A program made the position numbers and the translations under genes. 64,000 bases of DNA from Sulfitobacter geojensis. Its GTDB lineage: Bacteria > Pseudomonadota > Alphaproteobacteria > Rhodobacterales > Rhodobacteraceae. Positions 1 through 64,000 of this stretch are shown one piece after another. The notes under the pieces were generated by a model. The model was not told the origin of the DNA. It did no database searches and saw only the letters and a program-made list of their open reading frames with translations. The first letter of the stretch is position 1, and every line of letters begins with the position of its first letter. The stretch is taken from the NCBI RefSeq assembly GCF_000622325.1, contig NZ_JASE01000005.1:744001-808000 (forward strand), read 5' to 3'.

Positions 1-833
1 CCCCCCGGCAGGTGCCGGAGGTCACGAAAAGCACCGCCATGCTTGCCTTTCCAAGTGCGGGTTCTGTCGATCCGGTCTCTTTCGCCGCCTTTCAAAGTTT
101 CATGCAGCCCGACGCAGCGACTGGTACTGATGTGCGCGACAGTCTGGGTGCTGTGTTGTCCCTGCCCTGTGCGCGGATGCAGGTCAGTTTTGATCCGGAA
201 ACCACCACACTGAACCTGACGGGCCATGTGCCTGACCCAAGTCAACGCGGGCCGGTTCTGGACGCATTGCAGGCGCAGATGGGCGCCGATATCGCGGTCA
301 ACGAAAACCTGCTGGTTCTGCCCGCCCCGCAATGCGGCGCATTGACTGGCATTGCCGATGTTGGCCTGCCGCAATCCACCGACCAGATCACCAATGAATT
401 GATCGTTGGCGCGGATACACATGCCCGCACCTTTCGCTACGTCGCCGGTGATCCCTTGGTGATGTCGCTCACAGCGCCGGATTATCCCGCCTATGTCTAT
501 GTTGACTACTTTGATGCGGACGGGAATGTGATCCATCTGTCGCCAAATGACAGGGCACCCTTGCGAGCGGTACAGCCGAAATCCGCCCTGCAAATCGGCG
601 CAGAAAGTGCCGCCGACGCAGGGTTGTTTGTGACCATCGGTCCGCCATATGGACAGGAAATCGCAGCGGCCTTTGCGGCCTCCGTCCCGCTTTATGACGG
701 GACACGCCCCTTGGTCGAACCGGCGGGGCCTTATCTGGCGTGGCTCAAGGACCGCGTGGCCCAAACCCGCGCACAACATGCTGATTTCAAAGGGGAGTGG
801 GTTTATTTCTTTGTAACAACGGCCGCGCGTTAA
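1..833 (+). CDS. C-terminal part of a DUF4384-like protein (5' end outside window)
   Basis: The reading frame is open to the left edge, so this is the end of a longer protein. The visible 270 or so residues hold a short segment resembling a BON-like unit with two cysteines (LPCARMQ and PQCGAL, about 80 residues apart), then a domain like DUF4384: a beta-rich stretch with GDPLVMSL, YVYVDYFDADGNV and LSPN motifs. In alphaproteobacteria such C-termini are often joined to Ser/Thr protein kinase domains or caspase-like domains, but nothing upstream can be seen. It converges with the CpXC gene and their stop codons share four bases (TTAA at 830-833), so no terminator fits between them. Family assignment is inference; being coding is clear from codon structure and length. 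Confidence 0.7.
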   Translation, partial: PRQVPEVTKSTAMLAFPSAGSVDPVSFAAFQSFMQPDAATGTDVRDSLGAVLSLPCARMQVSFDPETTTLNLTGHVPDPSQRGPVLDALQAQMGADIAVNENLLVLPAPQCGALTGIADVGLPQSTDQITNELIVGADTHARTFRYVAGDPLVMSLTAPDYPAYVYVDYFDADGNVIHLSPNDRAPLRAVQPKSALQIGAESAADAGLFVTIGPPYGQEIAAAFAASVPLYDGTRPLVEPAGPYLAWLKDRVAQTRAQHADFKGEWVYFFVTTAAR

Positions 834-1528
834 GCCGCATTTCGCCCTTCGCCAAGATACATTTTTTGCATATCTACAAACAGCCCCTGCGTCAGCCCGC
901 TGCGCACCTCGGCCCAGGCATCAAGGTTGCCCTCGATCTCGGCAAGCAGGGCCTTGTTGCATTCGAACGCCTGCAAAATCTCTTCGCTGGCAGTTTCAAT
1001 CCAGACAAACCCAAGCGTGGTTTCGGTCACGGAGGTCACGCGCAATTCAACCCCCGGGCGCAATGGCGCTTCGGGCAGGCGGCGCAGCAGATCCAGCTTG
1101 AGCATCTCGATCACCACATCATCCAACCCTTCCATGCGCAGAAACAGCTTTTCGCGGGTCGCAGGCCAGCCAAAGGTAAGACGCGGCTGCAACCCTGCGC
1201 CGACGTCCTGCGCACTCGCGGATGACGCAGACCCGTAACTTTCGTCAAAAAGCGCCTGCACCTCATCCTCAAGTTTCAGGTAATCACCGATCTGGCGCGG
1301 TGGATAGGCGGCGAGCCACAGGCCAAGTTCGACATCCAGATAGTTCACAACGGGTTCAAGCCGCATCGCCTCGTTACACGAAGGGCAGGTGACGTTCTGA
1401 AATGTATTGTCCAGAATGGCCTCGCGCAGATCAGGGCGGCGGTCTGCATTGACGCTGCCTGCGGCTTGGAAATTGGTGATCGTATCGCACACCGGACATT
1501 GAATCGACGTGGTTTCGAACAGGGACAT
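830..1528 (-). CDS. CpXC-domain zinc-ribbon protein
   Basis: A 232-residue protein with two cysteine pairs near the N-terminus (CPVC, then CPSC about 35 residues later) separated by a polar segment. This is the CpXC arrangement, a small presumed zinc-binding domain of unknown role. The rest is mixed alpha/beta without a signal peptide or membrane segment, so it is probably cytoplasmic. The ATG at 1528 overlaps the stop of the upstream giant gene by one base (TGATG), which implies translational coupling, equal dosage and a shared job. An upstream in-frame start seven codons earlier is possible but would lie inside the giant gene. The domain name is recognised from the cysteine pattern; the function is unknown. 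Confidence 0.8.
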   Translation of the reverse strand: MSLFETTSIQCPVCDTITNFQAAGSVNADRRPDLREAILDNTFQNVTCPSCNEAMRLEPVVNYLDVELGLWLAAYPPRQIGDYLKLEDEVQALFDESYGSASSASAQDVGAGLQPRLTFGWPATREKLFLRMEGLDDVVIEMLKLDLLRRLPEAPLRPGVELRVTSVTETTLGFVWIETASEEILQAFECNKALLAEIEGNLDAWAEVRSGLTQGLFVDMQKMYLGEGRNAA

Positions 1529-4500
1529 CAGGCATCTTCCTTGAGGCAAAGTTTTGCAATCTCGTCGCGGTGCGGGTGATTGTCGTTCAAACGGTCAGAG
1601 GCGACAGCGGCATAAATCTCCGAAAACCACTCGCCGGGCGCGCGGAATTGATAGCCGGAAACCGCATATTTGCGCTGATCTGTGCTGTAGCGCGCCCAAT
1701 CTCCTTCATAGCTTTCGACATAGGTATAATTGCCAATCGCGCAGGCCGCCGCGACGCTGGCGGATTGCCATGGCTTGTTCCCCTCGCGGGCGCGATCGAC
1801 AAAGTTGCGGCATTCTTCCATCCGGCGACGCCATTCTTCCCCGTCACAGCCCACAGGATCCGGCACCGGCATTTTGCGCCCTGCCGCACCCATCATATAT
1901 TCGGCAACATAATCGGCGTCGAATTTGAACTGATCCGCAATCGCAGTTGCAGGTTCCTTGACGTTGGCGCCGTAAACCTTCCAGCCGGCCAAGCGTTCGC
2001 CGTGCTTTTTCATATACCCCAGCTTGTCATCGACCGCATGGCCGACCTCGTGAAGGGTGTTCCATGAAAAACCGGTGCGGGCCTGTCCGGGTTTGGGAAT
2101 CGCGTCTTTGTCGATCTCTCCGATCTCATGCTCAATCGAGATGCCGTAAACGCGCGACTCCGCTTCGTCACCGTCACGCATCATGACCCGCTTTTCTTGG
2201 GTGTCATACGCCGACCCCAACCCTTTGCCCCCGACCTGTTCAAAGGTCAGCATGCTGTCATTGTCCAACGTGTTGCTTTCGGGCAGCTTGGACATCACGT
2301 CATAGAACCTGCGAATATTCGCCGCCGGCAATTTTTGCCCGTCACGGTCCACGTCGGTGATTGTTCCGGCGTTATCCGCCTCTTTCAAATCCAGCTTGCA
2401 GCCGAACCGCGCCTCGAACGCCACCGCCATCACACGCCGCTGCACCGATGCCTCAAGGTTTTCCACAATGCTATCAAGGTTCTCGATCCCGCCGGGGGCA
2501 TCCAATATCGCGGCAAGGTCTTCGGGTTTGGGCTTGCGGTTAGTCGCCAGTTTCGCGCGCAACTTGGCCATATCCACGCGAATAACCGCCTTTTTCAATT
2601 CCGCTTGCGCAGAGCTGTGTTTGCGATCCGCCGCCCGTGTTGCCGCCGTATCCAGCAGCTTGCGCACCACGGTCATATCTTCGCGGATCAAATGACGCTG
2701 TTTGCTTTTCTCCAGCGTTGTCATCGCGAATTCTACGGGGTCGCGGTTTTTCAGGTAATCGGCTTGCGCATCAATAACCTTGCGCAGATCCCGCAGGGCC
2801 GCGATGGCTTCCTCCACATCTATCTGTGTTTGCGCACGGTTGGATTTCGACAGGCGCGCGGCTGACATCGCCAGATCCAGCGCGGCAATCCTTGCGTTGA
2901 TTTCATCGCGGGCAAAATCCGCCTCCACTCCGCGTTTCAACAGCTTTTCGGCCAGCCCTCGCGCCACGGCAGCAGAATCGTTTAGCTGGTCATATTGCGC
3001 CAGCAATATCGTGATCTCCGTGCAGGCATCCACCACCGCTTCAACCTCCACGCGGGCGGCATCAAAATCATCAGGCGCAAGCGTTTCGGCAGCTTTCAGC
3101 TTTGCCTCGCTTTCCAGAATTTCGCCATGCGCATACATCGCTGAAACCTGGCCCTTTAGTCCGTCCAGCGTCTGGCGGGTCTTGGCAATCGCGGCCAGCA
3201 GCCCTTCGGCATTTTCGGTTGGCAAATCCTTGATGTCGGACGTCATCGCCGCCAGTTCATCCACCGCATCCGCTGTATCTTTGGCGTTGTCACAGTCGGC
3301 TTTCAATTCTTCGAAAAGCGCAATTGCGATATCAAAATCAAACCCTTGGCCCTTGCGTTCTGCATTGCGCTCCTTGCCCTCCAGACGGGTCAGCAGGGTC
3401 TCGATTGCCGGCGATTTCATTTTGCGCACGGTTTCAAGCGCGGTCGCCGCCTGATTTTGGCGCAGCACATAACGGTCATAAAGATCAAGCAGGGCCGTGG
3501 CGTCGGCCAGCTCTTTGTCAAACCCGTCAAGCCGCTTTAGCGCCCCGCCATAATTCTCAAGCTTGGCCTGCACCTCTGCCGCGTCGAAACGGCCCCGCAG
3601 CGCAAGAACCGCGTCATGCCCTGTACCGGCAGCGGGCACCGACCGCGCCTCAAGATCATCCAGCTTTTGTTCATAGTCGATCTTGACCGGCAAATACCGA
3701 TCAAAGGACTCCGCCTTTTTGCGCGCGCCCATCATCACCCAATAGGCTTGCGAGGCGATCTTGTAAGCCGCCCCGAAACTGCCCTTGTTTATCGCCTCTT
3801 GCGCCGCGGTCAGCAGGTCGGCCTTCATCGCCTCTTCCTGCGTCGTGGTCGCATGGCCCACTTCAACACCCAGACGGGCGGGGGTGAAATTCAACATGAC
3901 CCCAACCGCCTTTTTACAATCCGCACAAGTGGCCGTATGAAAACCTGCCAGTTCGACCCCTTTGGCCGCTTTCGCCTGAGCGTCCGTGAATTTGCGCTGG
4001 TCAAAATCCGCGTTCATTTCATTCAAAACCGTCCTTAACCGCGCGGCCTGCGCGTCAAGATGCGGGGTGACATCGGGGGCGGTATAGGCGTTGATCGCGG
4101 TGGTCATTTTGGTGCGGGCATCGTCAATCGTGCCGTTAAACAGCTGCATCGCCGCCAACCCCTTGCGCGCGGCAGCCTGCGCCGTGCCCAACAGTTTGAT
4201 CGCGCCGGCATAATCATACGCCGGTGCCTGCGCCGCCTTTTCCGCAGCCGCGAAACTGTCTTCGGCCTCCTTCACCTCTGCATCAATAATATTCTGCGCA
4301 TTCTCGTTTCTGGCCTGATCGATCACCGTTTTGGCGGATGTTTTTTGCGCCGAATACCCGATGGATTCCGTGCATATCTTTGCAATCCGCTGACAACGCG
4401 CAACCGCATCGTTCAGGGTGTTTTCCGCACGGGTCAGGTCCTTGGCCATCAATGCCTCTGCAGATTTTGCAGACGCCTCCGCAGCGTTCAGTTCATCCGT

Positions 4501-6636
4501 GAAAACGTCATATTTATCAAGCGATCGAACATGGGAAAGGATTTTGGCAAAGCCGGCATAGACCGGCGCGAATTCAGTATCAGAGGTCAAGGCAATCTTG
4601 CCCCCGCCGCCCTGCGCGCCATCAATCAGGCTGGCGGTTTCAAAGTCGTCAAGCGCGCGTTTCAGCTCCAGATTGGCGTTTTCCAACAGGTTTGTACCCG
4701 CCAGCCAATTGCCCCGCTCTGTCGCAGCAAAAGCGTTACTTTTCATGTCATTGGCGTTTTGCTTGGCCTCCATTGCATCGGGTGATGTCGCTGTTTTCAG
4801 CTTGGCCAAGGCCGCGCCGAATTTGGCATCCTGCGCGATGTACGCTTTGGCTTGCCCCGCCAGCCGGATCATCGCGTCATGTTCCGCCTTGCCACGCAGA
4901 CACATGGCGAGGGCCAGTTTGAAATCACCGCTCGCCTCGGCTGCCTTGCGCTTGATATCGTCGCCCACCAGACCCTGATAATATCCTTCGATGGCGATGC
5001 GGCCCTCGGGCCCTTTGGTGGCACGCACGGTTCTGGCGCGGGCTTTGAATTCGCTTTTTTCGGTCTGGTACTGCGCAATCAACTGTCCCTTGTCGAACAG
5101 GCTTTGCTTGGCAAACGCACAAAGGGCACGCAGCGCAGCTGACGCTTTGCGATAGTTACCGGCGGCTGCATCGTCATTTGCCTGCGCGGCGGTTTTCACC
5201 GCATATTCCAAATCGGTTTTCAGCAGAACCTGCGCGGGACCAGGCACATTGGATAGGACATGGGCATGCCAATCCTCCCAGTTCTTTTTCATCTCTTTGT
5301 AATTGGCAGCAAAGCGGTTGACCTCGATCAGATCATCAACCGCTTTGGGAATACTGTTAAGCAGCGTCAAGGCGCCGCTCATCTGGCCTGCCTTTCGGGC
5401 CGCTTCGGCCCGCAACAAAAGCTGGTTCGCCGCCGTATGATCCGCCCGCAACGCAGGCACAGCATAGGCTGAAGGAGCCGGCAGAGTGGCCAACAACGCT
5501 TTGCGCGCATTGAAAACGGTGGCGTAATTCGCGAAATCATCCGCGAAATCAAGCGTATCTTTCAGGTCGTTGCGCACCACTGCGATCTGTTGGCTGGCTT
5601 GTGTATATTCATGGGTCTTGGCCTTGTCCGCCGCAGCCGTAAAGGCGGTGGTGATCTCGTCAAACTTCGGCTTCACATATCTATTTTTCGCATAGGGGTG
5701 CGCCAGCATGACCTGATACCGGACCTGAAAGGCCCCGTTATCCTTGACCCATTCCTGCGCCTGCGTGATCAGCTTAAGCGAATCCCGGTTCACAACTTGA
5801 TATGCCGCTTCGGCATCATCCGCCAAATCGGCCAGCTCGGATGTCTCTGCCTTGACCGCCTCGTCCAGCTTTGATTGCACCGACTGACAACTCATACGCA
5901 GCGCCAAAGGTACGTTTTCCCCGCCGAATTGCGCCGCGAGTTTCTGGCGCAGCGCATCCAGCTGGGTGTGAACGTCGCTTAACCGTCTACGCGCGCCTTG
6001 CACCTCGGGTGACAGCCCCTTTTGCGCGGCCTCTCTTATGCCCGCCATCGCCTCGACGCGTTGCTCGAACGGATTCTGGCCCGCCCTTTCCGCGGTTTGC
6101 AACATCACCTGCAAACGCCCCATCGCCTTAAGCGCGGCATCCAGATCTTTGGCATTGTTCGTGGCTGTCCCGCTGGCGAATTTTTCTTGGGCGAACGCCC
6201 AGGTCAGCGCAATGTCGCTTTGCCCGTCAAAAGCACCATCCTTGGCGACGGGGGGGTTATCCGCATCCATCCGCGCCATGGTTTTTTCGATCTGTGCATG
6301 AGCCTTGGTCGCGTCGGCCTTTTTGATATGCACCAAAAGGGCCGCACGCACATCGTCGATATGTTGCTGCCCCCCTTCAAAATTCAACGCCTTGGGATCG
6401 CTTTCGATAATCGCGTCGGTCGCGCGCAACTGCGCCATGAAAACAGACCGCAATTCGGGATCATCAAGGCTGGCGATTTCGTCACGCAACAAATCATGTT
6501 CCGCATTGATCAGCCGGAACTGCTCGGTCGCCTCGCGCCGCGCCTGTTTTTTGGCCTTGCGGTTGAACACCTTGGGCACTTTCAAAAAGCGCTCGATGAA
6601 ATTACTTTGCTGCTGGGTCAATCCTTCGATTGCCAT
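1528..6636 (-). CDS. Giant helical/coiled-coil protein with C-terminal lethal-factor-like zinc metalloprotease domain
   Basis: A 1,702-residue protein. The ATG at 6636 was chosen because GGAGGA lies nine bases upstream; a longer frame reaching 6732 lacks this. Residues 1 to about 1,400 are almost wholly alpha-helical, rich in Ala, Lys, Glu and Asp, with loosely repeated helix pairs of TPR or spectrin-like character (A..A...G.Y..A patterns) and a CxxC (CADC) near residue 903. The last 300 residues form a globular domain with HEVGH at 1529-1533, followed by AVDD and, about 140 residues later, EWFSEIYA. HExGHAxD plus a downstream E-F/W-x-E helix is the layout of anthrax lethal factor-like (ATLF, M34) peptidases, so a zinc protease activity is inferred. 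There is no signal peptide or membrane segment. It is followed directly by the CpXC gene. It may be a toxin or a large intracellular scaffold-protease. Confidence 0.75.
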   Translation of the reverse strand: MAIEGLTQQQSNFIERFLKVPKVFNRKAKKQARREATEQFRLINAEHDLLRDEIASLDDPELRSVFMAQLRATDAIIESDPKALNFEGGQQHIDDVRAALLVHIKKADATKAHAQIEKTMARMDADNPPVAKDGAFDGQSDIALTWAFAQEKFASGTATNNAKDLDAALKAMGRLQVMLQTAERAGQNPFEQRVEAMAGIREAAQKGLSPEVQGARRRLSDVHTQLDALRQKLAAQFGGENVPLALRMSCQSVQSKLDEAVKAETSELADLADDAEAAYQVVNRDSLKLITQAQEWVKDNGAFQVRYQVMLAHPYAKNRYVKPKFDEITTAFTAAADKAKTHEYTQASQQIAVVRNDLKDTLDFADDFANYATVFNARKALLATLPAPSAYAVPALRADHTAANQLLLRAEAARKAGQMSGALTLLNSIPKAVDDLIEVNRFAANYKEMKKNWEDWHAHVLSNVPGPAQVLLKTDLEYAVKTAAQANDDAAAGNYRKASAALRALCAFAKQSLFDKGQLIAQYQTEKSEFKARARTVRATKGPEGRIAIEGYYQGLVGDDIKRKAAEASGDFKLALAMCLRGKAEHDAMIRLAGQAKAYIAQDAKFGAALAKLKTATSPDAMEAKQNANDMKSNAFAATERGNWLAGTNLLENANLELKRALDDFETASLIDGAQGGGGKIALTSDTEFAPVYAGFAKILSHVRSLDKYDVFTDELNAAEASAKSAEALMAKDLTRAENTLNDAVARCQRIAKICTESIGYSAQKTSAKTVIDQARNENAQNIIDAEVKEAEDSFAAAEKAAQAPAYDYAGAIKLLGTAQAAARKGLAAMQLFNGTIDDARTKMTTAINAYTAPDVTPHLDAQAARLRTVLNEMNADFDQRKFTDAQAKAAKGVELAGFHTATCADCKKAVGVMLNFTPARLGVEVGHATTTQEEAMKADLLTAAQEAINKGSFGAAYKIASQAYWVMMGARKKAESFDRYLPVKIDYEQKLDDLEARSVPAAGTGHDAVLALRGRFDAAEVQAKLENYGGALKRLDGFDKELADATALLDLYDRYVLRQNQAATALETVRKMKSPAIETLLTRLEGKERNAERKGQGFDFDIAIALFEELKADCDNAKDTADAVDELAAMTSDIKDLPTENAEGLLAAIAKTRQTLDGLKGQVSAMYAHGEILESEAKLKAAETLAPDDFDAARVEVEAVVDACTEITILLAQYDQLNDSAAVARGLAEKLLKRGVEADFARDEINARIAALDLAMSAARLSKSNRAQTQIDVEEAIAALRDLRKVIDAQADYLKNRDPVEFAMTTLEKSKQRHLIREDMTVVRKLLDTAATRAADRKHSSAQAELKKAVIRVDMAKLRAKLATNRKPKPEDLAAILDAPGGIENLDSIVENLEASVQRRVMAVAFEARFGCKLDLKEADNAGTITDVDRDGQKLPAANIRRFYDVMSKLPESNTLDNDSMLTFEQVGGKGLGSAYDTQEKRVMMRDGDEAESRVYGISIEHEIGEIDKDAIPKPGQARTGFSWNTLHEVGHAVDDKLGYMKKHGERLAGWKVYGANVKEPATAIADQFKFDADYVAEYMMGAAGRKMPVPDPVGCDGEEWRRRMEECRNFVDRAREGNKPWQSASVAAACAIGNYTYVESYEGDWARYSTDQRKYAVSGYQFRAPGEWFSEIYAAVASDRLNDNHPHRDEIAKLCLKEDA

Positions 6637-6856
6637 TGCGCTGTCCTCCAAAAGAACGTCTGTCAAATAAACGTCTGGTGACTGCCGAAAAAAAATATGA
6701 TTTTGAAAAATTGGGTGGCAGTCTTGGGCCAAGTCAAAACCAGCATCCGCCGCATTGCAAGTATTTTTCGACGGCCGGACGGTGGCTGAATTACCTCAGG
6801 TTGAGCGAACCTTGGCCGAATTCTATCGTTTGCAGCCCGTTGGCCGGGGTGTTACG

Positions 6857-6885
6857 TTGACTTAACGGCAATTATTCGAAATTAT
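6857..6885 (+). promoter_or_regulatory. Possible sigma-70 promoter for the two-partner secretion operon
   Basis: TTGACT (6857-6862) and AATTAT (6880-6885) are separated by 17 bases in an AT-rich stretch just before the tpsB start. The -35 is good and the -10 is mediocre. The position between the divergent giant gene and tpsB fits a promoter. Confidence 0.4.
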
Positions 6886-6918
6886 TTTCCTAACTTTATT
6901 TTATCCGGGAGTTCTGTT

Positions 6919-8712
6919 GTGCCGGAACCCATTTTTACAATGTGCAACACATCTATCGTTGGACAATTTCTCAAGCGCGGCAATTTGTTAACTGCCTTGA
7001 TGTTGGGCTGCGTCCTGACCATTGGTGCCGCTGGCAATGGCCATGCCCAGACCGCCAGCGAGATCACGCCGTCGTCTTTCGCCCCCGATGCACAGCGCCT
7101 TAAGGGCGCGGTGGTTTTTTCAGGGGCGCGCGGGACCAAACCGCCAGCCGGTGCAGAAAAATTATTGATCAACCTGTCCGGCGTGACCCTGACCGACGGA
7201 TTGCCGCAAATGTCCGAGGTAAACGCAGCCACCAAGGCGCGGCTGTCGGGCAAGACGATTACGGTGGCCGAAATCTTCAACGCGGCTTCCGATCTTGAAA
7301 CCGCATATGCCCAGGCCGGTTTTGTCCTGGCCCGCGTTGTTCTGCCAGCGCAGGAACTGCGCGATGGCGGGCGCCTTAAGATCGTGGTCATCGACGGTTT
7401 TGTTGAAAAGGTGGACACCGCAAACGTGCCCGCACCGGTACGCGACAGAATCACCCGCATTACCGGTCCTCTCGTCGGCAAACGCAGCTTGCGCCTGCCC
7501 GAAATCGAACGGCAGTTGCTGCTTGCCGGTGATACCTATGGTGTCTCGCTTGGCTCCGCTTTGGCGGCGGGGGCGACACCGGGCGGCACATCGCTGATAT
7601 TGCAACCGGAATTCCGTCCCATCACCGGCTTCTTTGCTTTTGATAATGCCAACGCCAGCTCGCTAGGTCCCGTCAGTCTAAGCGCCGGTGTCGAATTCAA
7701 CTCCCCCTTCAATCTGGGAGAAACACTTTATGCACGCCTCTCCGGTTCTCCGGCGAGTGATAATGACAACGGGCTTGGTGCCTTTTTCCGCAGTGATCCA
7801 CGGGTGCGCACCCTGTCTGTCGGGGGTGTTGTACCGCTGGGCTATGACGGTCTGACCCTTAACATCGAAGCAACCGACAGCCGCACCGCGCCTGATCCGC
7901 TGGACATCCCCACCACCAGCCGTTTCGACCGGACATCAGTGCGCCTGTTCTATCCGTTCATTCGCACACGCAACCGGAACATCTCGGGCCAGCTGACGTT
8001 GGATCATCAATCGGATGAACAATTCCTTGTCGGTGCGGGCGATGTCCGCACGCCGGTTTACGAAGATAAAACCACCGTTATCCGTGCCGCACTTGACGGT
8101 TTCTGGCTGACCGAGGGCGGTTCCGCCATCGAAGCCGGCGCATCCCTGTCGCGCGGGATCGACGCCTTGGGCGCGCGCACCCTTTCAGATGTGGGGGCAG
8201 GCACGCCTTTGTCGCGGCAAGGCGCAGATGCCGAATTTACCAAACTGGTCCTGTCAGGGCGCATTCGCCGTCCGATCAATGACAGCTTCAATTTCTCGCT
8301 GGCAGGCCGGATGCAAAGTTCGTTCGGTGATGCGCTTTTGACAGGCGAACAATTCGGCATTGCGGGCAGTCAGGAACTGTCGGCCTTTGACGCCGGTGCC
8401 ATAAAAGGCGACAGCGGCTTTGTCGCACGCGCCGAAGTGTCGATGCCGATGCAAAAATCCTATGGCGAAACACCACTTTTAATCAGCCCGTATATTTTCG
8501 CAGCTTATGGCGACGTGTCGCTAGAGGCACCAACAGCACAAGAAGCCGCAGACCTTTCTGCGACCTCCGTCGGTCTTGGTGTCGAGCTGAACACATTGAG
8601 CAAATCAAATTTCTCGTCCGCAACCGTGCGGATTGAATACGCAAGGGGAACGCGTGATGACGACCTGCCGGACAACAACCGCTTTAGCATCCAAGGCTCC
8701 TTCCGCTTCTAA
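6919..8712 (+). CDS. ShlB/FhaC-type two-partner secretion transporter (TpsB)
   Basis: A 597-residue outer-membrane transporter of the TpsB family, which exports the large TpsA exoprotein. It begins with a signal peptide (hydrophobic LLTALMLGCVLTIGAAG, cleavage after GHAQ). It then has a POTRA-type segment around residues 75-150 (YAQAGFVLARVVLPAQ, DGRLKIVVIDGFVEKV) and a long beta-barrel region ending in Phe (SIQGSFRF), as expected for Bam-inserted barrels. The start is GTG at 6919 with GGGAG seven bases upstream; an ATG at 6940 is an alternative. The C-terminal end overlaps the tpsA start by 56 bases, so the pair is translationally coupled. Confidence 0.93.
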   Translation: MPEPIFTMCNTSIVGQFLKRGNLLTALMLGCVLTIGAAGNGHAQTASEITPSSFAPDAQRLKGAVVFSGARGTKPPAGAEKLLINLSGVTLTDGLPQMSEVNAATKARLSGKTITVAEIFNAASDLETAYAQAGFVLARVVLPAQELRDGGRLKIVVIDGFVEKVDTANVPAPVRDRITRITGPLVGKRSLRLPEIERQLLLAGDTYGVSLGSALAAGATPGGTSLILQPEFRPITGFFAFDNANASSLGPVSLSAGVEFNSPFNLGETLYARLSGSPASDNDNGLGAFFRSDPRVRTLSVGGVVPLGYDGLTLNIEATDSRTAPDPLDIPTTSRFDRTSVRLFYPFIRTRNRNISGQLTLDHQSDEQFLVGAGDVRTPVYEDKTTVIRAALDGFWLTEGGSAIEAGASLSRGIDALGARTLSDVGAGTPLSRQGADAEFTKLVLSGRIRRPINDSFNFSLAGRMQSSFGDALLTGEQFGIAGSQELSAFDAGAIKGDSGFVARAEVSMPMQKSYGETPLLISPYIFAAYGDVSLEAPTAQEAADLSATSVGLGVELNTLSKSNFSSATVRIEYARGTRDDDLPDNNRFSIQGSFRF

Positions 8713-11700
8713 GGCAGGGGGCCGCCGGTTTCTGCGCCACGCTTTGGCTTTTGCCACAGCGCTGACACCTGTTTGGGCCATGGCACAGGATCTGCCAACC
8801 GGTGGCACAGTTGTGCAGGGTGCCGCGACCATCGCCACCCCCAATGCCAACACCATGGTGATCCATCAGGGTAGCGACCGTGCGGTTGTGAACTGGAACG
8901 GATTTTCCGTGGGTGCCGGCAACCGTGTCGATATCAATCAACCAAACGCGAATTCCGCGATCCTGAACCGCGTGACCGGCGACACCACCAGCCAGATCCA
9001 CGGTCAGATCAACGCCAATGGCCGTGTCTTTGTCGTCAACCCCAACGGCATCTTCATCGGTGCCACCGGATCGGTAAACACCGGCAGTTTCGTCGCCTCG
9101 ACACTTGGCATCCGCACCGATGATTTTATGACCGGCCAGACCGTGTTCGAGGGCAACGGATCCTCCGCAACTGTAGCGAACGAAGGCAACATTCAGGTCG
9201 TGACCGGCGGCTATGCGGCGCTGATTGGCGGCAAGGTTAAAAACTCGGGCACCATTCAGGCGCCTTTGGGGTTTGTCGGTCTTGGCTCGGGCGAACGCAT
9301 CACGCTTGATCTTGCGGGTGACGGGTTCCTGCAGGTCGCGGTGCCGACCAATTCGGACGACGACGGGCTAGAGGCCTTGATCGAAAACTCCGGCACCATT
9401 CAGGCCAACGGCGGTACCGTCCAGATTTCCGCAGCGACCGCCCGCAATGCCGCGCGTCAGGCCATCAATATGAGCGGTGTCGTCGAAGCGCGCACCGTTT
9501 CCGGCCGCAACGGACGCATCACATTGGGCGGCGGCGCGGGCGGCAGCGTAAAAGTCAGCGGCAAGGTGCGCACAACGGCACGCCGCCCTGCCATCCAAGT
9601 CACCCAATCCGCCCGCCCTGCCCTGCGCCCCGAACGCGGCGGCGACATTACTGTGACGGGGCGTGACATCACCCTTGCAGGGGCGACCATCGACGCCAGC
9701 GGCGAAGGTGGCGGCGGCAACATCCGCATCGGTGGCGAATATCAAGGTGGTCCGGGTTTGATGACGGCGGACACCCTCAGCGTCAATCAGGGCACAACCA
9801 TTTCGGCGGATGCGTATTTTAACGGCGACGGCGGCCGTGTGATTGCATGGTCAGATCTGAACACCGAATTTGCGGGCAACATCTTTATTCGCGGCGGTGC
9901 ATCTGGCGGTGACGGCGGCTTTGCCGAAGTATCGGGCAAGCTCAACTTGAAATACGCAGGTAAGACCAACGCCCTTGCTCCAAATGGCAATGCAGGCACT
10001 TTGTTGCTTGACCCAGCTAATATCGAAATTGTCTCGGCAGCACCGGTTCTTAATCAGATACGGGATACCGACCTTGAAGCGCAACTGGCGCTTGGCAACG
10101 TGATCATCCAAACCGATGACGCGAACTTGCCGAACCCCGCCGACTACCCTGACTCTGTTCTCGGCTTTGCCCCACAACCCGGCGATCTCGGTGACATCAC
10201 AGTTGTGACAACGGCATCGGTTGCCTGGACAAGTGGGAACACTCTCCAGCTTATTGCAGACAATGACATCATCCTGAACGGGCCGGTGACCCTCAACGCA
10301 GGCACACTTGATCTTGATGCGACGAACCGAGTTGTGTTCAACGGAGCAGTCAGCGCGGTGGGCGGCTCCGTTGATGTCTTGGCAGGTGCCGACATGACAT
10401 TGGCCGGATCCGGCAGCATCACTGCAAGTGGCGGCAATGTCACCGTAAACGCGGATGATATTTTCATTGACGGTACGTTTGTTGCGCCATCCGGCACATT
10501 GAATTTCAATTCAAATGGTAACTTCAACGTTTCCAATCCGAATACCTTTGACGCAGCTTCGACCAGCTTCACTGTCTTCGCAAATGATATCGCGCTCAAT
10601 CGCGACATTGCGGTGGGAAGCGCCACCGTTGATATCACCGGCGATGGATCGCTCAGCGTTGGGGCTGCAGGATCGATCACCGGTACGGGGGCCAGCGTGC
10701 TTTTGACCTCGGATGGCCCGATCAACATTGACGGACCAATCACAGTGGCGGCGGGCGATCTTAGTCTGCGCGCGCTCGGTCCATCACCTATCACCGTCGG
10801 CGCGGGAGGTGACATTACCTCCAGTCAGTTCCGCCTGATTGACGGAAACTATGTACAAAACGCCCTTGGTGGCCCGTTGGCCACCTTTACCACCACCAAT
10901 TTCGTCATCGACAACCCCTCGGACTCAAGCTTCCTGCGTGTGTTGGATGGAGACGGCGGTGCCTCCCCCTATTTGCTGGCCGATGTTTATGGGCTTCAGG
11001 GCGTTGGTACAGTCAACAACGGGCTCAACAACTTCTCTTTGAACAACGACATCGACGCGAGCGGGACGGCGTTTTGGGACAGCCTTGCAGCACCAGTGCT
11101 GGGCACCATTAATGAGGGATTTGTTCCATTGGACCATGGCGGTATATTTGATGGACAAGGTTTTGATATTACTGGACTCTTTAGCCGCCGGTACTTGAAT
11201 ACACCGGGATCATCCGCCGCCGGTCTGTTCGACGAAAACTCCGGATTGATCCAGCACGTCAATATTATTGGTGCTGACATTGCAGGTGTCACAGCAGGCA
11301 TTGTGGCCGCTAGCAATTCGAACATGATCGAAGGTGTTTCCGTCTCGGGAACCATCGTGGGATACACCGAGCTCGGCGGGACTGCGGTTGCCGGTGGCAT
11401 CACGGGTTCCAACAGCAATCAAGTCATTGGGAGTATTACGAACGTCAATATCTCTGACGCTTTTGACCCCACAAGCTTCGGCGGCAGCTCCGGTCCGGCC
11501 GGTGCCGAATTCGGCGGTATCGCAGGCGCAAATATCATCGGCGGGATTATTGATCAGTCTGAAACTGCGGGCAACATCTCCTTTACCATTGCAGATCAGG
11601 GTATTGTCGGAGGTGTCGTCGGTAGAAACACTTCCACGATCTCAAATTCCTACGCACTTGCAGCTGTATCAGGTGACACCACAGGCGGGTTTAGAAACGG

Positions 11701-14269
11701 GGATATTGGCGGCATCTCCGGTAGCAATACGGGTCTGGTTTTCAACTCACTCGCCAACAATCCGGTCAGTGTGATCGGTCCGAACACCGGCGGCACCATC
11801 GGGACCATCGTGGGCTTTGATGATCCTAGCCCAACGAACATCACCTCGACCTATTTCAATAGCGACCAAAACGGCTTGTTGGCCAGCGGTCAAAACGGCG
11901 AAGTTGATGCCGGCCCACCGGGACCGTTCGAAGGCGCACGCGGGCTGACACTTGTTGAGTTACAAACGGCGCAAGACTTTTTTGACGATGCCGACGATGC
12001 GGGATGGGATTTCCTGACCGTCTGGTCGCTGCCCCAGAACGGCTCTGATCATGCACGGCTCTATGCAACCGATGCAGTGGTTTCCGCCTTTGGCGAGGAC
12101 CCCGACCCAAGCTTTGTCTACTCCGGCAGCACAACCGGTTTTACAATCAATGGTGATTATGGCGGCGGCCCCGCCGTCTATCTGTTTGATGACGCTGCGG
12201 ACACCGGCACTGTCACCGATCTCAACAGCCAGATTACCTTGTCCGATGCGAATGCCGGCCTGCGCACCTATACCTTCCCGACCAGTTTCACCAGTGATCT
12301 TGGTCAGGTCTATGAGGTGCGCCAGTTGACTCCGACAGCAAATGTAACGCCTGCGCCATTGACCGTCACGGTCAACGACGCCACCAAACCTTTTGGCAAC
12401 ACACTGACCTTCGCCGACGTCAGCTTTAGCGCGGCGACACTTTTTGGCTCCGACGCGATCACCGGCGGTACGGTAGTCAGCACGGGTGCCCCTGCCACGG
12501 CTCCCGCTGATACGTATTCGTTGTCACTTGACCCGCTCAGCCTGACTGGACCCGGGATGACGAATTACACGATCTCCGTCGTGCCCGCCACGCTGACAGT
12601 TAACGAAGCCGCTTTGCAGAACCTCGACATTCTCGTGAATGATGCCTTCAAAACCTATGGCGATACGCTGCTCTTTGCTGGTACTGAATTTACCACCGTG
12701 GGCCTTGCTTCCGGAGATTCCGTTGACAGCCTTACCCTTTCCTCTGATGGGGCGGCTGCGACCGCGCAAGTGGCCGATGGTCCCTTTGCAATCAACGGGT
12801 CCAATCCTGTTGGCAGCGGGTTAGGAAACTACAATCTCACCATTACCCCCGGCACATTGACGATCATTCCCGCTCCGCTCAGCATCACGGCCGATGATCA
12901 AACCAAACCCCGTGGTGATGAATTCACCTTTTCAGGGACTGAATTTAGCGTTGTGGGTCTGTTGAACGCGGATGAGGTCACGCAAGCGACCCTTTCCAGC
13001 GCGGCCGCAGGGGCGGATGCCCCGTTGACGGGGGATGGACCGGCAGACGCGATCTTCATCTCCGATCCGCAGGGCAGCGGCCTTGATAACTATGAAATTA
13101 CGGTTGTGAACGGCGTCTTTATCGTGGCCCCCGGCAATCTGACCATCACCGCGCTCGATCAAACCAAGACTTACGGCAGTGTATTCAGCTTTAATGGCAC
13201 CGAATTCACCGTTGCCGGTTTGGCCGAAGGTGACAGTGTGGACAGCGTCACACTGACCAGCGCAGGGGCGGCAGGCACCGCGCAAGTCGCGGACGGACCT
13301 TTCACAATTACGGCCAGCGATGCGGTCGGCACCGGCCTTGAAAAATACACGCTGGTCTTTGCCGATGGCACTTTTACTGTCACCCCTGCACCGCTAACCG
13401 TGACGGCGCAGGACCAGACCAAACAACAGGGTCAGGCCTTTACCTTTAACGGGACCGAATTCACCGCAACCGGTCTGTTCAACGATGACACTGTCACCAA
13501 TGTAGGGTTAAGCAGCGACGGGGCCGCAGCCGATGCCACGACCGATGACAGTCCCTTTGTCATCACCGTTGGTGACGTAAACGGCAGCGGTCTGGATAAC
13601 TACGACATCAACACCGTCAACGGCAGCTTCATTGTTCAAAATACGATCGCACCTCCTGCGATCACCCCTCCCCCGGGGGGCGGCACAACGGTGTTTAATC
13701 CGCGCGACAACATCAACATTTCTTTCCCTGACGGGGACGGCGACGGTGGCATTCAAACCAACCGCGGCACTGGTGGGCCGACCCAAACCCTGCAACAGGC
13801 CGAAGAAACCGGCGCGATTGTCGACACAATTTCGACCGAGCTGGAACAGCAGGTGCAATCCTGCGGCTCTGCCGATCAGGACTTTGACAACTACATGACC
13901 TGCCTCAGCGCGTCGCTGGACACTTATTCGAATGCATTGGACCAGATCAGCAATGACCTGCCCAACGGCCTTGAAACCGTGTCCGCCACGATCCGCACGG
14001 CCAGCGACGAGATCAAAGCCGCCGCCGCCCGTGCGCAGCGCCGTTTGGCCACAGCCACCACAGATGCCCAGCGTCGCGCCATTCGCAGTGATGCGGTGAA
14101 CGAAGCGCGCGGCGCGATCGACACGGCAAAGTCGGAAATCCGCAAAGCCATTTCATTGATCCGCGCGGATGATCCAGAGGTCACAGCCGTTCAACGCGAC
14201 ACCGGTGCACGCATCGTGCAGGCGTTTGATACGGTTGAAACCTCTTTGGTCCGCGCCGTTGAGTTGTAA
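8657..14269 (+). CDS. Filamentous-haemagglutinin-type exoprotein (TpsA) with MBG repeats
   Basis: A 1,870-residue secreted protein. The ATG at 8657 follows AAGGGG and lies inside the end of tpsB. It has a signal peptide with a long basic N-region (cleavage near AMAQ, residue 44). The TPS secretion domain covers about residues 45-160 with the diagnostic VVNPNGIFIG motif (NPNG at 128-131). A beta-helix stem of Gly/Asn-rich strands follows. Residues near 830-1060 resemble GLUG-type repeats (GGIFDGQGFDITGLF and several IxG-rich units). Five MBG repeats lie at about 1233-1660, then a Pro/Gly linker (APPAITPPPGGG) and an alpha-helical tail of about 150 residues rich in Ala and Arg. It is a likely surface adhesin or matrix protein; the helical tail is unusual and could contact the caspase-like protein encoded next. 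Confidence 0.92.
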   Translation: MTTCRTTTALASKAPSASKAGGRRFLRHALAFATALTPVWAMAQDLPTGGTVVQGAATIATPNANTMVIHQGSDRAVVNWNGFSVGAGNRVDINQPNANSAILNRVTGDTTSQIHGQINANGRVFVVNPNGIFIGATGSVNTGSFVASTLGIRTDDFMTGQTVFEGNGSSATVANEGNIQVVTGGYAALIGGKVKNSGTIQAPLGFVGLGSGERITLDLAGDGFLQVAVPTNSDDDGLEALIENSGTIQANGGTVQISAATARNAARQAINMSGVVEARTVSGRNGRITLGGGAGGSVKVSGKVRTTARRPAIQVTQSARPALRPERGGDITVTGRDITLAGATIDASGEGGGGNIRIGGEYQGGPGLMTADTLSVNQGTTISADAYFNGDGGRVIAWSDLNTEFAGNIFIRGGASGGDGGFAEVSGKLNLKYAGKTNALAPNGNAGTLLLDPANIEIVSAAPVLNQIRDTDLEAQLALGNVIIQTDDANLPNPADYPDSVLGFAPQPGDLGDITVVTTASVAWTSGNTLQLIADNDIILNGPVTLNAGTLDLDATNRVVFNGAVSAVGGSVDVLAGADMTLAGSGSITASGGNVTVNADDIFIDGTFVAPSGTLNFNSNGNFNVSNPNTFDAASTSFTVFANDIALNRDIAVGSATVDITGDGSLSVGAAGSITGTGASVLLTSDGPINIDGPITVAAGDLSLRALGPSPITVGAGGDITSSQFRLIDGNYVQNALGGPLATFTTTNFVIDNPSDSSFLRVLDGDGGASPYLLADVYGLQGVGTVNNGLNNFSLNNDIDASGTAFWDSLAAPVLGTINEGFVPLDHGGIFDGQGFDITGLFSRRYLNTPGSSAAGLFDENSGLIQHVNIIGADIAGVTAGIVAASNSNMIEGVSVSGTIVGYTELGGTAVAGGITGSNSNQVIGSITNVNISDAFDPTSFGGSSGPAGAEFGGIAGANIIGGIIDQSETAGNISFTIADQGIVGGVVGRNTSTISNSYALAAVSGDTTGGFRNGDIGGISGSNTGLVFNSLANNPVSVIGPNTGGTIGTIVGFDDPSPTNITSTYFNSDQNGLLASGQNGEVDAGPPGPFEGARGLTLVELQTAQDFFDDADDAGWDFLTVWSLPQNGSDHARLYATDAVVSAFGEDPDPSFVYSGSTTGFTINGDYGGGPAVYLFDDAADTGTVTDLNSQITLSDANAGLRTYTFPTSFTSDLGQVYEVRQLTPTANVTPAPLTVTVNDATKPFGNTLTFADVSFSAATLFGSDAITGGTVVSTGAPATAPADTYSLSLDPLSLTGPGMTNYTISVVPATLTVNEAALQNLDILVNDAFKTYGDTLLFAGTEFTTVGLASGDSVDSLTLSSDGAAATAQVADGPFAINGSNPVGSGLGNYNLTITPGTLTIIPAPLSITADDQTKPRGDEFTFSGTEFSVVGLLNADEVTQATLSSAAAGADAPLTGDGPADAIFISDPQGSGLDNYEITVVNGVFIVAPGNLTITALDQTKTYGSVFSFNGTEFTVAGLAEGDSVDSVTLTSAGAAGTAQVADGPFTITASDAVGTGLEKYTLVFADGTFTVTPAPLTVTAQDQTKQQGQAFTFNGTEFTATGLFNDDTVTNVGLSSDGAAADATTDDSPFVITVGDVNGSGLDNYDINTVNGSFIVQNTIAPPAITPPPGGGTTVFNPRDNINISFPDGDGDGGIQTNRGTGGPTQTLQQAEETGAIVDTISTELEQQVQSCGSADQDFDNYMTCLSASLDTYSNALDQISNDLPNGLETVSATIRTASDEIKAAAARAQRRLATATTDAQRRAIRSDAVNEARGAIDTAKSEIRKAISLIRADDPEVTAVQRDTGARIVQAFDTVETSLVRAVEL
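12352..13640 (+). repeat. Five tandem MBG-type repeats inside tpsA
   Basis: Five units of about 85 residues (roughly 258 bases each) begin near 12352, 12606, 12865, 13126 and 13384. Each carries the pattern P-A-P-L-x-I/V-T-A-x-D-Q-T-K, F-x-F-x-G-T-E-F and G-S-G-L-x-N-Y. Units 4 and 5 are the most alike at the protein level, but the DNA has diverged, so these are old duplications. MBG repeats are common stalk modules of adhesins. Confidence 0.85.
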
Positions 14270-14282
14270 TTTCGGGGACGAC

Positions 14283-16220
14283 ATGCGCAGGATCATACTT
14301 CGAACGATCGCCGTTCTGACACTTGCAGTGATGTTGCCCCTGCAGGTGCAGGCACAAGAACGCCGTGTTGCCCTGATCATTGGCAATTCGGATTACGATC
14401 TTGTCACGCCTCTGGACAATCCGGGCAATGACGCCACCGATTTGCACGTGGCACTGGAAGGGCTTGGTTTCGAGGTCTTTCTAGGCCTCGACATCACCGG
14501 TCAGGAAATGGCGGGACTTGCCGATAAATTTGCGACCGCAATCGAAACCGCCGATGTCGCCTTGTTCTATTATGCCGGACACGGGTTTCAGGTGGGCGGG
14601 CAGAACTATCTGGTGCCTGTCGACGCCCGCATCGAAAAGCCGACGGATATACAGGAACAAACCGTCAAACTGAACGACATCCTTGGCAAAATGGAGCAGG
14701 CACCGGGGATCAAATTCGTCTTTCTTGATGCCTGCCGCAATGATCCGTTTGAAGGCGCCGTTGCAGCAGTTTCAGAAGGGTTGGCGCGGATCGGCAATGC
14801 CCGTGACTTCATGATTTCCTTTGCCACCCAGCCCGATAATGTTGCCTATGACGGCTCGGGTCGGAACAGTTTTTTCACCTCTGCCCTGCTTAGCCATATC
14901 TATACGCCCGGTCTCGATATCTCGGACATGATGATCAACGTGCGCAAGGATGTGCTGGCCGCAACGGGCGGGCGCCAGATCCCTTGGGAAAACTCGTCCC
15001 TCACCCGCCAGTTCCGGTTTGATCCGCGTCCCGACACGGGGTCTGCCGAAACCCTGCTGTGGCAGGTCGCCGCAAATGCCGGTGATCCGCAACTGATGGA
15101 GCTTTACGCAGAACGCTATCCCCAAGGCGCGCATGTGGCAGAGGTGTTGGCCTTTCTTGATCCGGCCAATCCCGGTGCAAACCTGTCGCGCGACTATTCC
15201 CCCCAGGAACGCGATGCCCAAGAGGAACGCCTGTGGCAGTTGGCGCGGCGCAGCCGGATGCGCCCGCTTGTCGAATTTTACATCGCGAAATACCCCGAAG
15301 GCGCATACCTTGGCGATGCCAGCCGGCTGATCGCCACCCTGCCCGCCGAAGGGGATGCAGGATCGGGCCGTCTGTGTGAACGTCTTGCCACCCATCCGCG
15401 CGATGCCACGGCAAAAACCTCCGGCGTACCCTTTAGCAAACTCAAGGATAACGCGCTTTCCGCCATGCAGGCCTGCCTTGCGGCCTCGCATGAAAACCCC
15501 GAGCTGCCCCATTACACCGCCCTGCTTGCGCGGGCTACCGTTGCTGCGGGGGATCTGGATCAGGCCATCCGGCTTTACCGCGAGGCCGCAACGCGCGGCG
15601 ATCTGCGCGCCATGGTCAGCCTTGCCCTTTTGACGGAGGCCGGTCGCGGGGTTCCCGCAAGTCCGGTTGAAGCCTTGCGGCTTTATCAACGCGCCGCCAG
15701 CCTTGGCAGCCCTGATGCCAAGATCAACCTTGCCGTCGCAATGTTCGAGGGACAGGGCCTTGCGAAAGACGCAGACCGTGCGGTCGAGCTTTTGAAAGAA
15801 GCCGCTGATCTGGGGTCACCGATTGCCACATTCAACCTTGGTGTATTGGCTCGTGACGGGTCGGTGGGCGATCCAAGCGAAGCGTTGGGATATTTCAAAC
15901 GTGCCATCAAAGCGGGCGAACCCCGTGCCTATGTCGCCAGCGCAATCCTGTTGGACGAGGGGCGCATCACCCCGCGCAACCCCGCCGCCGCTGCGAACAT
16001 GCTGTTGCGCGGTGCCGCCGAAGACGCGGGTCAAAGCATCCAGCAGTTGACCGAAAACACTGCCGATTGGTCCCGCGACACCATAAAGGCTGTGCAGGAA
16101 CGCCTGAAAGCCGCCGGTTTCTACACCAGCACCATCGACGGGCGCAGCGGGCCGAACTTTGCCGCCGCCCTTGAAAGCTGGCGCAATGGCGGGTTTGAAC
16201 CGGGTGTTTTGATCGAATAA
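14283..16220 (+). CDS. Secreted caspase-like (C14) protease with Sel1 repeats
   Basis: A 645-residue protein with a signal peptide (LRTIAVLTLAVMLPLQVQAQ). Residues 25-250 form a caspase/metacaspase fold: RVALIIGNSDYD, catalytic His100 in YYAGHGFQ and Cys151 in FLDACRNDPF are all present. Residues 410-600 contain Sel1-like repeats (AMVSLALLTEAGRGV, DAKINLAVAMFEGQG, IATFNLGVLARDG). The last 50 residues look like a peptidoglycan-binding fold (VQERLKAAGFYTSTIDGRSG). The ATG at 14283 follows GGGGAC and lies 13 bases after tpsA, so it forms one operon with the secretion pair. Export to the periplasm is inferred. Caspase-type proteins linked to TpsA proteins may process or sense the exoprotein; that link is inference. 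Confidence 0.9.
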   Translation: MRRIILRTIAVLTLAVMLPLQVQAQERRVALIIGNSDYDLVTPLDNPGNDATDLHVALEGLGFEVFLGLDITGQEMAGLADKFATAIETADVALFYYAGHGFQVGGQNYLVPVDARIEKPTDIQEQTVKLNDILGKMEQAPGIKFVFLDACRNDPFEGAVAAVSEGLARIGNARDFMISFATQPDNVAYDGSGRNSFFTSALLSHIYTPGLDISDMMINVRKDVLAATGGRQIPWENSSLTRQFRFDPRPDTGSAETLLWQVAANAGDPQLMELYAERYPQGAHVAEVLAFLDPANPGANLSRDYSPQERDAQEERLWQLARRSRMRPLVEFYIAKYPEGAYLGDASRLIATLPAEGDAGSGRLCERLATHPRDATAKTSGVPFSKLKDNALSAMQACLAASHENPELPHYTALLARATVAAGDLDQAIRLYREAATRGDLRAMVSLALLTEAGRGVPASPVEALRLYQRAASLGSPDAKINLAVAMFEGQGLAKDADRAVELLKEAADLGSPIATFNLGVLARDGSVGDPSEALGYFKRAIKAGEPRAYVASAILLDEGRITPRNPAAAANMLLRGAAEDAGQSIQQLTENTADWSRDTIKAVQERLKAAGFYTSTIDGRSGPNFAAALESWRNGGFEPGVLIE

Positions 16221-16303
16221 CGCGCGAATACGTCACAGGCGGGTTGCCATGTCCCGCGCAATAGCTACGATATCCTTTAAGCTTAAAACAGAAGGGGTAT
16301 CGT

Positions 16304-17416
16304 ATGACACGGGAAAACCACCGCGAGGATGTCGCCGGTCGCGCCAACGTCGAAGACACGCCCGAACTGCTGGCCTATTATGACGAGCTGAACGACCATC
16401 ACACCGGTGCCCTCTGGACTGTCGCAAACAAAATCGAACCGTGGGAGCCGAAATCAGCCTCTGTTCCGGTGCTGTGGCGCTACGCCGATCTGCGCGAAAA
16501 AGTGCTGCGTTCTGTCGATCTGGTCACACCCGAAAAAGCCGGGCGTCGGGTGATCTATTTTAACAATCCGGGCCGTACCGATGTGTCTGCCGCTGTGGGC
16601 TGGATTTATGCCGGCCTTCAGGTCATGCATCCGGGCGAAAAGGCCACCGCGCATCGCCATTCCGCATCCGCCATCCGTTTCATCATGGAAGGCAGCGGCG
16701 CCTATACCGTTGTTGACGGTCACAAGATGACATTGGGCCAAAACGATTTTGTTCTGACACCGAATGGCACATGGCACGAACATGCGGTCGAGGAAACCGG
16801 CACCCCCTGTATCTGGCAGGACGGGCTGGACATTCCTTTCGTCAACGCGATGGAAGCGAATTTTTTCGAGGTACATCCCGACCTGTCCGAACCCGTCGCC
16901 TATCCCGTCGACGACATGACGAAAACCTGGGGCAACGCCGGACTGACCCCCGGCGGCGGCGCGTGGGACAAAGGGTATTCCCCGATGTTCAAATACGAAT
17001 GGGACCGCACCTATGAGGCGTTGAATGCCTATGCCAGCGTTTCCGACCCCTCGCCGTTTGACGGCACCTTGATGGAATATGTGAACCCCACGACCAACGG
17101 GCCGGTGATGAAAACGCTGGGCGCCAGCATGCAACGGCTCGCCCCGTCCGAACGGACCAAGGCCCACCGTCATACCGGCAGCTATTTGTATCAGGTCGCC
17201 AAAGGATCCGGTTTTTCCGTGATCAACGGCCAGCGGTTCGACTGGACCGAACGCGATATTTTCTGTGTCCCTTCATGGGCTTGGCACGAACATGCCAATG
17301 CCTCCGCCAGCGATGATGCTGTTCTCTTTTGCCTTAACGATCTGCCCGTCATCCGTGCCCTTGGCCTCTATCGCGAGGAAGCATTGGGTGAAAACGGCGG
17401 CCATCAACCCACTTAA
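16304..17416 (+). CDS. gtdA: Gentisate 1,2-dioxygenase (cupin)
   Basis: A 370-residue bicupin protein. It cleaves the gentisate ring with oxygen to give maleylpyruvate, using Fe(II) bound by histidines. The first cupin shows GEKATAHRHSASAIRFIMEG and TWHEHA; the second shows SERTKAHRHTGSYLYQ and AWHEHA, both with typical metal ligands. Length matches the family. The ATG at 16304 is preceded by AAGGGG. It leads a run of three close genes on the plus strand, with the fumarylpyruvate hydrolase 13 bases later, as expected for the gentisate route. The close homologue 1-hydroxy-2-naphthoate or salicylate dioxygenase cannot be fully excluded. Confidence 0.88.
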   Translation: MTRENHREDVAGRANVEDTPELLAYYDELNDHHTGALWTVANKIEPWEPKSASVPVLWRYADLREKVLRSVDLVTPEKAGRRVIYFNNPGRTDVSAAVGWIYAGLQVMHPGEKATAHRHSASAIRFIMEGSGAYTVVDGHKMTLGQNDFVLTPNGTWHEHAVEETGTPCIWQDGLDIPFVNAMEANFFEVHPDLSEPVAYPVDDMTKTWGNAGLTPGGGAWDKGYSPMFKYEWDRTYEALNAYASVSDPSPFDGTLMEYVNPTTNGPVMKTLGASMQRLAPSERTKAHRHTGSYLYQVAKGSGFSVINGQRFDWTERDIFCVPSWAWHEHANASASDDAVLFCLNDLPVIRALGLYREEALGENGGHQPT

Positions 17417-17429
17417 AGTCAGGACCCCC

Positions 17430-18353
17430 ATGAAACTTGTCACCTATAAAACCGACGTCGAAGCGGGTGCGCGCCTAGGCGTCATCGAAGACGGCATTGT
17501 TGTGGATGTCGCCGGCTTTGGCGAGGCCTCCGGCCTTGATCTGCCGTCCCGCATGCTCGATTTCATCGACCTTGGGCCGGTTGCCGTGCGCCAGCTGCGC
17601 GAGGCGCTGCACCTTGCCGATGGCGATTGGGGCAATGCGCTGGCCCTGCCCATCGAAACCGTGACCCTGCTGGCACCGATCCCCCGCCCGCGCAAAAACA
17701 TCTTTGGCATTGGGCTGAACTATCTCGACCATGTGACCGAAAGCGCCAAGGCGCTGGATACCGATGATGCCCTGCCGAAAGAACCTGTGGTTTTTTCAAA
17801 ACCGCCTACCTCGGTCGTCGGCCCGAATGACCCCGTGCGCCATGATGCGGATATGACCCAACAGCTGGATTGGGAGGTCGAACTGGCCGTGATCATCGGC
17901 ACCACCGCCAGCCATGCGCCGCGCGAAAGCGCGTTGAAACATGTGTTCGGCTATTCGGTGATGATCGACATTTCTGCCCGTGATAACCGCCGCGCCGGAC
18001 AGTGGATATTCTCGAAAGGGATGGACACATTCGCGCCTTTCGGTCCCTGTATTGTCACGGCGGATGAAATCCCCGATCCACAACAACTGGACCTTCGGCT
18101 GACCGTAAATGGCGTCGAAAAACAACGCTCAAACACAGCCAAGATGTTGTTCAAAGTGGATGAATTAATTTCCGATCTGTCCCGCGGCATCACATTGGAA
18201 CCGGGTGACATTATTGCCTCGGGCACGCCCGAAGGTGTCGGTGCGGGGCGCGATCCGCAAGAATGGCTGTGGCCCGGTGACGTGATAGAGGCCCATGTCG
18301 AAGGCATCGGCACTATCCGTCACCCCGTGATCAACGCGACGAAATTTGCATGA
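17430..18353 (+). CDS. Fumarylacetoacetate-hydrolase family protein (probable fumarylpyruvate hydrolase)
   Basis: A 307-residue FAH-superfamily enzyme. It has an N-terminal segment (KLVTYKTD, RLGVIEDG) followed by the catalytic domain: NIFGIGLNYLDH, PVVFSKPPTSVVGP, DWEVELAVIIG, and ASGTPEGVG near the C-terminus. The metal-binding E-x-E in WEVELAVI is present. Next to gentisate dioxygenase the likely substrate is fumarylpyruvate, giving fumarate and pyruvate. The ATG at 17430 follows AGGA. It overlaps the next gene by ATGA. A maleylpyruvate isomerase is not in this cluster, so either it is elsewhere or this enzyme hydrolyses maleylpyruvate directly. Confidence 0.87.
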   Translation: MKLVTYKTDVEAGARLGVIEDGIVVDVAGFGEASGLDLPSRMLDFIDLGPVAVRQLREALHLADGDWGNALALPIETVTLLAPIPRPRKNIFGIGLNYLDHVTESAKALDTDDALPKEPVVFSKPPTSVVGPNDPVRHDADMTQQLDWEVELAVIIGTTASHAPRESALKHVFGYSVMIDISARDNRRAGQWIFSKGMDTFAPFGPCIVTADEIPDPQQLDLRLTVNGVEKQRSNTAKMLFKVDELISDLSRGITLEPGDIIASGTPEGVGAGRDPQEWLWPGDVIEAHVEGIGTIRHPVINATKFA

Positions 18354-19204
18354 GCTTTCCACTGGATCCGCAGATCGACTTTGACTTCAACGCCCGCGAA
18401 AGTGTCGCCTCTTTCGAGGACGAGTTTGGCAAGCTTGTCACGCTAAGCAATCATGCGATGGCCACCCTGCCCCGTCAGGCCGATCTGGTGTTCGACGAAG
18501 CAAGCGGCGCTGCACTTGATCTTTACGGTGTGGAAACGGGCCGCCCTGTTTTCCTATGGATTCATGGCGGCTATTGGCGCCTTGGCAACAAGGAAGGCAA
18601 CGCATTTGCCGCCCCCGGATTGGTCGCGAATGACGTCGCCGTTGCGGTGATGGATTATTCGCTGGCCCCCGCCGCCAACCTTGAACAGATCGTGCACGAG
18701 GTGCGCAGCGCCGTTGCGTGGTTGCACCGCGAGGGGCCGGTGCTGGGTCTGGACACCCGCAAAATTCACGTGGGCGGATCATCTGCCGGCGGGCATCTTA
18801 CCGGCGCAGTGATTGCGGGCGGATGGCACGCTGAATACGGCCTGCCCGAAAACATCATCGGGGCCGCCTTGGCGCTAAGCGGAATTTTTGATCTGGAACC
18901 CCTGCTGTCAACGCAGGTGAACGGCTGGATGAATATGGATATGGGCACCGTTGCCGCACTCTCGCCGCTCCACCACATCCCCGATCAGTCCGAAACGCAA
19001 CTGGTGCTGTCTGTTGGTGGCGATGAGCGCGACGGGTTCTTGCGCGAAACGGACCGGTTTCACACCGCATGGGCCGCCAAAGGTCACGCAGTCACGCAAA
19101 TCGAAATGGCCGGTTACAACCATTTCGATATCACCGGCACGCTGACCGATCCGAACGCAAAGCTGGTGCAGGCGACCCTGAATGCGATCAGGGCCTGCCC
19201 TTGA
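18350..19204 (+). CDS. Alpha/beta hydrolase of the esterase/arylformamidase-like type
   Basis: A 284-residue alpha/beta hydrolase. HGGYW at residues 72-76 forms the oxyanion-hole motif, Ser145 in GGSSAGG is the nucleophile, and the late His lies in GYNHFDI. This signature fits the hormone-sensitive-lipase/arylformamidase branch. It has no signal peptide. The start overlaps the preceding stop (ATGA), so it is co-translated with the gentisate genes. It may release gentisate or a related acid from an ester or amide, but the substrate cannot be read from sequence. Confidence 0.82.
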   Translation: MSFPLDPQIDFDFNARESVASFEDEFGKLVTLSNHAMATLPRQADLVFDEASGAALDLYGVETGRPVFLWIHGGYWRLGNKEGNAFAAPGLVANDVAVAVMDYSLAPAANLEQIVHEVRSAVAWLHREGPVLGLDTRKIHVGGSSAGGHLTGAVIAGGWHAEYGLPENIIGAALALSGIFDLEPLLSTQVNGWMNMDMGTVAALSPLHHIPDQSETQLVLSVGGDERDGFLRETDRFHTAWAAKGHAVTQIEMAGYNHFDITGTLTDPNAKLVQATLNAIRACP

Positions 19205-19597
19205 TTACAGAACAGCCGTGGCTTCGATTTCCAGCAGGGCCTCATCCTCGACCAGTCCGGCGACCACAACCATGGTCATCGCAGGAAAATGGCGCCCCAA
19301 CACCTTGCGATAAACGGCGCCCACTTCGGCCTGCCGCGCAAGGTATTCTTTTTTATCAATAACATACCACGTCAGCCGCACCAGATCTTCGATCTTGCCG
19401 CCTGCGGTCTCCAACACTGCAACGATATTGCTCAACGCCTGTTCCATCTGACCGATGAAATCGTGGCTTTCAAATACCTGATCGCCGTTCCAGCCGATTT
19501 GCCCGCCGATAAACAGCTGGTTGTCGGCAGTTTTCATGCCATTGGCATAGCCCTTGGCCTTGGCCCAACCTTCGGGTTGAATCACCTCATGTGCCAT
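19205..19597 (-). CDS. RidA family protein
   Basis: A 130-residue protein with the RidA/YjgF/UK114 layout: FIGGQIGWNGDQ, a long helix around QMEQALSNIVAVLETAGG, LVRLTWYVIDKKEY and the ending LLEIEATAVL. Members of this family deaminate reactive enamine/imine intermediates, or act in aromatic breakdown pathways as divergent paralogues. The ATG at 19597 follows GGAGA. It ends the run of minus-strand liv genes and converges with the gentisate cluster, meeting it with no gap. Residues around the usual substrate arginine differ from classic RidA, so it may belong to a Rid subgroup of unknown role. Confidence 0.85.
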   Translation of the reverse strand: MAHEVIQPEGWAKAKGYANGMKTADNQLFIGGQIGWNGDQVFESHDFIGQMEQALSNIVAVLETAGGKIEDLVRLTWYVIDKKEYLARQAEVGAVYRKVLGRHFPAMTMVVVAGLVEDEALLEIEATAVL

Positions 19598-19622
19598 TAT
19601 TCGTCTCCTCCAATACTCGAAT

Positions 19623-20312
19623 TCATACACCCAGATACTGATCGCGCACCTCGGATGTCAGTGTGTCCATATTGCCGTGCCAGACCGACACGCCACGTTC
19701 CAAAATCGCAACCTTATCAGCGACTTGTCTCAATTCACTTAGCGTCTTGTCCACCACAAGGATCGACAGATCGCCGGTTTTCTTAAGCTGCGCAATCGCG
19801 GCCCAGATTTCCTGTCGCACCACGGGCGCCAGCCCTTCGGTCGCCTCGTCCAGTATCAACAGACGCGGGTTTGTCATCAACGCGCGCCCGATCGCAAGCA
19901 TCTGTTGTTCCCCGCCCGACAGGGAACCGGCCAACTGATCACGCCGTTCGGCGAGCCGTGGAAACAGCGCGTGCACGGCCGCGAAATCCCAGACACCGGC
20001 CCGCGCCGATGCAAAGAGGTTTTCGTAAACCGTGAGGTTCGTAAAACACCGCCGCCCTTCAGGAACCAGACCCAGCCCCAGCCGCGCCGCCTTATGTGCA
20101 GGCAATGCGGCAATGTCGCGTCCCGCAAATTGCACCTGTCCCTTGGCGTGTTTCAGCAACCGGCAGATCACTTTGATCGTCGTTGATTTACCCATCCCGT
20201 TGCGGCCCATCAAAGCGGTAACTTGCCCCTCTTCAATGCTGAGATCGACACCAAAAAGCGCCTGCGATGCCCCGTAAGATGCTGTAACACCATGTAAATC
20301 CAACAAGCTCAT
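19623..20312 (-). CDS. livF: Branched-chain-type ABC transporter ATP-binding protein LivF
   Basis: A 229-residue ABC ATPase with Walker A GRNGMGKS at 36-43, signature SLSGGEQQMLAIGRAL, Walker B RLLILDEATEG and an H-loop equivalent near the end. The size and the sequence VPEGRRCFTNLTVYENL are typical of LivF, one of the two ATPases of the high-affinity branched-chain amino-acid importer family. The start overlaps the livG stop by ATGA. Its place near the gentisate genes leaves open an aromatic or aliphatic acid as substrate. Confidence 0.93.
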   Translation of the reverse strand: MSLLDLHGVTASYGASQALFGVDLSIEEGQVTALMGRNGMGKSTTIKVICRLLKHAKGQVQFAGRDIAALPAHKAARLGLGLVPEGRRCFTNLTVYENLFASARAGVWDFAAVHALFPRLAERRDQLAGSLSGGEQQMLAIGRALMTNPRLLILDEATEGLAPVVRQEIWAAIAQLKKTGDLSILVVDKTLSELRQVADKVAILERGVSVWHGNMDTLTSEVRDQYLGV

Positions 20313-21064
20313 GCCGCGTCCTCCTCGCCCAGATAGGCGATGCGCACTTCAGGGTTGGTGCGAATTTCATCGACGCTGCCGGTCGCAATGATCTTGCCAT
20401 AAACCAGAACCGAAATGCGGTCCGCACAGGCGAAAACCGCATCCATATCATGTTCCACCAACAGGATCGGGGCCTCGTGTTTCAGTTCCTGCAAGAATCC
20501 GGTCAGCGCCTTTGACCCCTCGACCCCCATGCCCGCCATCGGTTCGTCCATCAAAAAGGCCTTGGGCGCCAATGTCAGCGCAACGGCCACTTCCAACTGG
20601 CGGCGCTGGCCGTGCGACAGTTCCGCCGTGATCATATCTTCCTGCGCCTCCAGGCCAACCCGCGCCAAAGCATCGCGCGCCCGCGACAGCAAAGCCGCGT
20701 CTTTCATCGCGGGTTTGAAGAACCGAAAGACCGATCCACTTTGTCCCACTGCGCCCATTACCGCGTTTTCCAGCACGGTATATTCCATCGCCAAGGCCGA
20801 GATTTGAAACGTCCGTCCCAGCCCCAAACGCGCACGTTGCGCGGTTGTCATGCCGGTCACGTTCTGTCCCATAAATTCAACCGTGCCGCTGTCGGGTTTC
20901 AACCCGCCCGCGATCTGTTTGATCAACGTGGATTTGCCCGCCCCGTTCGGCCCGATCAACGCATGGATTTCACCCGCACGCAGATCCAGTGAGATGCCGT
21001 CGCTCGCGGCCAAAGCCCCAAAACTTTTGCGAATCTCGTGGATGTTCAGGATGCTATTTTCCAT
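20309..21064 (-). CDS. livG: Branched-chain-type ABC transporter ATP-binding protein LivG
   Basis: A 251-residue ABC ATPase with Walker A GPNGAGKST, signature ELSHGQRRQLEVAVAL and Walker B AFLMDEPMAGM. The LSHG signature in place of LSGG and the insertion typical of LivG are visible, as is the partner LivF. The ATG at 21064 was chosen because a longer frame to 21238 runs entirely inside livM. It overlaps the end of livM by 11 bases. Confidence 0.93.
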   Translation of the reverse strand: MENSILNIHEIRKSFGALAASDGISLDLRAGEIHALIGPNGAGKSTLIKQIAGGLKPDSGTVEFMGQNVTGMTTAQRARLGLGRTFQISALAMEYTVLENAVMGAVGQSGSVFRFFKPAMKDAALLSRARDALARVGLEAQEDMITAELSHGQRRQLEVAVALTLAPKAFLMDEPMAGMGVEGSKALTGFLQELKHEAPILLVEHDMDAVFACADRISVLVYGKIIATGSVDEIRTNPEVRIAYLGEEDAA

Positions 21065-22040
21065 GGGCCACCTCCCGTTTCGCCAGCTTGCCGATGATAC
21101 CGCCCTTGGCGAACAACACCACGCCCAGCAGGATCGCGCCCAGATAGATGAACCAGTACTCCGACAGCCCGCCAAGGAAATGTTCCAACAGAATATATAA
21201 CGCGGCCCCCACAACAGGACCGAACAGGCGCCCGACACCGCCCAGAATGATAAAAATCATGATCTCGCCAGAGATTTGCCAAGAGAACATCGTCGGGCTG
21301 ACAAAGCGGTTCAGGTCCGCGAACAACGCGCCCGCCAGACCGGTGATCGCGCCCGAAATAACGAAGGCCACCAGCCGCAAGCGGTAGACATTAATGCCCA
21401 CGGTCAGCGCCCGTTCTTCGTTCTGGTGCGCCCCGTTCAGCGCCAGACCAAAGGGCGATTTGTTCAAGCGGTCGACCAGAAACAACACCGCACAGAGCAA
21501 GGCAAAACAGATACCGAAGAACTGGATCGGGTCCAAAGTGTTCAGTCTCGGAAACTGGTTGCGCACGTAAATCGACAACCCGTCTTCGCCCCCATACGCC
21601 GGCCAAGATATTGTAAAGTAATAAAACATCTGACCAAAGGCGAGCGTGACCATGATGAAATACACCCCACTGGTCCGCAGCGACAGCGCCCCGATCAACA
21701 ATGCCAGCAGTGCACTTGCAATGACGGCAACCAGCCAGATGACCGGCATCGAATTGGTGCCCTCGATCAGGAACGGAGTTTCCAGGATCGGCGTATAGTT
21801 CTGCGCGTGGCTGGCCAGAATGCCCATGGCATATCCGCCCATCCCGAAAAAAGCAGCGTGCCCGAAACTGACCAAGCCCCCCTGCCCCAGCGCAAGGTTC
21901 AGCCCGACACCGGCCAGCGCAAAGATCACCGCACGGGTGGCCAGCGTGATGGTAAACGGTTCATCCACCGCAACCGCGTAGACCGGCACAAACACCAGCA
22001 GCGCCAGCATGATCAAATTGATATAACGTTCCCGCAGCAT
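21054..22040 (-). CDS. livM: Branched-chain-type ABC transporter permease LivM
   Basis: A 328-residue inner-membrane permease with about ten hydrophobic segments and the LivM motifs GLNLALGQGGLVSFGHAAFF and GGVGRLFGPVVGAALYILLE. The ATG at 22040 is one base past the livH stop (TGAG-ATG); a TTG five codons earlier is possible but would lengthen the overlap. It forms the translocation channel with LivH. Confidence 0.92.
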   Translation of the reverse strand: MLRERYINLIMLALLVFVPVYAVAVDEPFTITLATRAVIFALAGVGLNLALGQGGLVSFGHAAFFGMGGYAMGILASHAQNYTPILETPFLIEGTNSMPVIWLVAVIASALLALLIGALSLRTSGVYFIMVTLAFGQMFYYFTISWPAYGGEDGLSIYVRNQFPRLNTLDPIQFFGICFALLCAVLFLVDRLNKSPFGLALNGAHQNEERALTVGINVYRLRLVAFVISGAITGLAGALFADLNRFVSPTMFSWQISGEIMIFIILGGVGRLFGPVVGAALYILLEHFLGGLSEYWFIYLGAILLGVVLFAKGGIIGKLAKREVAHGK

Positions 22041-22041
22041 C

Positions 22042-22959
22042 TCAGGTTTTCCCAAACAGGCCGGTGGGTTTGAACAACAAAACCCCTGCCATCAAAATGT
22101 AAATCAGCATGGATGCGAGTGCGGAGCCGATTGTCGTCGCGGCAGACACCTCCATGAAGCTACCGAACACCACCGGCAACAAGGTCCGCCCCAAGGTATC
22201 GGTCAATCCGACAAGGATCGCGCCCGCCAAGGCCCCTTTGATAGACCCGATGCCACCGATCACGATCACCACAAAGGCAAGGATCAGCACCGGTTCGCCC
22301 ATGCCAACCTCGACCGACTGGATCGCGCCGACCAAGGCACCCGAAAGGCCCGCGAGTGCCGCGCCCAAGGCGAAAACCACAGTGTAGAGCACCGAAATAT
22401 CAACACCGAGCGCCGCAATCATTTCACGATCGTTTTCACCGGCGCGGATGCGCATGCCGATACGGGTTTTCGAAATCAGCAGGAACAGCCCCACCGCCAC
22501 GGCCAACCCGATCCCGATAATGGTCAAGCGGTAGAGGGAATATTGAATGCCGCCGGGCAAGGTGATCGTCCCTTTCAACATCTCCGGCACATTCAAAAAC
22601 AAGGGAAAGGAACCGAATACCCAACGGGTTGCTTCCGAAAAGATCAGGATCAGCGCAAAGGTCGCCAGAACCTGATCCAGATGATCCCGCGCATAAAGCC
22701 GCCGGATCACGGTAAGTTCGACCAGCGCGCCCGCCATCGCGGCCGCCACCATACTGCCCACCAGCGCCAGAAAGAAACTGCCGGTCCACCCTGCCACTGC
22801 TGCCGCCGCAAAGGCGCCAACCATGTAAAGCGACCCATGCGCGAGATTGATCAATCCCATGACGCCAAAGATAAGTGTCAGACCGGCGGCCATCAAAAAC
22901 AGCATCACGCCGAATTGCAGCCCGTTCAGCACTTGTTCGATCAAAAGAAGTGTCGTCAT
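22042..22959 (-). CDS. livH: Branched-chain-type ABC transporter permease LivH
   Basis: A 305-residue permease with strongly hydrophobic helices. Motifs typical of LivH include LTLIFGVMGLINLAHGSLYM near the N-terminus and IGGIGSIKGALAGAILVGL near the C-terminus. The start at 22959 (ATG) follows a G-rich stretch; a longer frame to 23001 lacks a ribosome site. It is the first gene after the hairpin that follows livJ. Confidence 0.92.
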   Translation of the reverse strand: MTTLLLIEQVLNGLQFGVMLFLMAAGLTLIFGVMGLINLAHGSLYMVGAFAAAAVAGWTGSFFLALVGSMVAAAMAGALVELTVIRRLYARDHLDQVLATFALILIFSEATRWVFGSFPLFLNVPEMLKGTITLPGGIQYSLYRLTIIGIGLAVAVGLFLLISKTRIGMRIRAGENDREMIAALGVDISVLYTVVFALGAALAGLSGALVGAIQSVEVGMGEPVLILAFVVIVIGGIGSIKGALAGAILVGLTDTLGRTLLPVVFGSFMEVSAATTIGSALASMLIYILMAGVLLFKPTGLFGKT

Positions 22960-22984
22960 CAGCCCCCGCCCACACGTCACGCAT

Positions 22985-23016
22985 AAAAAGACCCCCGACA
23001 ATCCTGCCGGAGGTCT
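22985..23016 (-). terminator. Hairpin with T-run between livJ and livHMGF
   Basis: On the minus strand, AGACCTCCGGC (23016-23006) pairs, with wobble pairs, with GTCGGGGGTCT (22999-22989) and is followed by TTTTT. This has the form of an intrinsic terminator between the binding-protein gene and the permease genes. Such sites usually let the binding protein be made in excess through partial readthrough. Confidence 0.7.
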
Positions 23017-23026
23017 GTGTTACAAG

Positions 23027-24199
23027 TTAGAGCTTGCAGTCGGCTGCATAGACGTCCTGACGGTCTTCCAGCGCCAGCTCGAGGATCTTGTTGGTGTAAA
23101 CATCCCCGTCCTTGATCACTTCACGGACATAAAAGTCCTGAATCGGGTGCTGGTTGTTGCCGAATTTGAAATCTCCACGAGTGGAGGCAAAATCAGCCTC
23201 TAGCAAAGCTGCACGAAAGGCATCCGTGTCTGCAACATCGGCTTTCGCCGCTGCCGAAACGATCAGATTGGCCGAATCAAACGCTTGCGACGCATAGAGC
23301 GACGGGATGCGGCCATACTCAGCCTTAAACGTCTCTACAAAAGCCTTGTTCGCAGCATTGTCGAGGTCAGGGCTCCACTGGGCTGTGTTGTGAATGCCCA
23401 TCGCGGCGTCACCGACGGCACCCAGAATGGTCTGGTCAAAGCTGAACGCAGGACCGACAACCGGCAATTCGATGCCGCTGTCCGCATATTGCTTGAGGAA
23501 CGAAATCCCCATGCCACCGGGCAGGAAGAAAAAGATACCGTCAGCACCTGACGCACGGATCTGTGCAATCTCGGCGGCGTAATCGGTCTGGCCCAACTTG
23601 GTGTACTGCTCACCGGCCAGCTCGCCTTCGTACATACGTTTGAAACCGGTCAGCGCATCCTTGCCAGCGGGGTAGTTGGGGGCCAGAATATACGCGTTCT
23701 TGAACCCCAATTTATTGGCATGCGCGCCTGCTGCTTCATGCTGGGCGTCGTTCTGCCACGCGACATTAAAGTAGTTTGCGTGACATCCCTTGCCCGCCAG
23801 TTGCGCAGGCCCCGCGTTGGGTGAGATATAGAATTTGCCCTGCGCGGTTGCGGCTGGTGCCACAGCCAGCGCTAGGTTTGACCAAACGATACCGGTCATG
23901 ATGTCCACCTTTTCGGACTGGATCATCTTATCTGCCAATTGCACCGCGATGTCGGGTTTACGCTGGTCATCTTCGACAACCACTTCGATCCCTTCATTGC
24001 CCGCTTGCTTGATGGCAAGCAAGAAACCGTCGCGGATGTCGACGCCCAGACCCGCGCCGCCACCGGTCAGGGTGGTGATCAGGCCGATTTTTACTTTGCC
24101 GCCGTGGCCGTCTGCTGCTGCGGGCATGGCCAAGCCAAGCGCGAGCGCACTTGCCGCGCCAAATGTCTTGAGCGTTTGTTTCACAGTCGTTGAATTCAT
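23027..24199 (-). CDS. Branched-chain-type ABC transporter substrate-binding protein (LivJ-like)
   Basis: A 390-residue periplasmic binding protein of the Peripla_BP_6 (LivJ/AmiC) fold. It starts with a signal peptide (AASALALGLAMPAAAD), then KIGLITTLTGGGAGLGVDIRDG, typical of the family's opening strand and ligand loop. The ATG at 24199 follows AGGGAGACC. It heads the livJ-HMGF order and probably has a promoter in the AT-rich 24200-24375 stretch. The ligand (leucine, other amino acids, amides or aromatic acids) cannot be predicted from sequence. Confidence 0.93.
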   Translation of the reverse strand: MNSTTVKQTLKTFGAASALALGLAMPAAADGHGGKVKIGLITTLTGGGAGLGVDIRDGFLLAIKQAGNEGIEVVVEDDQRKPDIAVQLADKMIQSEKVDIMTGIVWSNLALAVAPAATAQGKFYISPNAGPAQLAGKGCHANYFNVAWQNDAQHEAAGAHANKLGFKNAYILAPNYPAGKDALTGFKRMYEGELAGEQYTKLGQTDYAAEIAQIRASGADGIFFFLPGGMGISFLKQYADSGIELPVVGPAFSFDQTILGAVGDAAMGIHNTAQWSPDLDNAANKAFVETFKAEYGRIPSLYASQAFDSANLIVSAAAKADVADTDAFRAALLEADFASTRGDFKFGNNQHPIQDFYVREVIKDGDVYTNKILELALEDRQDVYAADCKL

Positions 24200-24375
24200 T
24201 TTTGGTCTCCCTGAGTGAACTGGCGCTATTTGATGCGCCTAATGTCGGCATCTTGTGCCGCAATGACGTCAATTGGAATGACTTATTGAAAAACGCTACT
24301 CCGGCGCCTTTTTTATTTCAAGTATAAAATATTTGACCCTCAAGCGAATACTTCTTCCTTAGAACAGGCAAACAA

Positions 24376-24404
24376 AAACGGCGCTGAAATGCTCAGCGCC
24401 GTTT
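24376..24404 (-). terminator. Intrinsic terminator after the cytochrome c gene
   Basis: A perfect 12-bp stem, AAACGGCGCTGA (24376-24387) against its complement at 24393-24404, with a five-base loop. Read on the minus strand it is followed by a T-rich run. It lies 30 bases past the cytochrome c stop and insulates the liv operon. Confidence 0.85.
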
Positions 24405-24433
24405 CTAATTTTTCAGCATGTCGATATCGCAGG

Positions 24434-24886
24434 TTAGTCTGCGGCGACCTCCGGGCCGACGGAGACCAGATAGGCCCAGACATTTTTGGCGTCTTCTTCG
24501 TCTTTCAACTTGTAAGACATTTTCGACTTGGCTTTTTTGTCGTCGTTATAGGTACGCAGGAAACCACGTGGGTCCGCGACATAGGCGACAAAATCTGCTT
24601 CGTTCCATTCAAGGCCCGCCTCGCCCGCAGCGACAAGCGACTTGCCGTATTTCTTGCCGAAGTCTTCATTCGTGCCCGCGACGCTGCCATAAATACCATA
24701 AAGGTTCGGTCCGCTGCGACCACCCTTGGCGATGTCCTCGCCGTCGGCGTCGACAATGGCGTGGCATGATTTACACTTCTTGAACACGGCTTCGCCCGCT
24801 GCGGCGTCACCGGTTGCATGACCATCGGCAAAAGCCGGTCCCGCCAACATAGCAAGACCCAGTGCGGTGGTTCTCAAAATAGACAT
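24434..24886 (-). CDS. Class I c-type cytochrome (cytochrome c2-like)
   Basis: A 150-residue periplasmic electron carrier. A signal peptide (TTALGLAMLAGPAFAD) is followed by the haem motif C38-K-S-C41-H42; the likely sixth ligand is Met123 in KSKMSYKL, preceded by the usual NDDKKAK loop. A GPNLYGIYG loop and WNEADFVAYVADP complete the class I fold. The size is larger than mitochondrial-type c because of a loop insertion, typical of alphaproteobacterial c2/c550. The ATG at 24886 follows AGGAG. It stands alone with its own terminator. Confidence 0.9.
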   Translation of the reverse strand: MSILRTTALGLAMLAGPAFADGHATGDAAAGEAVFKKCKSCHAIVDADGEDIAKGGRSGPNLYGIYGSVAGTNEDFGKKYGKSLVAAGEAGLEWNEADFVAYVADPRGFLRTYNDDKKAKSKMSYKLKDEEDAKNVWAYLVSVGPEVAAD

Positions 24887-25073
24887 CTCTGAACTCCTGT
24901 TGCGTTTGTTCACTTGCTTCTAACCTAATCTATTTTCATGAAAGACAAACCCCGCTGACGTGCCATTTTGCCCGATTTCCTGCGACCAATCGCCCGCCCT
25001 GCCCCAATCTTGCGCTTCCCTACGGTTTCATGCGACTACCCCGCCTCAACCACAGCGACCGATGGACCCTGTA

Positions 25074-25610
25074 ATGCGCCCGACCAAGATCATGATTCCT
25101 GCATGGATTGATGGCACGCTAACACCCGTTGAAAAGCTGGACGCCCATCTGCGCGGGCTGCGCCATCTTGCGGTTTCCGTCTTTGTCGTTCGGGACGGTG
25201 CGATCCTGATCCAGCAGCGGGCGCTGGGAAAATACCACACGCCGGGCCTTTGGGCGAATACCTGTTGTACCCATCCCGAATGGGACGAAGCACCAATGCA
25301 CTGCGCACAGCGGCGATTGAACGAAGAACTTGGCATCACGGGTCTAACGCTCGCACATCGGGGACAAGTTGAATATCGCGCCGATGTTGGCAACGGTATG
25401 ATCGAACACGAGGTCGTAGAGATATTTGTCGCCCATGCGGACAGCGACCTTTCAATCACGCCGAACCCTGAGGAGGTGATGTCCACGCGATGGGCAACAC
25501 CAGAAACGCTTGCCACCGAGATAGATCAGGATCCGACACAGTTCACGCCCTGGATGCGGATATACCTTGAGCAACACGCCAACATGATCTTTGGCCGGGA
25601 TCAGATGTGA
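25074..25610 (+). CDS. idi: Isopentenyl-diphosphate delta-isomerase, type 1
   Basis: A 178-residue Nudix-fold isomerase interconverting isopentenyl and dimethylallyl diphosphate. Active-site pieces are present: the catalytic Cys in TCCTHPEWDE, the metal-binding HLAVSVFVV and RRLNEELG, and the acidic region HEVVEIFVAH. In this group of bacteria the gene serves carotenoid, quinone or bacteriochlorophyll synthesis. Start choice is uncertain: ATG at 25062, 25074 or 25092 are all possible and none has a strong ribosome site; 25074 has a GGA at a sensible distance. Confidence 0.9.
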   Translation: MRPTKIMIPAWIDGTLTPVEKLDAHLRGLRHLAVSVFVVRDGAILIQQRALGKYHTPGLWANTCCTHPEWDEAPMHCAQRRLNEELGITGLTLAHRGQVEYRADVGNGMIEHEVVEIFVAHADSDLSITPNPEEVMSTRWATPETLATEIDQDPTQFTPWMRIYLEQHANMIFGRDQM

Positions 25611-25714
25611 CCCTATCATGCGGTTTAGGGTCTAAATCCTGTTAGCGCCGTTAGGTTGCCAGTTATGGCTTGCGATACCCGTCAACTTACTGAATTCGCA
25701 TCAAAATCGCCAAC

Positions 25715-25730
25715 TGTCCCCGCGGGGACA
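25715..25730. repeat. parS-like palindrome 1
   Basis: A perfect 16-bp palindrome TGTCCCCGCGGGGACA, 8 bases beyond the stop of the ParB gene. The same sequence recurs at 27124 and 28158, with a one-base variant at 26731. Size and shape match parS sites; the sequence is unlike the chromosomal TGTTTCACGTGAAACA type. Confidence 0.7.
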
Positions 25731-25737
25731 TCCTGCC

Positions 25738-26811
25738 CTAGCCTTCCAGTGTGTTTAAAAAGGCTTCCACCGCGGCCTCCAGACGCTTGCGTTCGATGCC
25801 GCTGAAATCCTGCGCCAGTCGCAACTCTATACGCCCGTCTGCAACGGTGCATTTCGCATCCCCCTCGGGACGTGCCAAACGGAATGTCGTCTTGGCCTGC
25901 CGGGCCGCCCCGCCCGGTTTCACCTTTTTCTTTGGTGCAACGGGTGCCTCTGCCACAAACTGCGAAAGAAGCGCCTGTTCCTGCTCCGCCGTTCTTTCCT
26001 CGTCTGCTGCAAGCATCCGGTTCAGAACGCTTTGCGCTTCGGCACCTTCATCCAAACGACGCACGACCGCCAATCCCAGCGCGCGCGGTACGGCATCGAC
26101 ATGGGCAAGGCGTCCGTCGGTGGCGGATAAAAGCCGGACAAAATGTTTAATATAGCTACGCTTTTGACGTCCCGACGACGCGAACAGCAACTCGACCGCG
26201 TGATCATATCCCTCAACATCCGCCGCCTGCTTGCGGTAATTGATCGCCAACTGCGCCATCTCGCCAAAGGACACACCGCGCCGCACAAGGTTTTCGTCAA
26301 CCATCTGGCGATAAAGCCGCAGCAGGTTTTCACCCTTGGCGTTGATCCCCGCAGGGATGCGCGCGAACTGCGCATCACCGGTTTCTTCGAACAATTCGCG
26401 GTAGGCTGTGAAACGGCGAAACCCCTGAATCAGTTCGAACGCATCGCCGACCTGTTCAACCCGAATGGGATTCGACAGGCCGATCTCCTGAATGGAGCGT
26501 TTCAATTCGTCGATCTCGACATCCCGTCCGGGTGCGCGGTCCCGTGTCAGCTTGTCCGTGCGGATCGCGTCCAACGGCACCAGATCCGTGATCAACCCCG
26601 CCTTTTTCAAACGCACATGTTCATGCGCCAATGCGTCATTTTCCTGACGGATCGCAGCCTCAGCCGCCTGGCGTTCATGTAAGGCCTCGGCGTTTTCGGT
26701 AATGGCGGCTGCCATCGGGCCACGGCGTTCTGTCCCCGTGGGGACAGGGGCGTCGGACGGCGTGTCGACGTCATCGAAATTGATGTCGAAAATACGTTTC
26801 TTCTTGCTCAT
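25738..26811 (-). CDS. ParB/RepB-type plasmid partition protein
   Basis: A 357-residue ParB-fold protein. A ParB N-terminal domain occupies about residues 70-160 (DLVPLDAIRTDKLTRDR, IEELKRSI-like helix, NPIRVEQVGDAFELIQGFRRFTAYRE), with the arginine patch FRRF. It is followed by a DNA-binding helix domain near 165-260 and a C-terminal dimerisation tail. The N-terminal 60 residues are polar and contain a parS-like site in their coding DNA. The stop is 16 bases from palindrome 1. It follows parA closely (16 bases), the usual parAB order, and is more like plasmid RepB/ParB than chromosomal ParB. A GAGG ribosome site precedes ATG 26811. Confidence 0.88.
   Translation of the reverse strand: MSKKKRIFDINFDDVDTPSDAPVPTGTERRGPMAAAITENAEALHERQAAEAAIRQENDALAHEHVRLKKAGLITDLVPLDAIRTDKLTRDRAPGRDVEIDELKRSIQEIGLSNPIRVEQVGDAFELIQGFRRFTAYRELFEETGDAQFARIPAGINAKGENLLRLYRQMVDENLVRRGVSFGEMAQLAINYRKQAADVEGYDHAVELLFASSGRQKRSYIKHFVRLLSATDGRLAHVDAVPRALGLAVVRRLDEGAEAQSVLNRMLAADEERTAEQEQALLSQFVAEAPVAPKKKVKPGGAARQAKTTFRLARPEGDAKCTVADGRIELRLAQDFSGIERKRLEAAVEAFLNTLEG
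26731..26746. repeat. parS-like palindrome 2 (one mismatch), inside parB
   Basis: TGTCCCCGTGGGGACA differs by one base from the perfect palindrome and lies inside the first 30 codons of parB. Keeping the site within coding sequence suggests it is functional. Confidence 0.55.
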
Positions 26812-26827
26812 CTCTTTGTCCTCAACC

Positions 26828-28120
26828 TTACAAGGTGTCCCATGCGGTGATCAGGTTGCCCTTGAATTCATCATAGGCCTGATCAAACGACGCCCGCGCG
26901 CGGCGCCATGTTTCGCGGGTCATATCGCGGTAGTCGGTTTCATAGATCGAGCTCAGAAATCTGCCTGATTGCTCGACTGCGCGGGTCATCTCGATCGGAT
27001 GCTCGGCCAATCTATCGCCAAAAACCTTGCCAAATGCCTGCTGCATCGCGCGGTGCAGTTCGTTGTTACTTTCGAACCGTGTGATCAGGAAACGCACATC
27101 TGAAAACATCTTGGGCAACGTCAGTGTCCCCGCGGGGACAGACCCGCCGAACCGCTCCAGATCTTCCAATGCCTCGGCCAGCTGCCCGATAAAGGATGTT
27201 GTGGAATCATACTCCCAATACCCCGGACCGGACGGGATATAGAGCACATCCGCTGCGAACACCGCGTTCATGGACTGGTAGCCGATGGCGGGCGGGCAGT
27301 CGAAAATGATCATGTCATAGGCGTCATCCGGCAGCGAATCGAGGTATCGCGACACCGCCGCAAAGAAGGACCATTCAGGGTTCAGATGCCGGTATTGTGC
27401 GCTGGCGAATTCGACGAAGGCCGCATTGGCACAAGAGGGCAGGGCGTCGATGGTCGGCCAGTTTGTCGGCTTGATGAAATCGGTGACGCGCAGTTCGCTC
27501 AACCCCATTTCGGTAATCGCTGATGGCAATTTGCGCTGGGGCAAGGCGGCGCCGCTTTCGGCCCCGCTGGTCACTGCATTCATCCGCTCGGTCTCGCGAA
27601 TGAGGTCGCGCGCCATCACACCCCAAACGGTGTACTCTTCGTTGACGTCATTCAGCCCCATCGAGTGGCTCAGCGTCGCCTGCGGGTCAAAATCGACGAC
27701 CAGAACGCGGTAACCATCAAGGGCGGCGGCATGGGCAAAATGCAAGGCAACGGTCGACTTGCCGGCACCTCCCTTGAAGTTCGCAATCGCGGCTCTGATC
27801 GCGCGCTTCCCCTTGGGGCGCTCGGGCATCAGGGATTTACGGTTCACCTTCAGCCGCCGACGCAGCTCGTTGATTTCCTCAAGCGTGTACCAGTGCTGGC
27901 GACCTTCCTCTTCGGTTTGCCCTTGCGGCAGCGACGGATCCGCTGCAAGACGTCCGCGCAAAGTCGATTGATTTACCTTAAAGATCAGCTCGGCAACTTC
28001 CCAACTGGAAAAGCGGCGCAGTGTCTTTTCATTCTCCGGCGAAAAGGTCTGCTGACGAATGAACCCCTGCATCTTCAGGGACTGCGCCTGTAGGCGGGCT
28101 AGGTCTTGGTGGGTAAACAT
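26828..28120 (-). CDS. ParA/RepA-type plasmid partition ATPase
   Basis: A 430-residue ParA ATPase. Residues 1-105 form an N-terminal helix-turn-helix region (MerR-like: FSSWEVAELIFKVNQSTLRGRL, WYTLEEINELRRRL), which chromosomal Soj/ParA proteins lack. The ATPase follows: deviant Walker A KGGAGKST at 116-123, LVVDFDPQATLS, and MIIFDCPPAIG. The length and N-terminal domain indicate a plasmid ParA (type Ia) that can repress its own promoter. It precedes parB by 16 bases. A parS-like palindrome lies within its coding DNA at 27124. Confidence 0.9.
   Translation of the reverse strand: MFTHQDLARLQAQSLKMQGFIRQQTFSPENEKTLRRFSSWEVAELIFKVNQSTLRGRLAADPSLPQGQTEEEGRQHWYTLEEINELRRRLKVNRKSLMPERPKGKRAIRAAIANFKGGAGKSTVALHFAHAAALDGYRVLVVDFDPQATLSHSMGLNDVNEEYTVWGVMARDLIRETERMNAVTSGAESGAALPQRKLPSAITEMGLSELRVTDFIKPTNWPTIDALPSCANAAFVEFASAQYRHLNPEWSFFAAVSRYLDSLPDDAYDMIIFDCPPAIGYQSMNAVFAADVLYIPSGPGYWEYDSTTSFIGQLAEALEDLERFGGSVPAGTLTLPKMFSDVRFLITRFESNNELHRAMQQAFGKVFGDRLAEHPIEMTRAVEQSGRFLSSIYETDYRDMTRETWRRARASFDQAYDEFKGNLITAWDTL
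27124..27139. repeat. parS-like palindrome 3, inside parA
   Basis: A perfect copy of TGTCCCCGCGGGGACA within the parA coding sequence. Confidence 0.65.
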
Positions 28121-28157
28121 ACTGCTATATGCCTCTTTTTATTCAGTTTTTCCCGCA

Positions 28158-28173
28158 TGTCCCCGCGGGGACA
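28158..28173. repeat. parS-like palindrome 4, upstream of parA
   Basis: A perfect copy of TGTCCCCGCGGGGACA 38 bases upstream of the parA start, in the intergenic region that also holds the presumed origin. It could act as operator for the parAB operon as well as partition site. Confidence 0.7.
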
Positions 28174-28339
28174 CCGCATTTCGTCCCAACCCAAAGGTCA
28201 ATAGGACGTAAATTCGGTGTGCTTTCGGATTTACGCCGAATTTGCGAAGGATGTAAATCCAGATAATATGCAAAAACGCTAATAGCATAAGGCGCAGCAG
28301 CGAATCGGGTCATTTGGGCGCGCGCCTTTGCGTCCTGCG

Positions 28340-28440
28340 AAAACAAGGGGACAGATTTCCGGCGATCACACCCTAATAGGGGACATTGTGAGCCTAATAG
28401 GTGACAGCCAGAATGTCCCCCTATACCTATTATACCTAGA
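28340..28440. repeat. Iteron-like repeats, candidate replication origin of the DnaA-like replicon
   Basis: Between divergent parA and the initiator gene. CCTAATAGGGGACA (28372-28385) and CCTAATAGGTGACA (28393-28406) are direct repeats spaced exactly 21 bases, two helical turns. A half-inverted TGTCCCC is at 28414, GGGGACA at 28347, and a 9-bp tandem TATACCTAT/TATACCTAG at 28422-28439. Three GTAAATYC motifs (28205-28260) lie upstream. The DNA is AT-rich for this window. Confidence 0.55.
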
Positions 28441-28610
28441 TTTCTTTTTGAGTTTGAGGGACAAGGCACGCCTGCCCCACGGTTTCGCTTGACAGAATCG
28501 GCTCTTTGGACGCAAATCAGGCATGGTCGTTGAAAAGCGTTGAGTTCGCAGGATGGCCATCAAAACCGGAACATAGATTTCGGATCACGAGGCATAGCAC
28601 GCCGGCGGCG

Positions 28611-29312
28611 ATGCATTTATGGACGGGCAAGGACATGCTCCATCAAAAGCTTGCAGGGCCGGGTGCCGCTGCACGTAAATACGATTTGATCACTGCGCTG
28701 GGGGCGCATGCCTTGTCATTGGGCAAGCATGACCAACGGCTGATCCTTCGGCTGATCACGTTATTGACGGCGCGGTACAATTGGGCCCGCGACGAGCTGT
28801 CGATCGGCCAACGCGAGATCGCACGTCTTTGGTCCTGCGATGAGCGAACAGTGAAACGCGAAATGGCCAAGTTGCGTGCAATGGGGTGGCTGGTTGTCAA
28901 ACGTCAGGGCGCACGCGGGCGGGTCACGACTTATGGCTTTGACAGCGATACCGTCATGAGCGCAACCAAAGCGATCTGGCCAGAGATCGGTCCCGACTTT
29001 GTCGTGCGTCTGGAAGGACCGCCCACAGAAACTGTCGTGCCGTTTCCGGTAAAGGGCGAGGTTGCCGCACCCGATATCAGTGATGCAACGGAATGGGGAT
29101 TGGCCCGCGCGGTTCTGTTTGCCGAAGATGCCGGCCGGTTTGGTGCTTGGGTCCAAGCCTTGAAACGGGCGGGCAGGGCAGGGGGCCGTTTGACGCTAAA
29201 GGCACCCAGCCGGTTCCACGCCGCCTATGTGCAAACACATCTGGCAGGCGTTTTGTTACGCGCCTGCCAATCTGTTGACGGGGATGTCAGTGCGATTGAA
29301 ATCATCGACTGA
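28611..29312 (+). CDS. DnaA-like plasmid replication initiator
   Basis: A 233-residue protein with a winged-helix segment around residues 60-110 (LSIGQREIARLWSCDERTVKREM, LRAMGWLVVKRQG, GRVTTYGF). The last 70 residues (EWGLARAVLFAEDAG, RLTLKAPSRFHAAYVQTHLAG) resemble the DnaA N-terminal interaction domain, while the AAA+ ATPase and DnaA box-binding domains are absent. This is the layout of the DnaA-like replicase class known from Rhodobacterales plasmids. It is divergent from parAB across the iteron region. Start choice is uncertain: ATG 28611 or 28635; a TTG at 28506 is less likely. It converges with hemE, ending 11 bases away. Confidence 0.75.
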   Translation: MHLWTGKDMLHQKLAGPGAAARKYDLITALGAHALSLGKHDQRLILRLITLLTARYNWARDELSIGQREIARLWSCDERTVKREMAKLRAMGWLVVKRQGARGRVTTYGFDSDTVMSATKAIWPEIGPDFVVRLEGPPTETVVPFPVKGEVAAPDISDATEWGLARAVLFAEDAGRFGAWVQALKRAGRAGGRLTLKAPSRFHAAYVQTHLAGVLLRACQSVDGDVSAIEIID

Positions 29313-29323
29313 ACCAGCGGCGC

Positions 29324-30358
29324 TTAACCGCCCCGCACCGTGTCGATCATCAACTGAACGTTTTCAGGGTCCGCATCCGGCGTGATCCCGTGTCCGAGGT
29401 TAAAGATGTGCGGCCCCTTGGAAAACGCATCAACAGTTCGGCGTGTTTCCGATACCAGCGCATCACCACCCGTGACCATATGCGATGATTTAAGGTTGCC
29501 CTGAACGCAGCCCGCAGTTTGCACATTGGCCGCCGCCCATTCCGCCGTGACACCATCATCCACGGCGACACAATCCGACCCAATAGCCGCGTGCGCCCCG
29601 ACATATCTTTCGCCCGCCCCGCGCGGGAAGGCGATAACCGGCACATCAGGGTGCAGGGCCTTTAACGCCGCTGTGATCTGCTGCATCGGTTTCAATGAGT
29701 ATTGTTCAAAGTCCGCGCCCTGTAGCGACCCGGCCCAACTGTCGAACAGTTTGACCACTTCCGCGCCGGCTTTGATTTGTTCTGACAGATAAAGCACCGT
29801 CGCATCGGTGATCCGTGCCATCAGCGCATCAAACACAGGGCGGTTTTCACCCTTCAACGCGTGGGCGGGACCCTGATCCGGTGTACCTTGCCCTGCAATC
29901 ATATATGTCGCGACGGTCCAGGGAGCACCGGCGAACCCGATAAGCGTTGTTTCGGCAGGCAATCCGTTCGACAGGATCTTAACCGTTTCGTAAATCGGGC
30001 TAAGCGTATCGTGCACAGCCTCGACCGGTTTCAATGCATCGACCTCGGCTTGCGTTGTGATTGTTGACAGGCGCGGGCCCTCGCCGGTGACAAACCACAG
30101 ATCCGCGCCCAAGGCCTGCGGGATCAGCAGGATGTCTGCAAACAGGATCGCCGCATCGAACCCGTAACGGCGAATGGGTTGAAAGGTGACCTCGGCTGCA
30201 AGTTCCGGGTTATAGCACAGAGACAGGAAATCACCGGCCTCTGCCCGCGTGGCCTTGTACTCGGGCAGATATCGTCCCGCCTGCCGCATCATCCAGATCG
30301 GTGGGGTGGGCAGGGTTTCGCCCGCGAGTGCGCGCAGGATGGTTTTGTCTTTGCTCAT
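29324..30358 (-). CDS. hemE: Uroporphyrinogen decarboxylase
   Basis: A 344-residue enzyme of haem synthesis that removes four carboxyl groups from uroporphyrinogen III. Family motifs: [15 protein letters not shown] at residues 20-34 and [37 protein letters not shown] and the C-terminal FNLGHGITP are also present. Start is ATG 30358, without a strong ribosome site. It is divergent from hemC with about 100 bases between them, a shared control region for two consecutive steps of tetrapyrrole synthesis. Confidence 0.96.
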
Positions 30359-30460
30359 GTCGGGGTGCTTTCGTGGCTGAATAATGTTGCGCGGATCATG
30401 GTTTGGCCTGAAAGGTGATACAAGCGTTGTCAGCCGAAGGCCAGAAATGTACCAAGCGGC

Positions 30461-31405
30461 ATGATACAGAATTTACCAACCCCGCAGAATCCTCTCAAGA
30501 TTGGCACCCGTGGATCGCCGCTTGCCCTCGCGCAGGCCCATGAAACCCGCGACCGTCTGGCGCGCGCGTTTGATCTGCCGATCAATGCCTTCGAGATTGT
30601 TGTGATCAAGACCACCGGTGACAAGGTGCAGGACCGCCCGTTGAAAGAAATCGGCGGCAAGGGGTTGTTCACCCGCGAAATCGAAGATGACATGCTGGCC
30701 GGCAAGATCGACATTGCGGTGCATTCGATGAAGGACATGCCAACACTTCAGCCCGAGGGATTGGTGCTCGACACCTATCTACCGCGTGAAGATGTGCGCG
30801 ACGCCTTTATCTCTCCACGCGTGAACCGGCTTGAGGATCTGCCGCAAGGGGCGGTGGTTGGCACGTCCAGTCTTCGCCGAAAGGCCCAGCTGAAACTGCG
30901 CCGTCCCGATTTGGAGGTTGTTGAGTTTCGCGGCAATATGCAGACGCGTCTGCGCAAACTGGATGAAGGCGTGGCCGAAGCGACCTTTCTGGCGATGGCC
31001 GGATTGAACCGCCTGTCGATGGATCATGTGCCGAAATCGCCAATCGAGGCTGAAACCATGTTGCCCGCTGTGGCGCAGGGGGCCATCGGGATCGAACGTC
31101 GTATGGACGATGTGCGCATGGCCGCGATGCTTGAGGCCATTCACGATGTGCCGACCGGTCAACGGCTGGCGGCCGAACGCGCGTTTCTTGCTGCGTTGGA
31201 CGGGTCTTGCGAAACACCGATTGCCGGATTGGCGGTTCTGCTGGGCGGCAACATCCAGTTGCGCGGCGAAGTTTTGCGCCCCGATGGATCGCAAGCGTTA
31301 AATGCAGCGACCGAATGCCTGATCGAGGATGGGGCCAAAGCGGGCCGCGAGATGGCGCAGGACCTGTTGCAACAGGCAGGCGACGGATTCTTTGACTGGC
31401 GATAA
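30461..31405 (+). CDS. hemC: Porphobilinogen deaminase (hydroxymethylbilane synthase)
   Basis: A 314-residue enzyme joining four porphobilinogens into hydroxymethylbilane. The N-terminal [14 protein letters not shown] and VHSMKDMPT motifs are canonical, with the arginine-rich [13 protein letters not shown] loop and Cys250 in LDGSCETPI, which carries the dipyrromethane cofactor. Length is normal. It is divergent from hemE; downstream lies a 1-kb non-coding stretch before the rRNA genes. Confidence 0.96.
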
Positions 31406-31637
31406 CGCCGTCTGGTTCTGACCCCTACTATATACAACGCGATGTGCCGGAATTCCGGCGCATCCATCCGACCCCAAACCGCGATCCGCTCACTATATAT
31501 AAACAAGCAAAAAAATCGCTCTGCGAAAGCAGGGTTTTTGACGCCCGGAACGGCACCGCGTCGCTCCAATCATTACTCCCTTTCCCACATCAGCACTCTT
31601 TTGCGACTCGTTTTGCACTTTTTGGCGGTTCGCCATG

Positions 31638-31815
31638 TGTGAATCGCAGGACCATCTCTGCTTTTTCACGCTGTCTCGGTATGAATCGCGCGATTCAGTG
31701 ATTCACATTTGGCGGTTTTGTCCGAGTCGTTGGCGTGAATCGTGTGAATCGGGCGGGAATTGTTAGCGCTGCGGGGGTGAGTCTTGTTTGGACTTGTTGA
31801 TAAGGCTGTGGATAA
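31638..31815. other. oriC: Candidate chromosomal replication origin (DnaA-box cluster)
   Basis: TGTTGATAA (31795-31803) and the consensus DnaA box TGTGGATAA (31807-31815) lie in direct repeat with 12-bp period. Upstream is a cluster of six related 9-mers of the form YRTGAATCR: 31638, 31680, 31734 and 31743 on the plus strand, and inverted at 31691 and 31699; the last two plus-strand copies abut. These look like weak DnaA sites. In Caulobacter the chromosomal origin lies beside hemE, and here it lies beside hemC/hemE. No unwinding element was identified with confidence, so this is a prediction. Confidence 0.5.
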
Positions 31816-31819
31816 CCCC

Positions 31820-32413
31820 AGATGTTGTGGGGGCGTGTGTTTGGTTGCCCTTTGGTCAGAGCAATAAAGCGTCTTTTGGGCGGGGTTTTGCGCAATGATT
31901 TGGGTGTAAGGGGCTGTTTTCATGGGGATTTTGGATTGAGTTACAAAAACTTCGTATTTCTTGAAAAAAGCGCTTGCGGGTCTGAGCCACTAACCTTAGA
32001 ACCCCCCTTACCGGACGAGCAGAGACGCTCCAACGGGACGCCGGACGGGCCAGACGGAAGCGGAGACGCAGACAGAGGTCGGAACGGTAAGAAGAGAAAT
32101 TTTTGAGGTACTAGGGCGGGGCGCGCCGATAAGTTAGGGCGCATCCAGTCACTTTTGTCTCTACGCTGTTTGAAAATTAAATATCTGAAGAGATATGTGG
32201 GCGGTTTGGTTCATTCGATGGATCAACCTCTACATATCACGCTCCTAGGACTTCGGTCTGATTATGGAGTGTCAGCTTCACTGTTTGGCGGCTTTCGGTT
32301 ACTTTGGTAACTCAAAGCACAACAAACAGAGAAAATGTTCAATAGGTTTCAGTAAGGCCTATTGGATGATGTGCAGAGGTTCGACGTCAAGGATATGATC
32401 GTAAGATCATTTC
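31820..32413 (+). promoter_or_regulatory. rRNA operon promoter and leader region
   Basis: About 590 non-coding bases. They include T-rich and G-rich segments, a TTGAAA near 31961 followed by GC-rich leader-like sequence (about 32000-32090), and several AT-rich stretches before the 16S start. No protein gene is credible here. The rrn promoter(s) and antitermination signals must lie here, but I cannot fix the -35/-10 elements securely. Confidence 0.5.
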
Positions 32414-33884
<1,471 letters not shown>

Positions 33885-34048
33885 GTTCCTAGCAGCATGA
33901 ACTTGTTCATACTCGTGGAACACTTAGCAGGTCGGCAAACAAAGCCGACCATATATGAAAGCATCGCAAGATGACTTTCGAACCGAGCCGTCCTCATATC
34001 TCTTCAGAAATAGGTCCTGCGCCGCTAGCGTGCAGGGTTCCAAAGTTT

Positions 34049-34124
34049 GGGGCCTTAGCTCAGCTGGGAGAGCGCCTGATTTGCATTCAGGAGGTCAGGA
34101 GTTCGATCCTCCTAGGCTCCACCA
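34049..34124 (+). tRNA. tRNA-Ala (TGC)
   Basis: A 76-base cloverleaf starting GGGGCCTTAGCTCAG and ending in encoded CCA. The anticodon loop TTTGCAT gives anticodon TGC at 34082-34084; the T-loop is GTTCGATCC. It sits first in the 16S-23S spacer. Confidence 0.97.
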
Positions 34125-34290
34125 AGCGCTTTACGCAGTAAAGCGCGAAGTTCGACAGGGTATTCGCGTAGCGAATGTCCCGAGAGGACAAGGCCAGCCA
34201 CATATACAGGCCTTTCTATCACACGCTGGCACAGCTCGCGCATCCTTTGGATACGCTGATTGTGCGACGTGCGCGCCATTGGCGCACACT

Positions 34291-34367
<77 letters not shown>

Positions 34368-34865
34368 TCACTTCGTAGAACACATCTTCAAGCATTCGCT
34401 GAATGTTTGAACGTCTGTTCTACAGACGAATTGACATCGTAAAGAGAGATACAGTTACTTTGAGAGTAATCTTAAAGTAACAAACAACATTGTTTGATCA
34501 TACCGAGTAAGGTGTTGATCTTCGTTGCTGCCCTTCGGGGCCGGTATTTAACGGACTGTTTCCTCGGTCTGTTGAGTATATCGCGACGAAAACGAACGTG
34601 TTGTCCAAGTCAAGTACACTAACCAGAGAGATGACGGTGTTTGCCCGCACGGCTGACACCTATCTGCATCTCTCGTTGTCCACTCTAAAGAGTGGGCGGG
34701 AAAAAGTATGCTTTTGACCAGAATAAGGATTGGCAGTTTCTTACCAGCTTCTGTCGATCGTGCAGATTTGTTGTTCTTCCGAGGATCGGTTTTGAAAGGG
34801 TCTAAATTGCCCTTGAGAGATCGGTATGAGGTTGAACTTTAATCAAGTCTTGCTTTTTCTGGATC
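34368..34865 (+). other. 16S-23S spacer, distal part with 23S processing stem arm
   Basis: No gene. Near its end, 34846-34873 is complementary to 37690-37717 beyond the 23S end, forming a stem of about 28 bp (AGTCTTGCTT... paired with ...AAGCAAGACT) around the mature 23S ends, the expected RNase III processing stem. Confidence 0.75.
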
Positions 34866-37700
<2,835 letters not shown>

Positions 37701-37867
37701 CCAGTAGAAGCAAGACTTCTTCTTATCACTTCAAAAGCATACACAATACATTAGATGTAATTGACTTGGACACGAGACGTCGCATTCAGGAAAGAAGCGA
37801 CGTCGTTTGTATCGTTAATCAGCACATATGCTGAGGTACGACGCAAACTCTATGGAGTGCTTTTTTG

Positions 37868-37984
37868 GTTTGGTGATCATAGCGAGAGCAAAACACCTGG
37901 TTCCATCCCGAACCCAGCCGTTAAGTGCCTTAGCGCCGATGGTACTGCGTCTTAAGGCGTGGGAGAGTAGGTCATCGCCAAACC
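37868..37984 (+). rRNA. rrf: 5S ribosomal RNA
   Basis: About 117 bases with GTTTGGTGATCATAGCGAGAGC at the 5' end pairing with the GTCATCGCCAAACC 3' end, and the conserved CCCATCCCGAAC-like loop (TTCCATCCCGAACCCAGCCG). No tRNA-fMet was seen after it. Confidence 0.95.
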
Positions 37985-38351
37985 TAATAATCACTCCATA
38001 CTTGTATCTCTCAACGATCAAAACATCACCAAAATTATACTATATATGCAATGCACCTAGAGCGGGCTATCGTTTTTCGTGTCCGATCTTTCCCGTCCAA
38101 TAGATACGCGAATATCCTTTGGGTGATTAATGCCTGATCGTATACGCCCACTCTGTGGTGAGCGATGTGCCGCCCCTCCCTTCCTTGTGCATCCGCGCTT
38201 GGCTTGCGCTTGCTGTGAGATATTCCGCGTATCCGCGTTGCTACCCCGCCCACCGAACGAAGCCGTCCCAGAGCGGTTCTGCTGACACATTTGCCGGTCA
38301 ACTAATGCGCGAACCATCTGCCACTGTATTGCCAGTTGCAAATCTTCAACC
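37985..38351. other. Non-coding stretch downstream of 5S
   Basis: No credible gene. Base composition and open frames do not resemble the surrounding genes; short overlapping minus-strand frames (38035-38341) do not match anything I recognise. It is probably decayed mobile-element DNA next to the IS66 remnant, but that is inference. Confidence 0.4.
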
Positions 38352-38534
38352 GTGACGATTTCAATCTCGAATGCTCGACCCTCGCAGATTAGGCCCTATC
38401 TCGATCGAGGCATTCTGGAGATCGGCAACAACGAAGCCGAAACAGGGACGCGGGCCATCGCAATTGGCCGGAAAACTGGCTTTTCGCCGGGAATAAACGC
38501 GCCGGATGATCTGCGGTCATTGCCTATCGGCTGA
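38352..38534 (+). pseudogene. IS66-family transposase remnant (C-terminal part)
   Basis: The translated 60 residues contain YLDRGILEIGNNEAETGTRAIAIGRK (in pieces: LEIGNNEAE, then AIAIGRK), which matches the C-terminal block of IS66 transposases (usually [24 protein letters not shown]). Substitutions break the conserved D and R residues, and the rest of the element is missing. It is a dead fragment left between the rRNA operon and the Hint gene. The tail 38535-38809 holds no further gene. Confidence 0.7.
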
Positions 38535-38809
38535 GGGGGGGTGATAGACGTTCTGGCCGCATAGATGATTAAAAGACCAATACGACGGATAAACGGATGC
38601 CAAGGGGTCGCATTCAGACCTGAGCACAGGATGCATAGGCAGGCAGGGCTAGCGTACCTTTCCTAGGGTGGTCCTGATTGCGTCAAGGATTTCAGCTTCC
38701 AAGCTTTGGGCCGCGATACGTTCAATTTAGCCAATTCTCCCACCTCGATTTGGCCATTTCTTAGCTTTTAGCCCAGATACCGGGTTCAAATGATGCGAAG
38801 GTCTGTCCG

Positions 38810-39994
38810 ATGCCCACTTACTCATTCACCGGCTATTCGCCAGATGCATTAGTTTACGATGCTGCTAACAACTCGTGGTCGCTTCGGCCGGACTATGATC
38901 CCAACCTGCATAGGGTCGAGTTTTCCATAACCGATGATGACGCCTATCTTGGCGGCGATAACTTCAATGACGAGACCGGTAACGACGCTAATCAGACCGC
39001 AACTGTCACGGACATGAACGGCAATCCCGTCGCAAGTGGCCAAGTTTATGACGAAGAGTTTTATGCCATTTCCAACCCTGCGACGGGGGCGATTTGGATC
39101 GAAAAAGTCGAAATCGCAGGCCAACATGTCGGATACCTAGTTAGCGCCCCTCTGGATCCAAGTCTGACGTATTCCCAGACAACCAATATGGATGCCGCAG
39201 ACGATCCCCCGGACAGCGATACTCCTCAGGGGAATACGGCGTCCTACTCCTCATTTTCGGATGTTCCACCATGTTATGCACCCGGAACCATGATCAATAC
39301 ACCTGATGGTCCACGGGCGGTCGAAACGCTGAGGCCCGGAGATTTGATAACCACTCTTGATCACGGCTTCCAGCCGATCCGTTGGGCGCATTGGGGTGAC
39401 CATCCGCTCGAAGAGCAGGACGTCGATGGCAAGCCGGTGCAAATCAAAGCCGGTGCCTTGGGCTGCAACCTGCCCGCCAACGACCTGATCGTATCGCCAC
39501 AACACCGCATCCTTGTCGGTGGGGCAGGGCAATTGCAGCAGGTCTTCGCCAGTGAAGCGTTTGCGCCAGCAAAATGCCTAACGGCGGTGCCGGGTATCCG
39601 CCACATGAAAGGCAAAACCAGAATTACCTGGTTTCATTTTGCCTGTGAGCGACACGAGGTTGTCACGGCTAATGGATGCCTATCGGAATCCCTGCTGCTC
39701 GGCCCGATGGTCGTGACCCGGCTGGCACGCGCGGAGCAAGCGACCCTGACCGATATCTTCGGCCCCGCCCCGAGGCCTGACGCGGCCCTGAACGGTCCGC
39801 CTGCGCGGAAATGCCTGACAGTGGGCGCGGTCAAACGCCAGATTGCCAAGCATCTCAAAGAAAAAGGTGCGCTTTTGGCTGAGGGGATCGAGAAATGGGA
39901 TCGCGATCTTGCGATGGAGAAATACGAAGCCGAGCGACTGCGCGAGGCGCGATCATCAGCCCACCACCGCGAAAATGCTCCGCGCGTCGCATAG
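38810..39994 (+). CDS. Hint-domain (Hint_2) protein
   Basis: A 394-residue protein. Residues 1-150 are acidic and rich in Asp, Asn, Thr and Tyr. The Hint fold occupies about 155-310: CYAPGTMINTPDGPRAVETL with the nucleophilic Cys, LRPGDLITTLDHGFQPIRW, IVSPQHRILVG (the block with the catalytic His), and HEVVTANGCLSESL. The remainder is charged and helical. Hint_2 proteins are abundant in Rhodobacterales, often as C-terminal parts of extracellular or Ca-binding repeat proteins; the role of this one is not known. The block upstream is gene-poor with an IS66 remnant. Confidence 0.85.
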   Translation: MPTYSFTGYSPDALVYDAANNSWSLRPDYDPNLHRVEFSITDDDAYLGGDNFNDETGNDANQTATVTDMNGNPVASGQVYDEEFYAISNPATGAIWIEKVEIAGQHVGYLVSAPLDPSLTYSQTTNMDAADDPPDSDTPQGNTASYSSFSDVPPCYAPGTMINTPDGPRAVETLRPGDLITTLDHGFQPIRWAHWGDHPLEEQDVDGKPVQIKAGALGCNLPANDLIVSPQHRILVGGAGQLQQVFASEAFAPAKCLTAVPGIRHMKGKTRITWFHFACERHEVVTANGCLSESLLLGPMVVTRLARAEQATLTDIFGPAPRPDAALNGPPARKCLTVGAVKRQIAKHLKEKGALLAEGIEKWDRDLAMEKYEAERLREARSSAHHRENAPRVA

Positions 39995-40063
39995 CCCACA
40001 AGACGCTTCGACCGGACGGGACCCATTGATCGCCACCTCTTATACGTAGGGCGACAGCCATGA

Positions 40064-40095
40064 AAAAGCCGCGTTTGGGTAGGACCGCGGCTTTT
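40064..40095. terminator. Bidirectional terminator between the Hint and PfpI genes
   Basis: AAAAGCCGCG (40064-40073) pairs with CGCGGCTTTT (40086-40095) across a 12-base loop; T-runs on both strands. It serves two convergent genes. Confidence 0.8.
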
Positions 40096-40152
40096 GCCGT
40101 TTGTAAGGGATAGCGGATGCGAAGCCTACGTCGCATCCGCAACAATCAACGC

Positions 40153-40830
40153 TTATTTCAGCAATTTCAGCAAAGCTTCTGCTGCCGCTTCGGAAGATGC
40201 CGGGTTTTGACCCGTCACCAGTTTGCCGTCTGTCAGCACAAAGGACGCCCAGTCGTCGCCTTTTTCGTAATGGCCGCCGTTTTCCTTCAACATGTCCTCG
40301 ACCAGGAAGGGGACCACATCTGTCAGGCCAACGCCGTCTTCTTCTGTGTTGGTAAATCCGGTGACCCGTTTGCCGGAAACCAACGGTTTGCCGTCTGGCC
40401 CGTTTGTTGATTTGAACACGGCGGGCGCGTGACATACCGCAGCCACGGGTAGGTCGGCCGCCGCGAAGGCCTCGATCAGGCGTTTGCTGTCTGCATCTGT
40501 CGCAAGATCCCACAGGGGACCGTGCCCACCAGGATAAAACACCGCATCAAACCCGTCGATCGTCACGTCAGAAAGCACCTTGGTGTGCGCCAATGCGTCC
40601 TGCGTTTCCTTGTCATTTTTAAAGCGGTTCGTTGAATCGGTCTGCGCGTCATCACTATCGCTTTTGGGGTCAAGAGGGGGCTGCCCCCCTTTGGGCGAGG
40701 CGAGGGTGACCGTCGCGCCAGCATCCTTGAAGACGTAGTAAGGTGCTGCGAACTCCTCGAGCCAGAAGCCCGTCTTTTCACCCGTGTCGCCGAGTGCGTC
40801 GTGTGACGTAAGTACCATCAAAATATTCAT
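40153..40830 (-). CDS. DJ-1/PfpI family protein (Hsp31-like, type 1 glutamine amidotransferase fold)
   Basis: A 225-residue cytosolic protein. The nucleophile elbow AAVCHAPAVF holds Cys133-His134 and Glu25 lies in GFWLEEFAAP, matching the C-H-E/D arrangement of the DJ-1/PfpI and Hsp31 class. Members act as glyoxalases, deglycases, chaperones or stress proteins; which one applies cannot be said. A GGAGAAAC ribosome site precedes ATG 40830. It stands alone between convergent and divergent neighbours. Confidence 0.9.
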   Translation of the reverse strand: MNILMVLTSHDALGDTGEKTGFWLEEFAAPYYVFKDAGATVTLASPKGGQPPLDPKSDSDDAQTDSTNRFKNDKETQDALAHTKVLSDVTIDGFDAVFYPGGHGPLWDLATDADSKRLIEAFAAADLPVAAVCHAPAVFKSTNGPDGKPLVSGKRVTGFTNTEEDGVGLTDVVPFLVEDMLKENGGHYEKGDDWASFVLTDGKLVTGQNPASSEAAAEALLKLLK

Positions 40831-41000
40831 TTGTTTCTCCGTATTCTAAACCCAACAGACATCGGCAGGCGACCGCCTGATGATGTTGCTTCTGAATAAA
40901 ACCGTGTAGAGGAGGGATGGTTCCAGCCAAAAAAGGTGACGTTGGGGCGGGGTGCTGCGCGTTCGTTCTCAAGGGGGAGAATGGAATTGAAACCAAAGGC

Positions 41001-41651
41001 TTAGGGTTTTCGCATCACTTTGAAATCCACGCGACGGTCGGCACCGTCATCGATATTGGACCCTTGCGACAAGGGTGCGCGCGCGCCGAAACCCATAGCC
41101 TCGACAGCAAGTGGATCAACGCCCAGCAACAACAGCGTGTTCAAGGCGCGATCGGCGCGTTCCCAGCTTAACGCGAGGTTTACGGCGTCGTCGCCGCTGC
41201 CATCGGCATGTCCGGCCACGACGACATAGGCGTTATCACACCCCATAATCCTGTCGCTGACCTGTTCCAGAAAGGCCACCGCATCGACGGTTATCTCTGC
41301 GGAGTTTTCATCGAAGGGGACTTTTGCCGAGGATAGAAACTTGTCGAGGTTTTGAACACAGTCCTCCCCCGAGGTTGTGCCCGCAGAAAGCAAAACCGGT
41401 GCTTCTTGTGGAAGGTCACCGATTGAAAAGGCATCCGGCGCGGGCGGGGCGATCAATGATGCCATGGCCCGCAGCGCGATATCGGATGGGGTTGTGTTGT
41501 CGGTCTGCATCACAGCGGGCGGGGCGTCGGCGACGGCCACGCGCAAACCGGTCACTGCCCCGACGCCCAAAAGCATCAATGCCACACCACCGACCACTGC
41601 GCGGATTGTCCCCGGGCGGTTTGCGGGGCGTGAGCGTGGGGCTGGGGGCAC
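41001..41651 (-). CDS. OmpA-family (peptidoglycan-associating) protein
   Basis: A 216-residue protein with one N-terminal membrane helix (AVVGGVALMLLGVGAVTGLRVAV) and a C-terminal OmpA-like domain: AYVVVAGHADGSGDDAVNLALSWERAD and ADRRVDFKV. The GTG at 41651 was chosen because AAGGA lies seven bases upstream; a longer frame reaches 41837 but would eat into the divergent promoter region of pheS. It probably anchors the envelope or connects to peptidoglycan. It is transcribed away from pheS. Confidence 0.82.
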   Translation of the reverse strand: MPPAPRSRPANRPGTIRAVVGGVALMLLGVGAVTGLRVAVADAPPAVMQTDNTTPSDIALRAMASLIAPPAPDAFSIGDLPQEAPVLLSAGTTSGEDCVQNLDKFLSSAKVPFDENSAEITVDAVAFLEQVSDRIMGCDNAYVVVAGHADGSGDDAVNLALSWERADRALNTLLLLGVDPLAVEAMGFGARAPLSQGSNIDDGADRRVDFKVMRKP

Positions 41652-41857
41652 GAGAGATTCCTTGAGTAGCGGGCGATATATAGCGGATCTGGATAAGGCT
41701 AACACCTTATATGGCGTTTGACCAAGGACGCGTTCGTGAAACGATGCGGATGGCACGACATTTTCTGTGGATAAGAGCCCGCCGCCCTCGTTGTCGGTGG
41801 GTTGCATTTCCAAAGGACGGCAAGTAGCACAAACCAAGCAAATTTCGAGGGTGCCCG

Positions 41858-42931
41858 ATGGACGATCTCAAGCAAAAATACCTGAAGCTGGTTGCAGATG
41901 CCGCCGATGAATCGGCGTTGGAAGATATCCGGCTGGCTGCCGTTGGCAAAAAGGGCGAAGTCGCGTTGAAAATGCGCGAACTGGGCAAGATGACGCCGGA
42001 AGAGCGCCAGACGGTCGGCCCCGCGTTGAATGCGCTGAAAGATGAAATCAACTCGGCCTTGGCCGCGAAAAAGGCGGCATTGGGCGATGCGGCGCTGGAC
42101 GAGCGTCTGCGGTCCGAATGGCTGGACGTGACTTTGCCAGTCCGCGCACAACGGGTGGGTTCGATCCATCCGGTGTCACAAGTGACAGAGGAACTGACTG
42201 CGATTTTCGCCGAGATGGGGTTTTCCGTCGCCGAAGGGCCGCGCATCGACACGGATTGGTATAACTTTGACGCGCTGAATATTCCCGGCCACCACCCTGC
42301 ACGGGCCGAGATGGACACGTTTTACATGGCGCGTGCGGAAGGCGACGATCGCCCGCCGCATGTTTTGCGCACCCATACATCGCCCGTACAAATCCGCACG
42401 ATGGAGGCCGAAGGCGCGCCGCTGCGCATCATCTGTCCGGGCGGTGTGTACCGCGCCGATTACGACCAGACGCACACGCCGATGTTCCATCAGGTCGAAG
42501 GGCTGGCGATTGATAAAGACATCTCGATGGCGAACCTGAAATGGGTGCTGGAAGAGTTTTTCAGTGCGTTTTTCGAGATCGACGGCATTAAAACACGCTT
42601 TCGCGCCTCGCACTTCCCGTTCACGGAACCCTCGGCCGAGGTGGATATCCAGTGTTCATGGGTCGACGGCCAGTTGCGGATTGGCGAGGGCGACGGCTGG
42701 ATGGAAGTGCTGGGCTCCGGCATGGTGCATCCGAAAGTGTTGCAGGCGGGCGGGATTGATCCTGAGGTCTGGCAGGGCTTTGCCTTTGGTATGGGGATCG
42801 ACCGGATTGCGATGCTGAAATACGGGATACCGGATTTGCGGGCGTTCTTTGATTCAGATCTGCGCTGGTTGCGGCACTATGGCTTCGCGTCGTTGGATCA
42901 GCCGAATTTGCATGGTGGTTTGTCGCGGTAA
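41858..42931 (+). CDS. pheS: Phenylalanyl-tRNA synthetase alpha subunit
   Basis: A 357-residue class II synthetase subunit charging tRNA-Phe in an alpha2-beta2 enzyme. Class II motifs: motif 2 [24 protein letters not shown] and motif 3 [19 protein letters not shown]. An N-terminal helical arm ([10 protein letters not shown]...) is present. ATG 41858 follows GAGGG. It is separated from pheT by the small YrhK-type gene, all on the same strand. The 206-base leader contains a lone TGTGGATAA at 41766 but no clear leader peptide was found. Confidence 0.97.
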
Positions 42932-42945
42932 CAGGTGCCTTTCAG

Positions 42946-43227
42946 ATGAAACTTTTCAGACACGAGACGCGACAAGCGAGCGAAGAAAGCCGGCGGCTTT
43001 ATGCGCTGTTTGAATTGTTCCATACGTTGGCGGATTTCGGGGCCGCGACCTTGTTTATTGTCGGGTCGATCATGTTCTTTTCAGAGCAATGGGTGACCTT
43101 TGGTACTTGGTTGTTTCTGGTCGGATCTGTGCTGTTTGCCCTCAAGCCGAGTTTGCGGCTGTGGTGTGAAATACGGCTGTACCGGATGCATAATTATGAT
43201 GAGCTTGCTGACCGCGGGCAAGAATAG
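42946..43227 (+). CDS. Small YrhK-domain membrane protein
   Basis: A 93-residue protein with two membrane helices (LADFGAATLFIVGSIMFF, FGTWLFLVGSVLFAL) and a positively charged flanks, matching the YrhK family (small membrane protein of unknown function). It starts 15 bases after pheS, inside the pheS-pheT operon. The function is not known. Confidence 0.8.
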   Translation: MKLFRHETRQASEESRRLYALFELFHTLADFGAATLFIVGSIMFFSEQWVTFGTWLFLVGSVLFALKPSLRLWCEIRLYRMHNYDELADRGQE

Positions 43228-43393
43228 CCGCGTTTGGTTTGCGAGGAGGCGGGGTGAACCCCGCCCTACGGCGGCTTGGGCTGAAACGACATCATCTTTG
43301 CAGGTCAGGCGTGTGACTGCCCTGTTCCTGCATTGATCCCCGCCCCGTTTGGCGATACCGACTGAACCCAAGCATAGGCACGAGGATTGAGAC

Positions 43394-45793
43394 ATGAAAT
43401 TCACGCTTTCCTGGTTGAAAGACCATCTGGATACCACGGCCACGGTCGATGAAATCTGCGAAACCCTGACCGATCTTGGCCTTGAGGTTGAGGGCGTCGA
43501 GGATCGCGGGGCGCGGCTGCGTGATTTTACCATCGGCTATGTCAAATCCGCCGAGAAACATCCCGATGCGGACCGGTTGAATGTCTGTCAGGTCGAGACC
43601 GACGAAGGCGTGATGCAGATCATTTGCGGTGCACCGAACGCGCGGGCGGGGATCACCGTGGTTGTCGCGAAACCTGGTGTTTACGTGCCGGGGATTGATA
43701 CGACGATTGGCGTCGGCAAAATCCGCGGTGTCGAAAGTTTCGGCATGATGGCATCCGAGCGCGAGATGGAGCTGTCCGAAGAGCATGACGGCATCATCGA
43801 ACTGCCCTCTGGCGAGGTCGGGCAGTCGTTTGTGGATTGGCTGGCCGAACATGATCCGGCCAAGGTCGATCCGGTGATCGAGATTGCGATTACGCCGAAC
43901 CGCCCTGACGCTTTGGGCGTGCGCGGCATTGCGCGCGATCTGGCCGCGCGGGGCTTGGGCACGTTAAAGGCACGTGATTGCGAACCGGTTGCGGGCACAT
44001 TCCCCTGTCCGGTCAGCGTTACGATCGACGAGGACACGCTTGAGCAATGTCCGGTGTTCTATGGTCGTGTGATCAAGGGCGTGAAAAACGGGCCGTCGCC
44101 GGCATGGTTGCAGGATGCGCTGCGGGCGATCGACTTGCGGCCGATTTCGTTTCTTGTCGATGTGACCAACTTCTTCACCTATGATCGCAACCGCCCCCTG
44201 CACGTGTTTGATGCGGATAAGGTGGCTGGCAATGCCCTGCGCGTGCACCGTGCTAAGGGTGGTGAAACCCTGATGGGGCTGGACGAGAAAGAATATACCT
44301 TTGCCGAAGGAATGACCGTGATTTCCGATGCCAATGGTGTTGAAAGCATCGGTGGTGTGATGGGCGGTCTGGCGACGGGCTGTACCGAAGAGACCACAAA
44401 TGTGTTTCTTGAAGCGGCCTATTTCGATCGGGTGCGCACTGCGTACACGGGGCGTGCGCTCAAGATCAACTCGGATGCGCGTTATCGTTTTGAACGCGGG
44501 ATTGACCCCGAGTGGACGCCGCATGGCATCGAACACGCAACGCGGATGATCATGGATCACGCGGGCGGTGAGGCTTCTGATGTGGTGGTTGCAGGGGCAA
44601 TCCCCGATACCAGCCGCGCCTATAAACTGGATACGGATCGCGTGCAGTCGCTGGTCGGTATGACCATTCCGGCCGAGACGCAGCGCGCAACATTGACCGC
44701 GCTCGGTTTCACGCTTGAGGGCGACATGGCGCATGTGCCCAGCTGGCGTCCCGACGTACAGGGTTCTGCCGATCTGGTGGAAGAAGTGGCGCGGATCGCC
44801 TCCCTGACCAAGTTGGAAGGGGTGCCATTGCCACGGATCAGCGCGGGCGTGCCACGTCCGATCCTGTCCCCGATGCAACGGCGTGAAGTTGCGGCGCGGC
44901 GGGCGGCGGCGGCCTTGGGGTACAACGAATGTGTAACCTACAGCTTTATTGATCAGGCATCAGCCGCCCTGTTCGGCGGCGGCACGGATGAAACCCGTCT
45001 GGAAAACCCGATCAGCGCGGATATGAGCCATATGCGCCCGGCCTTGCTGCCCGGTTTGCTGGCGGCGGCGGCGCGCAATCAGGCGCGTGGATTTGCCGAT
45101 ATGGCCCTGTTCGAGGTCGGGCCCGCCTTTCACGGCGGTGAACCGACAGAACAGCACGCGTTGGTCAGCGGTTTGTTGATCGGGCGCACCGGTCCGAAAG
45201 ACGTGCATGGGGCGTCGCGCGCTGTGGATGTCTATGACGTCAAAGCGGATGCGGAGGCGGTTCTGGCCGCGATGGGTGCGCCTGCACGGGTGCAAATCCT
45301 GCGCGGCACGTCCAACGAATGGCATCCGGGACGGCACGGCATGATCTGTCTGGGCCCGAAAAAGGTGCTGGGCATTTATGGCGAAGTGCACCCCAAAATT
45401 CTGGCCGCGATGGATGTGAAAGGCCCTGCGATGGCGTTCACCCTGTGGCCTGAACAGGTGCCGTTGCCGCGCAAGTCGGGTGCCACGCGTCCTGCGCTTA
45501 AAATCAGCGATTTGCAGGCGGTTGAACGTGACTTTGCCTTTGTTGTTGACGCGCAGGTCGAGGCGTTGACGCTGGTGAATGCGGCGATGGGGGCTGATAA
45601 GGCGCTGATCACCGATGTGCGGGTGTTTGACGAATTCATCGGCGGTAGTCTGGGTGAGGGCAAGAAATCACTGGCCATCACCGTGCGATTGCAGCCCGAG
45701 GGCAAGACGTTGAAAGACGCCGATATCGAAGCGGTCGGGGCGAAGGTCATCGAGAAAGTGTCAAAAGCGACTGGCGGTGTGCTGCGCGGTTAA
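43394..45793 (+). CDS. pheT: Phenylalanyl-tRNA synthetase beta subunit
   Basis: A 799-residue subunit of normal length. The N-terminal tRNA-binding EMAP-type domain (residues 39-150, AEKHPDADRLNVCQV), B3/B4 editing domain (RPISFLVDVTNF), B5 region and the C-terminal anticodon-binding FDX-ACB fold (AVERDFAFVVDAQVEA) are present in order. The 166-base space after the YrhK gene holds no other gene. It forms the enzyme with PheS. Confidence 0.97.
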   Translation: MKFTLSWLKDHLDTTATVDEICETLTDLGLEVEGVEDRGARLRDFTIGYVKSAEKHPDADRLNVCQVETDEGVMQIICGAPNARAGITVVVAKPGVYVPGIDTTIGVGKIRGVESFGMMASEREMELSEEHDGIIELPSGEVGQSFVDWLAEHDPAKVDPVIEIAITPNRPDALGVRGIARDLAARGLGTLKARDCEPVAGTFPCPVSVTIDEDTLEQCPVFYGRVIKGVKNGPSPAWLQDALRAIDLRPISFLVDVTNFFTYDRNRPLHVFDADKVAGNALRVHRAKGGETLMGLDEKEYTFAEGMTVISDANGVESIGGVMGGLATGCTEETTNVFLEAAYFDRVRTAYTGRALKINSDARYRFERGIDPEWTPHGIEHATRMIMDHAGGEASDVVVAGAIPDTSRAYKLDTDRVQSLVGMTIPAETQRATLTALGFTLEGDMAHVPSWRPDVQGSADLVEEVARIASLTKLEGVPLPRISAGVPRPILSPMQRREVAARRAAAALGYNECVTYSFIDQASAALFGGGTDETRLENPISADMSHMRPALLPGLLAAAARNQARGFADMALFEVGPAFHGGEPTEQHALVSGLLIGRTGPKDVHGASRAVDVYDVKADAEAVLAAMGAPARVQILRGTSNEWHPGRHGMICLGPKKVLGIYGEVHPKILAAMDVKGPAMAFTLWPEQVPLPRKSGATRPALKISDLQAVERDFAFVVDAQVEALTLVNAAMGADKALITDVRVFDEFIGGSLGEGKKSLAITVRLQPEGKTLKDADIEAVGAKVIEKVSKATGGVLRG

Positions 45794-45797
45794 CGCG

Positions 45798-46676
45798 TCA
45801 GCTCAGCCGTTCGGCAAGCAGATCAAACACCAGCCTGATGCGCGGGCTGGTGTGAATTTCGCGGTGCGTGACCAGCCATATAGGGTAGGTCACGTGTAGT
45901 TTCTCGGGTAGGATTTTTTCGAGCTGGGGCGCCTTTGCTGCTACGTGGGCGGCCATCGGGCTGATGCCAAGACCGGCCTTGCACATCTCCCATGCGGCAA
46001 CGCCGTTTTCGGAGATGAGGCGAAAATTCTCCGGCGTAATCGGTATGCCCATGCCGATCATGTACCCGTGCATGCGCGGAACCGGCCCCAAGGCGATCCA
46101 GTCGTGTTGTTTCAGATCCTCAAGTGTTTCCGGCCTGCCGCGCGCCTCAAGATAAGAGGTCGACGCGTAGAAATAGCCGCTGTTTTCGCGCAATAGCCGT
46201 GCAACAAGATTGGGCTGGTCCGGTCTGACATGGCGCACGGCGATATCTGCGTCACGCTCCATCAGGTTTTCGATGTCATTGGACGCAACGACCTCGACCG
46301 TGATTTGCGGCGCACGCAAACGGATCTCGCGCACAATCTCGGGCAGATCATAGACCGAGGTGACATCACTTGCGGTGATCCGCACCACCCCGCCCAGACC
46401 GGAGCGTTGACCGCTGGCCGACAGCGACAGGCGGGTCGCCGCGCCGCCCATGTCGCGGGCATGGCGCAACAATTCGCGGCCCGTATCGGTCAGCGTCAGG
46501 GTGCGGCCGTTGCGTTCAAAGAGCATCAGGTCCAACGCGGTTTCAAGCGCTGCAATCTGGCGGCTGAGAGTGGGCTGCGTCAGACCCAGGGCGCGCGCCG
46601 CCGCCGAAAGCGATCCCTGCTCGGCAGTGGCAAGGAAAGCGCGCAGGTGGTTCCAGTCGGTTTGCTGTAGATCCAT
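45798..46676 (-). CDS. LysR-family transcriptional regulator
   Basis: A 292-residue regulator. The winged helix (residues 5-65) shows NHLRAFLATAEQGSLSAAARALGLTQPTLSRQIAALE, followed by an effector-binding domain to the end. Divergent from the methyltransferase gene with an 80-base shared control region, so that gene is its natural target. The effector is unknown. It meets the pheT end with four bases between stops. Confidence 0.94.
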   Translation of the reverse strand: MDLQQTDWNHLRAFLATAEQGSLSAAARALGLTQPTLSRQIAALETALDLMLFERNGRTLTLTDTGRELLRHARDMGGAATRLSLSASGQRSGLGGVVRITASDVTSVYDLPEIVREIRLRAPQITVEVVASNDIENLMERDADIAVRHVRPDQPNLVARLLRENSGYFYASTSYLEARGRPETLEDLKQHDWIALGPVPRMHGYMIGMGIPITPENFRLISENGVAAWEMCKAGLGISPMAAHVAAKAPQLEKILPEKLHVTYPIWLVTHREIHTSPRIRLVFDLLAERLS

Positions 46677-46758
46677 GCGTATATGTATATATATCCTGCG
46701 TTTTTCGTCAATTCACCGCCTATCCATACGCGGGTATGGTAATTGAAAGGAGAGCGAC

Positions 46759-47391
46759 ATGACGCAAGCATCAAAATTTTGGGACAAGCACGCGGTGAAA
46801 TACGCGGCGTCTCCCATCAAGGACAAAGCCGCCTATGAGTATACATTGGAGCGCACGCGCAGCTATTTGAAGCCTGCGGACCATGCGCTTGAGATTGGCA
46901 GCGGCACGGGATCAACCGCGCTGTTGTTGGCCGGTGATGTGGCGCGCTTTACCGGCACGGATATCTCGCCGGAAATGACGCGGATCGCACGGGAAAAAGC
47001 CGATGTCGAAGGGGTGGAAAACCTGCAGTTTCAGGTGCGTACGGCCGTGCAGGCGGCACAGGATGCGGCGGGCATGGATGTGGTGATGGGGTTCAACATC
47101 TTTCACCTGACCGAAAATTTGGAAGGAATCCTGAAAACGATCAGCGGCAATCTGAAACCCGGTGCCTTGTTGATCACCAAGACACCCTGTTTGGGTGAAC
47201 CCTCTATCGGGCTGATGCGTTTTGCTTTCGCGGCGATGATCCCTGTCATGCGATTGGTGGGGATGGCCCCCTTTGTACGACGTTTGTCGTTTCAGGAGTT
47301 GGAGGCGATGATCACGAGCGCGGGTTTCCAGATTATCGAGACCGGTAGTCACCCGAAGATGAGCCGCTATATCGTTGCGCGGCGCGCATAG
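46759..47391 (+). CDS. Class I SAM-dependent methyltransferase
   Basis: A 210-residue enzyme with motif I ALEIGSGTGSTALLLAG, FTGTDISPEMTRIA (motif II acidic Asp) and VVMGFNIFHLTENLEGILK (motif IV). This is the small Methyltransf_11/25 type; the C-terminal helices are mildly hydrophobic. Ribosome site AAGGAGAG precedes ATG 46759. Divergent from lysR, its likely regulator. Substrate unknown. Confidence 0.9.
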   Translation: MTQASKFWDKHAVKYAASPIKDKAAYEYTLERTRSYLKPADHALEIGSGTGSTALLLAGDVARFTGTDISPEMTRIAREKADVEGVENLQFQVRTAVQAAQDAAGMDVVMGFNIFHLTENLEGILKTISGNLKPGALLITKTPCLGEPSIGLMRFAFAAMIPVMRLVGMAPFVRRLSFQELEAMITSAGFQIIETGSHPKMSRYIVARRA

Positions 47392-47441
47392 ACCTTGGCG
47401 GTCAGCGTGCTAGGTATGGCGCAAGCAAAGCGGAGAGTTAG

Positions 47442-47888
47442 ATGTTGAAAGTATATCTGTCGGGTGAAATTCACACGGACTGGCGTGAACAGATTATCGA
47501 TGGGGCCAAAGGTCTGGATGTGACGTTTGACAGCCCCGTCACGGACCACGGGGCCAGCGATGATTGCGGTGTGGCGATACTGGGCGAAGAGCCGGACAAG
47601 TTCTGGCATGACCGCAAAGGCGCGCAGATCAATGCGATCCGCACGCGCAAGGGGATTGCGGATGCGGATGTTGTCGTGGTGCGCTTTGGCGAACAGTACA
47701 AACAGTGGAACGCCGCGTTTGATGCGGGATACGCGGCAGCCTTGGGCAAGTCGCTGATCATCCTGCACGGCCCCGATCATCAGCATGCGTTGAAAGAAGT
47801 CGATGCGGCGGCTTTGGCTGTGGCGTCCGAACCGGCGCAGGTTGTGCAGATCTTGCGCTATGTGCTGACGGGTGGCTTGCCCGCCTAA
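47442..47888 (+). CDS. ytoQ: YtoQ family protein
   Basis: A 148-residue protein matching the YtoQ family: VYLSGEIHTDWREQI at the N-terminus, DSPVTDHGASDDCG, and GKSLIILHGPDHQHALKEVDAAA. The family has a nucleoside 2-deoxyribosyltransferase-like fold but no assigned function. A GGAGAG ribosome site precedes the start. It follows the methyltransferase by 50 bases. Confidence 0.85.
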   Translation: MLKVYLSGEIHTDWREQIIDGAKGLDVTFDSPVTDHGASDDCGVAILGEEPDKFWHDRKGAQINAIRTRKGIADADVVVVRFGEQYKQWNAAFDAGYAAALGKSLIILHGPDHQHALKEVDAAALAVASEPAQVVQILRYVLTGGLPA

Positions 47889-47929
47889 GAAACGGCAGGT
47901 CGGGCTGGCATGCCCGACCATGCAAACGG

Positions 47930-48628
47930 TTAATCGCGCGGCGGTGTAACCAGCCCTGTCTGAACGGCAGGGCGCGCGGTGAAGCGGTCAAGGTAGGCCA
48001 CAAGGTTCTTGTGATCGTCCCAGCCCAGCACGTCCTTGGCTTCGTAAAAATCCAGTGCCCGCAGCCAGGGCGCAATCGCCATGTCTGCAATGGAATAGTT
48101 TCCCGTGATCCAGTCTTTGCCCGCGAGTTCACGGTCAAGCACGCCCAACAGACGCTTGGCCTCGTTGATATAGCGGTCTTGCGGGCGTTTATCTTCCCAC
48201 TCCGAACCGGCGAATTTGTAAAAGAACCCGAGCTGTCCCAGCATCGGGCCAAGGCCGCCCATCTGAAACATCAACCATTGCAGGGTCTGGGCTTTCTCGG
48301 TCGCGGTGGCACCGATGAATTTGCCGGATTTTTCCGCCAGATAAATCAGGATTGCGCCGGATTCGAACAACCCCACGGCCGTGCCGTCGGGCCCGTTGGG
48401 ATCGACAATCGCGGGGATCTTGTTGTTGGGGTTCAGGGACAGGAATTCAGGGCTTTTCACATCGGCATCCGACAACGTCACCTTGTGCGCCTCGTAAGGG
48501 ATGCTCATTTCTTCAAGCGCGATGGAAACCTTGACCCCGTTGGGCGTCGGGAACGAATAAAGCTGCAAGGCAGACGGATCCTGTGCAGGCCACTTTTTGG
48601 TAATCGGGAATGGGGTAAGGTCAGTCAT
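47930..48628 (-). CDS. Glutathione S-transferase family protein (Ure2p/YfcG-like)
   Basis: A 232-residue GST. The thioredoxin-like half shows LYSFPTPNGVKVSIALEEMSIPYE, NPNNKIPAIVDPNG with the cis-Pro, and LFESGAILIYLAEKSG; an all-helical half follows. The N-terminal extension and TPNGVKVSIALEE motif are those of the YfcG/Ure2p-like disulfide-reductase group, which bind two glutathiones. Convergent with ytoQ. Confidence 0.9.
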   Translation of the reverse strand: MTDLTPFPITKKWPAQDPSALQLYSFPTPNGVKVSIALEEMSIPYEAHKVTLSDADVKSPEFLSLNPNNKIPAIVDPNGPDGTAVGLFESGAILIYLAEKSGKFIGATATEKAQTLQWLMFQMGGLGPMLGQLGFFYKFAGSEWEDKRPQDRYINEAKRLLGVLDRELAGKDWITGNYSIADMAIAPWLRALDFYEAKDVLGWDDHKNLVAYLDRFTARPAVQTGLVTPPRD

Positions 48629-48777
48629 ATCGTACTCCTGAGTGCATTATTGATGCTAGGTAGGGGTTTTTCCCCTGAAAAACAGTCTTACCGATGTGCA
48701 TTCATGTGGTAATGCATATGCGGCGGCGAACCGACTGAGCAAGCAGCGGACGCGCGTCGATCACAAAGGGACAAGTA

Positions 48778-49212
48778 ATGATTCAAGAATTCAAAGATTT
48801 CATCGCCAAGGGCAATGTCATGGACATGGCTGTTGGTATCATCATCGGTGCGGCGTTTACGGCCATCGTGACATCGCTTGTGGGCGATCTGATCAACCCG
48901 ATTATCGGTCTGGTCATGGGCGGCGTTGATTTCACCGCGATGTATGTTGTGCTGTCGGGCGATGTGCCAGCGGGCACAGGACTGGAAGCCGCACGCGAAA
49001 CCGGTTCGGCAATTTTCGCCTATGGTGCCTTCATCACAGCGATCATTAACTTCCTGATCATCGCGTTTGTAGTGTTCATGTTGGTCAAGATGGTGAACCG
49101 CGTCAAAGCACAGGCAGAAACACCTGACGAAGTGGCACCGGAAGTCGAAACCGGTCCTTCTGAATTGGACGTGCTGCTGGAAATCCGCGACTCTCTTGCC
49201 AAAGGCAAATAA
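48778..49212 (+). CDS. mscL: Large-conductance mechanosensitive channel
   Basis: A 144-residue homopentameric membrane channel opening under membrane stretch. The N-terminal helix and gate [20 protein letters not shown], second helix [25 protein letters not shown] and the C-terminal helix bundle are typical. AGGGAC lies at the right distance before ATG 48778. It ends with a strong terminator. Confidence 0.97.
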
Positions 49213-49256
49213 GCCCGACGCCAGTTGACGGTGTTCCAACGAGCGCCCGACGTTAC

Positions 49257-49286
49257 AAAAGCCCGCCCTCACGGCGGGCTTTTTCG
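49257..49286 (+). terminator. Intrinsic terminator after mscL
   Basis: AAAAGCCCGCC (49257-49267) and GGCGGGCTTTTT with a CTCAC loop; T-run follows. Confidence 0.9.
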
Positions 49287-49339
49287 TTGTGCGAACGGGG
49301 TTCTGCGCCGTCTCATTCGATGATAGCCACAAGCGTAGA

Positions 49340-50368
49340 ATGACCAGTGCATCCTCACCGCTATATTCCACGGTTTCCCGTCAGTTCATCGCGGACTGGC
49401 TGGATGCCTTGCGCCCTTTGTGCACGGGTGATCAATTTGCGTCGCTTTTGCAGCGGTCCGAGCTGCTGGTCGGGCAGAACCTGCCGCATGGTCGGGTCAC
49501 GCTGGATCAGATTGTTTGCCTTTATCAATTGGCAGCTGTTGAAACAGGGGACGAGATGATGGGACTTTGGTCGCGTCCCATCCGCCCACGGGCCTTGCAG
49601 CATTTGCTGACCTCTGTGCGCGAGGCGACCTCGCTTTCCTCGGCGCTCTACCGATTTTCGACGTTCTGGAACCTGCTGCTTGATGATTATCAGTTCGATC
49701 TGGTGGAAACGCATACCACAGTGCAGCTGCGGCTTATGCCGCAAGCGGACAGAACAGCGCAGCGGTTCGGGCATATGTTGATCCTCAAGCTGGCACATGG
49801 GTTGATGTCTTGGCTGGCCAGATATGAAGTGCCTGTTCAGGCGGTGGATTTTGCTTTTGCGCGGCCTGCGTTCGACGAAGATTATGCCGTTATCTTTCCC
49901 GCGCCGGTGACGTTCGATTGCGACGCCACGGCACTTTCTTTTAATCTGGCCGCACTCGGGCCGGTTCAGGTGCGCAGTGCGGATGACCTGGACTTTTTTC
50001 TGCACAATGCGCCGCGCGACTGGATCTTTACGCGCTCCAGCGATCACACGCAGTCATTGCGGCTGCGCGCCTTTCTAAGTCAAACCGGCTGGGAGCATGC
50101 AAACCTGACAGCGGCTGCGCGGGCCATGCACATGACGCCGCGCACCTTGATCCGCAAGCTTGAGGCGGACGGCACGTCGTTTCAATACATCAAGGACGGT
50201 CTGCGCCGCGACATCGCGATCCGTCACCTGCAAGCCGGCCAAAGCAGTGTTGAGGGCATCGCGCAAATGATCGGGTTTTCCTCCGCCGCCAGTTTTCACA
50301 AAGCTTTTCACAGGTGGACGGGAAACACGCCCGGTTCTTACAGAAAGCGGCAGGATGCCGAAGGCTGA
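49340..50368 (+). CDS. AraC-family transcriptional regulator
   Basis: A 342-residue regulator. Residues 1-230 form an AraC_binding_2-like sensing domain (LLVGQNLPHGRVTLDQI, LRLMPQADRTAQRFG). The last 100 residues carry the double helix-turn-helix: WEHANLTAAARAMHMTPRTLIRKL and IEGIAQMIGFSSAASFHKAFHRWTG-like. The start is uncertain because a GTG at 49289 lies in the mscL terminator; ATG 49340 is preferred. It lies just upstream of an acyl-CoA dehydrogenase and may control it. Confidence 0.9.
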   Translation: MTSASSPLYSTVSRQFIADWLDALRPLCTGDQFASLLQRSELLVGQNLPHGRVTLDQIVCLYQLAAVETGDEMMGLWSRPIRPRALQHLLTSVREATSLSSALYRFSTFWNLLLDDYQFDLVETHTTVQLRLMPQADRTAQRFGHMLILKLAHGLMSWLARYEVPVQAVDFAFARPAFDEDYAVIFPAPVTFDCDATALSFNLAALGPVQVRSADDLDFFLHNAPRDWIFTRSSDHTQSLRLRAFLSQTGWEHANLTAAARAMHMTPRTLIRKLEADGTSFQYIKDGLRRDIAIRHLQAGQSSVEGIAQMIGFSSAASFHKAFHRWTGNTPGSYRKRQDAEG

Positions 50369-50547
50369 TTTTGTCACTTTCGGACAAGGCGCTGTCACCT
50401 CGCGAGATAGCTGCCACGTGTTTAAGTTGATATTTTGTAACGAGAAACGAAAGATTTGCTAAGAAAACAGGCCCCCTGTGCATGTCGTCAACCGTTCCGT
50501 TCGGTTGGCGATATGTGACAGGTGTTGCCATGAAAAGGACCATTCGA

Positions 50548-51723
50548 ATGTCTGACAAACTGGATAAAATTCTCGCCGCGGCCCATGATCATGCGACCAA
50601 TGTCATCGCACCCAATGTGGACAGCTGGAACGCTGCAAAGACTTGGCCGCGCGAGGCCTCCAATATGGCGGGGGACGCTGGCCTGACCGGTCTCTATGCC
50701 CCCGAAGAATGGGGCGGTCAGGGGTTGCCGTTGTCCGAAGGTATTCAGGTTTACGAACAGCTTGGTCTGGGCGACGGGGCTTATGCTTTTGCCATCTCGA
50801 TGCACAATATCTGCACCTTTGCAGGCTGCGGATATGGCGCCGATGCGTTCAAGGAAACCTGGGCGCGTGATTTGACCTCGGGGCGTAAGCTGGCGAATTT
50901 TGCACTGACCGAGCCGCAGTCGGGGTCCGATCCGATGCAGATGTACACACGTGCGCAGATCAACGGGGACGGGACATGGACGATCAGCGGCGCAAAAGCA
51001 TGGGTCAGTTTGGCGACCGAGGCGGATATCTACTTTGCCGTGGTCAAGACCAGCGATGCGCCCGGACACAAGGACATGGCGATGATCGCCATTCCCGCCG
51101 ATGCACCGGGGATCAGTTTTGGCCCGCGTTACGACACGCCCTCCTATAACTTCCTGCCCTTGTCGGAGATGTATTTCGACAAGGTCGTGGTCAGTGAAGA
51201 CAACATCATCCTTCCCATCGGGCAGGGGTTGCAAGGGTCGCTTATGGCGATCGACATTGCACGGGTTTCCATTGCGTCGGGGTGCTGTGGACTGATGCAG
51301 GCGGCACTGGATACCGCGCTGTCCTATTCCAAGAACCGCAAGATGTTCGGGGGCAAGAACCTTGATCTGGACGGCATTCAATGGATGCTGGGCGAGGTTG
51401 CGACCGATCTCGAAGCTTCCAAGCTGCTGTATCGCAAAGCCGCCGAAGCGCTGGGCACACCGGAAGGGCCGTTGATGGCGGCGCATGCAAAACGGTTTGT
51501 GCCGGATGCGGCGGTGAAGGCTGCCAACACCTGTACGCAAGTGCTTGGCGGTATGGGGCTTTTGCAGCCTTACGGGCTGGACCGGCTGTCACGGCTGGCG
51601 CAGATGCTGCGGATTGTAGATGGCACAACAGAAATCAGCCGTGTGGTCATCGGGCGTGCCCTGCAAAAGCGGGCTGCAGGCTTGCCGGATCTGCCGGTGC
51701 CAAAAGGCTTTGGCGAGACCTGA
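50548..51723 (+). CDS. Acyl-CoA dehydrogenase family protein
   Basis: A 391-residue flavoprotein. The N-domain has [19 protein letters not shown], the middle domain has [14 protein letters not shown] (FAD-binding), and the C-domain [20 protein letters not shown]. The catalytic-base segment reads [19 protein letters not shown], where most acyl-CoA dehydrogenases have YEGT; here Asp replaces the Glu. The ATG at 50548 has AAAGGA at a sensible distance; a longer frame to 50482 is less likely. Adjacent to AraC. Substrate unknown; could be an amino-acid or fatty-acid catabolic enzyme or a close non-dehydrogenase relative. Confidence 0.9.
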
Positions 51724-51790
51724 AGCGGCACGGTCCTTACCGCCCTGCGCTAACGCGATCACACGGAGATGATCGACGGTATAAAGCTTT

Positions 51791-51830
51791 GCGGACCAGC
51801 CGGTTAGGGACGGCTGGTCCGCATTTTTTT
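51791..51830 (+). terminator. Intrinsic terminator after the acyl-CoA dehydrogenase
   Basis: An 11-bp stem GCGGACCAGCC (51791-51801) with GGCTGGTCCGC (51812-51822) and a ten-base loop, followed by eight T. Confidence 0.92.
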
Positions 51831-51920
51831 TACATGTCGCCCGTTAGACCCATTTTTGGTATCGGACTTGGCGCGTATGCGCCGCCACGACTTGGTTTGA
51901 TCCACTTATGGCGGGGGTGC

Positions 51921-52685
51921 CTAGCGACCCATCCAGCCGCCGTCCACCGTGAGGATTTCACCGTTCACATAATCCGCGGCTTTAGACGCAAGGAAAACCG
52001 CAGGGCCCCCGAAATCTTCGGGTGTGCCCCAACGACCCGCTGGAATGCGCTCCAGAATTGCCTTGTAGCGATCCGCATCATTGCGCAAGGCTTCGGTGTT
52101 GTCCGTCGCGATGTACCCCGGTGCGATGGCATTGACGTTCACGCCCTTGCCAGCCCATTCGTTCGCCAGCGCTTTGGTCAGCTGACCGATGCCGCCCTTG
52201 GAAGCCGCATAGCCCGGCACCGTAATGCCCCCCTGAAATGTCAGCAGCGACGCGGTAAAGATGATTTTGCCTGCGCCCCGTTCAACCATGCCCCGACCAA
52301 TTTCGCGGCTAAGCACAAATTGCGCCGACAGGTTCACCTCGATCACCTCGTCCCAGATGTCGTCCCCATGCTCGGCAGCGGGTGCGCGACGGATCGTGCC
52401 GGCGTTGTTGATCAGGATATCGGGGGCGACGCCATCTTTTTCCAGCTGCGCGATAAAGCCGGTCAGTGCCGCACGGTCGCCAAAATCACATTGATACGCC
52501 TTGAAGGACCGGCCTAAATCCGTGACCGCCTTGCCGACATCGCTGCCCTCAAGTTCAAGTGAGGCGCTGACGCCGATGATATCTGCGCCAGCTGCTGCCA
52601 AGGCCTCGGCGATGCCGCGCCCGATGCCACGTTTGCATCCGGTAACGAGGGCCGTCTTGCCGGACAGATCAAACAGGTTTGTCAT
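51921..52685 (-). CDS. kduD: SDR oxidoreductase, 2-dehydro-3-deoxy-D-gluconate 5-dehydrogenase-like (KduD)
   Basis: A 254-residue short-chain dehydrogenase. NAD-binding TGCKRGIG at 15-22, catalytic Ser146, Tyr159 and Lys163 (YAASK) are all present; NNAG lies at 93-96. The sequence is closest to the KduD type, which interconverts 2-keto-3-deoxygluconate and its 2,5-diketo form in hexuronate breakdown. Two bases from the zinc dehydrogenase stop, so operon with it under the FadR-type regulator. Confidence 0.85.
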   Translation of the reverse strand: MTNLFDLSGKTALVTGCKRGIGRGIAEALAAAGADIIGVSASLELEGSDVGKAVTDLGRSFKAYQCDFGDRAALTGFIAQLEKDGVAPDILINNAGTIRRAPAAEHGDDIWDEVIEVNLSAQFVLSREIGRGMVERGAGKIIFTASLLTFQGGITVPGYAASKGGIGQLTKALANEWAGKGVNVNAIAPGYIATDNTEALRNDADRYKAILERIPAGRWGTPEDFGGPAVFLASKAADYVNGEILTVDGGWMGR

Positions 52686-52687
52686 TA

Positions 52688-53719
52688 TTATGCTCCTACC
52701 TTGATGAGACTTTTCAGTGCAGTGGGTGACGCGTCGAGCGCCTCGAACGCTTTTTGGATGTCGGCCAGCGGCGCGACATCGGTGATGATGGTTTCGGCGT
52801 CGATTTCACCGCCCGCGACCAGCTGGATCGCCTTGTCATAGTCTTGCGGTTCGTAAACGCGGGCCCCTTTCAGCTCCAGTTCGCGCCAGAAGAACTGGAA
52901 CATGTCGATCTGCGGTTTCTGTGCATGGATGGCCACCATCACAATCCGCGCACGCACCGCGGCCACCGCTGTCATCGCGTCAACACCGGGCTGGCTGCCC
53001 GACACTTCGAACACCACATCGGCACCCTTGTTGCCGGTACGTTTCTGGATCGTTTCGACCAGATCCTCCTTGGCGGGGTTCACCGTGTCAAAACCCATCT
53101 TGGCCGCGATGGCCAAACGGTTTTCATTCACCTCCGAGATAATAACATTGCCCCCCGCCGCACGCGCCACTGCGGCGACCAGCACACCGATGGGGCCGCC
53201 GCCGATGATCACCGCATCCTCGCCTTTGGTCAGCCCCGACAGGCGCACATCATGACAGGCAACAGCCACAGGTTCGATCAGCGCCGCGTGATCCAGCCGC
53301 ATATCATCGGGCAGCGTGTGGATGGTATGCGCAGGCACGGTCCAGATTTCCTGAAAGGCACCATGGGTGTCGAGGCCAAGAAATTTGAGGTTGTGACAGA
53401 TGTGTTGGTGGCCGGCGTCGCAGGCCGGACAATCACCGCAATGATCCAAGGGACGCACGACGACTTTCTGGCCTTTTGCAAGACCGTCGACACCCGCGCC
53501 AACGGCGTCGATGGTGCCGGACATTTCATGCCCGATCACACGTTCAAAACCGATACGTGCATCCATGTTGCCGTGAAACACGTGCATGTCCGTACCGCAA
53601 ATCCCGCAGTAGGCGATGCGCACCGCGACTTCGCCCTTGGCGGGCGGGGCTGCGTCAATCGTTTCGACCGAGAAACGGTGATCGCCACGGTAGAAAGCTG
53701 CGGTAATTTGGTTTGACAT
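52688..53719 (-). CDS. Zinc-dependent medium-chain alcohol dehydrogenase (sugar-acid type)
   Basis: A 343-residue enzyme of the threonine/sorbitol dehydrogenase type. Catalytic zinc: Cys in YCGICGTDMH and the GHEMSGTI histidine-glutamate motif; structural zinc: C-GD-C-PA-C-DAGHQHI-C. The Rossmann motif GGGPIGVLVAAVARAAGG follows. The ATG at 53719 follows AGGGAAA; a longer frame to 53980 overlaps the regulator and is rejected. With kduD and an enolase-superfamily dehydratase, it probably oxidises a sugar acid or polyol (e.g. L-gulonate, galactonate, altronate). Confidence 0.88.
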   Translation of the reverse strand: MSNQITAAFYRGDHRFSVETIDAAPPAKGEVAVRIAYCGICGTDMHVFHGNMDARIGFERVIGHEMSGTIDAVGAGVDGLAKGQKVVVRPLDHCGDCPACDAGHQHICHNLKFLGLDTHGAFQEIWTVPAHTIHTLPDDMRLDHAALIEPVAVACHDVRLSGLTKGEDAVIIGGGPIGVLVAAVARAAGGNVIISEVNENRLAIAAKMGFDTVNPAKEDLVETIQKRTGNKGADVVFEVSGSQPGVDAMTAVAAVRARIVMVAIHAQKPQIDMFQFFWRELELKGARVYEPQDYDKAIQLVAGGEIDAETIITDVAPLADIQKAFEALDASPTALKSLIKVGA

Positions 53720-53760
53720 GACAATTTCCCTTTTGGTGCTGGCGGAGTTCATCCTCTGCT

Positions 53761-53775
53761 TTTGGTAAGACCAAA
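53761..53775. promoter_or_regulatory. FadR/GntR-type operator upstream of the dehydrogenase-kduD operon
   Basis: TTTGGTAAGACCAAA, a perfect 6-3-6 inverted repeat 42 bases upstream of the dehydrogenase start. The same half-sites recur at 54722 and 54785 near the regulator and the enolase-superfamily gene, and TNGGTNNNACCNA is a usual GntR-type shape. Confidence 0.65.
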
Positions 53776-53943
53776 TATAAGGGGGCGAGTCAATTGTGCT
53801 CTCCATTTGTCTCAAGTCCGGCGGCTTGCCTTCTTTGGACATACCAATTTTATGCGCGCGGCCCGCGCGTTCCGGTGATGCCGCCTGTCGTCGCGAAAAC
53901 GGGGGGGGCGGCGCAGCAGGTTTTCGGAGTGCGTTGGGGGGTG

Positions 53944-54678
53944 TTAAAGATCGTCGAAACTGCGCTTTACCTGATCCCAAGCGGATTCAAGGTGGGCGCG
54001 CAATGCGTCCTCTGCGCGATCGGGATCGCGGTCCAGAATTGCATCAAGAATGCTTTTATGGGCTTCGAAGTTCGTGCGATTGCGTTCGGGATCTCGCGGC
54101 ATCTGTCGCCAGCGGACATCCAGCCAATCGGAAAACGCGGTGTGGATCGCGGGAAACACGGGGTTGTCGACAACGTCGTAAAGCAGTCTGTGAAACGCGC
54201 GGTCGGTTTCATAGAATGCCAGCGAATCGTCGATGCTGTCTTCGTTCGATTTCAGAGCGGCCTTCAGGCGGGCAATCTGTTCTTTGCTCGCCTTTTCAGC
54301 AGCAAGCCGGACAAGGCCCGCTTCGACAAAAATGCGCAGGTCGAAAATTTGGCGGGTGCCGCCACTGGCGTGTGTCAGATGCCCGACAAGCCCGCCCAAC
54401 ATGCCCAGAACAGTGCCGACATCCGGCGTGCGCACCATTGGCCGGTGACGCGGCGCGGCTTTCACCAACCCTTTGCCCTCAAGAATCTTGACGGCTTCGC
54501 GGGCAACCGGACGGCTGACTTTCATCTGTTCGACGATGCTGCGTTCGGCGGGCAGGGATTGCCCGTTCTTCAACTCGCCCGAAAAGATCTGTGCCTCGAT
54601 TGCGGACACGACTGTCGCGACTGCGCTTTGATCACGCAGCGGCTTTTTACACGGTGTTTCAGGTGTTTCACTAGCCAT
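53944..54678 (-). CDS. FadR/GntR-family transcriptional regulator
   Basis: A 244-residue repressor. The winged helix runs to about residue 85 (GELKNGQSLPAERSIVEQMKVSRPVAREAVKILEGKGLV) and an FCD ligand-binding domain from about 100 (FDLRIFVEAGLVRLAAEKAS, FHRLLYDVVDNP). FCD proteins sense carboxylates such as sugar acids. The ATG at 54678 was chosen; a longer frame to 54741 crosses the operator. Divergent from the enolase-superfamily gene with operators in between, so it likely regulates both sides. Confidence 0.93.
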   Translation of the reverse strand: MASETPETPCKKPLRDQSAVATVVSAIEAQIFSGELKNGQSLPAERSIVEQMKVSRPVAREAVKILEGKGLVKAAPRHRPMVRTPDVGTVLGMLGGLVGHLTHASGGTRQIFDLRIFVEAGLVRLAAEKASKEQIARLKAALKSNEDSIDDSLAFYETDRAFHRLLYDVVDNPVFPAIHTAFSDWLDVRWRQMPRDPERNRTNFEAHKSILDAILDRDPDRAEDALRAHLESAWDQVKRSFDDL

Positions 54679-54721
54679 TGACGCAGTTTCCCACGGATGC
54701 AGAAGCTTATCAATCACGATT

Positions 54722-54736
54722 ATTGGATAGACCAAA
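54722..54736. promoter_or_regulatory. FadR-type operator near the regulator start
   Basis: ATTGGATAGACCAAA, matching the conserved half ACCAAA and the TTGG arm at the same 6-3-6 spacing; 44 bases upstream of the regulator. Confidence 0.5.
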
Positions 54737-54757
54737 TGCAAGTTAGTGGACCTATCG

Positions 54758-54799
54758 TTGACAGAAATAGGCGGTGCTGCATACTATGGTCTGACCAAA
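54758..54799 (+). promoter_or_regulatory. Promoter with overlapping operator for the enolase-superfamily gene
   Basis: TTGACA (54758-54763) and TACTAT (54782-54787) with 18-base spacing. TATGGTCTGACCAAA (54785-54799), a 6-3-6 operator with one mismatch, overlaps the -10, as expected for repression. Confidence 0.65.
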
Positions 54800-54827
54800 C
54801 AAACTAATCCGGCGTGGGAGTGGCGGT

Positions 54828-55925
54828 ATGGCGAAGATCACGAAAATGGACAGTCACCTGTTTGCGCTGCCGCTTAAGGAAGTGCTGAGCGACGCCATGC
54901 ATGGCGATCATACGTTCTTTGAGCTGGTCATCGTAAGACTTGAGCTTGCGGATGGGACCAGTGGTACGGGCTATACCTATACCGGTGGTAAGGGCGGGCA
55001 TGCGATCAAGGCGATGATCGACCATGATCTAAAGCCGTGGCTGATCGGTTCCGATGCGGGCGATATTCCGGCGCTTTACGAACAGATGGGGCGTCATATC
55101 CACTATGTCGGGCGTGGCGGGATTGACAGTTTTGCAATCGCGGCCATCGACATCGCGCTTTGGGATGCCCAGTGCCGCCAGCTTGGCAAGCCGTTGTGGC
55201 AGGTTGCAGGGGGCACTGCGGACCGGTGTGCCGCCTATCGGGGCGGGATTGATCTGAACTACCCCCTGCCCAAACTGCTGGACAGCGTGCGCGGTTATAT
55301 CGAACAGGGATTTAATGGCGTTAAGATTAAGGTGGGCAAACCGGATCTTGCGGAGGATCTTGAACGTGCACGTGCCGTAATTGATCTGATCGGTCCCGAT
55401 GTGGATTTCATGGTCGATGCCAATTACTCCATGTCTCTTGCACAAGCCATCACTGCCGCCCATGCGTTTCACGACCTTGGTGTTGTCTGGTTCGAAGAGC
55501 CGATAGAGCCTGACGATTATGCCGGTTACGGCCATATCGCAGAGGTGACAGGCTGTCCGCTTGCCATGGGGGAAAACCTGCACACAGAGCAGGAATTCCG
55601 CCACGCGTTCGACAATTCGCGCTTGTCCTATGTCCAACCGGACGCGTCCAATTGTCGGGGCATTACCGGTTGGCTGGCGATTGCTGAAATGTCGCGCGAC
55701 GCCGGCATTCCGGTTTGCAGTCACGGCATGCAGGAACTTCACGTCAGTCTTGTCTCGGCCCAGCCGAACGCAGGGCAGATCGAAGTGCACAGCTTTCCGA
55801 TTGATGAATACACGCATCGCCCTCTTGTGATCGAGGATCACATGGCCGTTGCCCCGTCGATACCCGGTATCGGGGTCGAATTTGATTGGGAAAAGCTGCG
55901 GCGCGCGCATATGCCGACGAAATAG
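54828..55925 (+). CDS. Mandelate racemase/muconate lactonizing enzyme family protein (sugar-acid dehydratase)
   Basis: A 365-residue enolase-superfamily enzyme. Catalytic Lys pair in VKIKVG (Lys166, Lys168), metal ligands Asp197 (VDANYS), Glu223 (WFEEPIEP) and Glu249 (GENLHT), and the general acid/base His299 (CSHGMQE) are present. It fits an acid-sugar dehydratase, with the neighbouring dehydrogenases completing a hexonate or hexuronate route. The exact substrate cannot be predicted. ATG 54828 follows GGGAG. Divergent from the regulator. Confidence 0.9.
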
Positions 55926-56003
55926 GGGCAGGTTGCGGCGCCAAACGCGTGTTCGTCGAGGCAAAGCGCAGGGGGATGACCCGCCGCGCTTTGCCTGATT
56001 TCA

Positions 56004-57734
56004 TCAAACCCCGGCAACGCGTTCGATCAGGGTTTCAGCGGAGCGCATGCCTGCGATCACGTGGTTCTGCCCACGCACCAGTTGAGTGCGTCCGAACCCC
56101 TGCAAATCTGCCGGTGTCGCGGCGATTTTGCTGGCCTGATCCAAGGCGGGCAGGGGCGGGATGGTCAGCGCAGGGTCATGGCGGAACCGGTCCGAGCGGT
56201 TGAAGTTAAGCGGCACCAGAATGCGAGCGAGGTCTTGGATCACGATATTCGCCCGCGCCTCATTGACGGACCCATCGGCGACACCATCGTAGAACGCGTT
56301 AAGCTTGCTCAACAAACTGTTGCTTGCTGCTTTGGCGTCTGAAAGGTCGAACGCATCGCCGGCTTCGGATTGATAGGTCGCCAGCGTGTCCTGAAATTCG
56401 CGGGCCGTCGCGCGCCAGTCCTGCGGCAAGACCGCAGCGTTTGCGTTGCGGAATACGGCGAGCAGGTACACCTTGATGTCGCGTAACAGGATGTCTTTGT
56501 CAGCGATCTCAAGCGTGTCGTTCTCGGTGTGCCATGCAATGTTCATGCCACAGCCACCAACAGCGTAATATCCCAGTTCTTCGCGGTGTGCGTCTGTCAT
56601 GGCAGAGGACAGCATAAGGTAACCGGACAAGCCGATGTTGTTGAAAGAATAGTCGCCCGCGCGGTGGGGGCGTTCGGAATGCAATTCCTTGCCGCAAACG
56701 TCCTTAATCACCTGTGCCAGATAATCGTGGTTCTCCGACATGACAGACACATTCAGGAATTCCGTGGCCCAGCGGCAGCCGGGGCTGTCACAGTTCACTT
56801 GCGCCACGCAGTTGGCGTCCAGATCCAGCGCGAAGGTGTCGGAATACCATGTGGATCCCGCGTAACGGCCGGTGGAGTGCCCGGGCCACCAGACGATTTT
56901 GACCGTGCGACGCAGCTTGTCCTTGTTGGCCCACAATACACGGGCGATTTCCAGCATGCTGGCGTCACCGGTTGCGTTGTCGCCGACACCCACATCCCAA
57001 CTGTCGAGGTGGCCGTGCAGCAGCACGTATTTCTCTGGCTCTTCAGTGCCCGGGATCGTGATTTCAGGCAGTTTTGAGGTGAACCAGCCTTCTTCCATCT
57101 CGGTAAAGATCGTGGCTTCACCACCGGCCTCAGCAATTGCACGCAGGGCCTGACCGCTTTCGAAATTGACCGCGGCGGCGGGAATGGTTGGCTTGTTCGG
57201 CAGATCATCCGTGCCGGGCGTGCCCCAGATGGTCGTGCAGATACCCCAGTGGATATCGACGCCGGGGTTGATCGCGATCACACCGATGGCACCGCATGTG
57301 TCCATCAACGAAATGATCGCGGGGCTGGCGAAACCTTCGGTCAGCACGATCTTGCCGCGCACCTTCGCTTCCATCTCGGCAGAGGCTTCCAACTGGCTTT
57401 CGAACGCGTCTTCCTCGTCCATGTTGGTGGTGCCGGGGATATAGACCAGCGGGCCGCTTAGTCCGTTTGGTGTGTTCACAGCATAGGCAGGAGGCTTGGC
57501 GCGGAACGTTGTGCCATCCGCTTCGACACGCGCCTGACCGGGCAGGCTGAGATAGAGCTCCGGCTCGTGCACCTGAACCTCGACACCATGACCGCGAAGT
57601 GTGTCGACAACTTCATCCATTCCGCGATTGACGTCATCGGGATGCTCGCGCTTGAACGTCGCAAAGCTCTCGACCAAGGCCCAGGGCGCATCGATTGTCA
57701 CCTGTTCAAGCAGGTCTTTTTCTGTCTGGTTCAT
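56004..57734 (-). CDS. M28-family peptidase-like protein with PA domain, lacking the usual Glu pair
   Basis: A 576-residue protein without a signal peptide, so cytosolic. A PA-type insert lies near 90-210 (GKIVLTEGFASPAII, GVIAINPGVDIHWG). Zinc ligands of M28 are visible: His242 and Asp244 in HGHLDSW, Asp252 in GDNATG, Asp316 in NCDSPG and His402 in WHTENDTLE. The position of the catalytic and zinc-bridging Glu-Glu (usual GAEExGLxGS) reads GHSTGRYAGS around 285-294, so the pair is absent. This may be a distinct hydrolase such as an amidase, or a non-catalytic relative. It is next to an IclR gene and a peptide-type importer, with shared operator motifs. Confidence 0.85.
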   Translation of the reverse strand: MNQTEKDLLEQVTIDAPWALVESFATFKREHPDDVNRGMDEVVDTLRGHGVEVQVHEPELYLSLPGQARVEADGTTFRAKPPAYAVNTPNGLSGPLVYIPGTTNMDEEDAFESQLEASAEMEAKVRGKIVLTEGFASPAIISLMDTCGAIGVIAINPGVDIHWGICTTIWGTPGTDDLPNKPTIPAAAVNFESGQALRAIAEAGGEATIFTEMEEGWFTSKLPEITIPGTEEPEKYVLLHGHLDSWDVGVGDNATGDASMLEIARVLWANKDKLRRTVKIVWWPGHSTGRYAGSTWYSDTFALDLDANCVAQVNCDSPGCRWATEFLNVSVMSENHDYLAQVIKDVCGKELHSERPHRAGDYSFNNIGLSGYLMLSSAMTDAHREELGYYAVGGCGMNIAWHTENDTLEIADKDILLRDIKVYLLAVFRNANAAVLPQDWRATAREFQDTLATYQSEAGDAFDLSDAKAASNSLLSKLNAFYDGVADGSVNEARANIVIQDLARILVPLNFNRSDRFRHDPALTIPPLPALDQASKIAATPADLQGFGRTQLVRGQNHVIAGMRSAETLIERVAGV

Positions 57735-57747
57735 TTCTCTCTCCTAT

Positions 57748-57764
57748 GTTTTGCTGAATAAAAC
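57748..57764. promoter_or_regulatory. IclR-type operator upstream of the M28 gene
   Basis: GTTTTGCTGAATAAAAC, a 5-7-5 inverted repeat directly upstream of the M28 gene. The same core CTGAATAAA occurs in the regulator-importer intergenic region at 58683. Confidence 0.55.
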
Positions 57765-57847
57765 AATGTTGCATTTGGTAAAACGCTAGCAGAGAGGTTT
57801 GAGTCGGGCAAGCGGCGCGATTGCCCGAAGGCGCGGTGTTTGGATTT

Positions 57848-58636
57848 TCAGCCGAGGGTGAGCTTTGTGGAGATTTTGTCGGCCGCAGCCTTCACCGCTT
57901 CGATATATGCTTCGCGTCTTTGCTCATCGAGGCGCACGGCGGCACCGGCGATTGAAAGGGCGGCCACCACTTCACCGGATGCGTTAAAGATCGGGGCGGC
58001 GATCGAAAATGCGCCATCATCCAGATCGTTCAGCGCCACATTGTACCCGTTGGCCCGAATCCGGTGCAGGATTTTGCTGAGCTGTTCGGGGTCCGTGATC
58101 GTATGATTCGTGTAGCTGGGCATTTCGGACGTGAGGACGCGGTCTAGAATGGAGGGTTCAGCATAGGCGAGCAACAACATTGAGCCGCCGCCTGCATGCA
58201 ATGGCCCCTTGCGCCCTGTTTGCGCGAACATACGGATCGCGTGCAACCCTTCGCGAGTCGCCAGGGCCAGCGCATAATTCCCTTCGCGGATGACCAGATT
58301 GACGTTTTCGCCAGTTTCATCACGCAACTCGTCCATGATTTGCGGGGCGACATGCAGCAAAGCCCCATCGCGGCCCACGCGTTCGCCCAACAGGGCAACG
58401 CGGTAGCCCAGTGAAAAGGTTGCCCGTTCTGCGTCGCGGTGCACATAACCTGCTTCTTCGAGTGTCTGTAACAGTCTGAAAACGATAGATTTCGTCAGGC
58501 CCATTTCATTGGCCAATGCGGTCACGCCAAGGCCGGGTTTTTCGGCAAGAGCCTCGAGAACATTCAGTGCCCGCCCCACTGCCTCAATTTTATACGATTT
58601 GCGCTGGGCAGGGGGGGTAACTGCATCGTTTGTCAT
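57848..58636 (-). CDS. IclR-family transcriptional regulator
   Basis: A 262-residue regulator. The N-terminal winged helix (residues 15-80: VGRALNVLEALAEKPGLGVTALANEMGLTKSIVFRLLQTLEEAGYV) and the IclR GAF-like effector domain (MDELRDETGENVNLVIREG, DDGAFSIAAPIFNASGEVVAAL) are complete. ATG 58636 follows GGAGCG. It is divergent from the importer operon and on the same strand as the M28 gene downstream, so it probably controls both. Effector unknown. Confidence 0.93.
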   Translation of the reverse strand: MTNDAVTPPAQRKSYKIEAVGRALNVLEALAEKPGLGVTALANEMGLTKSIVFRLLQTLEEAGYVHRDAERATFSLGYRVALLGERVGRDGALLHVAPQIMDELRDETGENVNLVIREGNYALALATREGLHAIRMFAQTGRKGPLHAGGGSMLLLAYAEPSILDRVLTSEMPSYTNHTITDPEQLSKILHRIRANGYNVALNDLDDGAFSIAAPIFNASGEVVAALSIAGAAVRLDEQRREAYIEAVKAAADKISTKLTLG

Positions 58637-58674
58637 GGTCGCTCCAAAAAAGTGTATTGTCTTTTTCGACAATC

Positions 58675-58723
58675 GTGTTTTACTGAATAAAGTAATTTCG
58701 TTCTGTCTCACTCAGTAAAACAC
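58675..58723. promoter_or_regulatory. Long inverted repeat between the IclR gene and the importer operon
   Basis: GTGTTTTACTGA (58675-58686) and its perfect complement TCAGTAAAACAC (58712-58723) flank 25 bases. The left arm runs on into TACTGAATAAAGT, resembling the M28 operator. This fits a pair of IclR dimer sites across a divergent promoter. Confidence 0.65.
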
Positions 58724-58873
58724 AAGGGACTGTTCGTCAATACCAAGAATAACGCCGGACTGCCCGGCGAAAGAATGTACGGGATTGGAGTTTGGCCGCA
58801 AGGCTGCGCGCGTTGTTCCGGAACATTTGCATGCTGACTGGCCCGATGGGTCGACGACAACAGGAGAGATATT

Positions 58874-60529
58874 GTGAACACTCTATTAAAGCTGGCGTCT
58901 ACGTCGCTGATGAGCATGGCGATGCTTGCCGGACCGACATGGGCGCAGGACAAAATCCGCACGATCCATTTGCTTTCGCGCCCGCAGGCGGCGCAACCGG
59001 CAGAATTTCAGGCCGTTCAACTTATTGCACAGGAATGGCGCAAACTGGGTCTGGACGTAGAAGTTGACGTCATGCCGTGGGAGCAGATGTCATCCGAGGT
59101 TTGGTACAACCGCGAAGATTGGGACGTGACCGCGTGGCAGATGACCGGCCGGCCCGAACGCTCCGACCCCGACGAGATTATCTATAACCTTTTCCACTCC
59201 ACCACAGCGGAGTCCGGTTATAACTTCATCGGCTACAACAACCCCGAATATGATGCGCTGGTTGAAAAGCAGCGTGTGACGATTGACCCGACAGAGCGTC
59301 AGGCGCTTGTCCGTCAGGCGCAGGAAATTCTGGCCAAAGACCAGCCCAACATGATGCTGGTGCACCCCGAGCAGGCCTTTGCCTTTGACAACACAATCTG
59401 GGATGCAGCATCGGTTGTGAACCAGTCGGGCATCGGTATCCGTAACACATGGACGTGGTTGTCGCTGGCCCCCAAGGGCGACCAGAAAGACATCATTGCC
59501 AACTCCGCCGATAACGTGATTGCGGTGAACCCGCTTTATATCTCCGGCGTGACCGACAGCTGGATTACCGAGTTGCTGTATGACCGCCTGTTCCGCGTTG
59601 GGCCGGACGGCTTGCCCACAGAATGGGCCGCGACCAGCTATGAATGGCGCGACGATAAAACCATCGCCGTGACCCTGCGCGATGATATGAAGTGGCATGA
59701 CGGTGAACCCCTGACCGCCGAAGACGTCAAGTTTTCGTTTGAGACAACGGTTGGTGGTGAAGCGCCGATGTATTCGCCGTTCGGCAAGGGCATCAGCGAT
59801 ATCGCAATCGAGGGCGAAAACGTCGTGGTCTTCACGCTTGAAACCCCCTCTGCGTCTTTCATCATCTCCAGCCTTGCCAAGATCAACCTGATCCCCAAGC
59901 ACGTGTGGGAGCCGATCCTTGCCGACCTGTCGACCAAAGAGGAAAACGCAGAGAGCTATCAGGAAGAGATGCCCATCGGGTCAGGCCCTTACAAGTTTGA
60001 CCGTTGGATCACCAACGAAGAGATCGTTCTGAGTGCAAACGCCGATCACTTCAACGCACCAAAGGCAGAGCGCTGGATCCTGCGTTTTGTGCCGAACGCC
60101 GAAGCATCTTTGGGCATGTTGCGTTCGGGCGAGGTGAACTTCCTGACCGATTTCTCCGGTGACCCGCAAGTTCTGGTTGATGCCGCAGAAGCGGATGGTG
60201 ATCTGGAAGTCGTATCAACCGTCGACATCGGTTTCCGGTATCTGGCCTTTAACAACCGCCGCCCGCCGTTCGATGATCCGGCCTTCCGCTCGGCACTTTC
60301 CTCTGCTGTAGATCGCCGCTTGATCGTAAACGCTGCTTTCAAGGGCTTTGCGGTTGCATCAAACTCGGTTGTTTCACCGGCGCTTGAATTCTGGCACGCC
60401 AAGGATGTTGTCGACAACTTCAAGGCAGGGTCTGACGTTGCGAAAACGATGCTGGAAGAAGCAGGCTACACAATGGATGGTGACAGTCTGGCCTATCCTG
60501 ATGGTGTAAAAGAGACCCTGGCCGACTAA
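58874..60529 (+). CDS. Peptide/opine-type ABC substrate-binding protein with circularly permuted SBP_bac_5 domain
   Basis: A 551-residue periplasmic protein with a signal peptide (LASTSLMSMAMLAGPTWAQ). In ordinary SBP_bac_5 proteins the order is: VYDGLV..G..P.LA.SW, then KWHDGEPLTAEDVKFSFE, GSGPYKF, FNNRRPPFDDPAFR.ALS.A.DR, then AGY, and last QLIAQEWRKLGLDVEVDVMPWE and ERQALVRQAQEILAKD. Here the last block comes first (residues 30-195: LIAQEWRKLGLDVEVD, NFIGYNNPEYDALVEKQ, RQALVRQAQEILA) and the first block follows (from about 212: TELLYDRLFRVGPDG, KWHDGEPLTAEDVKFSFE, IGSGPYKF, FNNRRPPFDDPAFRSALSSA), ending in LEEAGYTMDGD. This is a circular permutation with a linker at about 196-211. GTG 58874 follows AGGAGAG. 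It heads a dpp/opp-like operon, so it is likely functional. Confidence 0.85.
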   Translation: MNTLLKLASTSLMSMAMLAGPTWAQDKIRTIHLLSRPQAAQPAEFQAVQLIAQEWRKLGLDVEVDVMPWEQMSSEVWYNREDWDVTAWQMTGRPERSDPDEIIYNLFHSTTAESGYNFIGYNNPEYDALVEKQRVTIDPTERQALVRQAQEILAKDQPNMMLVHPEQAFAFDNTIWDAASVVNQSGIGIRNTWTWLSLAPKGDQKDIIANSADNVIAVNPLYISGVTDSWITELLYDRLFRVGPDGLPTEWAATSYEWRDDKTIAVTLRDDMKWHDGEPLTAEDVKFSFETTVGGEAPMYSPFGKGISDIAIEGENVVVFTLETPSASFIISSLAKINLIPKHVWEPILADLSTKEENAESYQEEMPIGSGPYKFDRWITNEEIVLSANADHFNAPKAERWILRFVPNAEASLGMLRSGEVNFLTDFSGDPQVLVDAAEADGDLEVVSTVDIGFRYLAFNNRRPPFDDPAFRSALSSAVDRRLIVNAAFKGFAVASNSVVSPALEFWHAKDVVDNFKAGSDVAKTMLEEAGYTMDGDSLAYPDGVKETLAD

Positions 60530-60611
60530 CGCCGGCCCGATCAAAACGGGGGCGGCGCGTCTGTGCCGCTCTCTCCTCCCTCCTTTCACCCAAAACTGGC
60601 AGCAGGTTCTC

Positions 60612-61589
60612 ATGAGTACGCTCAAACCCGTTCTATCGCGCACCTTACAGTTAATGCTGGTCCTTTGGGCAGTTGTGACCATCCTGTTTCTGATGTTCCG
60701 CTTGATGCCGGGCAACCCGCTCGCGGCCTACATCGACCCGTCTTTCACCCTTGAACAGCAAGAGCAGTTGATCCGCCAATTCGGTCTGGATGAACCACTG
60801 CTGTCGCAGTATTTCACCTACCTCGGCAATCTGTTGCAGGGCGAGCTGGGATATTCATTCCGCTACCGCACGCCGGTTTCCGAACGCATCTGGCTGCTGC
60901 TTCCGAACACGCTGATCCTGACGTTTTCCTCGCTCATCATTGCCTACATCTTTGGTATTCTCGCAGGTGCCTGGCTTGCATGGCGCCGCGCCAGCCGCGC
61001 CGAAGCTGTGGCTTTGCCCATTGTCCTTGCCACCCGCGCGATGCCGGAGTTCTGGCTGGGTATGGTATTGCTCGCGGTCTTTTCCTTTTCGCTGGGCATA
61101 TTTCCTGCGGGGGGAACGCGGTCCGCAGGCACCGAATACGACAGCCTTTGGGCGCTCTATACCTCGGCTGATTTTCTGTCCCACCTCGCGCTGCCGATGC
61201 TGACGCTGGCAATATATTCCCAGGGTCTGCCGTTGCTGCTGATGCGCTCGAACATGTTGGACGTGATGAAAGAAGACTTCGTCACCATGGCCAAGGTCAA
61301 AGGCCTGTCACCCTATACTATCGTCATCAAACACGGCGCACGTAACGCTTTGCTGCCGGTCATGACGTCCTTTGCGATCTCTGTCGGCTATCAATTGCAA
61401 GGCAACGTGGTGGTCGAAAGCGTGTTCTCCTGGCCGGGATTGGGGCGTGAACTTGTCTCGGCGGTCTCTGCTTCCGACTATCCGTTGGCGCAGGGGGCGT
61501 TCCTAATGATCGCCGTTGTCGTAATCCTGATGAACCTGATTGCCGACCTTCTTTACACCTTCCTCGACCCAAGGATTTCCCATGCCTGA
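60612..61589 (+). CDS. Peptide-type ABC transporter permease (DppB/OppB-like)
   Basis: A 325-residue permease with about six membrane helices. Motifs: TILFLMFRLMPGNPLAAYID near the N-terminus, GLDEPLLSQYFTYLGNLLQGELGYSF, and the EAA-type loop VKGLSPYTIVIKHGARNALLPV. It follows the binding protein by 82 bases and overlaps the next permease by 8 bases. With it, it forms the channel. Confidence 0.94.
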   Translation: MSTLKPVLSRTLQLMLVLWAVVTILFLMFRLMPGNPLAAYIDPSFTLEQQEQLIRQFGLDEPLLSQYFTYLGNLLQGELGYSFRYRTPVSERIWLLLPNTLILTFSSLIIAYIFGILAGAWLAWRRASRAEAVALPIVLATRAMPEFWLGMVLLAVFSFSLGIFPAGGTRSAGTEYDSLWALYTSADFLSHLALPMLTLAIYSQGLPLLLMRSNMLDVMKEDFVTMAKVKGLSPYTIVIKHGARNALLPVMTSFAISVGYQLQGNVVVESVFSWPGLGRELVSAVSASDYPLAQGAFLMIAVVVILMNLIADLLYTFLDPRISHA

Positions 61590-62475
61590 GGCTATCGTTT
61601 CCCAAGGACCGATCCGCCGCATGTTCAACATGCTGAACCTGCCGGTTGGCGATAACTTCGCCGTCGCAGGTCTGGTGATCTATCTGCTGTTTGTCCTGAC
61701 CGCGATCTTTGCGCCGGTGCTGGCCCCCTATGACCCGACCGAGATTTTGTATTCAGCGGACTATGATCTGGCGTCTGATTTCCTGCCGGGGCAGGAGGGC
61801 CATATTCTGGGCACCACCAGCCTTGGCCGCGATATCTTTTCGCAGATCGTCTATGGAGCACGGTCGGCCCTGCTAGTTGGTTTGACGGCGGCTTTTATGG
61901 TCGCGTTCATCGGCACCATTGTCGGCCTGATGTCCGGCTATTTCGGGGGCTGGATTGATACCGTCCTGATGCGGCTGGCCGATGTGGCCTTTGGTATTCC
62001 GTTCCTGCCGTTTGTGATTGTGATCTCGGCCTTTCTCGAACCGTCAATCTGGAACACGGTCATCGCTATGGCGCTGGTCCTGTGGCGTGACACAGCGCGC
62101 GTGATCCGTTCGCAGGTGCTGACCCTGCGCTCTCGCGGCTATGTCGAAGCGGCGCGGGTGTCAGGCTCTTCCGATTTCAAGATCATCACACGCCACATCG
62201 CTCCCAATATCGTCCCGCTGTCGCTTCTTTATGGGTCCATCGCCATTGGTTGGGCCATCCTGACCGAAGCCTCCATCAGCTTTCTGGGGTTCGGTGACCC
62301 TGACAGCATCAGCTGGGGCTTCATGTTGCAGGATGCCTTTGCCAGTCAGGCACTGAGCCGCCAAGCCTATCATTGGTTCATCCCGCCGGGCCTTGCGATC
62401 ATTCTGGTCGTTTCTGCGGGGTTCTTCATCTCGCGCGGTTACGAAAACCTTCTGTTTCCAAAGTTGGGCCGTTGA
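61582..62475 (+). CDS. Peptide-type ABC transporter permease (DppC/OppC-like)
   Basis: A 297-residue permease with six helices, FAPVLAPYDPTEILY, GTTSLGRDIFSQIVYGARSAL and the EAA-type loop ARVSGSSDFKIITRHIAPNIVPL. The ATG at 61582 follows AAGGATTT and overlaps the DppB-like stop. The stop at 62475 is one base from the ATPase start. Confidence 0.94.
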   Translation: MPEAIVSQGPIRRMFNMLNLPVGDNFAVAGLVIYLLFVLTAIFAPVLAPYDPTEILYSADYDLASDFLPGQEGHILGTTSLGRDIFSQIVYGARSALLVGLTAAFMVAFIGTIVGLMSGYFGGWIDTVLMRLADVAFGIPFLPFVIVISAFLEPSIWNTVIAMALVLWRDTARVIRSQVLTLRSRGYVEAARVSGSSDFKIITRHIAPNIVPLSLLYGSIAIGWAILTEASISFLGFGDPDSISWGFMLQDAFASQALSRQAYHWFIPPGLAIILVVSAGFFISRGYENLLFPKLGR

Positions 62476-62476
62476 T

Positions 62477-63496
62477 ATGACTGACCACCTACTTACCGTC
62501 AAAGATTTGTCTATCGCCTATGAGGTGCCGGGTCTTGATATCGTTGCCGTGTCGCGTGCGTCCTTTGATGTCCCAAAGGGGTCAATCGTCGGGCTGGTGG
62601 GCGAAAGCGGCTGTGGCAAGACCACGATGGCGCGCGCCTTTACCCGCATCATTTCCGACAACGCCAAGATCACCGAAGGCAGCATGATGTTTGACGGGCA
62701 AGACCTTGCCAAGCTGCCAGAGAAAGCGATGAACGCCCTACGCTGGCGTGACATTGCCTTTGTGCCGCAATCGGCAATGAACTCGCTCGATCCGGTGTAC
62801 CGTGTTGAATACCAGCTGAATGAAGTGCTGCGGGGCAGGGGCGGCATGACCCGTGCTCAAGCCAAAGTGCGGGCAGAAGAACTGTTCGAAATGGTCGGGA
62901 TTGAGGCGAACCGGCTGCGTGACTATCCACACCAGTTTTCGGGTGGCATGCGCCAGCGGGTCGCGATTGCCTTGGCGCTCGCATTGAACCCCAAGCTGAT
63001 CGTGGCGGATGAACCGGTGACGGCATTGGATGTAATCGTTCAACGCCAAATTCTGGACCAGATGCGCGATCTGCAACGCGAGCTTGGCATCTCTATCATC
63101 ATGGTGACGCACGACATTTCGGTTGTCGCCTATATCTGTGACCGCACGGTGGTGATGTACGCAGGCGAGGTGGTCGAGGATTGCGATACCGCGACGCTGT
63201 TGTCCGAACCGCTGCATCCTTACACCATGGGTCTCAAAAACGCTTTCCCCGATATTGCCAGCGCGGGTTCGGGCACGCTGACCCCGATCAGTGGCGCGCC
63301 GCCGGACCTTGCCACCCCGCCAAGCGGTTGCCGTTTTGCGGCGCGATGCCCGTTTGCCACCGATCACTGCCGTGCAGTGTCACCCGTTTTGGAAAAGCAT
63401 GCAGAGGGCCATTCGGTCGCCTGTCACCGCGCCCATGAAGCGGCGCAGTTGCGTGCGCAGGCAGCCCAACCCGAGACATGGGGAGAGATGGCATGA
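62477..63496 (+). CDS. Peptide-type ABC transporter ATP-binding protein (DppD/OppD-like)
   Basis: A 339-residue ABC ATPase with Walker [10 protein letters not shown], signature [15 protein letters not shown], Walker [13 protein letters not shown] and the C-terminal oligopeptide ATPase tail ([10 protein letters not shown]). The last cysteine-rich region is the iron-sulfur-like loop of DppD/DppF proteins ([14 protein letters not shown]). Overlaps the next gene by ATGA. Confidence 0.94.
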
Positions 63497-64000
63497 GCAC
63501 GCCACTTGTCGAGGTCGAAAACGCGCAATTGCATTACAAGGTCGGCTCGGCTGCCTCCGCGATGTTGGGGTTGCCTTCGGTCGTCAAAGCGGTCGACGGA
63601 ATTACCTTTACACTGAACAAAGGCGAAAGTGTCGGTCTGCTAGGTGAAAGCGGCTGTGGGAAAACGTCGATGGGGCGTCTTTTGGTCAAGCTGGAGGACG
63701 TCACCGGCGGTTCGGCCCGTTTTGACGGGGCAGAAATTGCGCAGCTAAAGGGAACTGACCTGCGCAAGTTCCGTTCGCGCAGCCAGATGATATTCCAGAA
63801 CCCCTTTGACGCGGTAAACCCGCGTTACTCCATTAAGAAAACGATGGCAGAGCCGTTGGGCAACGCGGGTATCCCCAAAACGGAATGGGACAGCCGCATC
63901 ATCAAGGCGCTGGAACTTGTCCGCCTTGCCGAGCCCGAGCAATATCTGGACCGCTATCCGCACCAGTTGTCGGGCGGTCAGTTGCAGCGTGTGGTGATGG
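63493..64000 (+). CDS. Peptide-type ABC transporter ATP-binding protein (DppF/OppF-like), 3' end outside window
   Basis: The visible 169 residues include Walker [10 protein letters not shown], a Q-loop region (SRSQMIFQNPFDAVNPRYS) and the signature HQLSGGQLQRVVM at the window edge. The order binding protein, two permeases, two ATPases completes an importer. The gene continues past 64000. Confidence 0.93.
   Translation, partial: MSTPLVEVENAQLHYKVGSAASAMLGLPSVVKAVDGITFTLNKGESVGLLGESGCGKTSMGRLLVKLEDVTGGSARFDGAEIAQLKGTDLRKFRSRSQMIFQNPFDAVNPRYSIKKTMAEPLGNAGIPKTEWDSRIIKALELVRLAEPEQYLDRYPHQLSGGQLQRVVM

Follow-up and report, generated by a model that had tools for sequence, protein, structure and literature searches.

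A conserved circularly permuted family-5 substrate-binding protein encoded with a dpp-type ABC importer in Sulfitobacter geojensis and its relatives

Introduction

Does a gene in Sulfitobacter geojensis encode a family-5 substrate-binding protein (SBP_bac_5, Pfam PF00496) whose C-terminal third has come to stand before its N-terminal two thirds, and is this order confined to one genome or shared by a lineage? Few groups of bacterial binding proteins are larger than family 5, and its members DppA, OppA, AppA, and NikZ are cluster C (Type II) binding proteins. The gene lies at 58874–60529 of the window, by which we mean the whole 64,000-nucleotide stretch analyzed (contig NZ_JASE01000005.1, positions 744,001 to 808,000). 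A sequence-only reading of the window had claimed a swapped block order in this gene and interpreted it as a circular permutation. Sequence, predicted structure, and phylogeny all support that interpretation. The permutation is real, conserved, and probably old, and it extends more widely and coherently than the one gene first flagged; the permuted family is found in many bacteria and some haloarchaea, usually beside a transporter lineage of its own.

Order of the Blocks in the Permuted Gene

The open reading frame at 58874–60529 is real and unbroken and has a product of 551 amino acids. Its parts are as follows.

58874..58948, + strand: signal peptide region (about residues 1–25), without a lipobox, recognized by eye in the sequence; residues 1–22 have a pLDDT below 50
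58952..59473, + strand: C-block (residues 27–200), corresponding to the canonical C-terminal third of family-5 proteins but placed N-terminally (PF00496 292–366, DppA 385–506, 1dpp 342–498)
59474..59479, + strand: junction of two residues (KG) between the old C-terminus and the old N-terminus
59480..60511, + strand: N-block (residues 203–546), the canonical N-terminal two thirds, ending after the AGY helix (PF00496 3–284, DppA 27–369, 1dpp 1–345)
60512..60529, + strand: final five residues at the new C-terminus, with the stop codon

PF00496 is the sole Pfam family matched by the protein, which as a whole scores 233.4 bits against a curated cut-off of 32.4; among the named NCBIfam models, none scores above its own cut-off. 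The match does not run collinearly from N- to C-terminus as in the canonical topology. It falls into two stretches, with model positions 292–366 first (58976–59209) and 3–284 second (59618–60487), so that the protein is a permuted variant rather than a canonical family member. These two matches bear out the claimed swap, and they are what the sequence-only reading had predicted for a profile search. Searched with the PF00496 profile, the genome that contains the window gave 19 places: the two in this gene and 17 single stretches elsewhere, 16 of which span most of the model and one of which spans positions 2–166. In profile comparisons, the C-block alignment (A4; residues 40–165 of the protein) matched Escherichia coli K-12 DppA 385–506 (E 2.1e-7), and columns 204–533 of the full alignment (A3) matched DppA 27–369 (E 7.9e-27). 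Both swapped block matches were seen in a single profile comparison with Bacillus subtilis AppA, and all 16 members of alignment A1 match PF00496 at E ≤ 0.001.

Selection on the permuted gene is purifying, and the gene is maintained by selection. For the mature protein and five relatives of equal length, dN/dS (NG86) is 0.04–0.10, with synonymous sites near saturation, and no estimate obtained for either block exceeds 0.13. These values speak against a pseudogene or a decaying gene, readings that were rejected.

Predicted Structure

The AlphaFold2 model of the protein is confident, with a pLDDT of 91, residues 1–22 being the only segment below 50. Order-keeping aligners gave no one-piece superposition of this model on a canonical chain, and the blocks were matched separately; they correspond to both ends of one solved chain, the N-block to 1dpp 1–345 and the C-block to 1dpp 342–498. 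A comparison with DppA/OppA-type structures had been proposed together with the original claim, and in it each block, taken separately, matches the family fold. The family-5/cluster C fold is thus present in the predicted model block by block. The isolated C-block gives a moderate model (pLDDT 71, pTM 0.58). Its best 30 Foldseek matches (E 1.5e-5 to 8.3e-4) are titled as Opp/Dpp/App/Nik/Sap/Mpp/Hbp/Gbp-type binding proteins or YliB, with one titled family 5. The strong structure matches are family-5 structures, which speaks against a Type I/cluster B fold; absence from a structure list in itself excludes nothing. A PDB search with the family profile matched 109 distinct sequences at E ≤ 1e-10. 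Among the 60 of these 109 that were listed, no solved structure in the permuted order, collinear over the whole profile, was found, and the best-matching stretches begin no earlier than profile position 183.

DppA D436 (precursor numbering) is an acidic residue presumably tied to peptide binding. In hhalign it falls at about Glu95 of the GRPERSDPD motif by hand count, and in that column the members of alignment A1 variously have E, D, A, S, H, or N. The permuted protein at L133:6800-8533, on a plasmid of Haladaptatus caseinilyticus, has a canonical-looking CADNGDPDG motif, whereas the window's group has GRPERSDPDE.

We consider it highly probable that the product of the permuted frame is a functional extracytoplasmic binding protein serving a dpp-type ABC importer, derived from a family-5 protein by circular permutation.

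Distribution of the Permuted Family

In a scan of 394 genomes of the same taxonomic family with the permuted protein as query (E ≤ 1e-60), 17 genomes match, the window's own included, all collinearly over most of the permuted protein. The other 16 genes are 30–77% identical to it, and block HMMs find the swapped order in 16 of 16. A scan of genome contigs gave 171 relatives; in the best 80 of these, which were retained, the C-block precedes the N-block in 80 of 80. The relative in Sulfitobacter brevis is 87% identical to the window's protein. Seventy carry proteobacterial names, nearly all alphaproteobacterial, and the remaining 10 are metagenome-assembled genomes (MAGs) under labels that can be wrong: Trueperaceae (3), Terrabacteria ANGP1 (3), Armatimonadetes (2), Thermomicrobiales (1), and Bacillota (1). 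Eighteen plasmids in PLSDB match at E ≤ 1e-60, five of them haloarchaeal (Halalkalicoccus, three Haladaptatus, and Natrononativus; 30–33% identity), and the order is swapped in both of the two haloarchaeal loci retrieved (L132 and L133). Removal of 14 loci repeating other loci left 105 permuted proteins.

At a profile threshold of E ≤ 1e-90, 14 of 385 genomes of the class match, including the window's own; the match in L049 covers the N-block only, and the count without the window's genome is accordingly 12 or 13 of 384. The draw from the phylum at the same threshold matched in 1 of 398 genomes, the window's own, and in none of the 397 others, a result that says little, as the rows displayed were same-family or same-genus genomes and three candidates were scored per genome. 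In the phyla of the Thermomicrobiales and Trueperaceae MAGs, again at E ≤ 1e-90, 2 of 201 and 10 of 111 genomes match, each count including the central genome. With 3 to 13 candidates scored per genome, all genome counts of permuted genes are lower bounds. Of 58 class genomes, 54 match PF00496 as such, as do 11 of 14 control genomes, with order checked only for retrieved loci.

The sequence-only reading had left for a later search whether homologues of the same order form a clade. On this sampling they do, with the swap in all 80 retained loci and one branch in the trees described below. The permuted group is widespread and probably old, rather than an isolated event of this genome. In annotated records, where retrieved or listed, the permuted gene is named plainly as an ABC transporter substrate-binding protein. 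The group is therefore easy to overlook, since a Pfam scan gives just two partial stretches. One match, at CP090555.1 575533-576876 (Neorhizobium galegae), starts only at residue 102 and extends over two annotated features; the permuted gene may be broken or misannotated there.

The Cognate Permease and Operon

The operon had been described as otherwise normal for the dpp/opp type, and the gene set found is indeed dppBCDF, with two permeases and two oligo_HPY ATPases beside the binding protein. The coordinates of DppC and DppD are those of the longest frames, and their true starts may differ.

56004..57734, − strand: M28 peptidase (PF04389), no signal peptide evident by eye; in 56 of 80 relatives' loci
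57848..58711, − strand: divergent IclR-family regulator (PF01614, PF09339); in 49 of 80 relatives' loci
60612..61589, + strand: DppB-type permease (PF00528, PF19300), by the tree a member of the clade paired with permuted binding proteins
61540..62475, + strand: DppC-type permease, longest frame (PF00528, PF12911)
62393..63496, + strand: DppD-type ATPase, longest frame (PF00005, PF08352)
63478..64000, + strand: DppF-type ATPase, continuing past the window (L131:1579-2577)

In the DppB tree, 34 rows associated with permuted proteins are separated from 41 canonical rows by one branch with support of 100/99; 4 of 79 permeases (L196, L203, L245, and L127), whose loci hold no same-strand binding-protein gene, were left out. 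Against the window's DppB, those of the two haloarchaeal permuted operons score 322 and 323 bits, compared with at most 208.5 bits for DppBs assigned to canonical genes and 211.8 for the unassigned L245. On this sampling, the permuted binding protein and the DppB permease have travelled together. Among the 80 retained loci, no dpp gene was found within 17.6 kb in L114, and no DppB in L068, L116, or L118, but these last loci are only 3.2–9.7 kb long.

By analogy with the family, the permuted protein would take the ordinary family-5 shape, close on its ligand, and pass it to DppBC, with import powered by DppD/DppF. It is conceivable, though we think it rather unlikely, that an ancient permutation founded a separate binding-protein/permease lineage, which inheritance and gene transfer then carried into both Bacteria and Archaea, and that the shifted termini changed opening, tethering, or docking while DppB co-evolved. 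A matching permease clade is the trace expected if the moved termini caused a mechanical change.

Origin of the Permuted Order

Both blocks point to a single origin. In the careful N-block tree (91 rows, 33 permuted) and the careful C-block tree (90 rows, 33 permuted), a single branch with support of 100/98 separates all permuted rows from the rest, and the split appears in 100% of 200 bootstrap trees for each. A quick N-block tree that retained long rows (124 rows) gave the same single split with an SH-aLRT of 91. For the quick tree, 57 of the 105 permuted proteins had been removed at 78% identity; the careful N-block tree leaves out 33 of its 124 rows, 11 of which (the permuted L050 among them) had long branches, and the C-block tree is one row smaller because one C-block was too short. 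Ten rows with an undetected C-block were labelled canonical where used in the trees, L168 alone having been read by eye. The C-blocks were cut differently, canonical ones as a fixed stretch after the N-block and permuted ones at HMM bounds, and this unequal cutting, together with block HMMs built from permuted proteins, could help to separate the groups. Because the trees are unrooted and the canonical rows were drawn mainly from high-scoring Pfam matches, the single origin holds for this sampling rather than for the whole family. With root and direction as we infer them, the permutation would have arisen once in the sampled lineage and been inherited with its own DppB permease.

The sites of cutting and joining are the canonical termini and one loop, 1dpp 1–345 and 342–498 together tiling the chain. 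In canonical family-5 proteins, the C- and N-termini lie close together in domain I. The sequence shows, with support from the predicted structure, that the old termini are joined by about two residues, and the linker between the block HMMs is two residues in 100 of 105 permuted proteins. On the same grounds, the new termini arose in the loop directly behind the AGY helix, as a result of which the signal peptide now precedes the former C-terminal block. The new C-terminus lies beyond this helix, past a short stretch with YP at its end, and the new N-terminus begins at the strand that comes next in canonical proteins. In the window's group, the tail YPDGVKETLAD resembles the canonical YPDGF-x-x-TL strand, the place of which is also filled by the new N-terminal strand. 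Both ends may carry a copy of this strand, a possible trace of duplication and trimming, with ten residues being too few as proof.

The likely route would be a duplication and a fusion in frame, with both ends trimmed; duplication and fusion had been suggested when the gene was first flagged and are plausible. No fusion intermediate with two C-blocks was found among the retrieved proteins, in which the only double block matches are one C-block and five N-blocks each split in two. Frames of 990–1240 amino acids in L101, L108, L120, L122, L123, and L129 were considered as intermediates and rejected, as no second block upstream scored above the limits and the upstream part reads by eye like an out-of-frame shadow. 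L147, L158, and L162 each hold two family-5 frames side by side, not permuted as far as seen, an arrangement from which fusion and permutation could start.

Other histories have to be weighed against permutation of one gene. Shuffling, in which the N-block of a family-5 paralogue received in front of it the C-block of a different one, draws on the differing canonical sister of the permuted group in the two trees: long-branched L163, L010, and L012 adjoin it in the N-block tree, and L162/L152/L147, with weak support of 90/76, in the C-block tree. A comparable history is considered for part of TpMglB-2 by the authors who described it (PMC4990184). Against shuffling, each block forms one clade with the same members and largely the same subgroups, the protein contains a single copy of either block, and the points of cutting and joining fit the loop and termini of a single canonical protein; we regard it as improbable. 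It is still less probable, indeed very unlikely, that the permuted order came first, or branched off early on its own, and that the canonical order was derived from it. One branch with two states in an unrooted tree cannot tell gain from loss, but PF00496 is found in nearly all class genomes and most control genomes, as counted above, as against permuted genes in 16 of 393 other genomes of the family and 12 or 13 of 384 others of the class, within the limits stated.

Two further explanations have a negligible probability. That a truncated family-5 protein carries an unrelated domain in front of it as the N-terminal block could be argued from the C-block alone, which scores 31.4 bits against PF00496, just under the cut-off of 32.4. 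This reading is refuted as far as homology goes by the matches of the C-block to AppA and DppA, by the fit of its model to the ends of family-5 structures, and by the family-5 binding-protein types among its best 30 Foldseek matches. Nor was any support found for an assembly error, local rearrangement, or decay in this one genome; the same order in other records (the 80 retained loci and the 16 other same-family genes) and the low dN/dS refute this reading. A circular permutation within one family-5 gene remains our preferred account.

Neighbor Genes and Ligand Class

Among the 80 retained loci, neighbors include DppB in 76, DppC in 75, DppF in 69, and DppD in 65, as well as the M28 peptidase and IclR genes listed above, HyuB in 47, a quinone-reductase-like protein in 40, HyuA in 15, and an M20 peptidase in 8; these counts are limited by flanks of at most 8 kb and by contig ends, with overlapping frames dropped. 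With overlapping frames kept, DppC rises to 76, DppD to 74, and IclR to 50 of 80. Beyond DppF, the window's operon goes on to encode a quinone-reductase-like protein, HyuB, HyuA, and a dipeptidase-type M20 peptidase. In Nitratireductor sp. OM-1 the genes stand in the same order, with the binding-protein gene additionally preceded by one for an aspartate/glutamate racemase. One haloarchaeal locus has M20 and creatininase genes, and the other has D-aminoacylase, dipeptide epimerase, and M81 genes.

These neighbors tentatively suggest, at somewhat less than an even chance, that the ligand of the window's group is a small amide or amino-acid-derived compound. It would be opened or hydrolyzed in the cytoplasm by the neighboring HyuAB (lactam/hydantoin type), M20, and M28 enzymes. 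The best NCBIfam matches of HyuA and HyuB are caprolactamase alpha (506 bits) and beta (228 bits), far under the 1000-bit cut-offs; the pair is not filed as caprolactamase, and the matches hint at a substrate class only. Among the open-access papers listed on hydantoinase, caprolactam, or diketopiperazine operons, none gave a direct lead. Ten stretches with distant permuted subfamilies all contain DppB, on the opposite strand in L196 and L203, and the enzymes beside their dpp genes mostly differ from those of the window's group. The substrate guess is consequently not transferable to the whole family, and different permuted subfamilies would take up different ligands.

Several further gene arrangements were seen in these loci. 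HyuB and HyuA overlap in the operon at L131:3523-7444, just right of the window, and could perhaps form an ATP-dependent hydrolase of lactams or hydantoins that has yet to be described. M28 peptidase-like genes occur two or more at a time in the permuted-transporter loci L100, L102, L124, L128, L129, and L130. In the window, an enolase-superfamily gene at 54828-55925 (best NCBIfam match L-talarate/galactarate dehydratase, below cut-off) lies beside a divergent GntR/FadR-like regulator, named by eye, at 53944-54741, next to the transporter cluster; within the limits of the neighbor counts, the former is found in 0 of 80 and the latter in 1 of 80 relatives' loci, and the pair is therefore likely a separate unit. 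In a distant permuted subfamily (L195, L199, and L200), an enolase-superfamily frame stands by eye between dppB and dppC, and L195 and L199 have FAD-oxidoreductase-like frames after dppF.

Comparison with Known Systems

A conserved natural permutation in family 5 offers a ready-made experiment on fold order, hinge mechanics, and permease docking, and a permuted scaffold with new termini could serve sensor design. That no described permutation is known in the family, as the sequence-only reading put it, agrees with the open-access full text searched (most subscription papers and preprints lie outside it), where none of the papers listed describes a permuted family-5 binding protein; this agreement is not proof, and the group is apparently not yet described.

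The window's protein resembles DppA, OppA, AppA, and NikZ in its homology over both blocks, its predicted fold taken blockwise, its dppBCDF operon, and its signal peptide. It differs from them in that the two blocks are swapped and the termini lie after the AGY helix.

The nearest precedent is TpMglB-2 (Tp0684) of Treponema pallidum, a circularly permuted glucose-binding lipoprotein of the Type I/cluster B fold, for which the class Type Ic/Cluster Bc was proposed (PMC4990184). Its authors mention tethering as a possible reason for the permutation (PMC4990184). The family-5 proteins speak against membrane tethering as a general reason for permutation, as 102 of 105 permuted proteins have no lipobox-like motif before the C-block; a simple pattern finds one in 3 of 105 (the doubtful L094 and the archaeal L132 and L133). 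Both cases are natural circular permutations of an ABC binding protein, common to a group of relatives and accompanied by a cognate permease and ATPase, but TpMglB-2 differs from the window's family in its fold type, its sugar ligand, and its being a lipoprotein.
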